A stretch of 64,000 bases of DNA from Clavaria fumosa (lineage: Eukaryota; Basidiomycota; Agaricomycetes; Agaricales; Clavariaceae), in the NCBI GenBank assembly GCA_951802425.1, contig OX637800.1, positions 372,001-436,000 on the forward strand. The letters are read 5' to 3'. Made by a program: the position numbers and the translations under genes. Below, in pieces: positions 1 to 64,000 of the stretch. The number at the start of each line of letters is the position of its first letter. Within the stretch, counting starts at the first letter, position 1. A model generated the notes under the pieces. It had not been told where the DNA came from, searched no databases, and worked only from the letters and a program-made list of their open reading frames with translations.

Positions 1-541
1 ATGGTGAAGTCCATACCAGACATCCTGCCCGAGCACTGGACCCAAAACCCCGAACCCCGTACCTCCGAAATATGGGACACCCAGGACTCAGTAAGGGCGT
101 CGTTTCAATACGTTCGCCAAAGTCCCACCCGAACCCCGAAGTCCACTCCCGGACATTCTGGACATCCCGGACCCGAACTCCGAACTCTGACCGGACTTCA
201 CCCCGACCCTCCGAGCACGCACGTAACAGGTTGTTAGAAGGTCACATGACCTGTGACTGGGTCGGATTATGTAATCATGTAAGATCACATGACCTGGGCC
301 TGGGCGCATCACGTGATCCGAGGGTCCGAGCGTGGGAACGCCAGCAAGTGCCGAAGCGTTCGCTATAAGTACTTTCGCTTTTCCTTTTTTGTACTCTTTT
401 CCCCTTATCATAGTATTGTCGTCATGACCTTATGCTTAAGTTGTGTGAGACCCAGTCTGATATAATACTAAGATCCGCCTGTCCGCCCTAGCCCCGTGTC
501 CTAACCCGGCTAGCCTGGACCCTTAATTTCAAACTGTGACA
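1..541 (+). repeat. Probable truncated LTR (right part)
   Basis: No convincing gene is present. The stretch ends in a TGTGACA at about 535-541, a plausible LTR terminus, and contains a promoter-like block (CGCTATAAGTACTTTCGC near 359) before a T-rich tract. A Gag-coding ORF follows about 500 bp downstream, which is the order expected for a 5' LTR, leader and gag. The left LTR end lies outside the window, so the call rests on position and one terminus only. Small open frames here are compositional and have no recognisable domain. Confidence 0.35.
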
Positions 542-1036
542 CGTTGTCACAGCTCAGCCCCTATCATCCTCTTCTCCTTTACCCTGCCCGTGGTGTGTAA
601 CAGAACCGCGCGAAATTTTTACTGTGTGTAGATACACGTGACCAGACCAGGGGGAAGTCAACTGTGACCCTCCCCAAGTGATACCGAGTGCCCAAGGCCC
701 GGAACTTTGTTTTACAGCTATGTACCAGTGAATCGTGTAGTGTACAGGGCAAGGAAAGGCCCCTACATAGTCTTTCTGTAGTTTCCTGGTCCAGTGGACA
801 GGGCCCTTGCTCTGTGACCATTGTCAGAAGGGCGCACGGGCAACTCATTAGGAGTTGTGGAGTGACCACCTGGGACACCATTTGGGCCCCACATTAACAA
901 AAGTTTCATAGAATAAGAGTTCTATAGGTACATAAGTACACAGAAGAGCAGCCTAAGAGGACAGGACTGTTAAGAGATCGAAGAAATCCTGAGTGCCCAA
1001 GGCCTGGAACTTTATTTACAGCATCCAGGGCCTGTG
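542..1036 (+). other. Retrotransposon leader with a 32-bp direct repeat
   Basis: This is non-coding sequence between the putative LTR and the gag start. A block of about 32 bp beginning GAGTGCCCAAGGCC and ending TTTACAGC occurs at 686-718 and again, with three differences, at 991-1022. Both copies end in a splice-acceptor-like TTTACAG, and the second lies 14 bp before the gag ATG. The first 20 bp also form an inverted repeat, TGTGACA-CGT-TGTCACA, at 535-551. Confidence 0.4.
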
Positions 1037-2199
1037 ATGGCAGACCATGTTGCCCCGCCTGTAGCCCAACCTATGAGGCTTGACCTATCTGTTGCCCCCT
1101 TTGATGGGCAGAAAAGGAACTTCCGTACGTTCCTCCGATCCCTTCACCTCCTGTTTATGGCGAACCCGACTGTCTATGCTGTGGACCTGGTGAAGGTCCT
1201 TTTTGCTCTGAGCAAAATTACTGGAGAAGGATTCGCTGCAGAGTGGGCGAATATGAAGGTGGAAGAGATCCTGGGTAGTGGCGAGGCCAGAACCTGGGCA
1301 GAGTTTGTGGAGGAGATGAAGTGTGCATTCGATGACCCGAATGACTGTGCGACTGCCCTTGCCGATATTGCAGGGCTGAAACAGGGTGCCATGACAGCAC
1401 CAGAGTTCTTCGCGAAATTCGAGACGCTGTTCCAACGGGCGAAGTTGAGTGCAGAGAAGGACTCAGGAATCCTAGTCCATTGGCTGGAGTTGAACCTGAG
1501 TAGGAGGTTGGTGGAGAGAATCTATGGTGTCTCCCCAATGCCAGAGACATATGGAGAATGGAAGGTGCTGGCTGAGAGGCTTGATGCCCAGCAAAGGCAA
1601 CTGGATGGGATACTCACGGAATGGACACCGCGACCCACTGTGACCCCTGCGCAACCCACTGTGACCCTACCGCGACCTGCCATGACCGTTTCGCGACCTC
1701 TTGTGACCCCTCTGCTGTGTACTCCAGATGTGGCCATGGCCCGAGGATGGGCCCCTGCTGATGAGAGATGTTGTTTCCGATGCCACCAGACTGGCCATGC
1801 TGTCTGTTTCTTCCCCCTGCCTGATATGTGTCTGCAGGTCCCAAGGGCCCAAACCCAGGCAGCACCATGTGCCCCCCAAATGGCGGAGGGATATGAGAAA
1901 GAGATTGCACGGCTCCGAGCCTGCATAGAGCTGTGTGAGAGAGAGAGGAGGACTCCCACTGGGGAGAAGAAGTGTGCCAGCCCCCTTTCTGTCCCTGTGC
2001 CTGCTGCAAGTATACCCCGATATACTATCTTGCAGCGGAGACATACCCGAATTGGGGCTGAGGTGAAGGAGGAAGTGAGACTGGCAGAGCGCCTAACCAG
2101 AGTGCGGCCAGAAGTGTGGAAACATGTGCCACGAGAGCTAGCCATCCAGGTGCACTTGGAGGCTTTCAGCACTGGCAAAGGGACCACAATGAAGGCCCT
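1037..2199 (+). pseudogene. gag: Ty3/Gypsy Gag, truncated by an LTR insertion
   Basis: This encodes the nucleocapsid polyprotein of an LTR retrotransposon. From the ATG at 1037 the frame runs about 387 codons. It has a retrotransposon Gag capsid-like region (residues ~10-190: PFDGQKRNF, the tryptophan-containing helices EWANMKVEEI and ARTWAEFVEEM, and GAMTAPEFFAKFETLFQRA), a Thr/Pro linker with repeated PTVTP/RPAMTV units, and a zinc-knuckle-like CFRCHQTGHAVC that lacks the usual final spacing. A second helical region follows. The native frame stops at 2199, where a 225-bp LTR is inserted; the last codons (VRL, stop) come from the LTR. No protease or RT of this family follows. Gag identity is secure; the exact family is not. 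Confidence 0.75.
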
Positions 2200-2424
2200 T
2201 GTAAGGCTATAGGCCTTTTCTATTCTTTTATTACATAAGATACATACCTTAATAGTCTACTAGCATAGCCGCTTAGGCTATGCTTACATCAGCGGCCCCT
2301 AGAGGGCCGCTCGCCTATATATATCACGTCGCAACTGTACAGAGAGGGTAGATCCCTCTACATAGAACTACCATACTCAATATACAGTTGAGTCCAGTTC
2401 TTTTGAGGGATAGAAAGTATTACA
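2200..2424 (+). repeat. 225-bp LTR of the hairpin-rich Gypsy family (copy A)
   Basis: This begins TGTAAGGCTATAGG and ends GAAAGTATTACA. It matches the LTRs at 28890-29114 and 38068-38292 along its whole length with about ten substitutions. A TATA-like CTATATATATC lies near 2315. It contains perfect hairpins, including GCATAGCC-GCTTA-GGCTATGC and an 8-bp stem closing AGCGGCCC/GGGCCGCT. It interrupts the Gag ORF at 2199. A matching TSD cannot be checked because the other end of the element is missing. Confidence 0.9.
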
Positions 2425-2603
2425 ACTTTTTTGAACCTTCAACACAATGAGTGTGGCTAGAAATGGGTTACACCCGTATAGCCGTGCAGAAGAAGCACAA
2501 CAGGAAGGGAGGAGAAACTCCTCCCTTGGTAGGACCTCTGCGTGACACAGGCGTCGCACAGCCAGAGGGAATAGGACCCTCTGTTGAGCCCAGCGGTGAA
2601 CCC
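2425..2603 (+). mobile_element. 5' internal remnant of the hairpin-rich Gypsy family
   Basis: The sequence continues colinearly from LTR copy A and matches 29115-29292 of the complete element. It contains the putative gag start (ATG at 2463, MGYTRIAVQKKHNRKGGE). In this copy the reading frame passes a GACCCTCTG run (~2574) without a shift, whereas the complete element has one base fewer there. At 2604 it is cut by a different LTR. It is useful as a reference for the original gag frame. Confidence 0.85.
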
Positions 2604-3323
2604 TGTCACGATCCCAACAAGGTTGGCGGCGAAGGGGTTAGCAGAGCGGAGATATTCTATCGGAGTCCAGTCGGAGTCCGATATCGGAGAAACGGAGAAG
2701 TAAACACGAGGAAGAGAGACTTATGGGACTGCGGCCTCAACGTATGTGTTGTGCCACCGCGTATATACGTGTCCCTATTTATCAAACAAGAACAATACCT
2801 AAGGGAGGATCAGAACACAAGTCAAAACTCCGAAGTTGATCGGAGTCCGTCGGAGTTGGTCGGAGTTGATCGGATGACGTGGAGAACGTCGAGGATGATG
2901 AGGACGAAAGCTCAGAGATGTTTTTAGGATCAAGAGACGTTAATATTCGAACTGAGGAGCAGGGAGATACAGGTGGAAACTTATACTGCAAGGACAGAGT
3001 ATAGGAGTAATGTGAAACAATGTACATATCAAATTACTAGGAGAGTTTCACCACTTGTGCCTGTGCAATTTTCTTGGAACAAAGAAACAACAACAAAAGC
3101 GACTCCCATGGGTCAAGGGTATCCTCTCAGTAGTGAACAGAATGAGGGGATGGAGGGAGAAGGTTCTAGAACGAAGTCCGAATGGTCCGAAGGTCGGCGG
3201 AGTAAAGTCCGATGAAGATGCGGAGCGGGGCATACGGAGTTACGGCGGAGCGGATCGGAGTTGGTACGGAACTCGGAGTCCGGGGCGGGGATAGTGCTTA
3301 TGCAAGCGGATGGGGTCGTAACA
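2604..3323 (+). repeat. 720-bp LTR of a second retroelement family
   Basis: The ends form an imperfect terminal inverted repeat, TGTCACGATCC at 2604 and GGTCGTAACA at 3323. TGTCACGA and the reverse complement of TCGTAACA differ at one base. The interior repeats CGGAGTCCGATATCGGAG-like words. The flanking five bases (AACCC left, GTATC right) do not match, so this is not a simple solo LTR; it is more likely the 5' LTR of an element that also contains the ORF at 3552. No small ORF in this LTR has a recognisable domain. Confidence 0.6.
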
Positions 3324-3551
3324 GTATCCTCCTCTTAGGGTCGAACCCCTGAGACCCTGTGGCCAAAGTCCGCGTGAACACGTGGCTCCCATATCAAGTT
3401 AGCACCGGAGTTTCGCGGCGCTTCAATCGGAGTCCGAAATTTTTTTGGGGGTTAAAACGATTGTGTGCGTCACACTCCGCTTTTCTCTTCCTTAATTCAT
3501 CACTCCCACCACTCGCCCCTAACACGGGCAATTCCTTTCAAAAAACTTATC
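3324..3551 (+). other. Leader between the 720-bp LTR and the zinc-cluster ORF
   Basis: Non-coding. It continues the CGGAGTCCG word use of the LTR (3427-3437), which suggests both belong to one element. A CT-rich tract (3480-3540) precedes the ATG, resembling a fungal transcription start region. No canonical tRNA primer-binding site beginning TGG is seen directly after the LTR. Confidence 0.4.
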
Positions 3552-4559
3552 ATGTCCAACACGCAATCGACGCCCGGAGCCGGGCCCAGTCGCCCCTCCC
3601 GCCCTCGCCCACGACCTGTCGTCGCCGCCCCCACGCAACCTCGCGTGGTGGACGAGGACCCCGAGATCGCTGCCCTCACGAAGAAAATTAACGCGTTGAG
3701 GGAGAAAAGGGCGAGGGAGGAGGAGGAGCGACGGAGGCGGGAGGAGGAGGAGCGGAAAGCGAGGGAGGTAGCGGATAGGGTGCGGCGGGAGGAGCTGGAG
3801 AGGGCGAAGGCGGTGGAAGCGAAGCGGAGGGCGGCGGAGGTGGCGCAGGAGCAAGGGGTGGGGAGGAAGCGGTCTCCGACACTGGAGACGGAGGCGGATC
3901 GTGTGGAGTGTGCGCGATGCCATAGGTTGGGGGTGGCCTGTGTGTGGCCGAGTGGGGGGCGGGGGACAGCCTGCAATGCCTGTGCGGGGGCGAAGCAGAA
4001 GTGCGGAGGAGGAGAGGCGGAGAGGCCGGAGCGGAAAAAGGCGAAGGGGACGCGGACCAAGCGGTCTGCGGAGTCGGAGGAGGATAGGGCGGAGATGTGG
4101 GTGCCGCGGGGTTGGCGGATGGAGGAGGAGGTTAAAAATTTGATGCAGGCCACGCATAGCGTGGTCCTGAGGGGGGTGTTTGCGATGGAGGAGTGGAGGG
4201 CGGAAGCCGCAGCGGAGCGGAAGGCCGCGGCGGAGGATCGGAAGATTCTCCGTGGGATTTTGGAGAAGTGGGGGAAGAGGATGGAGGTGGCGGAGAAGGT
4301 GGAGGCAGCGGAGGAGGTGAGGAAGGAGAAGGCAGAGGTTCTGAGGGCGGAGGCGGAGGAAGCGGAGACGGAGGACATGGTGGTGGAGATGACGGGGAAG
4401 GAGAAGGAGAAGGGAAAGGCGAAGGAGGTGGGGTCGGAGAAAGAGGCGGAGGAAGAGGCGGAGGCGGAGGCGGAGGCAGGAGAAGTGGGAGCGGAGTCCG
4501 GGCTTAAGGAGCCCGAAGGAATTTTGCAGGCGTCGCCCGGCTCGCCCCCCTCTGCCTAA
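3552..4559 (+). CDS. Zn2Cys6-like zinc-cluster / coiled-coil protein, element-associated
   Basis: The start is at the ATG in TATCATGTCC (3552), giving 335 aa. Order: a Pro/Ser-rich N-terminus; a highly charged helix (~45-105, runs of EEERRR and REEEERKAR); a six-cysteine cluster at ~120-155 with spacing C-x2-C-x6-C-x10-C-x2-C-x6-C (CARC..CVWPSGGRGTACNACAGAKQKC); a basic patch; then alternating Ala/Glu/Lys coiled-coil and a strongly acidic repeat tail. The spacing matches fungal Zn2Cys6 clusters, but the basic residues normally found between Cys2 and Cys3 are missing, so a transcription-factor role should not be assumed. It lies 228 bp after a 720-bp LTR, the position of gag, and converges on a reversed Gypsy Gag-protease copy. 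The frame is open and GC-rich, unlike the AT-rich relics around it. Confidence 0.6.
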   Translation: MSNTQSTPGAGPSRPSRPRPRPVVAAPTQPRVVDEDPEIAALTKKINALREKRAREEEERRRREEEERKAREVADRVRREELERAKAVEAKRRAAEVAQEQGVGRKRSPTLETEADRVECARCHRLGVACVWPSGGRGTACNACAGAKQKCGGGEAERPERKKAKGTRTKRSAESEEDRAEMWVPRGWRMEEEVKNLMQATHSVVLRGVFAMEEWRAEAAAERKAAAEDRKILRGILEKWGKRMEVAEKVEAAEEVRKEKAEVLRAEAEEAETEDMVVEMTGKEKEKGKAKEVGSEKEAEEEAEAEAEAGEVGAESGLKEPEGILQASPGSPPSA

Positions 4560-4635
4560 AAAATAAAAATTTTATATACTTGTATTTATTGTTTCTTTTT
4601 TTTTTCTTTCTTTTTTTTTTTTATATATAAAATTT
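4560..4635. other. A/T-rich tail with poly-T tract
   Basis: Directly after the stop codon is AAAAATAAAAATTTTATATA and then an almost pure T run (~4588-4620). This marks the junction between the zinc-cluster element and the reversed Gypsy copy. It may be an A-rich 3' end of the plus-strand gene or a retroposition tail read from the opposite strand. Confidence 0.5.
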
Positions 4636-7049
4636 TTGAACTCGAGTGAAAAGTAAGCGGAGTGAAAGGAAAATAAAGTAAGACAACACGGAGAAGACGA
4701 AGAGAGGTTCGGAGTCGGACTTGGGAGAAAAAATCAAAGGTTCGGAGTTTACGGAGAAGAGGAGAATGTAATGGGTTATGTTGGAGCTGGAGGAACTTCC
4801 ATCAAAGTATTGAAGAGGTAGAGGTTGCGGAAGTGGCATTAAAAGGTTTGGACAGGTGTTCGCAAGTGTAAAATTGATAAAATTCATGGATGCGCCACAA
4901 TCCACAAGAGTATTTAGAGGAATCAAGCCAAAATCTGGTATTTGCATTTTTATGAGGAAGGATTGGGAGGACTGGGAAGCAATAGGAGTATTGAAAAAGT
5001 TACGAGGAAACTGAGGGGAAGAGGAACTAGTCATGGCCCACACAAGTATGGGGGTTGGATCGTCACGACTCAGAGTTCCCCCAGAAGCTCCTGAGTTGCT
5101 TCCTTGTTTACCTCTTCATGCGGGTCATCCACATCCTCTTCCACTTCTTCCTCTACTTTGTATTCTTCCTGAAACTCTTCCTCTCCTTCCTCCAGCGTGA
5201 AGACAGCTTGTCTGGCTACTCATCAATCAGGGCAAGCAGCGCTGTAGTGTCCGGGCTTCCCACATCTCAAGCAAAGATTTCCCTGATGACAACATTCTCA
5301 TTCCTCATTGCTGAGGGGGACGTAGGGCAGATTCAGGTTCGGATTCAGCTGTTGGGGTGGATTAGCGGGTTGCAGCGAAGTTGTGGGATTCCCTGCAGCT
5401 GGTCAGGGCATTGTAGGATTATTGCCAGTGGCTGGATGAGGTCGCAACGTCGCTTGGTAGTTGCGATTTCCGCCTTGTTGAGCCGAGGGGTGATTTCTGC
5501 CTTGTTGAACAGGGGGATGGGGAGCAGGAGGGTTAGTGCGGAATTGAGTTTGGCAGGTCTCACTCTCATACTCCCAGTGCCTCTGATCAATCTGCATCGC
5601 CAAATCGCGAAGTTCCTGATATGTGGTGGGTCACAGAATGACTTTCATGGCCTCTTTGATGCATGTGGACATCAAGCGGTGGAGTTCAGATTGTAGGGTG
5701 GCCAAGTTCCAATTGGATTTGAAAGTGAATTACTCAAAATGAATGATGTGGTTTGAGAAACATTCATTTTCACCCATTTGCAACAAGCGAAGGTTCTGGT
5801 CTGCCTCAATCTGCATGTTTACTACCCCAAACATTCCTCCAAACTTGTGAATAAACCCTTCCCAGGAGTGTAGGCCCAGGTGGTTGGGATTGAATTGAAG
5901 GAGGGAGGTGTAGTGGCTCTGCGCGGTGTCTGTAAGGTAAGAAGCCACGAAAGTAACCTTCTTGTGGTCGCCTTGGAAGGTTATGGGCTTTGCGAAGAAA
6001 GTCATAAGACATTCCGTGACAAAGGGTTTCCATCTGCGCTGGTTGCAACCATTGAACAGCTCGGGGCACCTGGTGTCGAGCTTGGATTCTCGAGCAAAGG
6101 TGTCTCAGGTCGATGGTCCTTCGGAGGGAGGAGCCTGGTAATAGTAATGGTGGTGGTGGGTACCAGGGGCCTCATCTTGAAGCACGGTGGCAAGATGTGG
6201 AGGCATAGGGGGGACCAGAGGGACCTGTGGGGCTTCAGCCTGAGACGGGGGGCGAGATGCTGGTCATGCTTCCGGTTGTGGAATGCAGAAGGGCTTGACC
6301 AGAATCTCAAGGCGGGGGGCAAGTTGAAGTGTTGCTTTGGTCCCTATAGGGTCACGAGGGAGTGCCCTACTCAGAGTAGTGGCTGGCTGCATCCATGTAG
6401 GCCAGCTGCTGCAAGGGGCGGTATACCTAGGGATCCTAGAGACTATGGCGGGTTGCTTGTCTGGCACAGCAGGATTGGCAAAATTCTGTAAGGATTGTGC
6501 CACGACTTGGAAAAGCGGTGCCATATCTCGAGGTCCTCTGGTGGGTTAAACCTGTCTTGGAGGTCGCGAGGGGGTATCCAGGTCAGGAGGAGTGGGAACT
6601 CCGTGGTCGGTCGTCCCTGGATACTGTTGCTGACTCTCGTATAACCAGTTCTGTGGATTAGTGCGGAATCCATCTGTCAATCGTACCAAAGGCTCATAGA
6701 GGTTCATGGTCTCTATGAGGTATGCTAATTCTTCGTCAAGGGTTCCCACTTCGTATTGGCGGCGAGTATTGTTGAGAATTTGGTAGGTGTGGTGGCAAGG
6801 GCAGTTGAAGCACGGGTAGCCGAGCTGCTCCACAAGCGATTCGGCCTCTTCTCACAGTGACGAGGCGTGGCTAGGTGCGATTTGGGCAGGTTCTTCAGGC
6901 TGCAATTGAATGATGGATGCAGGTCGTTCCTGTACAGTAGTAGGCGGCTCACGAGTAGTCTCCAATGCCATTGGAGTAATCGTGTGGCTACCTGTGCATG
7001 TTTGAAAGTGGTGAGTGATGGGTTGGGGAGGAGTGTGACTGGAAGACAT
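4636..7049 (-). pseudogene. gag: Gypsy Gag-protease, decayed, minus strand (element G2 copy 1)
   Basis: Read on the minus strand: Gag start (ATG at 7049, MSSSHTPPQPITHHF); a helical region with LGYPCFNCPCHHTYQILNN; the capsid core MTFFAKPITFQGDHKKVTF to FGGMFGVVNMQIEADQN near 6005-5800; a zinc knuckle CLRCGKPGHYSAAC at ~5273-5233; an acidic linker; and a retropepsin-like LVDCGASMNFINF at about 4900. The frame carries several TGA stops where relatives have Arg CGA (for example after SSL at ~6857 and after the zinc knuckle) and small frameshifts. Pol is missing: the sequence gives way to the zinc-cluster element below 4640. It is closely similar to the plus-strand copy at 58965-62400. Confidence 0.8.
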
Positions 7050-7103
7050 AATAGGGTGTTATCCAAGTGTTGAGTGGTGGGGCGAGGGGGAGACTTGATA
7101 TTA

Positions 7104-8527
7104 TGCTAGGGCCTGTCCCGTCTCGATAGTAGTGCCGGAGATTGACTTGTTGGTGACCTATGCTGGAAACTCACTAAGACCAATCAACTGTTGAGCACAG
7201 TCAAGAATGCTCAGTCCCGGAAGGTCACAAAGACATCTGAGAAGATGTGAGAGTGAAGAAAGACAAGTATAGAAAGGGAAGACGTTGCTGGGAAGGTTGC
7301 GAAGTTGGTAGACAAAATGTAAAAGGAAGAATTGACGAGGTGGGAGAAATAGATGATGCTGAGAAGGTCGCAAGGTCGACCGATGAAGTGTAAGAAAGGA
7401 AAAGATGAAGTGAAGGAAAAAGGACGATGTTGGGAGGGTCATGGGTAGTCGCGACGAGGTTAGGAAGTGTGTCGATGAAGGCGATGACTTTGCCAACCAA
7501 TGGGAGAACCTGTAGGGTTCAAAAGATCAGTACCAAGATGAAATGAAGAGAATACTTAGGTGCACAAGTTTATATGAGTGCAGAGGATGAGTCAGAGTGA
7601 AGCAGGAGTGTCTTGGCAATCTTGAAGTCACCAAGTGAGACAAGACTTATCAATCGCGGTGGTTCCAAGCTCAAAGGGCATAATAGCCTCAAGCTTAAAC
7701 CAATGTGCATCAATATCAAGTCTACAGTATGAGAAGTACATGTGAGACTTATATACATGTGTACAGAGAGTATAATAGAAAAGGAAAAGTACAGAAGTCG
7801 CCAGGCAACAAGACTATAGTAGTACGGGGTATGTTTAGTCATAAAGTGACTAGGTGCATGTTCTACTAAGGTTGCGAGGGGTTAGGTATGCATAAGTAAG
7901 GTCACAAAGATGACCTGTCACAAGTCGTGACCTAGTTAAATAAGTATATATGTCGCTATAACTACAGAGGGATTCTCAGATCATAAGTAACATAATTATA
8001 GATGACTGAGGAGAAGAAGGGACGCATATTTGAAGTAATAATACAGCTGACTGTTGGTGGCACATTTGAGTGTTAAGGTCGCAAGGTCATAAGAGCAGTC
8101 ACGGGGGTGACACTAGTGATGCAGGTGATGCAGGTGACTTTGGGCGGGAAGTCACATGGGTAACGCATGTAATGCAGGTAACAGCTGTAACACTGTTATT
8201 GTATTGGCGCTGGTAGTGGTAGCGCCAGGGGTGCCATGAGGCAAGTCACATGCTGGTGGAAGTAGATGCACAATGATGTGTCACGCATAAGATTGGTGGG
8301 TCCAGGCAGAGTATATGTGTAGAGTGAGAGAGTAGGAGGCGTCGCAAGTATGGCTTGGTGGTTGCGAGTATTGTGTGGGCGCAGGGGAGGTTGCAAGGGC
8401 TTCCAGAAGGAGAGAGCAGGTTTCGGAAGCATTTAGAGGGGCTTGCGAGGTGGTAGAGGGTTGTTGGGAGGGTTGTAGGTGTCAATAGTGTTGATTTGAA
8501 TAGGGGAAAAATGAATGGGTCCTGACA
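7104..8527 (-). repeat. 1.42-kb LTR of element G2, minus strand
   Basis: On the minus strand it begins TGTCAGGACCCATTC (8527) and ends GGACAGGCCCTAGCA (7104). It is homologous end to end to the solo LTR at 60215-61691 and the partial LTR at 58455-58912, and it directly precedes the matching gag, so it is the 5' LTR of that copy. The distal 400 bp consist of ~70-bp degenerate tandem units. The terminal ..CTAGCA differs from the ..CTAACA of the other copies by one transition. The small ORFs inside it are not genes. Confidence 0.85.
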
Positions 8528-9553
8528 ATGGCGTGTGGGTGGAGTGGATTAGCTCACTTAGTTTGGTCCACCTTGTTTCTCTGACACCAATCACATGCCT
8601 GAGCATACTTGAGGGTATCCTGGCAGAGTTCTTGCCACCAGTAGTTATACTCAATTAGCTCACGTGTTCTCTCAGGACCTGGGTGTCCTGAGAGTGGGGT
8701 GTCATGATGACTATGAATTATTCTCTCTCAGAGGGCTGCATCTGGAGGAATCCACAGTCTGTTTTTGTGCATCCAAAAACCCTCACTGGTCTCCAGCCAG
8801 TAATGTCCTACTTCAGTAGGGGGGTTTTTCCTGGTTGCAAGTTTTATTTGTTTTTCTAGATTGGAATCTGGTCCAATCAATACTATATTCCAGACTCTCA
8901 GATGTTCAGGTTTGATGAGGGTGACGTCTTTATTGTCATTGTGTCCCTTGTCATGTCCAGGTCTTTGGGAAAGAAGATTGGCTTGGCTGTTATTCTTTCC
9001 TTTTACATGATGGAGCATGTAGTTATAGTTTTGGAGCTCCATCATCCACCTGGCCTGTCTGCCATTTAGGTTCTGAGGTTTCTGGAAATATAGGAGATTC
9101 TGGTGGTCAGTCCAGACCTCTACAGGGTCTGGGGGTGACAAAAGCCACTTGGACCACTCTCAAAAGGCTCTGATGATGGACATCAGTTCCTTATCATAAA
9201 TCTCATAATTCTGCTCAGCGGAAGACATTCCACTGCTTAAGTACAGTAATCTATGGGGTGCCATTTCCTGCCTTTGTCTTTTTGCGAAAGAACAGCACCA
9301 GTTGCATAGTTACTGGCATCACACTCGATATGGAACTGGCCTTTATCAAGTGGGGAACATAGCACTGGGGGGTTCATTAAGAGCCTTTTGAGCTCTTCGA
9401 AAGCTGCTTGTCACACGGGCATCCATGCCCAGGGTTCTAACCCTGTTAATTCATGCAAGGGTTTGGCAACTTTCGAGAAGTTGGGGATGAACCTCCTATA
9501 ATAGTTTAGGAGACCTATGAATTTTTGGAGTTCTTTGAGGTTTTTCGGGATGG
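8528..9553 (-). pseudogene. pol: Gypsy pol fragment: RT end, RNase H, integrase zinc-binding domain
   Basis: The minus strand reads from the end of RT ([21 protein letters not shown], ~9545) through the RNase H strand HIECDASNYATGAVLS (~9340), the RNase H C-terminal EVWTDHQNL..FQKPQNLNGRQARWM and HVKGKNNSQANLLSQRP, to the integrase HHCC domain (HSHHDTPLSGHPG, YNYWWQ, CDWCQRNKV). Stops include TGA at Arg positions (DAAL-stop-ERII). It is cut on one side by the G2 LTR (8527) and on the other by unrelated sequence at ~9553. Whether it belongs to G2 or another Gypsy family cannot be told. Confidence 0.8.
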
Positions 9554-9846
9554 TGTGACAACCATGGACATAGACAGTTATGTCCCTTTTTTTGGATTCC
9601 TGGCCTGAAGAACAACCTATTTATTAGTTGGGTTGTTTTCCTGATACCTGTGTGTCCCCATAATTTATGATTGTGGTTGGAGCACAGGATGTCAAGTCAG
9701 AGAGTTTTGCTTTCTAGGTGACCACTATGACACACACAAAAAACAACAAAACCAATGAAGCTGTTTAGTACTATAGTCCCCTCTAATCCACCCTAACTTT
9801 GCTTGATCAATACTTTAACACGTAACTACACTCTGGGAAATGAGAG
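9554..9846. other. Unassigned junction sequence before LINE ORF1
   Basis: No gene is seen. It starts TGTGACAACCATGG and is low in coding signal; it may be the LINE 5' untranslated region or an LTR remnant. An A-rich CACACACAAAAAACAACAAAACC lies near 9730. Confidence 0.3.
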
Positions 9847-11461
9847 ATGTCAGGTAACACTGGGGCAGCCCCCGCAGACCCAGGGATCGACACGTCGGCA
9901 ATGGCAACACGCGCATCCCTCCCCACCCCACAGGCTCCCACCCCTGCTCCCAATCTACCTCCAACCCACGCCCCTTCCACTCCTAACACCCCTAACATCG
10001 ACGCCCCGGACCCCAGCAACCCCAGCAACCCTCAGGCGGGCCCAAATCGAACCCAGGAAACGCAAGATGTAGCCGCAGCGAGAACGACCTTACAGCGAGC
10101 TGGCATCCAAATTACTGATGGACCAATCACAGTTACAGACATGGCCACTGCCATCAGACAAACCATACTCGCTGGGACAAGAATCCCCAAAACCACAGCG
10201 GATGCAATGCTAGTGATAGCAACCTTGCTCCAAACAGTCCAAACCAACCAAATCATCGAAGAGATTGCAAATCGCCTCACACAACGAGTAAGTGCCCCAC
10301 TAAACAGACTGACAGAAGTTGCAGAGAATGCCAGGCAAGCGATAGGAAAACTCGAGAACTCCATCACTGTGCAGACCGATGCCACCATAGCTAACAGAAA
10401 TCAGACACGCAAGACAGCCGACCTCATCGGAAGCACCGCTGTCGATCTGGCAGAGAGGGCCGAGGAGGCGATACGTACCCTGTCCCAGAGGGCACCAGAC
10501 CCCACACCGTCATCACACCAACCTGCACTCAACCCCCCCCCCGATGCCGACCGCACCAACAACATATGCAAATGCCCTAAGAAATGGCACACAATGGCCT
10601 CAACAAACACGCCCCACACAACCCCAACCTGGCCACGCTGAAGCTATAGCAATAACCCAAGACAGAGCACAACAGGTAATCATCCATACCAGACCACAAG
10701 CTGACATCAACGGACAGCAACCACCCACCCAGACCACAACAGAGCACCAGCTAGTTGACAAGGCCAACAATGCCATCAAAAATATGGGTGCAGAGGCTCA
10801 AGGAAAACCGCACCACGACCAGATCTTTGTCGGAGCGCAACCTTTACAACAGGGAACCATACTATACCTCACAGCGTTGGAAGAGGCCGCCCAATGGCTC
10901 CAGCGAGACAACACAAGACAAGTGTTCACCAATCACTACAAAGGCATGATCCAAATCCGAGAAAGAGGATGTGAAGTAGTTCTCAAATACATCCTGGTGA
11001 CCTTCGACCCAGACTCCAGGGATGCGCTCACCACTGTAGAACAGGACAACAACTTCCCGCATGCAGAAATTGCGGAGGCCAAGTATCTCAAGGACATTGC
11101 ATGCAGATCTCCCAGACAGCGCACCGCCTTCGTCCTCATGTCCTTCCGAAACCCTCAAAATGCCAATCGAGCGATTAGTCAAGGCATAGTCATCGAAGGA
11201 AAAAAGGTACAAGGCAGGAAAAGCATACACGAACCCAGACGATGCATGAAATGCCAGGCGTTCACACGCTTCCACTTCACTGTGGACTGTAAATGGATCC
11301 ACGACGTTTGCCCAAGATGCGCAGGCCCACACAAGGTAACCAAATGCACTGCTGGACTGGGCCAAAAGTCCTGCCACAACTGCCAATCACCTGGACACGC
11401 AGAAAGCAACCGCAACTGCCCCACTTTCAGAAGGGAATGCCAGAAAATTATGGAAAGGTGA
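9847..11461 (+). pseudogene. LINE (Tad/Jockey-like) ORF1 with a poly-C frameshift
   Basis: This is a nucleic-acid-binding ORF1 of a non-LTR retrotransposon. The first frame runs from ATG 9847 (MSGNTGAAPADPG) for 264 codons; the second continues from about 10540 to the TGA at 11461. They join at a run of nine C (~10531-10540), where one extra or missing base would restore a single ORF of about 535 codons. The C-terminus has three zinc-knuckle-type motifs: CMKCQAFTRFHFTVDC, CPRCAGPHKVTKC and CHNCQSPGHAESNRNCP, the arrangement of Jockey/Tad-clade ORF1. The N-terminus is Pro/Thr-rich and the middle is helical. ORF2 (endonuclease-RT) is absent: a Gypsy integrase follows instead, so the LINE lacks its 3' part. 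Confidence 0.75.
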
Positions 11462-11499
11462 CCAGAGAATTGATGTGCAAGGGCAAAATCCATCTGACA

Positions 11500-12412
11500 C
11501 AAACCCTATGGACTTCTCAAGCCCTTTCCCATAGGTGAGTGACCTTGGTCTTCAATTTTGATGGACCATATCAAAGCCCTCCCCCTCTCTGCAACCTTTG
11601 ACTTGATTCTCATCATCATCTGCCAACTTACAAAACAAGCAATCTTCATCCCCACCAATACTATCAACACTGCAAAGGAATTAGCCCAACATTTTATCAC
11701 CCATGTCTTCTCAAAGCATGGGCTACCCACAGGCATAGTGTCAGATTGAGGATGGTTATTTGTTTCTAAGTTTTGGTCTTCATTATGTCAGGTTTTGGAC
11801 ATTACTTCCAATCTTTCCACAGCCTACCATCCAGAGACTGACAGACACACTGAATGAGTGAATCAAATCCTAGAACAATGCTTATGAATCTATACAAGCT
11901 ATCAGCAGGACAACTGGACCTCCCAACTTCCTCTTGCCAAGTTCATATACAACAACACCCCCCACAGCACTACTGGTGTCTCCCCATTCTTTGCAAACAA
12001 GGGATACCACCCCAGACTCATGATTTCCCTCAAAGGGATACCTGCACACAAGGCTCACATGGTTGCAACTGATCTCAACTCAAAGTTGTGAACAAGGCCT
12101 ACTTGTGCTTCACAGATAGGAAGAGAGAGGTTACACTGGATTGGAAAGAAGGAACAAAGGTCTGGTTAGACTTGTGAAATGTGAAGATGAAGAGACTTGA
12201 AGAAACTGGACTTGAAACAAGCCAGACCTTTCTCCATACTTGCAAAAGTTTCGACTCACATGTATCACTTCCAGTTCCATGGGTTTACTAGCAACAGCCC
12301 CCCCACCACCAAACCAACCACCCTTGAAAAGAGCCCACTCCTCCAGCACTACCCATCAAGGAAGCCTAAACACACTTGCCAAGATGTCAAGCACAGAGTG
12401 GGGATTATCTGA
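11500..12412 (+). pseudogene. Gypsy integrase core and C-terminus, decayed
   Basis: The translation gives an integrase catalytic core: FDLILIIICQLTKQAIFIPT, FSKHGLPTGIVSD (second catalytic Asp), [11 protein letters not shown] (catalytic Glu), and [22 protein letters not shown]. Two in-frame TGA codons sit exactly where relatives have Arg (VSD-R-G, HTE-R-VNQ). A frameshifted tail near 12197-12270 (KKLDLKQARPFSILAKV) corresponds to the integrase C-terminal GPF-type module. There is no RT upstream; it follows LINE ORF1 directly. This is a dead fragment. Confidence 0.75.
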
Positions 12413-13020
12413 TAATTTCTTCATATTACTCACTTCCCCCCCCTTTTCCCTTCCACCTTATCTTCTCCCCTTTCTCTTTCTCCTTATCTCAGTTCCTATC
12501 CATGCAGCCACCATACTTCTATGACTCATGCACCCCATGCACCTTGCCTCACCTCCACCACATGACTCACCATGACTTATTCCTTTCTTGCCACATACCC
12601 TTACTTTTAGTCCTTGTACTCCTTACACTGTTATTCTCATCCCATTTCACAACTCTGCTCACAGACAGCTGAACTCTACCAAGTTCCCTCATCTATACCT
12701 GAGTCAGCACTGCAAGAGGTTGATAATAGGACAACAGAGAAAGAATGAAGTATAGTCCCATGAAAAGACATGCTAAAGGAAATTTTGACTAACAGTACAA
12801 TGAAGAGCATTATCCCTGGAGATATAGCTGCCTTGCTGCAATGACTGCTAGTCTGTGATTGAGTCTACAATTTTACAGAGAAATTTGGTGAGAATGTTAG
12901 GAGTAGATATACAAAGACAAACAAGCAGCCAATACACAACAATACAGACAAATTGGGTAATTGTCTCACTGTCACATCACCTGACATTGGCATGAGGCAG
13001 TTAAATGATTACATAATCAG
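12413..13020. other. No gene seen; AT/pyrimidine-rich spacer
   Basis: Pyrimidine-rich sequence (12420-12680) is followed by AT-rich sequence without coding signal. The last ~90 bases before 13107 contain a CT-rich stretch and probably include the promoter and 5' leader of the helicase gene. No terminal repeats could be assigned. Confidence 0.4.
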
Positions 13021-13106
13021 GTACATAAGTAGAGAACAACTTCAAAATTTCCCACACTTCTTTCTTTCCTCTTGACTACAATCAGCACTGGCTGCACAGC
13101 CACACC

Positions 13107-16100
13107 ATGTCTTCTTTGGCTTGTTCTCACTGTTTGACTTGCTTCAGCAACCAGGACCAGCTCAAGTACCACAGACGAAACTGCCAGCAGAATGCTGCAG
13201 TTTTGAACTTCCCCAGTGGCAAAGTTCTGATAGCTAGAGAAACAGATGGCAAATACATCTGTAGATGCACACATCCTAGTTGTCCAAGGCCTTTCGAGAA
13301 GCTGGACAGCCTTAGAAGGCATATCAAGAGATCAGGAACTACCTGGAGAGATAACACAGAGATAGAGGTAAGATGAAAACAAAAACATTATTGGGCCTGA
13401 GTACTGATTCATAGCAAAGTTTGGAAGTGTCACTGGACAAAGCACAGTCAGTCATTTAGTTGAAATGATTGACAGCAATTATCAACTATTTTCTTCAGAT
13501 TATCAGACCTCAGTTGGTAAGTGACTGTACAAAGGATAAGCTCAACAGGCCTTAATATTCAATTGGACCAGGTTACTGCAACAGATGGAAGCCCACATAC
13601 ACAGAAGAACCAGAATAGGCAAATTGGATCTCAAGTCTCTGTAGTAAGTAATGTTATATATTGATGCTAACACAATATCAACCCAAGTTACCTGGTTTAG
13701 CACAGTGCTGTAAGTTAACACAAGGATTTGCTAAAGTAGCACCTCTTATTTTTGTGAATAGGAAGCAAATGGAACTCACAAGTCAAATGCCTTGATATTT
13801 CTTCCTGAAGTTGAGATGGTAAACCTCTCCCATACATCTCAGATATTTGAAATAGGATCTCATTTATTGTTAAACAGGACCATCAGATGCCAGAAAATGA
13901 GCCTCAGTACTTCAAAGCCTCTAGTACATGGGAAAATCTCACACCAGAAACGGTAGCCCAAGATTCTGGGACTTCTGGCCCACAGAATCACTCCATGCCA
14001 AGGAACAAGCCTCAAGATTCTGTGGCTTCCAATGTCCAAGACCCCTACCCACTGGACAATGAGCCTGAGAGCTCCAGAGCTTCCAGCCCACCTCTCTCGT
14101 GCACAGATATGGAAGACAATTTCAGCAGACAAAATGATTACTACAACACAAAGCAAAGCCCACCCAACCACCCTGTGGACATTCTGGAAATTCAAAGGCT
14201 CCCCACCACCTCTATCAGCAATTCCTCTGGACAAACAAACAAGAATCAATCAGATATTCCAAAGGAATTGGTATTACATCTTGATTTCTTGCTGCACATG
14301 CTAATTAATGGTTATTTTATTTTAGGAAACATCAGATCAAATCAAACACCATCCCTACCTTGAGACACTTGGGCTTGTTGTCAACACTGGCCTCCAGTGC
14401 CTCATATGTGAAACATGTGGAGTGGCAGTAGCACTCCCAGATATTCAAGGGCACCTGGCCAAATCACATGCTGCAGCAAGAATGCATGTTGATGATGCAG
14501 CCATCAAGGATGTCATGGAACAATTTGATCTCCAAGGGGATATTCCAACATTTTCCATAACTAGACCAATCAGTGCATGGGAAGGTCTCAAAATTCATGA
14601 AGGTTTACGATGTGCCCATTGTCCTCAAGTGATGGGTACAGTTGATTCAATGCGGACTCACCATAGCAAGAATCACAAGGACAAGCCAAAACCTACTTTC
14701 TGGCCCAAATGTCTAATTCAGCGATTATCCACTCGACCTGGTGTGGCATCAAGATGGTTTGAAGTTCTCCCAACAACAATCCACAAAAGCCCCAGAACAT
14801 CTGCAGAGGAGTTAATTGGAGAACTGAGAGCTGATATGGCCATACACAAGCTTCCATCCCAAGGGCTTCAAAATGCACGAATGATTAGCCCTTGGCTTCT
14901 CACCACTCATTGGAATGAGCACATTTCTGGCTACAGCATTCAAGAACTTCGAAATCTCATTGCAACACCTGGTGAAGAAGAATTTCCTGGTCTCAAACCT
15001 CTTCTCCTCCAGTACATGAAGCATGCAACTAGCCTGATCAGATGCACTGCAGAGCTATTGCTTCAACGGCTGAACACTCCAGACCCCTCAAAAACGTATG
15101 CATCAATCCAATTATTAATCATAGCCTCTGCAGCACTAAGAACCTTCCAGTGGCATCAGCAATACTCCTTTTCATGACCATCAGCAGAGCAACACTGTCA
15201 ACTCATACATTCTTCCACCCCTATGCTTACTTGCTATGCTCCTGCGACCAAAGCACACATATCAAATACCTCTATCACAGGGATTGACTCAAGCCTTGGG
15301 TGAGCTCAAATTGGCACTCCAATCTTCACAGCATGAAGGCCTGGACAAGTTACATGGTGTATTCATGCAGCTGTGGGCTTGTGAATGGACACCAACACAT
15401 AACAATCCACTTCCCTGTCCTACAATTCGTGCCCTGGCTCTCTTGACCCTTCAAAACGATGGAAGTTTTGCAGAGCCCAAGTCTGCAACAGGCTTGATTG
15501 CAAAATTCCAGAGGGCAATCCAGCTGATGTGTTTATGGGAAATCAAGTCAAGAAGCAATCTGAAGTTCAATGGCAGTGACACACAAGCATGTGACGAGAT
15601 GCAACACTGGTTTACAGAGAAGACAGAGTCTCCTTTCAACAGTCTACGATCTCTGCAACACCTGGCAAGTGCAATTGCATACCGAACTATGTCTCTTCCT
15701 CGGATATGGTGGACCGATACAGTTGGATGGAATTCCATGCTTTACAGGGGGGACCCAATTTGCATTGACCAACTCAAGATGATCTTCACAAACATGGAGC
15801 AAACTGCTGTTGATGCATGGCAGAATGGTGTTCTGTGTGGCCTGGACTTGCATGTTGACTATGGACACATTGCAGAGGACCTGACAGACAAGGCTGTTGG
15901 ATACTCATTCCTTGTGGATCAGCGAAATGAATGGTTCAAAGATTGGGACCAACTTGCCAAAGCCATTCTGGGGGACCACTCACTGCAATCACAATTTATG
16001 GTCATCAACCAAATCACAGGGGCCATCATTTGGGATAAGGGTGCACTGCGAAAGTGGCTGATGGATTATGCAAACTTCCATGTCATTCAGCTGGTGAAGG

Positions 16101-19100
16101 CTGAGATGACAAGTGGTGGTCCTGGCCATGGATCAGAGTTGGTTGCAATGAACTACTGCAACACTGGATCAAGAGAAAGAAACATACACATCCTTGGAAA
16201 ACATGTTGCCATGATGCGAAAGTATACGAAAACTGGTGGACTTTCTGGACATGACAAACTTATTCCACATAGTCTGGATGCCGTCACCTCAGACCTTCTC
16301 ATCCAAGATCTAGCTCTTGCACGACCATTTGCAGAGATTGCAGTGCACATTTGCTTTCCAGACCGCCAGGACCTTCATTTACTCTATGGCTCAAGGCTCT
16401 TTGTTGACTATCTCAAGGAATTTGCTCCTGAGAAGCTTAGCAACAAAATGGCAAGCTTTACATTGCCTATCCTAGGGGTGGAGTTGACAATCAATTCCTG
16501 GAGACATGTGTATACTGGCTTTCGGCGGAAGCTCTGCGTGCAAGCATCACAGCTGCTGGAATCAGAAGATGATATTAATGACATTGGTGCACTGCAACTG
16601 GGACACACAAGATCTACAGATATTCGTGTCTATGGAGTCAGCCCAGAAGCACTTGCTGCAGGGGCAGAAGATATACTTCCTCTCTATTTGGATTGTAGCA
16701 CCCATTGGCAGGTGGTTATGAATCTTGTGCCAGGTAAGATTTAATATGTGATAAATTGAAAATAGATACCTAATGTGGCTTCAGGTGGACTGGGTCTTTC
16801 TTATAAAGATGCAAGAACATCTACCTTCAATGAAAAAATTCATGATGGTACTATCAAGAGGGTAATGAGGTCCTCAAGGCTGGAGGAAAACATAGCAGAC
16901 CATGTTGTGCAAAAGCTGCTGCTGAAGGAGAATGTTCTGGACTCGATGGTGGATAAGATTGCTCAAAAGGTTGTGAAGGCCATTTCAATGCGAGGACCAC
17001 AAGGGGATCAGTAAGCGCATATCTCCATCAATGTGATACCCTTCAAACAGGTTAAACATTCTATCCAGCAGGGTACACCTTCAGGAAATGCCAATGCAGA
17101 TTCAAGTGACAATGCCTACCCTCACAAGGGAGACAAATACTGAGCATAATATTGGCTTGTGAGTTCTTAATATTTTGCCAGCAATATGTGTTTAATCACC
17201 GTTATCTATTCAGCCCAATCTCGTCTGGGGAGAGGAGGCATGAGAGACTACAAGCAGATCAGGAACCAAGCCCAGCTAAAGTACATGCAAACTTATTTCA
17301 CATGATATTCTTGCTGATTGCAGCCAGGAATCACAGGAACAACAAGCACTTCAAGTTCTTCAGCAGGTTTTACATAGCCCTCAGGCAACTTGGACATGCC
17401 CTGAACAAAGAGATGCTGTCCTGGAAACACTTGCCTTGAAACAGGACATTCTTGCAATCATGAAGACAGGGTCTGGAAAATCAATGGTCATGATCCTCCC
17501 TGGCCTTGTGGAGAAGAACCAGATTACTATTGGCATACTCCCACTGAACTCCCTGATCTCTGATTATGTCCGAAAACTCAAAGAGATGAATGTTGGCTTT
17601 GAACTCTATCTGGGTGGAGACCGCATTAATGGCAAACACAACCTGGTCCTGGTTTCAGCAGATCGGGCAAGGTCAAAGCAATTTCATCAAGCCCTTGGAG
17701 AGGTTAATCTACGCAAGCCAGTGGTTCGGACAGTCTTTGATGAAGGACACTTCGCATTCACCGGAAATAACTACCGCAGCACTCTACGGGACCTATATGA
17801 ACTCCGAAGATTTCCAATGCAGATCGTGGTCCTTTCAGGAACAGTCCCAGAGCAAAGTGTTCCCTTTGTCATCAATGCATTTGGACTTCAGAATCCTTAC
17901 ACTGTTCGGACCAATACATCAAGGCCAGAGATCCAGTATATACTAGAAGCTCCACAACTATCATCTGAGGGTATCTTGGAGCAGGTCAAGAAACTTATCA
18001 ATAATGCCCTGCAATCATTTGCACCTGAAGACCGTGCACTCATCTTTGTGCCATACATACAAGAGGGCATCATGATTTCAGAGGAGCTGGGATGTGATTT
18101 TTATCATGGGCAGGACAAAAAGAATTGTCATGCACCTGACAGGAGACAAGAGTCTTATGAAGCCTGGTTCTCTGGTCAAACAAAGGTCATGGTGTGCACC
18201 AGTGCATTTGGGGCAGGCAATGATTATCCAAGTGTCCGACTAGTCATTCATGCAGGCTCACCCAAGTGCATGATTGATTACACCCAGGAGAAGGCACGTG
18301 CAGGACGAGATGGAAGGCCTGCATCAGCTATTATCATCCCATGCAAAGCTACTGGGCCACCTCCAACCATTCCTCCTGATGTGATTGATCACAAAGGAGA
18401 GCTGGCAATGTATAACCTCCTGCATCAAACACCACCTACACAATGCCTCCGCTTTGCAATGACCTCATTCTGTGACAAGATTGGCACATTCTGTTCCAGT
18501 GACCCATCAGCTCAAAAGTGCAGCACTTGCCTGGCATCTCAACCTAGACAGACAGGCATGTCTTCACCTGCAGTAGCACCCCTGATGGCCAAGATTCTGC
18601 CAGCATCACTGAAGCCAGCACAAGCAGCACTACCGATGTTAAGCAACATGGGGTCTCAAACAAGCCAACTCAAGCGCAGCTTAGAAGATGCATTTGGTGC
18701 AGCTCATGAAGAACGGAAGAGGCAAAGCATCATGAAGGCACAAGGGGAAACAGCATATGTAAAAGAGCTCCGAACAGCTCTCATGCATTACTTTGGTCGA
18801 TGTCCCTTTTGCATGGCATCAGATCCAAGTAGTGAAACAACTCACTTAATCCTCCACTGCAAGGAATTCCAGAAGGTCTTCCACAAGTACCGTGGTTTCA
18901 AGAAGCAGCTTCATTATGGAAAAGAACATAGGCCCATCTGCTACTTTTGCCATGTGCCCCAGTGCAATGACCAACTCCACAGGACTTTCACTCCAGGGTC
19001 AACTGATGCCTGTGATTTTCCAGACATTATTGTTCCAGTGGTGTACTTTATCTTGGGGGTGGATGCATTACAGAAGGCAGCAGCTCAAGCATTTGGGCAG

Positions 19101-19214
19101 GATTGGAGGGACACTGATGCCATTATTAGGTGGTTAAACAGTGCACCCATTCCTGGTCATGAGAGCAACCTCACTGCTCTATTTCTTTGGTACTACAAGG
19201 TCCAAACTGCATGA
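13107..19214 (+). CDS. OrsD/DUF3505-like RecQ-type helicase (telomere-linked helicase type), multi-exon
   Basis: This is a large multi-exon gene. Exon 1 (13107-13367) encodes paired C2H2-like fingers (CSHCLTCFSNQDQLKYHRRNC; CRCTHPSCPRPFEKLDSLRRH) and ends at GTAAGA. After several short exons, the exon starting at 14326 encodes an OrsD/DUF3505-like segment (HPYLETLGLVVNTGLQCLIC..C..HLAKSH and GLRCAHC..MRTHHSKNH). A long exon (to 16733, intron 16734-16784) encodes a conserved central region. The exon from about 17324 encodes the helicase: Q-motif region WTCPEQRDAVLETLALKQD, Walker A MKTGSGKS, DEGH, SGT, TSAFGAGNDYPSVR and QEKARAGRDG. Cys-rich motifs follow (QCLRFAMTSFCD..CSTC; CPFC..H..HC). The helicase exon is open for nearly 600 codons. 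Such helicases are known from subtelomeres of Pleurotus, Ustilago and Magnaporthe; here no telomeric repeats are seen. Exact splice sites around 13.4-13.9, 15.1-15.3 and 17.0-17.3 kb are uncertain. Confidence 0.75.
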
Positions 19215-19408
19215 ATAGTAGTGCAATAGGTGATTCAGTCTGCTATAATGAATCACAGATATGTTGATTTTTATCCATGCCCAGCACCAATGAGTGCCTC
19301 TCTATCACCTTTGATTACAGTAATCACAGCAGGAAGTACTTAAAATGATATATAGTATCAAAAATGCATTGGCCAATCTCATGGTAACAGAATGGCCAAG
19401 GTTGCATC
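19215..19408. other. 3' flank of the helicase gene
   Basis: AT-rich non-coding sequence after the TGA at 19212-19214, with AAAATGATATATAG near 19342; probably the 3' untranslated region and the spacer to the TIR element. No separate feature is seen. Confidence 0.4.
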
Positions 19409-19496
19409 ACACGACGGACAAATAGCTGTCCAGTCGCCGCGCCACATGTCATGTCCAGTTACATGACCAGTTACCTGACCAGTTAGTTGACCAGTC
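19409..19496 (+). repeat. Left terminal inverted repeat of the 3.5-kb element
   Basis: About 88 bp, pairing with 22855-22941 in inverted orientation. It contains short palindromic words (ACATGT, GGTCAACTAACTGGTC on the complementary side) that could serve as protein-binding sites. Confidence 0.8.
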
Positions 19497-19584
19497 ACTT
19501 TGTGTGACAACCTGTCACGCGTGTCACGACTCGCGCAGTAGCCCGACCTCTGCAACTGAAGCCCTGCATCCGCTTTCTGCCTCA

Positions 19585-21575
19585 ATGACCAATGGCCAGC
19601 CCTCCTATCCACCATCTATACTTGGCTCTCTTGAGGCCATTGATCCTCAGCTTTTGGCAGCACTTGAAAACATGGTCCAATCCAAGATGAACGAAACTGA
19701 GCAAGCCTATCGTCGGGAACTCCAGGCTCGTGATGAGGCTTGGCAGAGACGTGAGCAAGAGTTCCAGGCTCACGAGGTGGCCTTCCAGGCCAAGCTTCAG
19801 GTCTTGTCTGATGAACTTGAGGCTGCAAAGTCCCGGTATGTTATCTGTTTTCAGCCGGTATCTGGCTGCACCTGATGCCCTTCAGGAACTCGAACACTGT
19901 GACGAGGGGGGAAGAGTCAACTACGGACTCACCTGAAGCCCAAATCTATAGCCGCGAGCCATCGGAGGCACCTCCTACACAGGGCGCAGCCAGTACTCAA
20001 GTCCGTCGCCGCCTGCATGTGCCAGTTCCCGACTCAGCCCCTGCGCGAAACCTTCGATCATCAAAGCATCCTACCGCCAAAAAAACATCGACAGCTCTGG
20101 CTTTAACCGCTGAAAAGCTGCCAAGAAGCCATGCAAATACCAGGGAGGGTTCACCATCCCCTGTGACACCGAAGAAGGATCGGCCAGTTGCGAAACCGGC
20201 CAGCCATTTGCACCATATCTTACCCTCAGAGGTGCCAAATGATGTCGGAGGGCTCCAGGTGCATCTCCTCATCTGTTTCCTGATTGCCAAAACATACTCA
20301 CAAATGAATATTGATAGAGAGCAATGAATCTTCATATCCGTGTTCTCTGGGGCCTCCTTGATCCGAAGGAGGTCCCTAAAAACCCTCCTAATGAAATACT
20401 GGTTACCTTTGCGGACCGTTTCTCAACAGAGACATCCCTTTACCAGTGTTGGGAAGGGCCACTGCTTATCCCATTGTCTCTGGTGCAGATTGGTTCCTCT
20501 GTCTCCGTTACCGACCGTGGACAGATTGCTATTCAAGTTCGTCAGGTAGAAGAACACATGCTAGAGTACATACAAGCCTGCCTTGCAAGGTTTGGTTTGA
20601 TTTGCTGGTGCCCTGATCTCCGCCAGACTCCATATGCATTGTACAATGTGGCTTGCTGAGTTATTGCGCTCGACACATTCAAACAAGCTCTCGTTTCACA
20701 TGCATATGCCCACATGAAGCCAAATACAACATATGCGAAGGATATGACCCTGTTGATCCGTCTATATGATCACTTCGTACACCATTACCTGTATTTGCAT
20801 TACAAGAAGGATTGTAGGAATCCTGGCAGTGTCAAAGCTGCAGTCGAGGCTAGTCCTCAATATCGTGGACGCACCCGAGTGCGTACTTCATTTACAAATT
20901 TGATGTACAATTACTAACATGATTTCCTTGGTCTAGCTTGCTGGTGCTCGTCTTGCCTTCCTCAAGGAGAATAATTACCCGCAGCGTTACCGTGATCTTG
21001 TAGACTCCAAAGCCACTTCAGATGATGAGCCTGATCCAAATGGCTCAAAGGTTTATCACATCAAAAAGCGACCAGAGCGTTCAGCAGAGGTGGAAGTCTG
21101 GATCCGACTACTTGATAAGAAGAGGGAGGAAGATGCACGTCGGGACCCATCAAAAAGATGGCGTGAGCGTGTGCGCATTGTCCCAGAAAACCAGAAGAAC
21201 ACCGAATTCTTGGCCCTTCCCCTTGGAATGCCAATTGATTACTATGATCCAGACTTCTTCAATAGCTTGCAACCACGACTTCGAAGCCGCATTGCAACTA
21301 CAAAAGTTGCCCTCCTGCCAGATGCCACTCAAGCCTTTGCCCGTGTTCCAGATGAAAGACTCAGTGACAAGAGGTTTGCGGAGAAGTATGCAGGTTCTAT
21401 TTTGGCAAAGTATCATCTGGCTGACAAGGGTGAGCTGGATGATGCGGCTGAGGAGGAGGAGGAATGGAATCTGGATGAGGATGAAGAAATGCCCGATTAT
21501 GGTGATGAAGACTGGTTGGATGAGGATATGGTTGGAAAGCGCCAGCAACTTGTGGCACATCTCACTGATGCTTAG
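19585..21575 (+). CDS. Agaricomycete multi-copy protein of unknown function, inside the TIR element
   Basis: Multi-exon. The N-terminal exon (ATG 19585, MTNGQPSYPPSILGSLEAIDP) is followed by a coiled coil rich in Gln/Glu (RRELQARDEAWQRREQEF, to ~19833). A Ser/Thr/Pro linker follows (about 19890-20230; RRLHVPVPDSAPARNLRSSK). A globular segment (20324-20660, FADRFSTETSLYQCWEGPLL, VRQVEEHMLEYIQACLARFGLICWCPD) continues through 20660-20880 (HYLYLHYKKDCRNPGSVKAAVE). The last exon from 20938 encodes AGARLAFLKENNYPQRYRDL, SDDEPDPNGSKVYHIKKRPERS, MPIDYYDPDFFNSLQPRLR and an Asp/Glu-rich tail ending at TAG 21573. From memory, this architecture recurs as a large uncharacterised family in mushroom genomes. 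No catalytic motif is recognisable. The exons look undamaged; intron borders are approximate. Confidence 0.6.
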
Positions 21576-21599
21576 CACAAAGTAGTCACAATGTGTCTG

Positions 21600-22850
21600 T
21601 AGAGATGTTAGGAGTACATACAATGAGTACATACAAACAAAGTGGTCATATCACTTCTGGTTGCGATGCAAATTGCAAACTATCATTGTCCCTACTTTAA
21701 TGCCAAATGTACCAGATGGACAGTTATAGTATGCAACATGACCTATTGGCAGCGGTGCCACACGCGAGCTGCATAGCACCTCCTCCTCGCTGTGGCGGTT
21801 TCTCAAGGGTGCCGCCGTTGTGCTCGCCACTTCCTTGGTGGTGTAGGAGGCAATGGGCGGGTGGTGCATGAGCGCCACGGCCGGGGGCGAGGTCGAGAGT
21901 GCCGAGGATAGAGATGCAGTTGCCGATAACCCGGATGCAGTTGGCACACATGCCCGAGGGCATCATCGGCGTCACAAAAGCCATGGCCATAACCAGCGTT
22001 GCAACCGCAGGCGAGAGCGATGGGACCCCGCGCGGTGCGAAAGCACAGTGTTGCCCATCCACTGGCGCATGGGCCCGAAGAACCAGTCGAGGCGCTGAAC
22101 CTCCTGTGACGATGGCATGGGTGTGAGGAGCAGTTCTGGCGGGTTTGTTGTTGAGGAAGACGACATGAGCGATGTGCCGCCCATGAGCATTGCTGTCGGG
22201 AGCGACGATGCCGTCCGCGTAGGTGTGCGCCGGGTCCCGTCAAAATCACCGCCGGCACCTGCGCTGCTACTGCTTCCGCCACCTCTGCCGCGCAAGAAGC
22301 ACCGTGCCATCGGCATGGGCTCAGATGGCGTGGGCGGTGTTGGGCTCAGGTGCTGCCGTTGTATCCCCAAGCCGCCCTCCGGATGGTGACCTGCACGCGC
22401 CGTCAACTCCACAAAAGGTTCCACGAAATCCTCACCTGTCCGGTGTCACCGCCACCGTTACCGAGCGGTCTCCCATAAGTTCAACAATATATTTGTCAGT
22501 CCATTTCGCAAGAGCAGGCAGTTTGAAACCTTGCCAAGAGTCAGTGGCAACAGTCAAACACCAAGTCATGTCTGGACAGCACCTTTGATCAACATGGGCC
22601 TAGAGATGTGAACAAGCTGCAGAAATTGAAGCATGCTCGAGGTCCGAACGCTCGGTCGACTTGGCAAAGTGCTGGCGGTGGGCATCGCTCACGGGCGGGT
22701 CTGCAATTGTGGTTGTGTTGGTTGCAGAGGCAGAGGCAGAGTTGGGGCACTTACTCATTGTTGTTCTTGCAGTATTGGGCTGCTAAGTGCAGGCCTGCCG
22801 TCAGGGCGAGCGATTCGCGCGATATGTAACGCATAACATGTGACATGTCC
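21600..22850. other. GC-rich cargo region of the TIR element, possible minus-strand gene relic
   Basis: No intact gene is seen. On the minus strand, overlapping frames between 22424 and 21650 give a plausible broken protein: an N-terminal Pro/Ser-rich part, QRLDWFFGPMRQWMGNTV, a hydrophobic stretch ATLVMAMAFVTPMMPSG, and a C-terminus PIGHVAYYNCPSGTFGIKVG. These lie in different frames, so at least two indels would be needed. The product is not recognised. The GC content contrasts with the AT-rich conserved gene beside it, consistent with captured DNA. Confidence 0.35.
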
Positions 22851-22854
22851 AGGC

Positions 22855-22941
22855 GACTGGTCAACTAACTGGTCAGGTAACTGGCACATAAATGGACATG
22901 ACATGTGGCGCAACGACTGGACAGCTATTTGTCCGTCGTGT
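22855..22941 (-). repeat. Right terminal inverted repeat of the 3.5-kb element
   Basis: Inverted copy of 19409-19496; the outer 50 bp are the best conserved (only CC/TT and GT/TT differences), as expected if the ends are recognition sites. Confidence 0.8.
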
Positions 22942-23294
22942 CATAAATCACTTTCAGTAGGCATCCCAGATTCGTTAGACTTGCCAAGACAGCCCCCTAG
23001 TCATGACCTAAGACGCAACAGGTGGGTACGTAAATCCCATGGGAAAGCTGGTACCTGGCACAGGTTCGAACTCGCGACTCGAGTGAACCGGCCTCAATGC
23101 GCTCACGTGGAGCGTTCAACCCGCTGGACTATTTGGTCGACTACACATAACCCTAACATCCTCACCTTGTGCTGTTTCAGTGTCGTGTCCTCAACAGCTT
23201 CCCCTTGCCCTCTGAGTCAGCAATCTCTTGATCTACAACCCCCATTGGCAAGACTCGCCCCATCCTGCAGTCCCTCTCGTAGACGCAGGCAGAA
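22942..23294. other. Spacer right of the TIR element with a tRNA-like segment
   Basis: No protein gene is supported. The only structure noted is the Pol III box-like segment at about 23041-23135, listed separately. Confidence 0.35.
23041..23135 (-). repeat. tRNA-like / Pol III box segment, possible SINE head
   Basis: On the minus strand there is an A-box-like TAGTCCAGCGGGTTGAACGC and, about 50 nt later, a B-box-like GAGTTCGAACCTG. An acceptor stem could not be closed convincingly and the region between is longer than in a class I tRNA, so this is either a decayed tRNA or a tRNA-derived SINE head rather than a working tRNA gene. Confidence 0.35.
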
Positions 23295-23640
23295 ACAGTG
23301 CAGCTGTAGTGGCCGTCAACGACAACGACGACGGCTGCACGGCCAGTAATGACGATGGCGGCGGCGGCAGCGGCCGTCAACGACGACGACGACTGCATGG
23401 CCACGGCCAGTAATGACGATGGCGGCGGCAGCGGCCATCAACAACAACGACGACGACTGCACGGCCACGGCCAGTAATGACGATGGCGGCGGCGGCAGCG
23501 GCCGTCGACAACGACGACGACGACTGCACGGCCACGGCCAGTAATGACGATGGCGGCGGCGGCAGCGGCCATTGACAACGACGACGACGACTGCACGGCC
23601 ACGGCCAGTAATGACGACGACGATGAAGATGACGACAATG
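23295..23640. repeat. Minisatellite, ~66-bp units, about 4.5 copies
   Basis: Units begin GGCCAGTAATGACGATGGCGG and run through a GGC-rich tract, CAACGACGACGACGACTGCA and CGGCCA. Units start near 23339, 23405, 23468 and 23535, with a degenerate one before and a truncated one after (near 23604). Internal (ACG)n length varies between units. Long open frames occur on both strands here only because of the repeat; they are not treated as genes. Confidence 0.85.
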
Positions 23641-24459
23641 GTAGCTTCGGCAGCAGCAATGGCCCAAGCCCCCAGCATTGGTCATAGACCAATGGCGGGA
23701 CTGGGGCCATTGTGTAATCGACCTCCGCTCTCCTCGCCTAGCAAGTCCATTCATGACCTCGACTTCTTCGACGCCAACGAGGACGACACGTCTTTTCCAT
23801 ATGGTGCGAGGGCGGACCAGGGCTCAGCGCAGCGCTAGCACTAGCGGTGCGCAACAAAGACGTCCGTTCCCCATGCTCTTTCTCAAAAACGACAACGCTG
23901 CTTATGAGGAGGATGTTGCCGCAGCTGCTGTTGTTGGTCCTTCTGCCAGGCCGGACCACTTGAAGCGTCGAGTGAATCCCCGTCGAGTGAATGGCCACGC
24001 GCACCCGCACGCGTCTACGTCGACTGCCCTTATAGTCAAGCCCACCATTGTCGCCGCTGCGACCAATGATCCCACCCGAAACCTGACAAGGCAATTGTTC
24101 AATGCGAGGCTCGGCCAATCTACGCAGAGGGGCAGGACACAGGGCCACAAACTGACCTTGGCATTGCTGAAATTCCCACTCGCCTTTGCCTTAGTATCGG
24201 CTTGATTTTGCCAACTGCAGCTCGTGGTCTGTCTCCCGGTGATGGTGGGTTTTCCAATGATACCCAGTTTGTCGCAGGGAGGATCGAGCTCGAGGCCGAG
24301 GGGAAGCAGGGAGACAGGATGGCGGGACACTGCGGTAGGGTAGCAGCGAAGCGGCCAGCACCGAGGTGACGAGGAAGGAGACCGCGCAACGAGGAAGGCG
24401 GCGGCGAGACTAAGGGGAGGAGAATGCAAGAAAAAAGAGGTGATATCGAATGGCATAAG
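23641..24459. other. Unassigned; weak open frame 23678-24205
   Basis: A plus-strand frame of 175 codons (VIDQWRDWGHCVIDLRS near the start, Arg/Ala-rich, ending LLKFPLAFALVSA) overlaps minus-strand frames of similar length. None has a recognisable domain, and GC content explains their openness. A gene cannot be supported. Confidence 0.2.
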
Positions 24460-24612
24460 TGACTCCATAATGACTCAATTGACAAAATATGATTCAGTTT
24501 ACGAGTAATGACTCAAGTAATGACTCAAGTAATGACTCAAGTAATGACTCAGTTTACAGAAAAATGACTCAGTTTACAGAAAAATGACTCAGTTGACAAA
24601 AAATGACTCATT
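24460..24612. promoter_or_regulatory. Array of eight TGACTCA sites in a short tandem repeat
   Basis: Eight exact copies of TGACTCA occur in about 150 bp, spaced mostly by AAGTAA (12-bp period) or by GTTTACAGAAAAA (20-bp period), plus a TGATTCA variant. TGACTCA is the classical Gcn4/AP-1 bZIP half-site pair. It lies upstream of the exons beginning near 24650. It may be a functional element or simply a tandem repeat that happens to contain the site. Confidence 0.55.
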
Positions 24613-24639
24613 GCCTGGGAAAAAAATACTTACAGCCTA

Positions 24640-25920
24640 GATATATAATGCATTGCATAATGTGTGCATACCCTGCACCACAAGGCGCTCTCCATCTTTT
24701 CCACTTGCCATTTAACAGCAAGCATGACCCCATCACCTGTAAGTCCTATTCACCCACTGACAGTATGAGATTGACTGACCAAACTTCACCCTTAGCCTGC
24801 AGCTGTAAATGCCAAGAGAACAAGGGCAAAGGCCAGAATCGTAAGTTAATTTCCATCTGTTCTTGCAATGCACTTTTTGATACCTGAATATACTGTAAGA
24901 ACCCTAGGGGTCCAGCAAAGGCTACGAAGCATATCAAGGCAATCAACAAGGCCAAAAGTGCTGCTAAGGCAGCCAAAGCAAAAGCCTGCAACAAGGGAGC
25001 TCTCAAGCAATGCCACTTCAAGATACTGCTTGAGTCCAGCACTCAAATCTCTGTTGCTGATGGATCTGTCAGCATGACATGCAACGCCAATGGCTGCAAT
25101 GAAGGTGAATGCTGATTCATTCAAGATGATCCTTGACTTACTCTTGTTTAAGAGAAAAAAGATATCATGCCTGGTCAAGTAGTCCTCTTATATGGTCAAC
25201 CAGGTGTCAACATCAGGGTGAGTGTCCTATTTATCCAACTTAGTCCATAGTCTATCTAATATACTGACTATAGAATAAAACTTCTGTGAGCTGGCAACAC
25301 TTCCACTGGGGTTGCACCTCAGTCAACCAGCGTGCACGTTTCCATGGACCATGTGGACACCAACTCAATGGCATCACATCTCTCCCACCTGTCATCTGGG
25401 AGCAGTGCAAAAAGGACATTGCAGAGGCTGCCCTAAAGTCCACCAAACCTCAAGAGGACACTGATAGAGCAGTGGGCAAATTAGTGCGCAATCGTAGTAG
25501 GGATGCCACAGTTCGGTTCTGAACTTTGGTTCGAACCTGAACTGGACTGGACCGAACCGAAAATGAGGTTCAGGTTCAGCCAAGTGGGTGAACCAAACCA
25601 AAATTGAGGTTCAGAAGCCCAAATTTGGGCGAACCATTACCTTATTTGGTAAAAGTCCGGTCCAACGAACTGGACTTGGACCGAACTCAGGTTCAAGGTT
25701 CGGAATTGGGCCTGAACCGGACCTAAAGTCCGGTTCTGGGTTCGAAAAAATTGGCCCCGAACCGGACTTAACCGGACCGTGGCATCCCTAAATCGTAGGC
25801 GCAGGGCTGTGAAGCAAGCAGCTAAATCAGAAGAAAAGAAGAGGTCTGAAAAAGGAGGCAAGGGGGATTCTTGCACTTTTGAGAGTGTCCTTGCTGGGGC
25901 AATCAATTCTTGAATTCTTA
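24640..25920 (+). pseudogene. Unknown multi-exon gene, split by a MITE
   Basis: Candidate exons lie between 24640 and 25920: a start region (MHCIMCAYPAPQGALHLF), a short exon 24798-24840 flanked by a CACCCTTAG acceptor and GTAAGTT donor, a basic exon (AKATKHIKAINKAKSAAKA, ~24910-25105; QCHFKILLESS..SMTCNANGCNE), and a last exon from ~25275 (VSWQHFHWGCTSVNQRARFH, GPCGHQLNGITSLPPVIWEQC) that resumes after the MITE at 25799 (RRRAVKQAAKSEEKKRSEKG) to a TGA at 25912. The frame is continuous if the MITE and one TSD copy are ignored. The function is not recognised. His/Cys residues in the last exon hint at metal binding. Confidence 0.4.
25498..25790. mobile_element. 293-bp hAT-type MITE with 8-bp TSD
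   Basis: Terminal inverted repeats TAGGGATGCCAC...GTGGCATCCCTA, flanked on both sides by AATCGTAG (25490-25497 and 25791-25798). The interior is composed of AGGTTC/GAACC words and can fold into a long stem. The TA-GGG ends and 8-bp duplication are those of hAT elements; there is no coding capacity. It sits inside a coding exon. Confidence 0.93.
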
Positions 25921-27149
25921 GTAATGCTTTCCACCTATCCAATTTTCATCTCATCTGGCATTTCAACATACCAGATATATCTTTGTAGATACCATCTCAA
26001 CATGGCTGCCTTCTGCACTGTTTATAATAATGTTACAACTCTGAGAAACAGTGTCAAGTGTGAAGGCTTAGGCAACTGGGGCAATAGTAAGAAGCTTTGA
26101 CTACAAATTGCTGGTATACTAGATCTGGACTGAATGACAATATCAACTGTCTCCACCAGAGTGTCAATAATAACCAGCAGAGTCCTAGACTCTCTGGCTC
26201 ATGATGCTGCTTACACACAGGCCACCATTCACAAGCTCACTGGCCTCAAATCTGGGTGTGCAGAGCCATTCCAAATTGGCTATCACAGCTGACATTGGTC
26301 ATTATGGAGTTGGTGTGAGTTTTAGGTGACACCTCAAGACACTGAGGCAATGCCTGCAGTTGTCCAGTGCACAGCTTTGGGGATCTGAAAAAACACTTCT
26401 CTGCACTGGTTGGGTCTCATAATCTATCAGCAGATGCAGCTCACTGTCTATGACATGAATGTAGGATGACAAAGGGAAAATTTCTAGCTACTGACTAATC
26501 AACTATGTCTGCACAGCCACTAGTCATCAAGCTTGCTTGTAGTACTTTCATCACACTTGCATTGACAAGATGGACAAGGACACATTTGCATTTGGAGTAG
26601 AAGTCATAGCTGATCAAGAAATGTACATCTCTATAATATGCTTGCAAAGTCCATATGCTAAGGAGAGTGATGGTGATCAAGCTGGGATCTTATGTAATCC
26701 TCATTCCTTTTTAGTCATGCCACTAGATGCTGCCACATACTGCAAGGTGTGATAAATTGACTGGATAAATGAGTTGTGTGGCACCGCAGGAGGAGGCCTA
26801 CTCCTTTATGCTGGAGTGTCACTCATGTTCTGTCTCTAGCACCACCATAGAGCATTTATCACCACACTACCCTCATGAATGAATCCATGATGGACAGATT
26901 ACTGTCTTTTTCAGGAAACCTTATAAATCATAAAACACATGATTATTCTGCAGTCAGATGTCAGCACTGCAATATCTCAACAACAACTGAAGCTAATAGC
27001 ATACAAATTAGTGGAAAATAATCGCACAAACCAGCACTATCCTGAAAAGTTAGAGCGACATGGAAATTTGAACCTGCATGTCACACATCAACCATGATGT
27101 CTATCATGCATTTAGCTCTCATTCATCAACCACGACATCCTGCAGATGG
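25921..27149. other. AT-rich relic region, no confident gene
   Basis: Scattered short open stretches (for example 26545-26752, TFAFGVEVIADQEMYISI) look like fragments of a decayed multi-exon gene but cannot be assembled or identified. A ~107-bp block at 26795-26901 recurs at 42474-42590 and is listed separately. Confidence 0.3.
26795..26901 (+). repeat. Dispersed ~107-bp repeat, copy 1
   Basis: GCTGGAGTGTCACTCATG through CCACCATAGAGCATTTATCACC to CCATGATGGACAGATTA is about 85-90 percent identical to 42474-42590. It has no TIR or coding role here. Confidence 0.7.
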
Positions 27150-27192
27150 TCGCAGGTAGCTCGTTGTCCCCCAAGATCCACTGGATAGTAGT

Positions 27193-28348
27193 TTGACTGT
27201 CAGCAATCCTTACCTGGGAACAGATCTCAAGTTCTCAACATACACTGGGATCCCAATTGCTGCCATTCACAATATCCTCAATTACTTTGAGAAGCACTGG
27301 ACAATCAGAGCAGGTGAGGATGGCAAAGAGAAGGAGAGGAAGAAATCACAAAGACAGCTGAGAGATGTCGATGTCCAGGTGTGTTACTGCAATTATCATT
27401 TTCATTCTATGGTAACCTGAATGCTAGTATCTTTTGGATCATGTCAAACATTACCCTGATTTATACCTTGACAAGCTGCAAGAGCTGCTGGCCAGAGACT
27501 GTGGAGCTGCTGCTTCTATAGCAACAGTTTGGAGGAAGCTGAAACTGGCTGGACTCACGAAAAAGAAGGTATGCAGCCTATTTCTGTTGATCCAAACTTA
27601 TTTTTCTAAAATTCTCAATACCAGCTCACCTGTGTTGCAGCAGAACAATCTGAAGAAAAGCGGCTCAATTACCTTTCAAAAATTGGTGAATATGACCCAG
27701 AGCAGCTTGTTTTTAATGATGAGAGTTCCATTGACTGTTGCACTTCTTACTGCATATAAGCATGGGCTTCTCATGGGATGCAAGCGAAACGCAAGGCTTA
27801 TTTTGTACGTGGAAAGTGGTAAGTTGTCATATTATAATAGATTTAGCAGCTTATGATGTTTTACTTAAAGTTTTTCTGTCCTCCCAGTGCTCTCTTTGAC
27901 CAGAATTATACATTGCGACATTGTCGAAGGCTCCTACTGCACTACAACCATTTACAACTTCATCAACACTCTCTTGGACTCCACGCAGCCTTTCCTGGCT
28001 CCCAACTCTGTCATTGTTATGGATAATTGCTGGATCCACAAGCATCCGGAGATCCAGCAGCTAATTTGTCAATGGTATGTCTATTTTTCAATTCTACATT
28101 ATAATTTGCTAATGTTCCATCGTAGGGGCATGCATTGCATATTTTTGCCTCCCTATTCTCCTGACCTCAACCCTATTGAGCTCACCTTCTTTTTCATGAA
28201 ATATAATCACTGTCATGTTGGTCACTATGTTCAAATGGCAATGACAGAGATGGGTGATGCTGAGTCCCATAAAGTCATCCTTGAGGCTCTTCTTGCAGCA
28301 ACCCCAGAGCATGCTTTTGGCTGGTACAAGCATTGTGGTTACATCTAG
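27193..28348 (+). pseudogene. Tc1/mariner-superfamily DD34E transposase, one stop codon
   Basis: Exons: ~27193-27378 (N-terminal helix-turn-helix region; RAGEDGKEKERKKSQRQL), intron 27379-27427, then LLDHVKHYPDLYLDKLQELLARD and TVWRKLKLAGLTKKK; after an intron ending at about 27625, EKRLNYLSKIGEYDPEQLVFNDESS (first catalytic Asp); later IIHCDIVEGSY, VIVMDNCWIHK (second Asp), intron 28075-28125, and GMHCIFLPPYSPDLNPIE (catalytic Glu). Removing that intron leaves exactly 34 residues between the second Asp and the Glu. A TAA stop interrupts the protein after SIDCCTSYCI (~27757). Terminal inverted repeats were not identified. Confidence 0.8.
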
Positions 28349-28451
28349 TTCCTGTTTGTTCATTTTTTCAATGTCTCATACTGCACATGTTGTAAATAAA
28401 AGTTTTTGAATGGATGTACACCTACCCCCCCCTCCATCTTGAATCCAGCAC
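28349..28451. other. Spacer between mariner relic and zinc-cluster gene
   Basis: Short AT-rich stretch with a C-run (TACCCCCCCCTCC, ~28424); probably the leader of the gene starting at 28452. Confidence 0.35.
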
Positions 28452-28520
28452 CATGGTAAAGCAAAGCAAGGTGAAAGTAGCAGCCAAACTCACTCCTGGA
28501 TGATGCAAATGGTGCAAGAT
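28452..28520 (+). pseudogene. Small zinc-cluster gene, 5' part (interrupted by a hAT element)
   Basis: ATG at 28452 opens MVKQSKVKVAAKLTPG, then a TGA, then CKWC. Joined to the sequence after 39222 with one TSD copy removed, the frame continues without a gap into KMQKKKCMYAPGSS and a set of Cys residues, forming C-x2-C-x6-C-x8-C-x2-C. The TGA before CKWC fits an Arg CGA that decayed. The rest of the gene is at 39223-39853. Confidence 0.6.
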
Positions 28521-28884
28521 TTTTGATGGGGAAGGCTGGGCTTGAAGCTTGAAGCCCTGAGCCTGCCTGGCCCAGCCCTGGGGAGGGCTTGAGAGGGCCC
28601 AGGGCTGGGCTTCAGAGTACTAGAAGCCTGAGCCTTGGGCCTGAACCTGGGCTTTCAGCTAGTATTCAGCCCAAGGGCCAAGACCATTTAGATAAGGCCC
28701 TGATGTACCTCAAAATGCATAATGTACAAGTGCAATCAACTGCAAAGCCTAAAGCCAAACATGTGCTTGTTGTGAGCCAATTGCTCAGCCACAGCAAGGT
28801 CTGTCTGCAGACTCAGACTGTTACTCCACTGTGGATGTACCTGAACACTCAGCTGTTTCAAATGATAACCCTAGACACTGCTTC

Positions 28885-28889
28885 GAGAG
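28885..28889. repeat. 5-bp target site duplication GAGAG, left copy
   Basis: GAGAG directly before the 5' LTR, repeated at 38293-38297 directly after the 3' LTR. A 5-bp TSD is normal for Gypsy integrase. Confidence 0.93.
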
Positions 28890-29114
28890 TGTAAGGCTAT
28901 AGGCCTTTTCTATTCTTTTATTACATAATATACATACTATAATAGTCTACTAGCATAGCCGCTTAGGCCATGCTTACATCAGCGGCCCCTAGAGGGCCGC
29001 TCGCCTATATATATCGCGTCGCGACTGTACAGAGAGGGTAGATCCCTCTACATAGAACTACCATACTCAATATACAGTTGAGTCCGGTTCTTTTGAGGGA
29101 TAGAAAGTATTACA
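28890..29114 (+). repeat. 5' LTR of the Gypsy element
   Basis: 225 bp, TGTAAGGC...ATTACA, with a TATA-like CTATATATATCG at 29005-29015. It contains a perfect 8-bp hairpin at 28981-29001 (AGCGGCCC/GGGCCGCT). It differs from the 3' LTR only in CGTCGCGAC versus CGTCGTGAC. Confidence 0.95.
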
Positions 29115-29152
29115 ACTTTTTTGAACCTTCAACACAACAAGTGTGGCTAGAA

Positions 29153-32100
29153 ATGGGTTACACCCGTATAGCCGCGCAGAAGAAGCACAACAGGAAGGGA
29201 GGAGAAACTCCTCCCTTGGTAGGACCTCTGCGCGACACAGGCATCGCGCAGCCAGAGGGAATAGGACCTCTGTCGAGCCCAGCGGTGAATCCCCGCTAAG
29301 GGCTGACGTGGCGTCACCAGCCCCTGACGACGGCGTTAGGTCCGAAATGCCGTCGACACGTGGCAATCGCCACGAGGAGGGCGCCACAATGCGCCAAGTC
29401 ACTGGTGAAGCGCCATCGTTCGAGAAGGCCGGACCTTCAAAAGGAAAGGGCAGAGAGCCCTTAGAAACCCGCGAGAGGTGGCCGCAAGAGCGGTCAAGCT
29501 CGCGGGCTCCCTCCAATAGTGGAGATGAGCCCACAGCGATAGCGCGAGCTAACGCTGTAGCCGAGAGACTCTCAGACATTCAGGCGGAACTTTCCCGCCA
29601 GGATGAAGAGTTTGAGGCTCTTGTAAGGGCAATGAAAAATCGCCAAGCCACTATTCGGCAACGGCTAAGCAAGGAGGCTACCCACGTCAGGCAGGTGCTG
29701 GACTCGCTAGATGAGCAGGGAACCGCGCTAGCGGCTCCCTTACGGCGGCAATGCCGTGATTCGGTGGAACCCGAAGCGGGGCCTGCCCCGCCGAGTCAGG
29801 CACCAGCTGACCACGAGGAAGGGTGGCGAAGGGAGAACCGCACGGACGGTTCTCGAACCCCTGGCGAACCAGGAATGGAGGGTGGCAGCCCTCGAGAAAT
29901 AGCGGGGCCAGAGCCACGGCTTATGCCGCGCTACCCACAGCTGGGTCAGCGAGAGCCAACAGGCCGGATGGGTCTGTTCGGATGGATGGAACCGCCCCAG
30001 AAGGAGTGGGAGATTACTCAGGAGGTGTCCCCGAGTTCTACAAACTACCAGAGCGATGTATTACATCGCTACCTCGTGATGATATGAGATAAAACCTCGC
30101 TATTGCCTGAGGCAATAGCTGAGATTAGGGGGATTAAGATTGACCCCCCTGAGCTTTATGACGAACGAGACGACCTTGTCGTCTGGGAAAGGTGGCTCGA
30201 TGGCCTCCTTAATTACTTCTACTTCTATAGAGTAGTCGGCCCGCAGTTGGAGCACCAACGCGTTATGCTAGCGGGGTCACGCTTAAGCGGAATAGCCGCT
30301 ACTTGGTATACCCAAGAAGTAACGGGTCTATCCCGTGCTCCTCGAAGGTGGACCTTCGAGGAGTTGATAACCACTATGTTTAAGCAGTTCCTGACTGAGG
30401 TAACAGCGCAGAAGGCAGTGGATGCCTTCTATCAGGTGAAGTTTACAAAGGCAAAGGGCGCCTTGGGCTTCTGGAACGAATTGGCCCAGGTGGCGGAGAG
30501 AATGCTCACCCCGCCTGACGCCGGTACGATGAAAAGGCAGTTCCTTAACGGACTGCCTAACAAGATGGTGGAGGCCATCTTCAAAACTCGCGCGATTAGC
30601 ATCGAGTTATCCTCGGTTGAGGATATTATCGACGCTAGTCGCCAAGTGGAAGCGACCCTCCACTACCTCCAGCAGTGGAGTGCAGTGCCTTCGGTAGGGA
30701 ACCAGGCAGGTCCCAAAGGAAACCCGCCTACAGGCAGAGTGCCTGTGGGGCAGAGGTTTGTGAGACTGCGGCCGTATCGGCCGCACACAGACCGTAGGCC
30801 AGGGGAACCTGTTCCCCTGCAGATTGACTGCGCGCGAGACGAGCGCGTGCAAACCGGAGGAAGCAAACCCCGGCTAGAACCGCCTAAGGTGGTGCCCAAG
30901 ATTGGGGTACGAGGCGGAGAGGAGCGGAAAGCTCCTCTAACATGCTATATGTGCGGGAAAGCAGGGCACTACGCAAATGTGTGCCCTCAGTCACAGCGAA
31001 AGCCAGAGGCTGTGAGGGGAAATGTAAGGAACTACGCCTTACAAGAGGAGCCGGGCGAGTTGGAGCCTGAGGAACCGCCGGAAACACTGGCGGTTGAAAG
31101 CGAGGAGCCGGAGGGTGAAGCCCTACCGGAGGAAGTCGCGGGAGACGACTACGCTGGTCGCGGGGACCAGTACGATTCGGACGAGCTCGAGGAGGAGGTG
31201 GAAAGCGACCAGGTCGCTGGAATCCGGGAATTAGAAGAGGACGAAGTCCTCTACACGACAGAAGTACGCGTCGGCCATGTTGACAACAGGCTGTTTCGGG
31301 CGCACGTCTGGAAGGAGCGGACGGGATCGCGCCCGGTAGTGACAAAGGAGGCTAGGCAATGCCTCGCGGCCTACATCACTGTGAACAGTGTAAAAGTGTA
31401 TACGCTTTTTGATTCTGGAAGTACCCCAGACTTGATGAGCCTGGACTTTGCCCGGGTGACGAAGGTACCAACCTTCCAACTGGATAATCCAGTTCCTATC
31501 CAACTCGGCTGTATCGGCAGCCGATCGACAATCACACGCGGATGCCGTGTAGCGGTGGATTTGGGAGGAATACTGGTGGAGGACCAGTATTTTGATATAG
31601 TGAACATCGACCGCTATGATATCATAGTCGGAACGGCGTTCATGTATGACCGCCGTGTGATACTGGATGTGCACCGACGTGCAATCCAGATTGGCGAAGG
31701 GAAGGGAAAAACCCTTCAGGCGATGTCGCCCAGTGAGGAGACGGAAGCATTACGCGTCCGTATATCGGCTAAGAATGCGCCAAGGAAGGGAGCTCGAAAG
31801 AGCTGACTACACTCGGGCCCCCAGGATGCAGGTGAGCCCTGGAAGGGGGGAGAGGCTAACGCCTCTGTAAAGATAGACGACGCCTACCTCGAAGGCAGGC
31901 GTGAGTACTGGTTTAACCAGTATGCTGAGCTCTTTGGGGGAGTTCCCCCCAGACCGCTGCCGTTTCGGGCGGTGAACCACCGCATACCCTTAATAGATGA
32001 AAAGCAAGTCTATAATTATTACCTGCCTCGGTGTGCTGAGGCATTTAAGGAACAATTCCTTGAGAAAGTGAACCGTTATATTACTAACGGTTGGTGGGAA

Positions 32101-35100
32101 GCAGGAGCGGCATCGCAAGCAGCTCCTATGTTATGCATACCAAAAAGCAGCCAGAACCCGCTGCTACGGACAGTCGTGGACTGTCGGAAACGGAATGCGA
32201 ACACAGTACGGGATATTACCCTGTTGCCTGATCAGGATCGGATCAGGCAGGACGTGGCTAGAGCCGCGTATAGGTCAAAGATTGACCTATCGGATGCGTA
32301 CGAGCAAGTACGCGTAGAGCCTGAGGACGTGTGGAAGACGGCGTTTGCGACCGTCTTGGGCACCATGTTCTCACAGGTGATGCAGATAGGGGATTGTAAT
32401 GCTCCTGCTACCTTCCAGCGCCTGATGACGCATATATTTCGTCATCAATTGGGAAAGTACGTGCACGTGTACTTAGACGATGTATTTGTCTTCTCCAAGA
32501 CCCTGGAGGACCATGAGTGGCACTTAAAGACGGTCTTTGAGACCCTCAAAGGCGCGAGCCTTTTCTTGAGCAAGAAGAAGTGCTCGTTATACACGAAGAG
32601 CATAGATTGCTTAGGGCATATTATAGATGCCCGAGGAATCCATGTCACAGTGGATAAAATGGATAAAATCTGTAACTGGAAAATGCCGACAAGCGTTAAC
32701 GAGGTGCAGAGGTTCCTCGGATTAGTACAGTACATCGGACAGTTCATGCCTGATCTGTCCACTTACACTGGCCCTTTGGCTAGTCTGTGTAGTGAAACGC
32801 GAACGTTTCACTGGAGACCACTCCATGACAAGTGCATGGAGATGATTAAGGCATTGGCGTGTAAAACGCCAATATTACGCCCGGTAGACGCAGCAGTACA
32901 GGAGCCAATCTGGCTTGACACGCATTGCAGGTTACAGTCCATGACCTGTGCTGAGGATGGCAACATCAAAGCTCATCTAAATGCAATGATAAAGATTCGA
33001 GATGAACTCGAAGGCATCGGTGCATCAGTCATGGACGATGATTTCACAACCATGATACTTACTTCCTTGCCACCCAGCTATCACAGCCTCCTTCACTCAA
33101 TCACACATGCTGCAAGCCTGTCATCTACGGAGATCTCTCTGAATGACCTTATGCACATCGTTTTAGAGGAAGCAAGACAGCGCGAAATAGCAGACCTTGT
33201 GTCGAAATCTGGTGAAGCAGCCCTTCATGTTAAAAAGGTAAAGGCCGCAAAGGAAGATCAGACGACTCAGGCACAAAAATCACCCTGGGAAAACTGCAAA
33301 CGCACCAATCACAAGACCAAAAACTGCTACTCCGACAGCGGAGTGAAGCAAGGCCAAGCACCCTGGCAAAAGAAAAAGGAGAAGGCCAATACTGCAGCCA
33401 CACAGGCCAAAAAGCAAGAAAATGACGAAGAATACCTCGCGTTTACTTGCCTAGCGGACCGGCATGAAGTCGCAGCCGCCATATCCCAGATGGGTAAACC
33501 GCACGACATCATCCTAGACAGCGGTGCAACCACGCATTTCTGTCCAGACAGGTCAATGTTGTCGCGTTACCATATGAGTGACGCGACGGATGAGATTCAT
33601 CTGGATCACGAGTACGTAAAGGCGGACATTTGCCTTGACCCTGAAGGGGACAAGTTGCCCCGCGGACACCTGGAGGAGGTGCGCGCACTACGAGTACGCG
33701 CACCTGCCGTGGACCAGGAGACCGAGCAGGAGCAACCGCCGCCTATGCCCCAAGCAGACGGGGATGTGAGGGACGAGACGCTCATGCCCTTAAGGCCCCG
33801 CGTGGAAGGGGGGGATAGCAGGATGCTGCAAAGCATCTGTGACGGCTATGAACAGGATCACCTGTTCAAAATAATTTTGGAGAAACCGGGAAACTACACC
33901 GGTTTTAAGATCAGGGATGACCTGATCTTCGCTGAGAATAAAAAGGGAGACGAGGTGCTCTGTGTGCCTCGTACCCTTCATGAAGGGAAAAGCATCCCTG
34001 GGAGAATAATCCAGGAAGCCCATGCGGTCCTAGGACACATGGGGTCGCGGATAACGATGGATTACGTCCGCCGTTACTACTGGTGGCCATCGGTGTCTAA
34101 AGACATCGATAAGTTTTGCTCGTCATGCGGCGTATGCCAGACGAGCAAGACTTCCCCTCAGAAGCCACAGGGGCTTCTACACACCCTTCCGATCCCCAGG
34201 CGGCCCTGGGAATCAATAGGAATGGACTTCGTAGGTCCATTTCCTATGTCGAAAGAGGTGGACTACCTCTGGGTGGTGATCTGCCGCCTCACTTCACTGG
34301 TACACCTAGTACCAGTTACCGTTTCGGTAACGGCAGCAGAGCTAGCCTGGCTCTTCCTAACCCATGTAGTGAGACTGCATGGGTTGCCAGGATCGATTGT
34401 GTCTGATCATGATCCGAGATTTACATCTGCCTTTTGGCAGGAAACACACCAACTACTCAGTGTCAAGCTGCGGATGTCCACAGCTTTCCATCCACAGACG
34501 GATGGAGCGACAGAACGGTCGATCCGATCGGTGGTCCAACCGGACCAGACAGACTGGGCAGAGCGAATCCCAATGGTCAAATTCACCATTAACACATCAA
34601 TAAGCGCGTCGACGGGGTTTGCCCCGTTTGAGCTCACCTATGGGTACATGCCCCAGATGATGGCAGAGTTGCCAGAAGACCTCCAGGTGGTGCCCAGAGG
34701 GGTACGGATGTTCGCAGAGAAAGCCACGCTCAACCTTGCAATGGTGCACGACGCGATTATAGAAAGTTGCATCCACCAAACATTTTACGCTAACCAGCAT
34801 AGACAGGCAGAGCACCCGTTTAGAGAGGGAGAATTAGTCTACCTCTCAATGGAGAACTTGAATCTCCCTAAAAAACGAGCTAGAAAGCTCATGCCGAAGT
34901 TTATTGGGCCATACCCAATATGGTCATGTAGACCGGAATCGTCTACATACGAGCTGGAGCTCCCCGACTCGCTAAAGTCGAGGAGAATCCACCCGACGTT
35001 CCATGTCAGCCGGTTGCGGCGACATGAACCAAACGACGACGCGTTGTTTCCGCATCATGAAGTGAAAGTCTTTTATGACTTTGGTGTGGATCCAAAGGAG

Positions 35101-35319
35101 GAATGGCTAGTAGACGCCATTATTGGCCATAGGTGGAAAGGCCGCCACCTGGAATGCGAGGTTCGATGGAACCTCAGGGATACGACCTGGGAGCCGTACA
35201 TGGGGGTCAAAGAGCTGGCTGCTCTAAACCATTACCTTGAACTACAAGGTGTAGACTCATGGAGGGCGCTACCTAGGCGCCCTCGAGCAGAGCGCGGACA
35301 GAGCGCCCGCGCGGAGTAG
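29153..35319 (+). pseudogene. gag-pol: Gypsy gag-pol, single frame with one frameshift and two TGA codons; RNase H replaced
   Basis: Gag starts at ATG 29153 (MGYTRIAAQ). One base is missing near 29268 (GACCTCTG versus GACCCTCTG in the copy at 2425), after which one frame stays open to 35319 except for TGA at 30085 and 31804, both explicable as Arg CGA. Order: coiled-coil-like N-terminus; capsid (KIDPPELYDERDDLVVWERW..FLTEVTAQKAVDAFYQ); zinc knuckle CYMCGKAGHYANVC (~30947); protease LFDSGSTPDLMS (~31410); RT with VDCRKRNANT, KIDLSDAYEQV and YLDDVFVFS (~32470); at ~32920 an abrupt switch to a Copia-type segment where RNase H should be; integrase from ~34000 (HAVLGHMG..CSSCGVC; GMDFVGPF, VSDHDPRF, DGATERS: the three catalytic residues); and a C-terminal chromodomain EWLVDAIIGHRWKGRHLECEV. 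RT and integrase motifs look intact. Confidence 0.88.
32920..33585 (+). other. Copia-type Gag-protease segment fused in frame into Gypsy pol
   Basis: After Gypsy RT ends in AAVQEPIWL the protein becomes CRLQSMTCAEDGNIKAHLNA, DFTTMILTSLPPSYHSLL and EEARQREIADLVSKSGEAAL, the pattern of the UBN2-type Gag of fungal Ty1/Copia elements. A degraded zinc knuckle (WENCKRTNHKTKNC, first Cys changed to Trp) and a second retropepsin motif DIILDSGATTHFCPDRS follow. Gypsy-like sequence resumes near 33590 (VKADICLDPEGDKLPRG). The segment occupies the place of RNase H, keeps the frame, has no stop, and uniquely lacks the hairpins that crowd the rest of the element. No LTRs or TSD of its own are seen, so it arose by recombination or template switching, not by a simple insertion. 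Confidence 0.85.
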
Positions 35320-35453
35320 TAAACGCGATCGAGCCAGACCGCTGGGTCGTTAGCCACAGTGACTAAGTCACGTGGTGGCTCCACCGTAAGGTACAAAACC
35401 TTAAGAGGGCCCGCCCTCTTTTTCTCTTTTTTCCTCATCAGCCATTTGTTACA

Positions 35454-37770
35454 ATGGATGATCCGATGGGGGAAACCCCATCTCCTCGCGCTACCCGCGC
35501 CGCCACTGCTACCGCCGCCACCTCTACCGCTACCGCCGCTGTCCCTGGCCTTGCGCCAGGGAACTCGCTGCCGACAAGCATTGTCGGAACAGCTGGGTTG
35601 TCCCAGCCATCATTGTTGCAAGGGGAGGAAACTCTCCCCTGGGTCCAGGATCGCATGATCCATGCGATCACCCACGGATCCCGGTGCACTCAGTGTATCG
35701 GATTCCGTCGTCACATCTTCGAGTCGCTGCTGCACTCGGACGAAGCATTTCAACAAACGCTTAAGGAAGCGCAGGAAAGCGCTAAGCGTGAGCTCGAGCC
35801 GGAGCTCGGAATGATACAACGCAAGTTGGATGACTTGCATGAAGAGTATGAGAAGGGCAACGCCCTTTGTGCTGGACACTGGCAAAAGCTTGAAAAAGCT
35901 TACGATAGCCTGGATAAGGTCGAGGCCGACCTTAGAAAGGCAAAGGAGAAGGTTCTCTCCTTGACAGAAAAGTTGGCAAGCGCCAACGAGGAGCTCACCA
36001 CAGTGCGAACGGTGGCGAAAGGGAAGGGACCTGACAGGGATCCCTTGGAGCAGGACCCTAAAAGGGCCCGCACTGCTGTCTCATACGCGGACATAGCGCC
36101 GCCTATGGGGGACGTGGACGTCCCCATGAATATTGAAGAGGGGTATCCCCCTCTTCCACCTGCTGGTGTTAGCCAGCAGAACCCCGATGCCTCACTGAGG
36201 CATAAACGAATGTTTGCGGAGACAGTGCTTGCACATCCGACAAGGGGTTATCCCTTTAATGCCCCCCACCTGGACAGGGCTCCAGATGGCTATCCCTGGC
36301 CATCGGGGATGTCCGTCAAGCCCGGGGCGTGGGCTGTCGAGTTGAAGACGGTTGAAGAGGTGATAGCCCTCAACCAGCAGGCGCACCATGGAGCGCCTGA
36401 CGGCAGTTATGATATGACTGCTGTAATGAAGATGCGATGGGCCGTTAAGGAGGCCCAGAAGAACGTGGCAGCGGGAAAGCTGCCTACGCCAGTTGAGGAC
36501 TGGCTGTTGAGGAACTGGAGAGTTCCTGCCGGCATCGAGAAATCGGCAGACCGGGTGGCACGCCATCTGCAGGGGCAGATGTTGCGAGAGAGTGGAGGGA
36601 TGGGCGACCCATCCCTGAGGGCAGGACCCTTGGAAGTCGCAGGAGGGGGAGCACCCTCCTATCCGTCATACCAGACATTGCCGCTGACAGCGGCAAGAGT
36701 GGTTGTGCCTCCCATTAGGGAGTTTGTAGAGACCGGGGAGCCGTTGCTCCCCCAAGAGCTGTGGCTCTCCTTTGTAGGGGAGAAGGGAGAAATTCCCCCT
36801 ATGAACCCGAAAGGCGACAGAGGCACAGTGTCAGACCTGCGCTGCTGGGCCGCTGACATAAGGATGGGCAGAGTGGCCGTCCTTGGTATTGATAAGGACG
36901 GGGACTCACCCCTGTCCTTTGCACATAAGGTGGCCATCTGGCGTACCATAATGGCGTGCGCACCGTCCCGGGCCCGAATGCGGCGCCCGTTCCTAGCTAT
37001 GGCTGTAGCCCTCTTTGTGTCAAAGGGGGCGTACGCGCAGGCCATTAAAGGGAGTGTAAGATGTTGGTTAAGTGAGACCGTATATCCTGCGTCACAAGTG
37101 CGTTAGTACCCTGTTTATAGCAGTGGTTACACAGTTGTAGTGACAGTAGTAGGATAAGTGTGGCTGATTAGCTAAGCGTCCAGGGAAAGTCCCTTCACCC
37201 CTAGGGTGGACCCTTACAGGGAGAGTCCTCCCTGCACAACGTTCCAGGCACTGGAACACAAAGATAACACCAACTGTCGCGCAGACGATTGAGGCGTTTG
37301 TAGACGCCGGAGTCTCCATTGGGGAAACGGAGCTCTGGGACGAGTTTGTACTCACATGGGCACGCGAGTACGTGCGAAAGGGGAATGCCCCCTTGGACGA
37401 TGATATCCAGCTAGTGCTGGGTGAACGGGAGAAGCCTCCCATACCGCCCCGGACATATGCACTGCTAGAGTGCATAGGGTGTGGGGCGCGTCCGTGCCGT
37501 CTTCGGTTAAGCAAGAAGGCGGGAGATGAACGGAGGGGCGATGCACCCCTGGAAGACGGTGGAAGCACGTCCACCATTAGAAACCCCCTAGGGCTACCTA
37601 TTGGGGGTTTAACAATATCCCAGACAGAGGGTGCGGGGCCCTCTCAAAAACAAAAGAAAGCGGCTAAGTCATCAGCCGCTAAGGCCGCAAAGGGGCCTGT
37701 TGTGTCGTCACCCGACTGGAGCAATGACGAGGGCGAGCCGCCATGCGACTACGAGCAGGGCTCGGACTAA
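35454..37770 (+). CDS. Accessory ORF between pol and the 3' LTR of the Gypsy element
   Basis: The first ORF starts at ATG 35454 (MDDPMGETPSPRATRAA) and is open for 550 codons. It has an Ala/Thr-rich start, CTQCIGFRRHIFESLLHSDE, a coiled coil (~residues 100-185, RKAKEKVLSLTEKLASANEEL), a basic patch KRARTAVSYADIAPP, and a globular C-terminal half. A second open stretch from ~37284 to the TAA at 37768 (TIEAFVDAGVSIGETELWDE, CIGCGARPCRLRLSKK, Lys/Ala-rich tail) probably continues it through an intron (donor GTAAGA ~37055, acceptor GCGCAG ~37283). The position is that of env, but there is no signal peptide, no strong membrane segment and no furin-like site. The function is unknown. It is hairpin-rich like the rest of the element. 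Confidence 0.6.
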
Positions 37771-38055
37771 GCATCCGAGCCCTTTAAAAACATATGCCTA
37801 CCCCGCAGGACAAGACAGCGGCACTTGGGGCACCCCCCACCGGAGCATGCCGCTCGTGACACGCTGTCCAACTGGGGGCAGGTCACACAGACCACCGGGT
37901 AGGACCTGTCAGCACCAGGCAAAGGCCCCAGGAGGGGATCGCGCCCAGTGACATGGCGGTAACCCTCCCCAAGGGGATGCGCCCCTTGTAACGCTATTCT
38001 ACTTCTGCTCGTCGTCCTGCGCTGCCCACGCGTTGCCTCTGGTTGGGGCCTCTCC
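37771..38055 (+). other. 3' untranslated region of the Gypsy element
   Basis: Non-coding tail between the accessory ORF and the polypurine tract. It still shows hairpins, for example GGGG-ATGCG-CCCC near 37974, and the stem of nine at 37758-37782 spans the stop codon of the accessory ORF. This shows that the hairpins are not a by-product of codon use. Confidence 0.6.
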
Positions 38056-38067
38056 GGAGGGGGAGGG
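38056..38067 (+). other. Polypurine tract of the Gypsy element
   Basis: GGAGGGGGAGGG directly abutting the 3' LTR, the expected primer site for plus-strand DNA synthesis. Confidence 0.85.
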
Positions 38068-38292
38068 TGTAAGGCTATAGGCCTTTTCTATTCTTTTATT
38101 ACATAATATACATACTATAATAGTCTACTAGCATAGCCGCTTAGGCCATGCTTACATCAGCGGCCCCTAGAGGGCCGCTCGCCTATATATATCGCGTCGT
38201 GACTGTACAGAGAGGGTAGATCCCTCTACATAGAACTACCATACTCAATATACAGTTGAGTCCGGTTCTTTTGAGGGATAGAAAGTATTACA
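38068..38292 (+). repeat. 3' LTR of the Gypsy element
   Basis: 225 bp, 224 identical to the 5' LTR, directly preceded by the purine tract GGAGGGGGAGGG and followed by the TSD GAGAG. Confidence 0.95.
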
Positions 38293-38297
38293 GAGAG
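38293..38297. repeat. 5-bp target site duplication GAGAG, right copy
   Basis: Matches 28885-28889; marks the insertion point inside the hAT element. Confidence 0.93.
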
Positions 38298-38771
38298 CTC
38301 TCTGATGATGAGATGGACAGCAACTCTCTGCCACTCATGCCCACAGACCTGCAGAAACCATGGCTACCAGGTTTTCACTTGTATCTCAACACACATGATG
38401 AGCTTGGTGAAATGACATTTGCCCAATGGTGGGGGGTATGTGCTTGCTCATCTCATGGTTTGGACCTATGCTGATGCCAATGATAGGTCAATGCATGGCA
38501 TTACCCTGTTTGGGGGTCTTTGGCTGCTGACTACCTGTCAAACATGGCAACCTCAGTCTCAAGTGAATGTGCATTCTCAGCAGCTGGGATCACAATTTCG
38601 AAGTACCACAACTGCCTCAAAAGTGACATTGTTGAAGCACTTCAATGTTTGAAGTGTTTTTACCATAATGACCTCCTCTTTTGAGAGCCAGAAACTGCCA
38701 CATTGGCTGAGGAAGAGGAGGAGGAGAGTGACATGGCCAGTTTAGATTTAGAGAGTGACTCTGACCTTTAA
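38298..38771 (+). pseudogene. hAT transposase C-terminal dimerisation domain (fragment)
   Basis: The exon up to QWWG (38435), an intron 38436-38486 (GTATGT...GATAG), then VNAWHYPVWGSLAADYLSNM, ATSVSSECAFSAAGITISKY and CLKSDIVEALQCLKCFYHNDLLF, the diagnostic hAT C-terminal dimerisation (hATC) region. A TGA follows DLLF (in place of Arg), then an acidic tail (EEEEESDMASLDLESDSDL). The catalytic part of the transposase is gone; the remaining left arm of the hAT element (28521-28884) is too short to hold it. Confidence 0.82.
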
Positions 38772-38805
38772 ATCTTGTAGCTAGGTCTTGTTGATGTTTC
38801 ATAAA

Positions 38806-38886
38806 AGAGTGACCACTGGGGTTTGAATCTAGGACCTCCCAAACACATGGTGGGTGCTCTAACCACTGAGCTACATGGTCTACATT
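38806..38886 (-). repeat. tRNA-like sequence inside the hAT element
   Basis: On the minus strand: GACCATG-TAGCTCAGTGGTTAGAGC with a perfect A box, a possible anticodon arm CCCAC..TTGGG, and a B-box-like AGATTCAAACCCC, then TGGTCAC. The anticodon loop lacks the invariant U33, and T-stem pairs are broken by G-to-A changes (CTAGA versus CCCAG), so it is a tRNA pseudogene or SINE head. If intact it would be closest to a threonine-type UGU loop, but this is weak. Confidence 0.5.
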
Positions 38887-39222
38887 ATAGTTCAATGAGG
38901 GGACAGATATCTGATGCTGACTTGGTCACTCATGATGTACTCAGAGGTCATTCCTTGACTTGGTCACATGGTATACTCAGAGGTCATCTGATCAGAGTGT
39001 CTCATCCCTGGTGTGATTGACTTCCACATTAATCAATCCAACAGGTCTAGATTAAAATTGATACCCACTTCTGGTGTTAAAAGCTGGGCTTGAGCCTGGC
39101 CTGGGCCTAGCCAAGCCTGAGCCCTACCTCAGGGCCAGGCTTGAGGTCAGTCAAAGCCCAAGCCCTATGAAGCCAAGCCTAAGCCTGGGCTTTTGAGCCT
39201 GGCCTGGCCTTCCCCATCACTA
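38887..39222. other. Right arm of the hAT element
   Basis: Non-coding. It includes a duplicated TGACTTGGTCAC..GTACTCAGAGGTCAT unit (~38919-38986) and the GGGCTTGAGCCTGGCC sub-terminal repeats (39085-39210) that mirror the left arm. Confidence 0.6.
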
Positions 39223-39853
39223 TGCAAGATGCAGAAGAAGAAGTGTATGTATGCACCTGGCTCCTCCATATGCAATGGCTGCATGTCTTGTGGCTGTGCA
39301 TGTATTCCAGCCATCACATGTTCATCAGCATCTCCTGCTGCAACAACTCCAGCACCTTCATCTCAACCTGCACCACCCAGCAAGCCTGCTCCCACCTGAA
39401 TGCCTGGCTGTCTAAGGAGGACCAAGCTAGCTGTGGTACCTGAGTTTGACAATGAGGAATTCGACCCCCCAGGTAAGCAACATCTCATATTATTAGTAAT
39501 CATCTGGTCAGATTACGTAACATGCATGTTTATTTGGCTGCACTGTAGCAGTGCCACAGCTCAGTCCATTATTTGACTGAGCTGTGAGTCCTTTCACTTT
39601 TTTACTTCACATTACACCTGTATTGATGCCTTGGGATAGAACGGAGCTATCCTAGGTACTATAGCAAATATACTCAGTCCATTATTTGACTGAGCTAATG
39701 GAGCTATCCTAGATTTCTATACATATACCTCTATCTGCTAACATATTCTACAGATTCTATCAATGTTGACTCTGAGAGTGAGGAAAATTTCAACCTAAAC
39801 ATTGGAGAGGATGAAGAGGAGGAAGAAGATGAACTTGATGAAGTTCCAAGCTA
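39223..39853 (+). pseudogene. Small zinc-cluster gene, 3' part
   Basis: This continues the frame opened at 28452: KMQKKKCMYAPGSSICNGC, then CGCACIPAITC, a Ser/Pro/Ala-rich linker, a TGA at 39397 (possible CGA decay), PEFDNEEFDPP, an intron with donor GTAAGCAA (~39472) and acceptor TTCTACAG (~39752), and an acidic last exon (DSESEENFNLNIGEDEEEEE) ending at TAA 39851-39853. The intron holds two near-identical TCAGTCCATTATTTGACTGAGCT stretches (39560 and 39674). The order zinc cluster, flexible linker, acidic tail resembles the ORF at 3552 and the gene at the right end. Confidence 0.5.
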
Positions 39854-40001
39854 ATTAGTTTGGAATAGTGGGGGGAGTATGCCAAACTAATTAGCTAATG
39901 ATAACATGAGGTCGAGGTGCGTTTATGCATCCTGCTGCTTGGTTGGTTTAGACAACCACGTGACACGTGAGAGCTGAAAGTCCGCCTCCCAACGTTGAAC
40001 G
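39854..40001. other. Spacer, probable upstream region of the FunK1 relic
   Basis: No gene is seen; AACGTTGAACGTTGAACCC (~39991) is a short direct repeat. Confidence 0.3.
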
Positions 40002-42530
40002 TTGAACCCATTCTCGCAAGTTCTCTGTGTCGCTTATCCTAGAACGAGTCATGGCTCAATAAGCGCTCAATACTCGCACTCGACACCGTTGAAACGCAGT
40101 AGCGCCTCGAACTCACGAACAAACACGGGAAGTGCCAGCACACCGCCTATGACACAAGGTGACCTCAAAGACGTGATGAAGGGGGAGCTCATCTGCGCTA
40201 CGTGGCAGAGTCATGATATCGTATCCGATTTACTCCCTCATGACAACGAGGTCGTCGAGCGGGTTTGCGAACGGCTTGCAAAGGAAATGGAGTTATCCCC
40301 CCATTCGCAATACTTTGAGCAACACGCCGAAATGAAACAGCCTTGGCCCGAGAAGCAATATTACGGTCCCTTTACCTATCTACTCAACACTGCTCTCGCA
40401 ATTGCGCGAGAAGAGTTGCCACCACATGCGGGCTCCTACTATGGATCTTTGCGCTTTTCTACATACGACCGACCCGTGACAGATGGCATTGAAGGTTCCT
40501 GAGCACTCAAACCGGATGTTGTTGGTTGCGACGAAGAAATCGCTTGCGGCAAGAGTGTTTCCTGGCGAGATGTCCGCATTCCCGTTGAAATCAAAGATAC
40601 CTGGCCAGCCACGGTGGTGCAAGCTGGAACATACGCTCGCTGTATGTTTGCTTCCTCGCACGGTCGACAATATGTTCTCGCAATCGCATTCAACCACTCA
40701 TCCAAGGTAGTCTGCTTTCTATTTTTCCACCGTGGCGGCATGACGGCTAGTCCGGCCGACTTGACACGACCGGATGGTTGGAAACACTTCGTTGCCGCCA
40801 TGGTTGGCCTAGCCTCTGTAAACAATCGCCAATCAGCTGGGCTAGATGACTCTTGCGATAACTCTCACCTTAACTTGCCTGTTGTTGGTCTCTGCCAAGT
40901 GGACAAGCGTATCTTCAGCCGGATTTGTGTTCGTGGGCGGGCAACTCAGGTTATTCGAGTGAAAAGAGATCAGCTCGGCTCTCAGACGCAGATACAAATG
41001 AAGATGCTGGCGCGCTTACCTTCGCCCTCGTCGAGACCCGATATCTCTTGATTGCGGATTTGGTTCTCAGTTAGGCAGCGACGGCATGTCGCGGCCAGTG
41101 AGCGGGAGCAAGTCAAAGCTAACGAGGGGCAGCGGTTCGAAGGCGGCGAGGGGCAGCGGGTCGAGAATAGCGAAGGAGAGCGGAACACAACCAGCCATGG
41201 GGGGGTTGATGCGCACGAAGGTTATCTGCACAGAACCAATTGAGCCGCAGCCTGAAAAGCAGATCCTTACATGCCACGACGACATTCCCAGTCTCCGCCT
41301 CGAAGATGTCCCCTCATCATTCATCGTCAAAGACTCTTGGCCCTTGCTCATTCGAAATACTGAGGCGGCAATGTATCGAGATGCGCAAGGGCTCTTTGGA
41401 GTCCCGGAGGTTCTTGGCTCTTATAATGTCAAAGGGCCCAATGGAAAAGTCCACCTCACAAAGAACTTTATACCTGTTGACTCGGAATCTTGGAACCTCT
41501 TCCGTCATAAAGACCTGGGGAATGTTCAACCGGAAGAGCGCATTCAGTCTCGCCATTTGTTCAGAACCGAGGGGCGAGATCTTCTTGACGCTTCGTCCCC
41601 TCACGAACTGCTTGAGGGCATATTGCACAGCATAATAGGTCCGTGACCTATGTATGCCTGACACTTTCCGCTCTGATCACTTACGTGGCCCCGAAGGTTA
41701 CCTGGGCTACTATGAGCAAGGATGGATGCATCGCGATGTCAGTGTCGGGAATGTAATGCTGCTGAAGGAAAGGTTGACCCGACCGCCTTTCTCGCGGTGA
41801 GGATTGCTTAGAAAGCTGAATTCACTGGGAGTTCTCATACACGTTTTCAGCATTGAAGTTGTATCGCGATGGAATGAATGTATTGGTGTACTCACTGACG
41901 GAGATCACGCCATTCAATGGAGAGACCATGACCGCGAACGAGCCACACATCGATCGGTCAGCTCATCATTCTCGCCCGACGCATCAACAACTCCTTATAC
42001 CTCTTTAGGGCACCCTGCCGTTTTTATCCATGCGGCTCGTTGAAATTTGGGCATATGATTTGCCCTATCAACACACAACAATCGATGATCTCGCTGTTAT
42101 GGTGTATATTTTGCATCATTGAAGAGAAAGGCAAGTTGGACCGAGCAGAGGCCCGCCACCTTAAGCAGCTCCGATCTACGGATATCGAATCACATATTAA
42201 TGGCAGACCGGGGATCCTGGCCATGATTCAGCACACGGTTAAGCGCCGCACCGCGAGCGCAATGGTGGAGATATTTCAACCTTTGTTGTTTGAGTGGCAC
42301 AAGATTTCCACTGAGTCCAATGACATCATGTTCGCATTACAGGAGAACCCGACCCCCCCTGATGACAATCATTTATATAAACTCACCCATGAATGTTTTG
42401 GAAACTTTCTCGCCAAAGGGGCTGCTCACCTGGAGAATCTGCCAACAAGTTGGGATGAGGTCTTTGCCAGTAGGCCTATTCCTTTGTGCTGGAGGAGTGT
42501 CGCTCATGTTCTGTCTCTAGCACCACCATA
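40002..42530 (+). pseudogene. FunK1-type fungal protein kinase, broken
   Basis: FunK1 kinases (Pkinase_fungal) are an Agaricomycete-expanded family related to eukaryotic protein kinases. The N-terminal part reads YYGPFTYLLNTALAIAREEL and DGIEGS, then a TGA at 40499-40501, followed in frame by ALKPDVVGCDEE, VSWRDVRIPVEIKDTWPA and LDLTRPDGW-type sequence. Downstream come DIPSLRLEDVPSSFIVKDSW, LGSYNVKGPNGKVHLTKNFI, and near 41720 GYYEQGWMHRDVSVGNVMLL, which carries the catalytic loop HRD-x4-N. The C-terminal part is RTASAMVEIFQPLLFEWHK to ~42460. Several stops and frame changes lie between 41640 and 42050 beyond what introns explain. The last ~60 bp of the frame are a dispersed repeat also found at 26795. 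Probably inactive. Confidence 0.7.
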
Positions 42531-42590
42531 GAGCATTTATCACCACACTACCCTCATGAATGAACATATCAACTCCATGATGGACAGATT
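42474..42590 (+). repeat. Dispersed ~107-bp repeat, copy 2
   Basis: Same block as 26795-26901, here forming the 3' end of the FunK1 relic frame, with a 10-bp insertion (CATATCAACT) before CCATGATGGACAG. Confidence 0.7.
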
Positions 42591-42680
42591 AAAAACCTAA
42601 AAATAATTTGCTGTTGCGACACTGTGGTGCGACCGATCCCTCTGAGTCTCGACCTCTCCCCACCACCACCACCACCACCG

Positions 42681-43230
42681 ATGAACGTCCACCCCGTGCG
42701 CATCGACGACCTCCTGGGCATGCAAGCCTGCAACCAGCAGAGCCTACTCGAGAACTACACCATGAAGCTCTGTGCGTCACTCCCCCCCCCTCACCCCGCC
42801 GCACACTAACCCACTGACCCACTGCACGCATGTAGACATGTACCACGGGCTCACCTGGCCGTCACTCTCCTACGTTGCCGAAGACCAGAGGGGCCGCATC
42901 GTCGGCTACGTGCTCGCCAAGATGTGCATGCGCCGCCCCCATTCCCGTTCTCACCCGCCGTGTCTGCGCTGCGCTGATCACCACGGAAGAGAAGTCCACG
43001 CAGGAGGCGCCGCACGGGCACTTCACCTCGGTCGCCATCCTGCGCTCGTACCGGCACCTCGGGCTTGCAAAGGAGCTCCTGCTGCATTGCCGTGTGTGAT
43101 GCTCCCTCCATCATGCCCCCTGCTTCCGCTGATCGTGGTCGTGATGCCCCCTCGCCGTAGAGGAGGCCATGGCAGCCATTTATGGCGTGGCCTAGGTCTC
43201 GCTGCACGTGCGAGTCTCGAACCGGTAGTA
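42681..43230 (+). pseudogene. NAA10/ARD1-like N-terminal acetyltransferase, truncated
   Basis: The catalytic subunit of the NatA acetyltransferase is recognisable. Exon 1 (42681-42771) MNVHPVRIDDLLGMQACNQQ; intron 42772-42835; exon 2 [20 protein letters not shown] and VGYVLAKM; then, after a segment whose splice sites are not [24 protein letters not shown] with the acetyl-CoA loop RHLGLA; then [10 protein letters not shown], a TAG stop at 43193, and [10 protein letters not shown]. The stop replaces the Tyr of the conserved YVSLHV. Homology ends at about 43225, lacking the C-terminal third. Upstream is a (CAC)n run. Confidence 0.75.
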
Positions 43231-43640
43231 CTCATCGTTGGTGGCGGCGCCGAACATGCCCCTGTGCGCCTGAATCTCGTCCGATGCAAACGTGTTAGAC
43301 GCCGGCACGAAGTGCGTAGAAAAGGGGGATCCATGCGGCAGGAGCAGCACGAAGGTCCATTCGGTGCGCTGCCATGGGAGTGACAGTAGGAGAGACTAGC
43401 GCAGCAGCGGGTCAAGATTTCGCGCTTATTTTTTTACACACACCTTGCGAGGCAATTCAACTTTTGAACACGACTGTTCGATTGAGAGGGATGGGAGGGT
43501 GGCGGGGTAGTGATTATCGGTAACGGATAAGATCTGAAGCAATGGGCTGTTGACTTTCTCCATTTTGTCGTACGAGAAACGCCACTGACACATGAGTTCG
43601 TGAAGTACTCGGCGATGGAGGGGCCACAACACCGGCGTGA
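43231..43640. other. Unassigned, possible minus-strand fragment
   Basis: On the minus strand ~43350-43195 reads [20 protein letters not shown] and [11 protein letters not shown], which looks like real protein but is not recognised and has no continuation. The rest, to 43640, holds nothing convincing. Confidence 0.3.
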
Positions 43641-43769
43641 CTGCGGCGACAGAGTCATTCGTCCAACGTCTATCAGACCAGCTGGCCCGCTGGCCTGCAC
43701 ACAAGCAGCTCGTTACGTCGGTCGTCACTCCTCTATTTTGCGTAAATGCCGTCGCTCAGCTTAGATCAG

Positions 43770-44570
43770 CCAGTCGTAAAGACATCCGTCCCACCATCGA
43801 CGTGCCCTACAGGCACTCTCGCGCCCTCAGCCGCAGTTCGTCCTATTCGGCCGTCTCCGTAACTTCCTCGGTCACTGCTACAGCCCGCCGCTACGCACAT
43901 GGGCACTCTCGCTCCCAATCCGTCGCGAGTGCTCTTACCTATGTCCGCCTAGGCTCCGTCTGTTCCGACGCGCCATCCATGCCCTCCGCCATGGCAGACG
44001 GGATGGCTTTCCTCCGGCGCACCGTCTCCGAAGCTCCCCTTCAGGAGCCGCCACCGCTGCCCGTCGCACGCCCGAAGACCTCCGTGCAGTACCACCTCCG
44101 CAATACCAAGGTGACGATCAACTTCAGCCTACCCACGGGTTCCCCAACAGGCATGCTCCCGATGAGTTGGTCTACACACCATATCGTGGTGTTTGCCCGC
44201 GGGAACCGCGTGCACTACAAGAGCGTCGGCGGCACGGCTGGCGCGCTTGCGAGGGGCGACGACATTATCGGGCAGCTCTGCCGTGTGTCTGACATGCGCG
44301 GCGACTTGCGTGCCATTGAGTGCGCCGTCACGGACGCGCCCCATCTCGTTGCCCTCGGCACCAGTACCGGTTACGTCCAGATCTGGGACCTCACCGCGCG
44401 ACGAGTTGGACCACAAAGGGCGTCTCGACCATCAAGTGGAACGGCTCCGTTCTGACTGTCGGACTTGTGAAGGGTACCATACACCATTTTGACATACGCA
44501 TCAAAGAAATGTCTAAGATTGGCCTGGGCCAACAGAGCGAAGACGCTCCCATCCATAGTGGTGCATGACG
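43770..44570 (+). pseudogene. Cdc20/Fizzy-like WD40 protein, frameshifted fragment
   Basis: The N-terminal part is Ser/Arg-rich (RALSRSSSYSAVSVTSSV). From ~44150 WD40-type sequence resembles APC/C activators: MLPMSWSTHHIVVFARGNRV, DDIIGQLCRVSD, DLRAIECAVTDAPHLVALGT and STGYVQIWDL. At about 44398 the frame shifts, and the next blade continues in another frame (TTKGVSTIKWNGSVLTVGLV, IHHFDIRI). It stops after about two blades, so the propeller is incomplete. Membership in the Cdc20/Cdh1/Ama1 group is inferred from the blade pattern. Confidence 0.5.
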
Positions 44571-45150
44571 TGGTACAACTTCTCCTTTTGGAGTCACGCG
44601 CATCCTTTCATCACGTGTCGAGGTGCGGCCAGGCTCGCGTTCGCTTCTCTGGAGGCATTACTCTTTCCGTCTGCTTCGTTACAGTAACCGTGGCGTAGCA
44701 CGGGTTAGCCACTAGTATCTATGGAAAGGCATCCACTGGCATTCAAGCAATGATTCGAATTTAGAATTCAACACAACTTCGAATCAATTCGCCCCGCTCA
44801 TCGGGCGATCACATGGCAATCCCATCACGATTGTCGCCCACTCAGAGAGTGCTCGGTGCTCAAGCCATACCGGATCTCATCTACTCCTGGTAGGCATGTC
44901 GACACGTCGTCCTTGCCTTTGTATGTATGTCTGCTATCCTACGTGCGTTGTGGCATTGTCCATCCATTCTCCATCACGCTCACACCCGGAAACAGTGCTA
45001 GCCACTTTTGACGACAATCAATGACTGGCGTGCTCATTGAGGCGATTTTGTTCGCGCTCGTGTCGAAGCCACAGACAATGAGTGCCGCGCCAATAAAGGA
45101 AGACCCGAAGTAGTCAACCAGAAGCTGGCAGTCAAGGTATGAGCCATACA
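44571..45150. other. Unassigned spacer
   Basis: No complete gene. A minus-strand stretch at 45180-44950 (STIEVISLLYGSYLDCQLLV, ALIVCGFDTSANKIASMSTP) is protein-like but unidentified and truncated. Confidence 0.3.
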
Positions 45151-45177
45151 GTAGCGAGATCACCTCGATCGTGCTTC

Positions 45178-45927
<750 letters not shown>

Positions 45928-46512
45928 GCTAATTTTCGTCGTCTATTTCGAAATTTAATCTGATTTCTTCTGCTAGACCTGTTGAATGCCTCCACTGCCA
46001 CTGCAAGCATGATCGTTCTTATCCGCACGCATGCTAAAGGCTTGTCCCAGCACCCCGTCTTCTTGCAGAGTGTACCCGCTGTCCCACCTGCAACAAACCC
46101 ATCACAGACAGCCTCATCGATTTCAGCAATACCTAATTTGAATATCTATGCACTCGGACAGCCATCGGTTGAAGCCATCGATGAAATCGTCGAGCGGGTA
46201 AAACAAGCACACCTTGGTGTGGACCGCATCATCTGGATTACGCTTCGGGAAGAGCCGATCGTTTACATCAATGGCGCTCCGTATTGCTTGTGGCAAGAGA
46301 GGTTCTCGCTGAGGAACATGAAGGGTTTGAGTTTCTCATTCCATCGTATGTCATGTCATTGAAACAATGACTTTTTCACTGCTCTAGATTATGGTGGGAT
46401 CTCAGTGTCTCGCTTCTATAAGCGAGTCCCAATCACCGCCGAGCGAGCTCCCGACTTCGCAGACTTGAGTGACCTCATCGAGGTCGTTGTTCGGAACGAG
46501 TCGCTCCGATAG
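45928..46512 (+). pseudogene. Paladin-like (PTP-like inositol phosphatase family) fragment
   Basis: From about 46129: NLNIYALGQPSVEAIDEIVE, VDRIIWITLREEPIVYINGA and PYCLWQERFSLRNMKG, the strand-REEP-VYING signature of paladin/PTP-like phytase-related repeats. After a possible intron ending ACTGCTCTAG (~46387), GGISVSRFYKRVPITAERAP, DFADLSDLIEVVVRNESLR and a TAG at ~46510. This is only one repeat unit of a protein that normally has several, preceded by unrelated sequence joined directly to the HSP70 piece. Confidence 0.5.
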
Positions 46513-47010
46513 TCCTGAATTGTCAACTAGGACGAGGAAGGAGTACGCTGATGGCTGTCAGTCTCCCAACAATATCCAAAATCTAAATGAAAGCTGAAGA
46601 CATTTATTACCAGACAATCTTGCTGTTGATCCAGAAGTGGCTGCGTGACTCTTGTGTGTAGCCTTACCTGAGGTCGTCTCCTCACATCGACTGTGTCCAA
46701 CGACAGTAGTTCGCGAAATTGACCTGGATGAATTGCCTGCTCCTCGAGTCTCCCGGATGCGCCATCTTCTGGCCTTCGGCTGTTGCCCAACCTGATCCGA
46801 ACACCTCGTCGTGCCCTTGGCGAAGTGGTATGACGACTCATCACTCGAGGTGGTATATTTGACTGAGGCACTTACCCGTGCCACTCTGCTCAACGTCCAT
46901 ACTCGAGTCTCCTGGTCGAGACTTCCTGTACTCCCTCTTCGTTCCTCGGTCCGCCCTTGTCTTTCACTAGCCCTGACGTGATCGTCTGTGATGACCAAAG
47001 GAGTATCTGA
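46513..47010. other. No gene supported
   Basis: Overlapping minus-strand frames of 110-146 codons are Arg/Ser-rich without domains; probably spacer and the promoter of the next gene. Confidence 0.3.
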
Positions 47011-47015
47011 TTCAC

Positions 47016-49476
47016 CTGATTTTGCTTGCTACCGCGCTCTTCGTCGCCAGCGCCTCGGCTCAAACAAATGACTGGACTACGCCTTGCTTCAATGGAGAGT
47101 GTTTCTACGATCTCCTAACCTCATCCCATGGGCCCAACGCCGGTTCCTCTGGCTCTGTGAGGATTGTGAGTAACTTCAGTCTGTCTTTGTCGTTCACCCA
47201 GATGGTTATACCGACTCTCGTCCAGTGGGGCCACCCAGATGCAATCACGGACATTACTGGGGCGGCCGGGTGGCACATCTTGGATTGCAACCCTAAAGAC
47301 ACACAGGACATCCGCAAGGACACCGATCACAACAAGGCCGGGTGCTCCCACTTGCACCAGAATCTGACTCCCGAAGACATGATCGTCCGTCTCCCCGAAA
47401 GCGTGCGTCTCCACTAACCCGTCTGCCTATTGACGGGATTAAGTTTGAGTTTCTATACCCTCGGTCAGTGCGGACCCATGCCTTTCGCCCGCATCAAACC
47501 CGCGTGGGTCTCGGAGAACCAAGCAATTCCCGCAGATGTGCGCTCGAAAATCACAGGTAACGGCGGGTCCACGGTGCATGCCATTGCTCTGGACACGGAT
47601 TTTGCCTCTGCTGATTACAAGAAGTGAGTCCCTGGGGTTTACGATCCTCTCTGCTTACCGCCACATTTCTGACATCCTCTCAGAGCCGGCGGAGTAAATT
47701 TCGCTCTCGTAGGCTCTAACGTCCCCAATAGCCACGATAATGCGAAGGAGCTTCTCACCGGCCAATCCAAGGTCCCTGGCCGTGTCATGCCTCGCAACAT
47801 CTTCAGCACGATCAAGAATACACTTGACGGTTGAGCAATCCGCCTCAGGCGGTTTTCTTACGCAATGTTCACACTCTGATCAGCGTTTCCTGTGGCCAGA
47901 CTTCAACAAGACCGTACAGAAAACTCTCCCTACCATTGATATACAGCAGAAGTTCCCTGTTGTCAATAGCAGTCTCACGTGTCCCGCCACCGGGAACAGG
48001 CTGGGTTTCTCGATCGGGTTCGACATTAGCTTGGATGCCAATGCCCATGTTAAGATGTCGCTCGGCGCTACAGCGTCGGGTACCATCCTGCCCCCCAAAG
48101 TCACCGATTTCGCACTGTTCTCTGGTATGCGCATTTTCCTTATACTTGGACCTCTCGCTTGACAGGTGAGTTGTGTAGATCTCAACGCTGATCTCACCGG
48201 AACCATGAACTTGAAGACTATTGCCTCTGCGAGTCTGCATCTATCTTCCCTGGAAAACTCCCGTGGCTGATCCTCGACAGGGCTTCCTCGACAGCGGTGT
48301 GATAACCCTATTCGAAGTAGGTGTACCAGGGTTGAGCTTTCCAGGGTATGAACCTTTTCATTTATATGCCCCTCACCCCGTGATTCCTTCCCCAGCATTT
48401 TGGACATAGGCCCGACATTCAAGCTCAACTCTCGCGCTAAAACCGCTGTTGAAGTTGACCTGGACATGGCCGTCGACCTCGCGTACTCGGTGACGAACGG
48501 GACACTTTTCTTCCCCAGCTCGGCACAACAAACATCGAATGCTGTCCTCCAACCCAAGGACTCCTGTGCGTCTCTGCAATTGCGAAGACGATCTCTGCTT
48601 GTGATTAACGAACGTTCAAACAGCCCTCAAACTCTCGGCCACCCCAGGTATCACTGTTACCGGCAGCATAGAAGCTCACCTCATTCCAACCGTACGTCAC
48701 CAAAAACTCAGACCTTCTTATGACCCTATCTGAGGTCTAGTCCCCCCCACCTTCCTTCCCCCGTTACACAGATTGACGTCGGCGTCACCGCTTTGGCAGG
48801 AGCCGCCTCCGCGACCATCTTCCTCAACCTGGATGCATCAGCCAAGCTCGCCCTGACTCTCCAGAGCGGCAAAGCGGCAGCGCTCGCCCCGCCGCCCCCC
48901 CGCGCTCAGGCAGTCCAGGCCAGCGCTGGCGTCGGCGGCGGCGGCGGTCTCACGGGCTCCCGTAAGTCCACGGCAGTAGCGGCAGCAGGAAAAGGGATCG
49001 TGCGCGCAAGGCGCCTGGCTGGGATCCGCCGACAGCAAGCCCGAGCCCTGATCGGGAGCGCTCCGGCTGGCGGTGCGTCGGGGGCCGGCCCGCAGGGATG
49101 TCTCGATCTTAAAGGAGGCGTCGCCATCAACGCCGGGGCCAACGCGGACTTCTTTAGCCTCTTCAAGAGTGGTGTCAAAGTCCAGCTTTTCAGCAAGAAT
49201 TTCGAGATATTCAAGGTTCGGGAAAGGGAGGCACCTGGGCACAGACAGCGGCTTCCCTTTTGTTTTGCTGAGCCTTGAATCGAAGTGCTGACTCGAGTCT
49301 TTTGGATGTGTCAGAAATGTATCTCTCTGGCTGGAGCGAAGGCAGCGCTACCGAGCGGACTGATTCCTCGAGACGAGACTGAGGGGGACGTAGTCAAACG
49401 CGCAGGTCTTATTTGCCCTGGCGCTGTTATCGACCTGAGTACTGTCGTTGATCAAAGGGTACTATCGACAAGGTGA
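47016..49476 (+). CDS. Secreted Agaricomycete protein of unknown function, multi-exon
   Basis: The N-terminus is a signal peptide (LILLATALFVASASAQ) leading into NDWTTPCFNGECFYDLL. Intron 47166-47225 joins SGSVRI to WGHPDAITDITGAAGWHILD; further introns are at ~47403, ~47623, ~47832, ~48125, ~48234, ~48344, ~48566 and ~48690. Conserved blocks: GPMPFARIKPAWVSENQAIP, IALDTDFASADYKK, RLGFSIGFDISLDANAHVKM, VITLFEVGVPGLSFPG, DIGPTFKLNSRAKTAVEVDL and FFSLFKSGVKVQLFSKNFEI. From memory this is a frequent secreted DUF-type family with beta-sheet repeats, function unknown. No ATG lies in frame directly before the signal peptide, so a short upstream exon or a lost start codon is possible; the 3' end may continue into one more exon. 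All internal exons look intact. Confidence 0.7.
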
Positions 49477-49812
49477 GTTTTTCTTTCTCCCATCCTTGGT
49501 GCCGCAGCCACTCACGCTCGGCGGCATCCCCAGCTTCAGTGCAATATGAGTCCATTACTGTCCATCAGTGTTGCAGTTTGTACAGTCCATCCTACGACGG
49601 GTCATTTTGCTGTTATAGAAGGAAGGTAATGAACGACACATGACCACCGCAGATAACACTCCGTACTCTCAGTGCTTGTGTGGTGTTTGCATCCCTTTGG
49701 GTGGTTCTCATTTGTGCTCCCAGCACAGCTCTGATCATACATTACATGTCCATTTTGTCACAAGTAGTACAATATACAAAGAGACATAACGTTACTTTCA
49801 AGGTGCATCAGG
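49477..49812. other. Intergenic, convergent 3' ends
   Basis: No gene is seen; it lies between the plus-strand secreted protein and the minus-strand oxysterol-binding protein gene. Confidence 0.4.
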
Positions 49813-52800
49813 CTATATGTCGTGCAACGAGGGAGGCTCCTCAACGAAGATGGGCTCTACCCCCGCCCACAGTCCACCCTCTCTGAACACCCGCGTTCTC
49901 TCAACCCAGTATTCCAGCTCGTTCTCGACCCGCGAGGGCGACCACACCGTTCCCCAGTGTCGCCGTCCGTCTCAGCAAAGAACCACCGCGGCTGGTGTTC
50001 CGGCAGCTTCCCCTGCTCCCTCGCCGCCCGCGTCGCGCGCTGCAGGTCCTCCTGGCGGCTCTTCAGCTCGTTCGCAAGCGCGTACTTGCCGAGCTCAAAC
50101 GCGCGCTGGTCAGGGCGGAGGCGGCAGTCCGTCGGGCACAAATACGGCCGCAGCGTGTCTCGGGGACAGTCATTGAGGGTGATGGCAAAGGGCGAGAGAT
50201 TGAACGGCGTCATCGGCTTCTCCGAATTCCGCCAAAGCAAGATGTACTCAGGCGCGATGGAAGAATCGGGGCTTAAATCACGGGCATCAGGGTGAAGGAA
50301 GCCCTGCTGCACGAGCTATAAGTTGACTGTTCCATCTTCCCGCTATATCATAAGTGACGGTCCCGGAGGCGTCCTGCACATAGCCAGATATCTCCAATGC
50401 GTCCTTTCCGCGCCAGCCCCTGGGTTTGAACGTCAAGATACACTGATCTTGAGTGCGATGATTCGTAATCTACATTGCACCGGTTGGTACCCATCTGCAT
50501 GACAAAGAGGCATGGGGGAACGTACAACCATGTCTCCATAATGATCGATAGTTGGGGATCCGAGGATGAAGCCAAACACACTCGAAACAACCTTTTTCCA
50601 GCTATAATGTTCAACAACCTTGCCGTTTCCGCGCTTGCCTTTGGCCTTGGGATAGTTTGGACCCAGTTTCTCGGGTAGCAAAAGGTCGGTGTGGGCAACC
50701 CCTGTCGGTTCTATTTCAAAAGACTTTCCCATGAATTTATTCCGTGCAAAAACCTGAAAAAAACGGTTTTTTGAGTTAGGGCAGAGCCAATGAAAGAGGC
50801 AACCTACTTCTCCATAATAACTCCAGGTGGGCGACTCGGCACAACATGCAGAAATAGGAGGATGATGGCTGACTTGTTCAGAAACATAATAATCTTTATT
50901 CAATCTAACATATTCGAATGTCTCGCCCTTTCAAAAAAAAAAACAACGTGAGGATAAACCAAAAACGTTGAGACTCAACCCCCGCACGCACGAGCATAGG
51001 ATTGAATGGTTTGGCGATGCGGCCGATGGTAGAAGAGTAATTGGACGAAAATGATGCGGCGGTGGGGATCTTCTTCACGACTGGCAACATCCACTGCAGA
51101 CCAAAAAAATGAAGCGACAACACACATGACCGGATTGGAAGATGGGATACATACGACATTCTGAAAATTCCATGTCCTCCGCCTTGGCACAGACACAAAA
51201 AACGACATCAGAGAGAGAACGAAAGCAGGGACACACACAACCAAGGCCGTCTCACCATCCGTTGCAGCATACTCGTAGGCTCGTTGAGAAGCTGATCTTC
51301 GTCAGATCCTTCCCTATGCTCGACTTCAACACCACCCACAAACTAGTCGCCGGCCGATTGTCGCTGCTGATCGAAAGATGCTGCCTCAAATTCTGGTAGC
51401 CGGCGAAAGGGGCAGGGTCGAAGTGCAGCGTCGACCCGGGCTCCTCAGGCGCGGTGGACGCCAATGGCTCCGGGACGACGAGGTTCGGCAGTGTGTTGGA
51501 CTCGATAGCATCAAAGAACTCGTCTTCCTCGTCCGTATCAGCTGTCCCCCCGGATGCTAGCCACGAGCGGCGAGATGCTGTTGTGCAGCTCCTGTACGTC
51601 CCTCTCGGTCGTCGGCGTTACAACAACTTCTGCAAGCTGACTTTCAGCAACGGGGGAAAGCGAGGCGTCCAACGCGGGAGCTGCAGCGGCGACCGACGCC
51701 ACAACCGGTGTCTCAGGGATGGGCGGAGGGGGCGTCACAACCGCACTAGGCTTGCCCCTGAGCGTTCCCACCTCCTCCGAAACACCAGAGTAGAGCACGC
51801 GGCTACCCCGCCGCCTCGACTGCCTCCTCAGCTCCTTCTCCAGCGCGTCGCCCTCCCTAACCACAACCTGCAAGCTCTCCTCCCACGCCTTGAGTATCTG
51901 CGCCTCCCTCTCCAGCTGCCGCTTCAGCCACTGCTCCCGGTCTCTCACCATCTGCACATACTCGACCAGCATCGTCTGCACCGAACCAAACGAGTCCCGC
52001 ACGGCGGCCTGCACCTCCCGCGTCCGTTGCGGGGTGTTGGGTGGCAGCGTCAAATCCGACAGCAGCTGCGCAGTCATCTCCATCTGCGCAGCCGTCGAAT
52101 TCTCATGCAGCTCGAAAATCGATTCGTGCGGCATAGCGCGTCTCAGGGATCCCGAGGCCGACGAGGCGTCATTCTTCTCTCCATCGTCTTCGCATCCAGA
52201 GCTCGGGACCGCCGCCTGGCGATGATGGCCAACACCAGAGGAGGTCTCCCCGTCGCCGTCGTTCTCCAGCAGCAAGCTCGGATAGCTCGTGTCCAGCATA
52301 GTATGCGCCTCCTTCAGCGACGACGTGACGGCGGCATCAGGGAACATCGACGGGCCGTGCGCGTCGCCGCTCGCCGCGACCGCATCGCTATCGTAGCTCT
52401 TGCGCCTGCTCCCGGGCGCGTCAGCCTGTCGCTTGTGCCACTCGAGGCTCCGGCGGATGCCCTGCGTTCACCGGTGCGCCTCGACCGGATGCGTCGCCTT
52501 CAGATACTACTTCTGCGCCGTCGATCGGCTGCCGCGCGCGGGCACAGAGCAGACCTCAAAACGGAGCTTGTCCGCGTTCGGCGCAGCCTTGAGGACGGCC
52601 ATCTTCATCGAAATCGATCCGCGGCATGCAACGGTTTCGTCTTCTTGATGCCGGAAGTCTGAAAATGCAAACCCATCAAGCGGGGAGCGGGGACAGCCAC
52701 AGTTCGGAACGAACAGGAGAGGACACCGTCTTCCAGCACGAACCAGCGTGTGCTGTATCCCCTAGCTACATTTGTGTACTTATTAAGATAGCCCTTGAGC

Positions 52801-53960
52801 ACCGGTGGCTCCGACAGCGGCGTGTCATCTATCAGCGTCGTGTCGTTATTCGCAACTGTATGTGTGAAACAGGAGGTGAGGTAAGTGCGGGTCAAAAAAA
52901 CAAAAACAAAGCGACAAAAAAAAAGCGCATACATTGCTTCAAAAACGCCTTGACACGATCATCCTTCCCCGCCCGATCATACGCCAGCTTCCGCGCGCAC
53001 CGCGAGCTCGATGAGCCGCAGGTCCTTGCGCCGCGCAGCCTCGTGCAGCAGCGCAGTCCCCGCGTCGTCGTCGAGGTACGCCAGTTGCACGAAGCGCGCG
53101 CGCGGCGAGCGCAGCAGGTCCAGCAGCGCCCCCGCGGGCGGAGCGTCCCCCGCGGAGTGCACGTACGTCCGCAGCAGCGAGCGGTAGCACGCGTTCAGGA
53201 ACGCGCGCGAGTCTGTCCGCCACCCCCCAGCGCCAGAGTCAGCCAGAGTCAGCCAAAGGGAGGACACGGGGTTCCCTCCGAGGTTCCGCACCAGGGAAGG
53301 GAAGTGGGGGGGGGATGAGAAACGACGCCACGCACCGTCGATGGCCTTGACGACGTCCCTGCCCTTCGCCACCTCTCTGCACGTCTTGCCGCTGCTGTCG
53401 CGGAGCGAGTCGTCGATGTCGGCTTGCTCGAACAGGACGTTGACCACAGCCACGCGGCCGAGCATCGCCGCCAGGTGCAGCGCGGTCGTCCCCGACCCGG
53501 GCGGGTGCACGCCGTTGGGCGATATCGCGCGGTGCGAAAGGAGCAGCGCGACCGTCTCGCCTGATGAGCGCGACCGATGAGCTTTTGGCCCGGGGAGGTG
53601 GGAGGGGGGGGATGAGAGTGAGAGAAAGGGGGGGCACAGACGCACCGGAAGCACAGCGGATCGCGAGGTGCAGCGCCGCCGCGCCGACGTCGTTCTGGGC
53701 CACATACGAGCTGCGGCGGTCCTTCCCGATCTCGATGAGGAACGGGTGGATGAGCGCGGGGTCGCCTGGGCCCGGCGCAGCGCAGCGTCAGCTCCGGGGA
53801 CGGCATGGCGTCGAGAGGGTGTGAGGGAGAGGGAGAGGGAGGGGACCCACCGCTGCGGAGGTCCATCCAAACTGCTCAGCCACCGCATGGACAATGCGTC
53901 AGACGTGTTGCCTTGCTCTGTACTGGCCTCCCAGCGGAGTGTAGCGGTCCCAGTCTGATT
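49813..53960 (-). CDS. Oxysterol-binding protein, OSH1/OSH2-type (ankyrin, PH, FFAT, ORD)
   Basis: A lipid-transfer protein acting at ER membrane contact sites. Minus-strand order: ankyrin repeats (~53850-52980: GAAALHLAIRCASG, GTTALHLAAMLGRVAVVNVL, GTALLHEAARRKDLRLIELA); PH domain (~52850-52650: PPVLKGYLNKYTNVARGYST, RWFVLEDGVLSC); a Ser-rich and coiled-coil linker (~52350-51560, LEREAQILKAWEESLQVVV); an exact FFAT motif EFFDAIE (51521-51501) in an acidic context; and the ligand-binding ORD (PFAGYQNLRQHLS, then EQVSHHPPISACCAES at ~50880, KSFEIEPTGVAHTDLLLPEK, LWRNSEKPMTPFNLSPFAIT, LPPTDCRLRPDQRAFELG-like). Introns interrupt it about seven times. Near 49950 a frame change (GGGGAACGG) separates ETDGDTGE from the expected tail WSPSRVENELEYWVERTRVF, so this copy may encode an altered C-terminus. 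The first exon is not resolved. Confidence 0.8.
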
Positions 53961-54322
53961 TGATATGGTATCGCTGCAGCTGAAGGAGAGTCCAAAGAAA
54001 ATTTGGTTGTAAGAACAGTCAGGGCCACAGCCCGGAGGGCTTGGCCACGCTAAGATCTGCCCGGTAGTTAATACCCGGCTTGCAAATGAAAACATGAACG
54101 CCGAAGGCTTCAAGTAGCTCCTCTCTTGCGAAGAGATGCGGATCAACAACTGCCCACATATCGTGTGTAGTGAGGCTACATACGAGAAGCCGGGCCATAG
54201 AAGGCAAGCGGGGTTGTCACCTTTCCATGAGACTCATTACTCACTCGTCTGTATCAGGAAGAGTACCGATTTGACCTCCCTGCTCAACCCCCAGTTGAGG
54301 CCCCGTCGACGTTGACAACATT
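53961..54322. other. Spacer, no confident gene
   Basis: Possible 5' region of the oxysterol-binding gene. A minus-strand frame (54207-54019) has no domain. CTCGTCTGTATCAGG near 54243 gives no recognisable product. Confidence 0.3.
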
Positions 54323-54329
54323 GTGACGA

Positions 54330-55010
54330 CAGCTGTGGTTGCGATCCAGAACGCAACTACAGGCACGATGGAGGTCATTGGAGCAAGCTCTACCACGCAG
54401 CAGGAGGCAAACGGAGATGTCCAGATGGATTCTGTGCCCACTGAACAGCAACAAGCGCAGCAAATGGAATCGCTACCACCTCTTTTCGATATGGACCTCG
54501 AGCGCATGCATGTGGATTTGTACAGGGGCAAACACCTGACTCCCCGGGACTTCTTGGACGACATCCACAAGATCGTGCACAATACGGCGGCGCGACAGCA
54601 TGAGGATCCCGACCGCTTGTACAAGGCTCAGGCGATGCTAACCGCTGCGGAGGTCAGCATTCATGACTTTGACCCTCACCTGAAATTAGAGTGCGAACGC
54701 ATGTCTGGAAGGGAGAGGAAGGGAAGAGAAGAGAAGATAGGAAGAAGCTCAAACACCACGAAAAGGCCAAAGCCTCGGAAGGAAGCGCCCCGAATGGCGC
54801 GACATACGCGCCAGGTCCTCGAAGGAGCGCGCGGAATAATGGTTAGTAGTTAGAGTTGGGCATCACTGATCCTCTCAAGCTCGAGAGGCGACTTAAGAGA
54901 CAACGGGCTGATGAAGCGAGTGCGGAGGTAGTCACCTCAGAGGGGGAGCACAGCGATGCGAGGACGGCCAAGAGGTCTAGAGTTGGCAGTGAAGAGGTCA
55001 ATTTCTGAGT
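54330..55010 (+). pseudogene. Yta7/ATAD2-like bromodomain-region fragment
   Basis: Starting in VVAIQNATTGTMEVIGASST, the sequence contains LPPLFDMDLERMHVDLYRGK, HLTPRDFLDDIHKIVHNTAA and DPDRLYKAQAMLTAAEVSIH, DFDPHLKLECERM, which resembles the bromodomain and following helix of fungal Yta7/ATAD2 chromatin ATPases. A basic/acidic tail continues with frame changes to about 55005. The AAA ATPase modules expected upstream are missing, so this is a 3' fragment of the parent gene. Assigned from remembered family pattern; moderate certainty. Confidence 0.5.
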
Positions 55011-55435
55011 ACCGTGGGTGAGCCCCTCCGACGACCTATGGCTGCGTATCAATAACCTCACAACTTCTCCCCTGCCTCTAGGGCCTCCCTGTAACGTCTC
55101 CTTTCTATGAGCCACTCCACGTGGTCCCCGTCATCTTGGACCTCACCATGAGTACACCCTTCGGACTGCATAACTCGGTTGGTCGTCACTTTCATCTGCT
55201 GCACACCAAACGTAGTCTCCGCAGCTCCATTTCTGGTAGCCCACGAGAGAGCATAGGTTGGGTGTTCCCTTCTCCAGTGCTGGAGATGATTTCAAGCTCG
55301 GGTTTTTCAGCCGCAGGTCGACGAGGATTGCATGCCGCTTGCACTCCCAGCGCACCCCACATTCCTCCCTCTTCCTCTCCTCTTCCTCTCCCTTTCCACT
55401 TGCACGCTTCCAGGACTCCTGCTGATCCCTCTTGG
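55011..55435. other. Convergent spacer
   Basis: A CT-rich tract at 55355-55425 lies downstream of the NTPase-nuclease gene. No gene is supported on either strand. Confidence 0.35.
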
Positions 55436-57544
55436 TCACCTCCTTCCAATTGCCCCCATCCCCTCCGACAGACGTGCCCCCTTAGATTTATGTCCATCCT
55501 CGCTCCCCTCCTCTTCTTCCGTCGAGCTGCGCACTTTCCGCTTGGGGGCTTTCAGATCTCCTGCTGATTCTTCTTGGTCATCCACTTCCAACCCCATTTC
55601 CATTGCCCGCACTTCCTTACGTGGATGGACCATCGTAAATTCAACTGCTACCCTCGAGGAAAACAGCATTAGCTCCTGCAGTTCAATACGTTGTGGAAAT
55701 GGACTTCGGAGGAGTTGGCTATCATCTGGCATGATGAAAATAAAGCGCCACTTGTCGCGTGTCGGAAGCTGGACACATTTTGCGAGCAAAGAGATGAGCC
55801 CATCATTGATACCATGTGTCTTGCCGCCAGCGAATTGGAAGAAATAGATATATCCATCATGCAGGATGAATGAGTCGAGGGCTACTTCATTGGTCTTCGT
55901 TGGTATGTAGTAAACATCCGGCAAGAGGTGAAGTCCCTCGAGTTCGTTATCGAAATACTGGAAAACGCTAGAAGGGCGTATTTGGAGGGTAATAATGTTG
56001 CGCAAGGCTTCTAGGTGTTTTCTCTCCAAGTTATCATTGGTTAGGGGGTAATGGCTCATGTGCCACCGAGGCTGACGCTTCTTCCCGCTTTTCCCATCAA
56101 TCCGAACCATCGGTAAAAGCTCGATTGAAATTTGGGATTGAAACTTGCTTTGGCAATATGCCTCGAAAATGCAGCCTGACATACCCCTGGAAGACGGTGT
56201 GGCAGCGAAAGTTTTGTATGCCCGAATTTGCTTTTTTTGCTCGAGGTTCCGTAAATAGAGGGCTAGTTTGGATGCAATAAAATCGGTGATGGGTGTGACC
56301 TGCACCTTGGATATGACGTTGGTTGGATCCATGCGCCTGACCAGGCATAACTTATGCGAGGCGGCATTCATGGTGAGATCCCCGCTCGCCTCGACCAAGT
56401 CCTCGAGGCCTTTCAGCGATAAGTTCCTCAAAGCCCGAAGAACCTCGGCCTGATAAGCTTCTAGTCCTCCAAGTTCAGATAATTTGTCGATACATAGACG
56501 AGGGATGGGCCCAAATTGGTCATAGATCTCATAAATACGATCGAAGTTGAGGTCACCGCCCGACAGTATTAATGGTGCGCTGCCCACGTCGGAACCATTA
56601 GCTCGACAAGTATGCTATAGGATAAACAACTCACGCAAAACGAATTTCTCTTTTCGTCCATGGGTTCATAACGACAACGACTCGTCTCAACGTTTTTTCC
56701 AAACGACGCCACCGCTCCTCTGCAGGGGAGGAGGAGAAGATGGGAGAGATGCATGTCCCGTGGGCAACGAGATGTTCTGGAACTCCATTTTTGGCCTCAT
56801 CGGAGTCTACCAAGGTCCAGACGAAGGTCCTGAAGTAAGACGGCGGGAAATCGCGGGGTTGCTTATAGACACCTTCTTCAACGAATAAATAACAATCTGA
56901 ATCTCGATACCAGATAACTGGTTTCTTTTCGGCAAGGCGGCGGCGAAGCGCATAAAAAATCCAAACACTCTTTCCTATAGGAATTACATTAGTCGTTGTC
57001 CAATGAAGCAATGAAACGACTCACCGATGCCTGGTTGTCCCGTGAGGACAGCACCTGGTGCCTTACCTTGATTCCGTGCCAAGTCCGCATGGTAATCTTC
57101 GAGAAAATTATATATCCGTATGTAGTCGGCTCGGACCCAAATCTTCGAGTATTCAAGGCCGTCGATGCCAATGTTGAGGACATAGCAACCCGGAATAATG
57201 TCATCGTCATCGTTATCGCCCTCGTCCGTTCTCTCATCCTCACCCATGCGCTCATCTGCATGCCGACCTTCGTCTCCGACTCCACCTCCTATCGTGGGAA
57301 TGGGCAACTGAGCATTGCGCCACTCTTGCTCCTCGTCAGCCATGCTTTTGCCCCAGAATTTCGCATGCAGCAGCGCGAGGGGCTCATCGTTGCAAAGCTT
57401 CGGCCATGGTGATAGGCGTTCTGGAAGGAAGACGACAGAGGAAAAACGTGATCCTGGCTCCTGTGGTAGGGGCATCACGATGAGAAAGAGCAAGATGAAC
57501 ATCACGAACCAAGCCGAACCCCGGCGCCTCCGTGCAAAATCCAT
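55436..57544 (-). CDS. Crinkler/RHS-type P-loop NTPase with a PD-(D/E)XK-like C-terminal domain
   Basis: Three exons on the minus strand splice cleanly: exon 1 57544-57025, intron 57024-56975 (GTGAGT...TATAG), exon 2 56974-56635, intron 56634-56580 (GTGAGT...GGCAG), exon 3 56579-55436: 667 codons, no internal stop. The N-terminus has a hydrophobic segment (AWFVMFILLFLIVMPL), so an upstream-start or membrane-anchored form and a shorter form from MADEEQEW (~57341) are both possible. An acidic linker follows. The NTPase core reads APGAVLTGQPGIGKSVWIFY (Walker A across intron 1), KKPVIWYRDSDCYLF and TFVWTLVDSDEAKNGVP (probable Walker B). A helical region and a C-terminal domain follow with NEVALDSFILHDGYIYFFQF, AGGKTHG, the D...(Q)xK layout of Crinkler/RHS nuclease tails. 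A basic/acidic tail follows (KAPKRKVRSSTEEEEG). Related proteins act as secreted or intragenomic-conflict effectors. Confidence 0.7.
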
Positions 57545-58454
57545 TCAAGAACTCCGGTGTTGAAATTTTGGTTTGATATGCCATTATATCTTTTGAGGAC
57601 CGTATATGAAAGCGAATTTGCGAAGGGCACCAACGACAGTGGAGGAAAACCAATTTGGTGTGACACCACGTCTGTATGTTGATTAATCCCTCCGCTACTC
57701 ATTCCTCACAACAGGGACCTGGCCGAGCTGAGTTTAAAATATTAAATGTTGTCGGGCCTCGTTGTTTACTTTGTACGTGTTTGGAAATCTTCATTATTAG
57801 GTGCGTTCGTGTGTGTGTTTGTGTACTCCTGCGTGTCGTCATTGGTGGAGATGAATAGCTGGTTTGTGTTTGTGTACTTCTGCATGTCGTCGTGGGCAAT
57901 GACTGTGTAATGTCACCTGATATTCCCACCTAAGGTTCCCACAGTTCGTTGGGACCGGACCGGCAATCCCTGCCTCCTGCCTCCTGCCTGCCAACACGGG
58001 GTTGTTTGTAAATGTTGTGACCTCCCACTACATCACTGACTCAAAAGTTGCGACAAAGTTGCAGGCTTCCACAGGCATTTTTAAGCTTAGGTTTAGTGAA
58101 GCAAAATGATCACAGATTTAGTTTGAGTAAATTGTCCAAGACAGAATTTCCAATTTTTGCCTCAATATTTAAATACAAGAATTGGTGGTGTAATATAAAT
58201 TAATTGAGGTCAAAATTTACAATTCTGCCTGGGACAATCTGTTTAAAATAATTCTAGGATTGTTTTATCTCACTAGAATGAATTTTCAAACTCAATAGAG
58301 AGGCCAGAAAGGTGAAAATGATGAGTACAATACTAAATTGCATATATTGGGTGAGATAAAAATTGTAAAAATATTCTGATTGCTGGGGAATATGGACAAC
58401 ATACATAGGAACAATATCTCTCACTAAAGCTAAGCTCAAAAGTGACTGAGGCAA
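57545..58454. other. Intergenic region with a short direct repeat
   Basis: Contains the upstream region of the NTPase-nuclease gene. A ~28-bp unit (GTTTGTGTACTCCTGCGTGTCGTC, 57819-57842) recurs with changes at 57869-57892. From 58030 on it is AT-rich with no coding signal. A plus-strand stretch near 57932-57968 resembles the ends of the MITE at 25498. Confidence 0.4.
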
Positions 58455-58912
58455 AGTTATCGCCTTCACCAACACACTAACTCAACACTGTCGTGACCAC
58501 CCACAACCCTCTCAACAACACCTCTTTCTTTCACCTTGTCTTTTTCCTTTCTTATGCTTTATTGGTCAACTTTGCAACCTTCTCAGCATTACCTATTTCT
58601 CCCACCTTGTCTATTTCTCTTTTTAAGCTTTGTCAGTCAACCTCATGACCTTCTCAGCAACATCTCCTTTCTCCCAACTCATCTTTTTCCCTTCCACACT
58701 TTGTCTACTGACTTCACAACCTTTCCAGTGATGTCTCCCTTCTCCCTACTTGTCTATTTCTGTTCTTACACCCTTTCAGACATCTTCGCAACCTTCTGGG
58801 ACCAAGCATTCTTGACTGTGCTCAACAGTTGATTGGTCTTAGTGAGTTTCCAGGATTGGTCACCAACAAGTTGACTTGTGGCATTACTTATGAGACAGGA
58901 CAGGCCCTAACA
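58455..58912 (+). repeat. Truncated 5' LTR of element G2 copy 2
   Basis: Matches the last ~458 bp of the LTRs at 60215-61691 and 7104-8527, from AAAGTTATCGCCTTCACC to the terminal GGACAGGCCCTAACA. The first kilobase is absent. It contains the ~70-bp degenerate tandem units (CAACCTTCTCAGC..). Confidence 0.85.
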
Positions 58913-58964
58913 TAATATCAAGTCTCCCCCTTGCCCCACCACTCAACACCTGGATAACCCTATT

Positions 58965-61900
58965 ATGTCTACCAGTCACACTCCTCCCCAACCCATTACT
59001 CACCCTTTCAAACCCACACAGGCAGCCGCACGATTACTCCAATGGCCTTGGAGATGACCTGTGAGCCACCCACCACCATTCAAGAGCAACCAGCATCCAT
59101 CGTTCAATTGCAACCTGAGGAACCCGCCCAAATTACTCCCAGCCACCCTTCGTCATCGCAAGAAGAAGCCAAATCCCTCATGGAACAGCTTGGCTACCTA
59201 CACTTCAATTGTCCCTGCCTCTGTACTTACCAGATTCTAAACAACACTTGCCACCAGTACAAAACAGGTACCCTTGACAAAGAGTTGGCGTATCTCATAG
59301 AGACCACAAGCCTCTATGAGGCCTTGGTACGATTAATGGACGAATTCCACACAGAACCACAGAACCGATTGTATGAGAGTCAGTGGCAGTATCTAGGGCC
59401 TACTGATTGTGGAGTTCTGACTCGCCCAGACCTAGATACTTCCTCGCGACCTTTGAGATCAGCCCCGCCAACCAGGGGACCCCAGGATATCACTCTGCTT
59501 TTCTAGGTCACAGCACAATCTTTGCAGAATTTTGTGAATCCTGCCGCACCTGATGAGCAACCAGCCATCATTTCTAGGATCCCTAGATATACTGCCCCTG
59601 CAGTAGCTGGCCCACTTGGATGCAACCGGCAACTGCTCTGAGCAGGGCACTCCCTTGCGACCCTGTAGGAACTGAAGTGACCTTCCAACCTGCCCCCTGT
59701 ATGGAGATTCTGGTCAACCCCTTCTGTATTCCACAATCAGAATCACAAACAGTACCTCCAATGGAGACACAACCAACACATCGTGTCCCATCTCAGGTTG
59801 AAGCCCTGCAGGCCCCTCTGGTTCCCCCCATATCTTTGCATGTTGCCACCACACTTTGAAACGAGGCCCCTGGTACCCACCATCACCAAGCCCCTCCTGC
59901 CGAAGTACCATCAACTCAAGACACCCTTGTCCGAGAATTCAAGCTTGAGAGTAGATGTCCCGAGCCTTTCAATGGTCATGACCAGCACAAATGAAAACCT
60001 TTCGTCATGGAATGCCTCATGACTTTCTTTGCAAAACCCATAACCTTCCAAGGGGATCACAAGAAGGTTACTTTCACAGCCTCTTACCTCATGGACACTG
60101 TGCAGAGCCACTACACTTCCCTCCTTCAGTTTAATCCCAACCACCCAGCCTTGCACTTGTGGGAAGGATTCATCTGCAAGTTTGGAGGAATGTTTGGAGT
60201 GGTAAACATGCAGATGTCAGGACCCATTCATTTTTCCTTGCCCAAACTGACTCTATCGACACTTATGAACCTCCCAATGGCCTTCTATAACCTCGTGAGC
60301 CCCCTTATACACTTCCGGAAGCCTCTCCGACCTTCCCCACTCTTACATGACACTCATGACCACCAGGCTGTACTTGCGATGCCCTTCCCTAACGCACCTT
60401 ATGCATACTCACCACTTGAACCCACCATATCAACATGCGACATGCAGTTCTACAATCTCTTCATTTGGCATGTGACCCACCATGTGACACCACCAGTGCT
60501 ACCAGTGTCACTGGCATTATCAGTGTCACCAGTGCTACCACCATTACCAGTGCTACTACCATTACCGGCACTACCAGCATTACCCACATGACCTCCTGCC
60601 CAAGGTCACCTGTGTCACTATCATCACCCATGTGACTGCTCTTATGACCTCATGACCTTAACACTCAAATGTGCCACCAATGGTCAGCTGCATATACCCT
60701 TCAAATTATGCTCCCCTTCCTCTCCTCAGTCATCTATAACTACGTTACATATGATCCGAAGACTCCCCCATAGTTATAGTTATTTAACCAGGTCACGACC
60801 CATGACTGGTCATCTTCGCAACCTTACTTATGCATTCCTAACCCCTCGCAACCTTAGTAGAACATGCACACAGTCATTCCCTGACTAGTTATACCCCCTA
60901 CTACTATAGTCTCATTGCCTGGCAACCTCTGTACTTTTCCTTTTCCCTTTTACTTCTTGTACACACATATATAAAGTCTTGCATGTAATTACGGTATGCT
61001 AGACTTGATATTGACACACTTTGGTTTAAGCTTGAGGCTATTATGCCCTTTGAGCTTGGAACCACAGCAATTGATAGGTCTTGTCTCACTTGGTGACCTC
61101 GACAATACCAAGACACACTCTGCTTTATTCTAACTCATTCTCCACACTCGTATAAACTCGCACACCTAAGTATTTCCTTTACTTCATCTTGGTGCTGATT
61201 CCTTGAACCCTACAGGTTCTCTTGTTGGTTGGCAAGTTATCGCCTTCACCAACACACTATTTGACACTGTCATGACCACCCACGACCCTCTCAGCAACAT
61301 CTCTTTCTTTCACCTCATCTTTTTCCTTCTTATGCTTCATTGGTTGACTTTGTGACCTTCTCAGTGTTATCCATTTCTCCCACCTTGTCAATTTCCTTTC
61401 TTACATTTCGTTGGTCAACTTTTCAACCTTCTCAATGACCTCTCCTCTCTCTCAACTTGTCTTCTTCCCTTTCTACACTTGGTCTACCAACTTTGCAACC
61501 TTTCCAGCAACATCTTCCCCCTCTCTACTTGTTTCTCCTCATTCTCACATCTTCCCAGATGTCTTCGCAACCTTCCGGGACTGAGCATTTTTGACTGTGC
61601 TCAACAGTTGATTGGTCCTAGCAAGTTTCCAGGATCGGTCACCAACAAGTCAACTTGTGGCATTACTTATGAGACAGGACAAGCCCTAACAGCAGATTGA
61701 GGCAGACCAGAACCTCTGTAGGTTGCAGATGGGTGAAAACAAGCAGTTTTCAAACCATATCATCTGCTTTGAGCCCTTCACCTTCGAATCTAATTGGAAC
61801 TCAGCTGCCCTGCAATCAGAACTGTACTGTTTGATGTCCATGCGCAATAAGGAGGCTATGAAAGTCATCCTGTGACCCACAACATACCAGGAACTTCGAG

Positions 61901-62440
61901 ATTTGGCCATGCAGATTGACCAGAGGCAGTGGGAATACAAAAGTGAGACCCACTGGACTCAATTCTGCATCAACCCACTGGCCCCTCGTCCTCCTGCCCA
62001 ACCTGGTGGAAACCCCGACCTCTCACCAACGTCGCAATCTTATTCCCCTGCTGGTAACAACCTTACAACGCCCAACCCAGCCGAAGGAGCGCTCGCAACC
62101 CCCTTGCAACCTTCTAATCTACCTCCCCAACCAAATCTGAGTCCGCTGTATGTTCCGCTTAGCGACAAAGAATGAGAACGACGCCATCAGGAAAACCTGT
62201 GCCTGAGATGTGGAAAACCAGGCCATTTCAGTGCTGCGTGCCCTGACTGACAAGTAACAGCATGAGCTGTCTTCACCATGGAAGAAGAAGACTTTGAGGA
62301 AACTTATGAAGTTGCAAAAGAGGTTGAGGAGAATATGGATGACCTGCACAAAGAGTTTAATGAGGAAGCGACTCAGGAGCCCCCAGGGGAACTCTGAGTC
62401 GCAACGAACCAACCCCCATACTCGCGCAGGCCACAATTCA
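58965..62440 (+). pseudogene. gag: Gypsy Gag of element G2 copy 2, split by a solo LTR
   Basis: Gag begins at ATG 58965 (MSTSHTPPQPITHPFKP); a one-base deletion relative to the copy at 7049 shifts frame within 40 bp, and the main frame resumes at MALEMTCEPPTTIQEQPASI (59042). Continuing: LGYLHFNCPCLCTYQILNNT; capsid MECLMTFFAKPITFQGDHKK, FICKFGGMFGVVNMQ (to 60214). It is then interrupted by a 1477-bp solo LTR and resumes at 61697 with EADQNLCRLQMGENKQFSNH, LRDLAMQIDQRQWEYKSETH, and the zinc knuckle CLRCGKPGHFSAAC (~62205). TGA stops again sit at Arg positions. Pol is absent; the homology to copy 1 fades near 62440, just before a minus-strand zinc-cluster gene. Confidence 0.8.
60215..61691 (+). 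mobile_element. Solo LTR (1477 bp) of element G2 inserted in its own family's gag
   Basis: TGTCAGGACCC...GCCCTAACA, flanked by GCAGA at 60210-60214 and 61692-61696; removing it and one GCAGA restores a continuous gag sequence as in copy 1. A TATA box (ACACATATATAAAGTC, ~60962-60977), an ACCAGTGCTACC-type microsatellite (60490-60590) and four ~70-bp tandem units (61262-61560) lie inside. Solo LTRs arise by recombination between the two LTRs of a full element. Confidence 0.95.
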
Positions 62441-62581
62441 TTCCTTTTCATCTCACTTTCCTTGCCTCTCCTTTTTGCGCTTGTTTTCACATTCCAAATT
62501 CACAGACATATATACACAAGAAAAAACACCAAAAAAACAAAAAAAAACTATCTACTACTTGCAAGCTTTTTCTTTCCCCTT
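62441..62581. other. A-rich junction
   Basis: Contains AAAAAACACCAAAAAAACAAAAAAAAAC (62520-62549). It is the junction between the G2 copy and the minus-strand zinc-cluster gene, comparable in position with the poly-T tract at 4588-4620 beside G2 copy 1. Confidence 0.45.
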
Positions 62582-63999
62582 TCACAACCCTTCTGCCCCT
62601 TCCCCACTTGTGACTTTTTCTTTCTCTCCCCCCTTCTCCTCCTCTCCAGCCTCAGGACCCTTCAACTCCATGCCCCATTGGTCCACCCTTGGAATATCCA
62701 ACAATTCCCTCCTCACATGATGCTGCTCTTGCTCTGCCCATTTTTCCACCCACAACAGGAGCTCTTTGGGCAACTTCAGCAAGAGGTCTTCATAGGCAAA
62801 GAAGACTGTCTCCAGTCCTTGTTGTCCATGAAAGCAAGCCTCATGGAGCTCACCGATGGTTGTCACACACTTACTGCACAACTCTAAAAAAAACAATCTT
62901 CAGTTTGTCGCCAAGAATATGAAGACTTGTGATGACTTACCTTTTTCCTGCTCCCTACTCACTGACAGCTCCTCCTCCATTCTTTCTACAGTCATGAACA
63001 CTCCTATAAAACATGGATTAGTTTATACTATACCCGCAACTGTGGAACTTACTGTGTTCTGATTCCTCAGCTTCCTCCAGTCTATGCCAAACCTCCTCCA
63101 GTTCAATCTTTTGATCTAGATAAACATGAAGGATCAGTTAAAACATCACGAAATGAAAATTACCACTTACCTTCCCACTCCCCATGGAGAGCCTCGAACT
63201 CTCTCTCCACTCCTTCAGCCCACACCATTAATTCCGCAACTTTTGCATCCACAGTTTTGGACATGGACATCTGTGACTTCTTCTTCCGATGTCTCCACAG
63301 TTTCGGCGACTTGCCTCTTTGACATTGAAGGGCCAGGTGTCAGTGACTGGGACTTTGTTTGCATCCATTTGCTGCATGTTGGTCATGACGGACTCTCTGG
63401 CGCCAGTATCGCAACTTGCGATGTCCTTATTCGACTCGTGACCTTAGGCGTCACCACCCCCATCGTCTCCGACCCTTCGGTGCACTTCAACGCCTTGTTG
63501 ATCTTCACATCATCCCATCCATACTCATTCTTGACATGCCATTGACAAAATTCCTGGACCCATGAGCATTTCCTGTGGTCCTCCACACACTGATGACACT
63601 TGCCAGCAGTGCTGCACTCACAATGTCTGCCCTTTGTGACACAGTTGTCGCAACCCTGAGATTTAACAATCAGAAGAAATGAATGGGAACGAGAATTACT
63701 ATTACACACCTCTTGCTCCCTTTCGTTCCACTCTTTGTTCTCCTTTACTGATCCGATTTTCCTCCATGACTGCACGAGCTCTGCAGGTGATGGATCTACT
63801 TCACCCATGACATTCTCCATCGCCCCACTTGGGCCTGTGACATCGCCACCATCTCGCTCGTGCCTGCGATGTTTCTTCGTGCCTTCTTGCGGCCCGCTGC
63901 CTCAATTCGAAGATGCGCACATCGTGCCTGTTCAGCCTTTTGATGGGCCAGTGCATCTTCCAAGATCCCCAAGTTGATGCCGGGCTCTGTCTCATTGTA
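62582..63999 (-). CDS. Zinc-cluster / coiled-coil gene, minus strand, 5' end at the window edge
   Basis: Multi-exon on the minus strand. An N-terminal exon (63999-~63711) has NETEPGINLGILEDALAHQK and, in a shifted frame, MENVMGEVDPSPAELVQSWR and ENKEWNEREQE; an intron GTGTGTAATAG...TCTCAG (~63710-63657) leads into GCDNCVTKGRHCECSTAGKC, HQCVEDHRKC, a six-Cys cluster with spacing C-x2-C-x6-C-x7-C-x2-C-x6-C. Then WHVKNEYGWDDVKINKAL, Ser/Thr-rich sequence, and separate downstream exons to ~62582 rich in Glu/Gln (LLWVEKWAEQEQHHVRRELL). A frame change between the first two segments suggests either an extra intron or damage. It has the same overall plan as the ORF at 3552; the function is unknown. 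Confidence 0.45.
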
Positions 64000-64000
64000 G

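Follow-up and report, generated by a model that had tools for sequence, protein, structure and literature searches.

A Ty3/gypsy retrotransposon family in Clavaria fumosa with a strong excess of short hairpins and signs of selection to keep them

Genome-wide ordered structure is described for RNA viruses, and the excerpts available on this phenomenon (GORS) give folding-energy excesses of ~15% for SARS-CoV-2, 7.5-10.7% for HCV and 23.4% as the highest value in a vertebrate RNA virus. In the sections consulted of a study of yeast Ty3 and Ty1, the genomic RNAs of these LTR retrotransposons are A-rich and mosaic, with stable structured regions of up to 30% (PMC11381356). Template-switch events are reported, in the available parts of two further papers, in RNA genes and in 39 yeast genes (PMC8794818, PMC8604942). 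No description of a hairpin-saturated retrotransposon was found in the literature searched.

Here we describe such an element from the basidiomycete C. fumosa, in a window of 64,000 nucleotides (contig OX637800.1, positions 372,001 to 436,000). Positions 28890-38292 of this window are a Ty3/gypsy LTR retrotransposon, with two LTRs, a 5-bp duplication (GAGAG) and a purine tract 5' of the 3' LTR. The order of Pfam domains is RVP_2, RVT_1, H2C2, rve (under the curated cut-off) and SH3_Tf2-1, i.e., protease, reverse transcriptase (RT), integrase. Its features are as follows, with densities given as perfect stems of at least 7 bp with loops of 0-12 nt, per kb, the main count used throughout.

28885..28889, no strand: target-site duplication GAGAG, left copy, read from the sequence
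28890..29114, + strand: 5' LTR, 225 bp long, with a single difference to the 3' LTR, containing the hairpin at 28981-29001
29143..30087, + strand: ORF1, without Pfam match; 5.3 stems per kb
30103..31806, + strand: ORF2, with a zinc knuckle (just under cut-off) and aspartyl protease RVP_2; 12.3 stems per kb
31972..32914, + strand: pol, part 5' of the insert, reverse transcriptase; 10.6 stems per kb
32915..33561, + strand: copia-type gag fragment splitting pol, Retrotran_gag_2 match; 0 stems
33568..35319, + strand: pol, part 3' of the insert, with integrase zinc binding, integrase core (under cut-off) and Tf2-1-like SH3; 8.0 stems per kb
35454..37106, + strand: ORF4, an accessory frame, all Pfam matches below cut-off; 11.5 stems per kb
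35649..35669, + strand: example hairpin, 9-bp stem and 3-nt loop, 95.7% of cells paired in 13 sequences
36135..36156, + strand: near-invariant example hairpin, 9-bp stem and 4-nt loop, paired in 99.1% of cells across 13 sequences
37107..38067, + strand: stretch from ORF4 to the 3' LTR, ending in the purine tract; 6.2 stems per kb
38068..38292, + strand: 3' LTR, from LTR comparison
38293..38297, no strand: target-site duplication GAGAG, right copy, read from the sequence

Compared as proteins, the polyproteins of basidiomycete Ty3/gypsy elements (e.g., from Phanerochaete sordida and Trametes sanguinea) are 50-65% identical to pol over almost the full query, among at least 120 relatives listed. 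The protein search found one relative of ORF4. The window copy, the one copy scanned, has no match to an RNase H model, and its RT-integrase interval holds the copia fragment; relatives in the protein listing carry PF17917/PF17919, which we take to be RNase H models. The C-terminal chromodomain (PF00385) typical of the chromovirus branch of Ty3/gypsy, present in some relatives, has no match in the window copy. A tRNA primer-binding site usually begins TGG, and the sequence 3' of the 5' LTR, judged by eye only, does not start with this triplet. The stretch of the copia fragment matches copia-like loci, and listed family copies align only on its two flanks.

An initial annotation of the window had reported short perfect hairpins along the entire element. 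All eight that it quoted exist, six exactly as described; the remaining two (30341-30360 and 37758-37782) have longer stems than it gave, of 12 bp at 30338-30363 and 10 bp at 37757-37783. Its estimate by eye of about nineteen in 35460-36210 compares with the 18 non-overlapping stems of at least 6 bp found in 35454-36253. The densities of the five coding parts (ORF1, ORF2, both parts of pol and ORF4) were set against 50 dinucleotide and 50 synonymous-codon shuffles each, whose means were 0.6-0.7 and 0.5-1.2 stems per kb; no shuffle reached the observed density in any part. The stretch 37107-38067 likewise lies far above its 20 shuffles (mean 0.7). The excess is interrupted at the copia fragment (0 stems of at least 7 bp in 32916-33560) and at 29114-29142 (0 stems of at least 6 bp), and in the LTRs it depends on stem length: at 6 bp or more they hold 13.4 and 13.3 stems per kb against shuffle means of 4.0 and 3.8 (highest of 20 shuffles 13.4 and 8.9), but at 7 bp or more their 4.5 and 4.4 lie inside the shuffle range. 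The remainder of the window gave 1.2 and 0.9 stems of at least 7 bp per kb against 0.8 and 0.6 in shuffles.

The hairpin excess is therefore real and strong, and could hardly be a product of plain chance, composition or codon bias; nothing was found in favour of such an origin. Both kinds of shuffle fall far below the observed density, the synonymous ones in keeping with the earlier argument that codon choice cannot explain the hairpins. Direct repeats of at least 6 bp, with spacers no longer than 12 nt, show a summed count of 45 where shuffles give 25, a ratio of only ~1.8, and the foreign copia fragment, an internal control for the excess, is poor in hairpins, as are other elements. Loops of ~1-20 nt account for the whole excess; it is absent at a loop length of 0 nt and beyond 20 nt. 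No Rfam 15 family of structured RNAs matched 28890-38292 at the gathering score.

Every family locus examined shows the excess: the 29 family copies covering the RT region (L012-L040) have 6.4-11.8 stems of at least 7 bp per kb. Copia-matching loci (L042-L050) have 0.8-2.5 and 20 other Ty3 loci (L057-L076) 0-2.6, so the claim that neighbouring elements are much poorer holds, although the latter are not quite at chance (own shuffles 0.5-0.9). Two of these Ty3 loci, L062 and L076, seemed hairpin-rich at first, but tandem repetition of a CAGCTA-type unit largely accounts for this. No relative's DNA was confirmed in the viral collection; the search of plasmids returned one distant record and that of the bacterial/archaeal collection one contig. 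The sole relative with DNA outside this genome, on one contig and with 36% protein identity, is low in hairpins in its RT part. The eight ORF4 copies at 83-92% identity have 11-18 of the 26-30 reference hairpins in intact form, yet their density is still 15-20 stems of at least 6 bp per kb, and sites found in at least 90% of copies number 34/139 in the RT region and 12/76 in ORF4.

The excess is also visible in folding energy. On the + strand it amounts to 22.8-29.5% in the window copy and four family copies, and over both strands of five family copies to 22-30%. Other retroelements reach 5-9% overall, with + strand values of 7.4% in six of the 20 other Ty3 loci and 6.5% in three of the nine copia-matching loci, and two 7-kb stretches elsewhere in the window are at about zero (-0.7%). 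All 42 folding windows of the window copy have z at or below -1.0 on the sense strand.

Is the folded molecule an RNA? Both strands fold equally well by energy, and G-U is not clearly preferred to A-C in stems. Selection might act on hairpins of minus-strand DNA, or of both strands, and not on sense RNA alone. Read on the minus strand, a sense-strand A-C becomes a G-T wobble, and shared non-CpG stem transitions (in at least two copies) included 28 giving A-C and 11 giving G-U, or 0.67 and 0.23 relative to rates outside stems; one-mismatch stem states in at least two RT-region copies were 16 A-C and 5 G-T. However, the transition count rests on stems picked in the window copy; when 13 other copies serve as the reference the ratio varies, and its direction flips in L055 (0.47 vs 0.63) and, by a small margin, in L056 (0.44 vs 0.49). 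The window copy alone has 10 G-T and 12 A-C. Branch-aware internal counts are 6.8 G-U and 6.7 A-C (18 vs 14 with majority-labelled stems), and with them the minus-strand reading of the A-C surplus was lost; we consider this alternative improbable. A related reading, strand-symmetric selection for the hairpin chain with single-stranded cDNA, or RNA plus cDNA, as the selected molecule in place of genomic RNA alone, appears unlikely; if true, a reverse-transcribing element would have ordered structure along its whole genome.

Evidence for selection comes from substitutions in stems, tested on branches against nulls in which base, CpG and codon position were matched. On internal branches stem substitutions are depleted both in the RT region (25.6 observed vs 35.0 expected, ratio 0.73, P 0.014) and in ORF4 (13.9 vs 20.0, 0.69, P 0.025), from few events, with low support for some internal branches and P values that resample sites, not trees. 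Short terminal branches of the RT region (30.5 vs 32.2, 0.95, P 0.34) and ORF4 terminal branches (30.8 vs 33.0, P 0.30) show no such depletion. Long terminal branches of the RT region, which probably include time before insertion, are depleted (0.77, P 0.001), and owing to them so are all RT terminal branches pooled (0.81, P 0.003). Internal CpG changes were not depleted in a less controlled test (1.17). A first, majority-labelled test of non-CpG changes gave no contrast (0.61 internal, 0.66 terminal) and was replaced, as its labelling favours conserved sites. Fourfold-site rates (stems 0.075 vs 0.123, permutation P 0.0002) were dropped as main evidence because picking stems from a single copy introduces a bias in shared variants. 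The case for selection on a folded molecule is thus moderately supported: two regions have fewer stem substitutions than expected on internal branches, whereas short terminal branches do not, and the pattern hints that selection keeps hairpins while the element is active and less so after insertion. The earlier suggestion of a highly folded genomic RNA under selection gains moderate support in its selective part from this depletion; its RNA part does not, given the equal strands and the lack of a clear G-U preference. Hairpin losses exceed gains even on internal branches (45 vs 6 in RT, 17 vs 9 in ORF4), and density may be out of balance.

A mutational process might instead create and keep the hairpins with no benefit to the element, the growing strand folding back during reverse transcription or replication and copying arm from arm. 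According to the parts consulted, template switching is known from yeast genes (PMC8604942) and has been proposed for RNA hairpins (PMC8794818). The family contains two exact loop inversions of 4 nt, found in a single copy each (L025 at window position 32800 and L088 at 35472). Such an inversion is a footprint of template switching. One-mismatch stems of the window copy hold A-C (12) about as often as G-T (10; shuffles 1.5 each), a pattern expected from a process insensitive to RNA stability. Purines are enriched in the 5' arms (0.624; interval 0.587-0.664; n=132; 0.509 in dinucleotide shuffles), although this 5'/3' asymmetry is weaker against synonymous shuffles (reached by 6/100). Neutral arm copying would, we argue, give compensated changes at a normal rate, whereas internal stem changes are depleted and compensation is rare among them (on average 0.3 of 12.9 non-CpG changes). 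Most differences between copies affect a single pair, and more than one compensated pair was seen in only 2/69 RT-region and 0/16 ORF4 hairpin-copies, which speaks against template switching, proposed in the initial annotation, as the maintaining force. Among copy hairpins imperfect in the window copy, those with at least two broken pairs there number 13/164 (ten RT-region copies) and 26/120 (twelve ORF4 copies). Neither arm is overwritten at the protein level: the difference in identity, 5' minus 3', is -0.047 +- 0.059 (44 hairpins). On the side of selection, homologue-conserved sites are equally common in arms (34/99 and 45/101 codons) and outside (213/526), and are retained in 32/34 and 43/45 against 196/213. 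The 618 haplotype contrasts with at least two broken pairs involve the 5' arm only in 101, the 3' arm only in 85 and are mixed in 432; multi-base homogenisation of an arm is confined to a minority of contrasts, without bias to either arm. Directional copying from 5' to 3' arm, suggested by the purine-rich 5' arms, was accordingly abandoned as unsupported by protein conservation or copy contrasts. Nor are hairpins denser in non-coding than in coding parts. Template switching is a possible but doubtful origin on this evidence.

Covariation of paired positions is weak once column composition is controlled. Both-side Watson-Crick cells in the RT region number 71 against 57.0 +- 4.6 in shuffles (reached by 1/500) and pairs 28 against 23.7 +- 2.8 (41/500); the ORF4 figure is 16 against 13.8 +- 2.3 (115/500). 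In the tool's own control on a piece of ORF4, the cell number was reached in 45/500 and the pair number in 123/500 shuffles. A decisive covariation claim from both-side changes (71 Watson-Crick vs 3 not) was withdrawn because any double transition in a Watson-Crick pair yields another Watson-Crick pair; column shuffles alone give 57.

Selection on the folded element remains our preferred reading: a Ty3/gypsy family shaped along its whole sequence into a chain of short local hairpins, kept by selection on a single-stranded form in the life cycle in a GORS-like manner. We hold this to have about an even chance of being right. The likeliest candidate for the selected molecule would be the genomic RNA, which might be folded for compact packaging and for shielding from host RNA silencing, and what counts may be the density of folding and not particular structures. 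With dozens of copies in a single genome, and the foreign insert and nearby retroelements serving as internal controls, the family allows data to distinguish selection from a mutational origin of the hairpins.

How does the family compare with described systems? From the excerpts available, template-switch hairpins share with it perfect short inverted repeats and the occasional exact loop inversion, but in this family saturation extends over a whole mobile element, and block changes make up the smaller share (PMC8794818, PMC8604942). Yeast Ty3 and Ty1 belong to the same element class and have locally structured genomic RNA, but the sections consulted describe no counterpart of a perfect hairpin every 40-60 bp (PMC11381356). 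The family also resembles GORS, in which, as the available excerpts define it, the excess runs along the whole genome and arises from consecutive local stem-loops untied to known signals. The family shows both a genome-wide excess and many consecutive local stem-loops poorly conserved in position, and its + strand excess of 23-30% equals or tops the quoted GORS values, all from dinucleotide-preserving shuffles but with a different program and shuffle number. It differs in being a fungal LTR retrotransposon with no clear G-U preference and both strands alike. Because it is an LTR retrotransposon and not a positive-strand RNA virus genome, the family works like GORS but is not an instance of it; if true, equal or greater GORS strength in such an element would point to the folding of entire mobile genomes as a more widespread strategy.

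Judged from its sequence, the window copy is a Ty3/gypsy LTR retrotransposon. Its LTRs, 225 bp each, show a single difference between 5′ and 3′ copies, a purine tract precedes the 3′ LTR, GAGAG flanks the element as a 5-bp target duplication, and the domains follow the Ty3/gypsy order of protease, reverse transcriptase (RT), integrase and a Tf2-1-like SH3 domain. The family is multicopy in the host genome (48.8 Mb, 17 contigs), with at least 133 matches to the RT piece (130 candidates scored) and at least 81 to ORF4 (79 scored). Features of the window are:

28890-38292: the retrotransposon
32915-33561: copia gag fragment joined in frame to pol, 99% identical to a locus on contig C10 (L042)
35454-37106: ORF4, an accessory frame
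2200-2603: a 404-bp family piece (LTR plus leader, 96%) with perfect hairpins of its own, among them a 10-bp stem at 2505
5005-8128 and 58542-62462: a further repeat in inverted orientation, its copies ~51-57 kb apart and 75-85% complementary

A protein search with pol gave 3390 relatives, at 50-65% identity among the 120 matches listed, the few named ones there being all basidiomycete, versus at least one for ORF4 among the matches listed (P0001; 55% over 47% of the query). ORF4 thus appears to be a rarely seen accessory gene. Its frame has 579 aa in three copies, including the window copy, and 715-820 aa in many others; by eye, P0001 continues with sequence resembling the window beyond ~37270, and 37059-37240 may contain an insertion or an intron-like segment. 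An RT subfamily (~82% identical) matches residues 1-225 only, often in a 282-aa frame, at many genome places often close to contig ends, and is perhaps carried in a subtelomeric repeat.

The eight hairpins quoted in the initial annotation are all present, and the proposed excess over shuffled sequence is borne out. Across the five coding parts (ORF1, ORF2, pol on either side of the copia insert, and ORF4), ≥7-bp stems (loops ≤12 nt) number 5.3-12.3 per kb, versus means of 0.5-1.2 in dinucleotide and synonymous-codon shuffles (50 each); the remainder of the window has 0.9-1.2. In both LTRs ≥6-bp stems are elevated and ≥7-bp stems are not beyond shuffles. For ≥6-bp stems, observed/expected counts by loop length are 2/2.7 (0 nt), 11/2.0 (1), 22/1.3 (4), 22/1.8 (5), 24/1.8 (7-8), 15/1.3 (11-12), 14/5.5 (13-15), 13/8.0 (16-20) and 12/15.3 (21-30), and direct repeats with spacers ≤12 nt are ~1.8-fold over shuffles. 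The large excess is therefore limited to local hairpins, and loop-less palindromes show none. Hairpins throughout 28890-38067 have a purine excess in their 5′ arms (0.624, n=132; dinucleotide shuffles, 0.509), with the interval above 0.5 in nine of 11 other copies; six of 100 synonymous shuffles attain the ORF value.

As the initial annotation had supposed, other retroelements are hairpin-poorer: 29 family copies (L012-L040) carry 6.4-11.8 ≥7-bp stems per kb around RT, versus 0.8-2.5 in nine copia-matching loci (L042-L050) and 0-2.6 in twenty other Ty3 loci (L057-L076; RT ~30% identical), which, with shuffles at 0.5-0.9, show a mild excess of their own. Diverged members L051-L054 are hairpin-rich in the element-matching part and poor upstream of it; L055 and L056 are rich along their whole length. 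A ~33-bp tandem array with CAGCTA-type hairpins adjoins other Ty3 elements (L062:1-620, L076:2098-3480). Folding-energy excess in 350-nt windows (+/− strand) is 24.7/23.3% for the window copy, 29.5/30.1% for L018, 28.5/26.3% for L029, 24.7/25.8% for L056 and 22.8/21.5% for L055, 7.4/9.4% for other Ty3 loci (six of 20), 6.5/5.4% for copia-matching loci (three of nine) and −0.7/0.9% for two 7-kb window stretches. In 200-nt windows (n=42), z averages −4.03 on the sense and −3.94 on the antisense strand of the element.

The copia insert, between RT and integrase, contains no ≥7-bp stem with a loop ≤12 nt, and its folding-energy excess is −0.7/−1.9% (one 350-nt window). Family copies align only on both its flanks (copies listed; 40 candidates scored). 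The pol/copia gag chimera perhaps arose by template switching between RNAs.

Hairpins are accommodated without visible protein damage. Set against 16 homologues, the RT-integrase stretch of family copy L012 keeps the ≥0.9-conserved residues at 32/34 sites in 5′ arms, 43/45 in 3′ arms, 34/34 in loops and 196/213 outside hairpins, the arms being no less conserved than remaining sites.

Are the stems maintained? Expected numbers here come from nulls matched to base, CpG and codon position. An RT-region tree of 30 sequences (the window copy plus 29; L025, L031 and L051-L054 were too short), which separates internal from terminal changes with low support on several branches, gave 25.6 stem changes versus 35.0 expected on internal branches (P 0.014), and 101.6 versus 124.8 on all terminal branches (P 0.003), comprising short (30.5 versus 32.2, P 0.34) and long ones (71.1 versus 92.5, P 0.001). 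For ORF4 (13 sequences, partly from other genome places), values were 13.9 versus 20.0 internally (P 0.025) and 30.8 versus 33.0 on all terminal branches (P 0.30). We read this pattern, with depletion on internal branches and none on short RT or ORF4 terminal branches, as purifying selection on stems that operates in active elements and ceases upon insertion. The long RT terminal branches do not agree with this reading unless they contain pre-insertion time, plausible for separate subfamilies. In a less controlled test, the internal figure was 0.51 for non-CpG changes (0.13-1.09 across 30 reference copies) and 1.17 for CpG changes, with 0.98/1.04 on short terminal branches.

Covariation of paired positions, a check proposed in the annotation, is small beyond column composition. 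Hairpin losses outnumber gains on internal branches (RT 45 versus 6, ORF4 17 versus 9), yet eight ORF4 copies (83-92% identity), with roughly half of the reference hairpins disrupted, still have a density of 15-20 ≥6-bp stems per kb. Two exact 4-nt loop inversions, each in one copy (window 32800 in L025, 35472 in L088), show that template switching, the annotation's mutational explanation, does strike family hairpins. Among copy hairpins imperfect in the window copy, 13/164 (ten RT-region copies picked across the range of identity) and 26/120 (twelve ORF4 copies) have ≥2 broken pairs there, which speaks for change mostly point by point.

Selection on sense RNA would be expected to tolerate G-U more than A-C, and G-U is involved in 78.5% of two-step compensations in rRNA, according to PMC8794818. 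Counts of G-U versus A-C were 10 versus 12 (one-mismatch stems, window copy), 11 versus 28 (shared non-CpG stem transitions), 5 versus 16 (recurrent one-mismatch states) and, on internal branches, 6.8 versus 6.7, or 18 versus 14 in another branch count. These counts thus give no clear sign of sense-RNA folding, the folded genomic RNA suggested initially, and do not single out either strand.

No report of a hairpin-saturated retrotransposon was found in the titles and abstracts listed, most subscription papers lying outside that scope. Viruses with genome-wide ordered RNA structure (GORS) show the same pattern as this family, mostly more weakly (PMC7642675).
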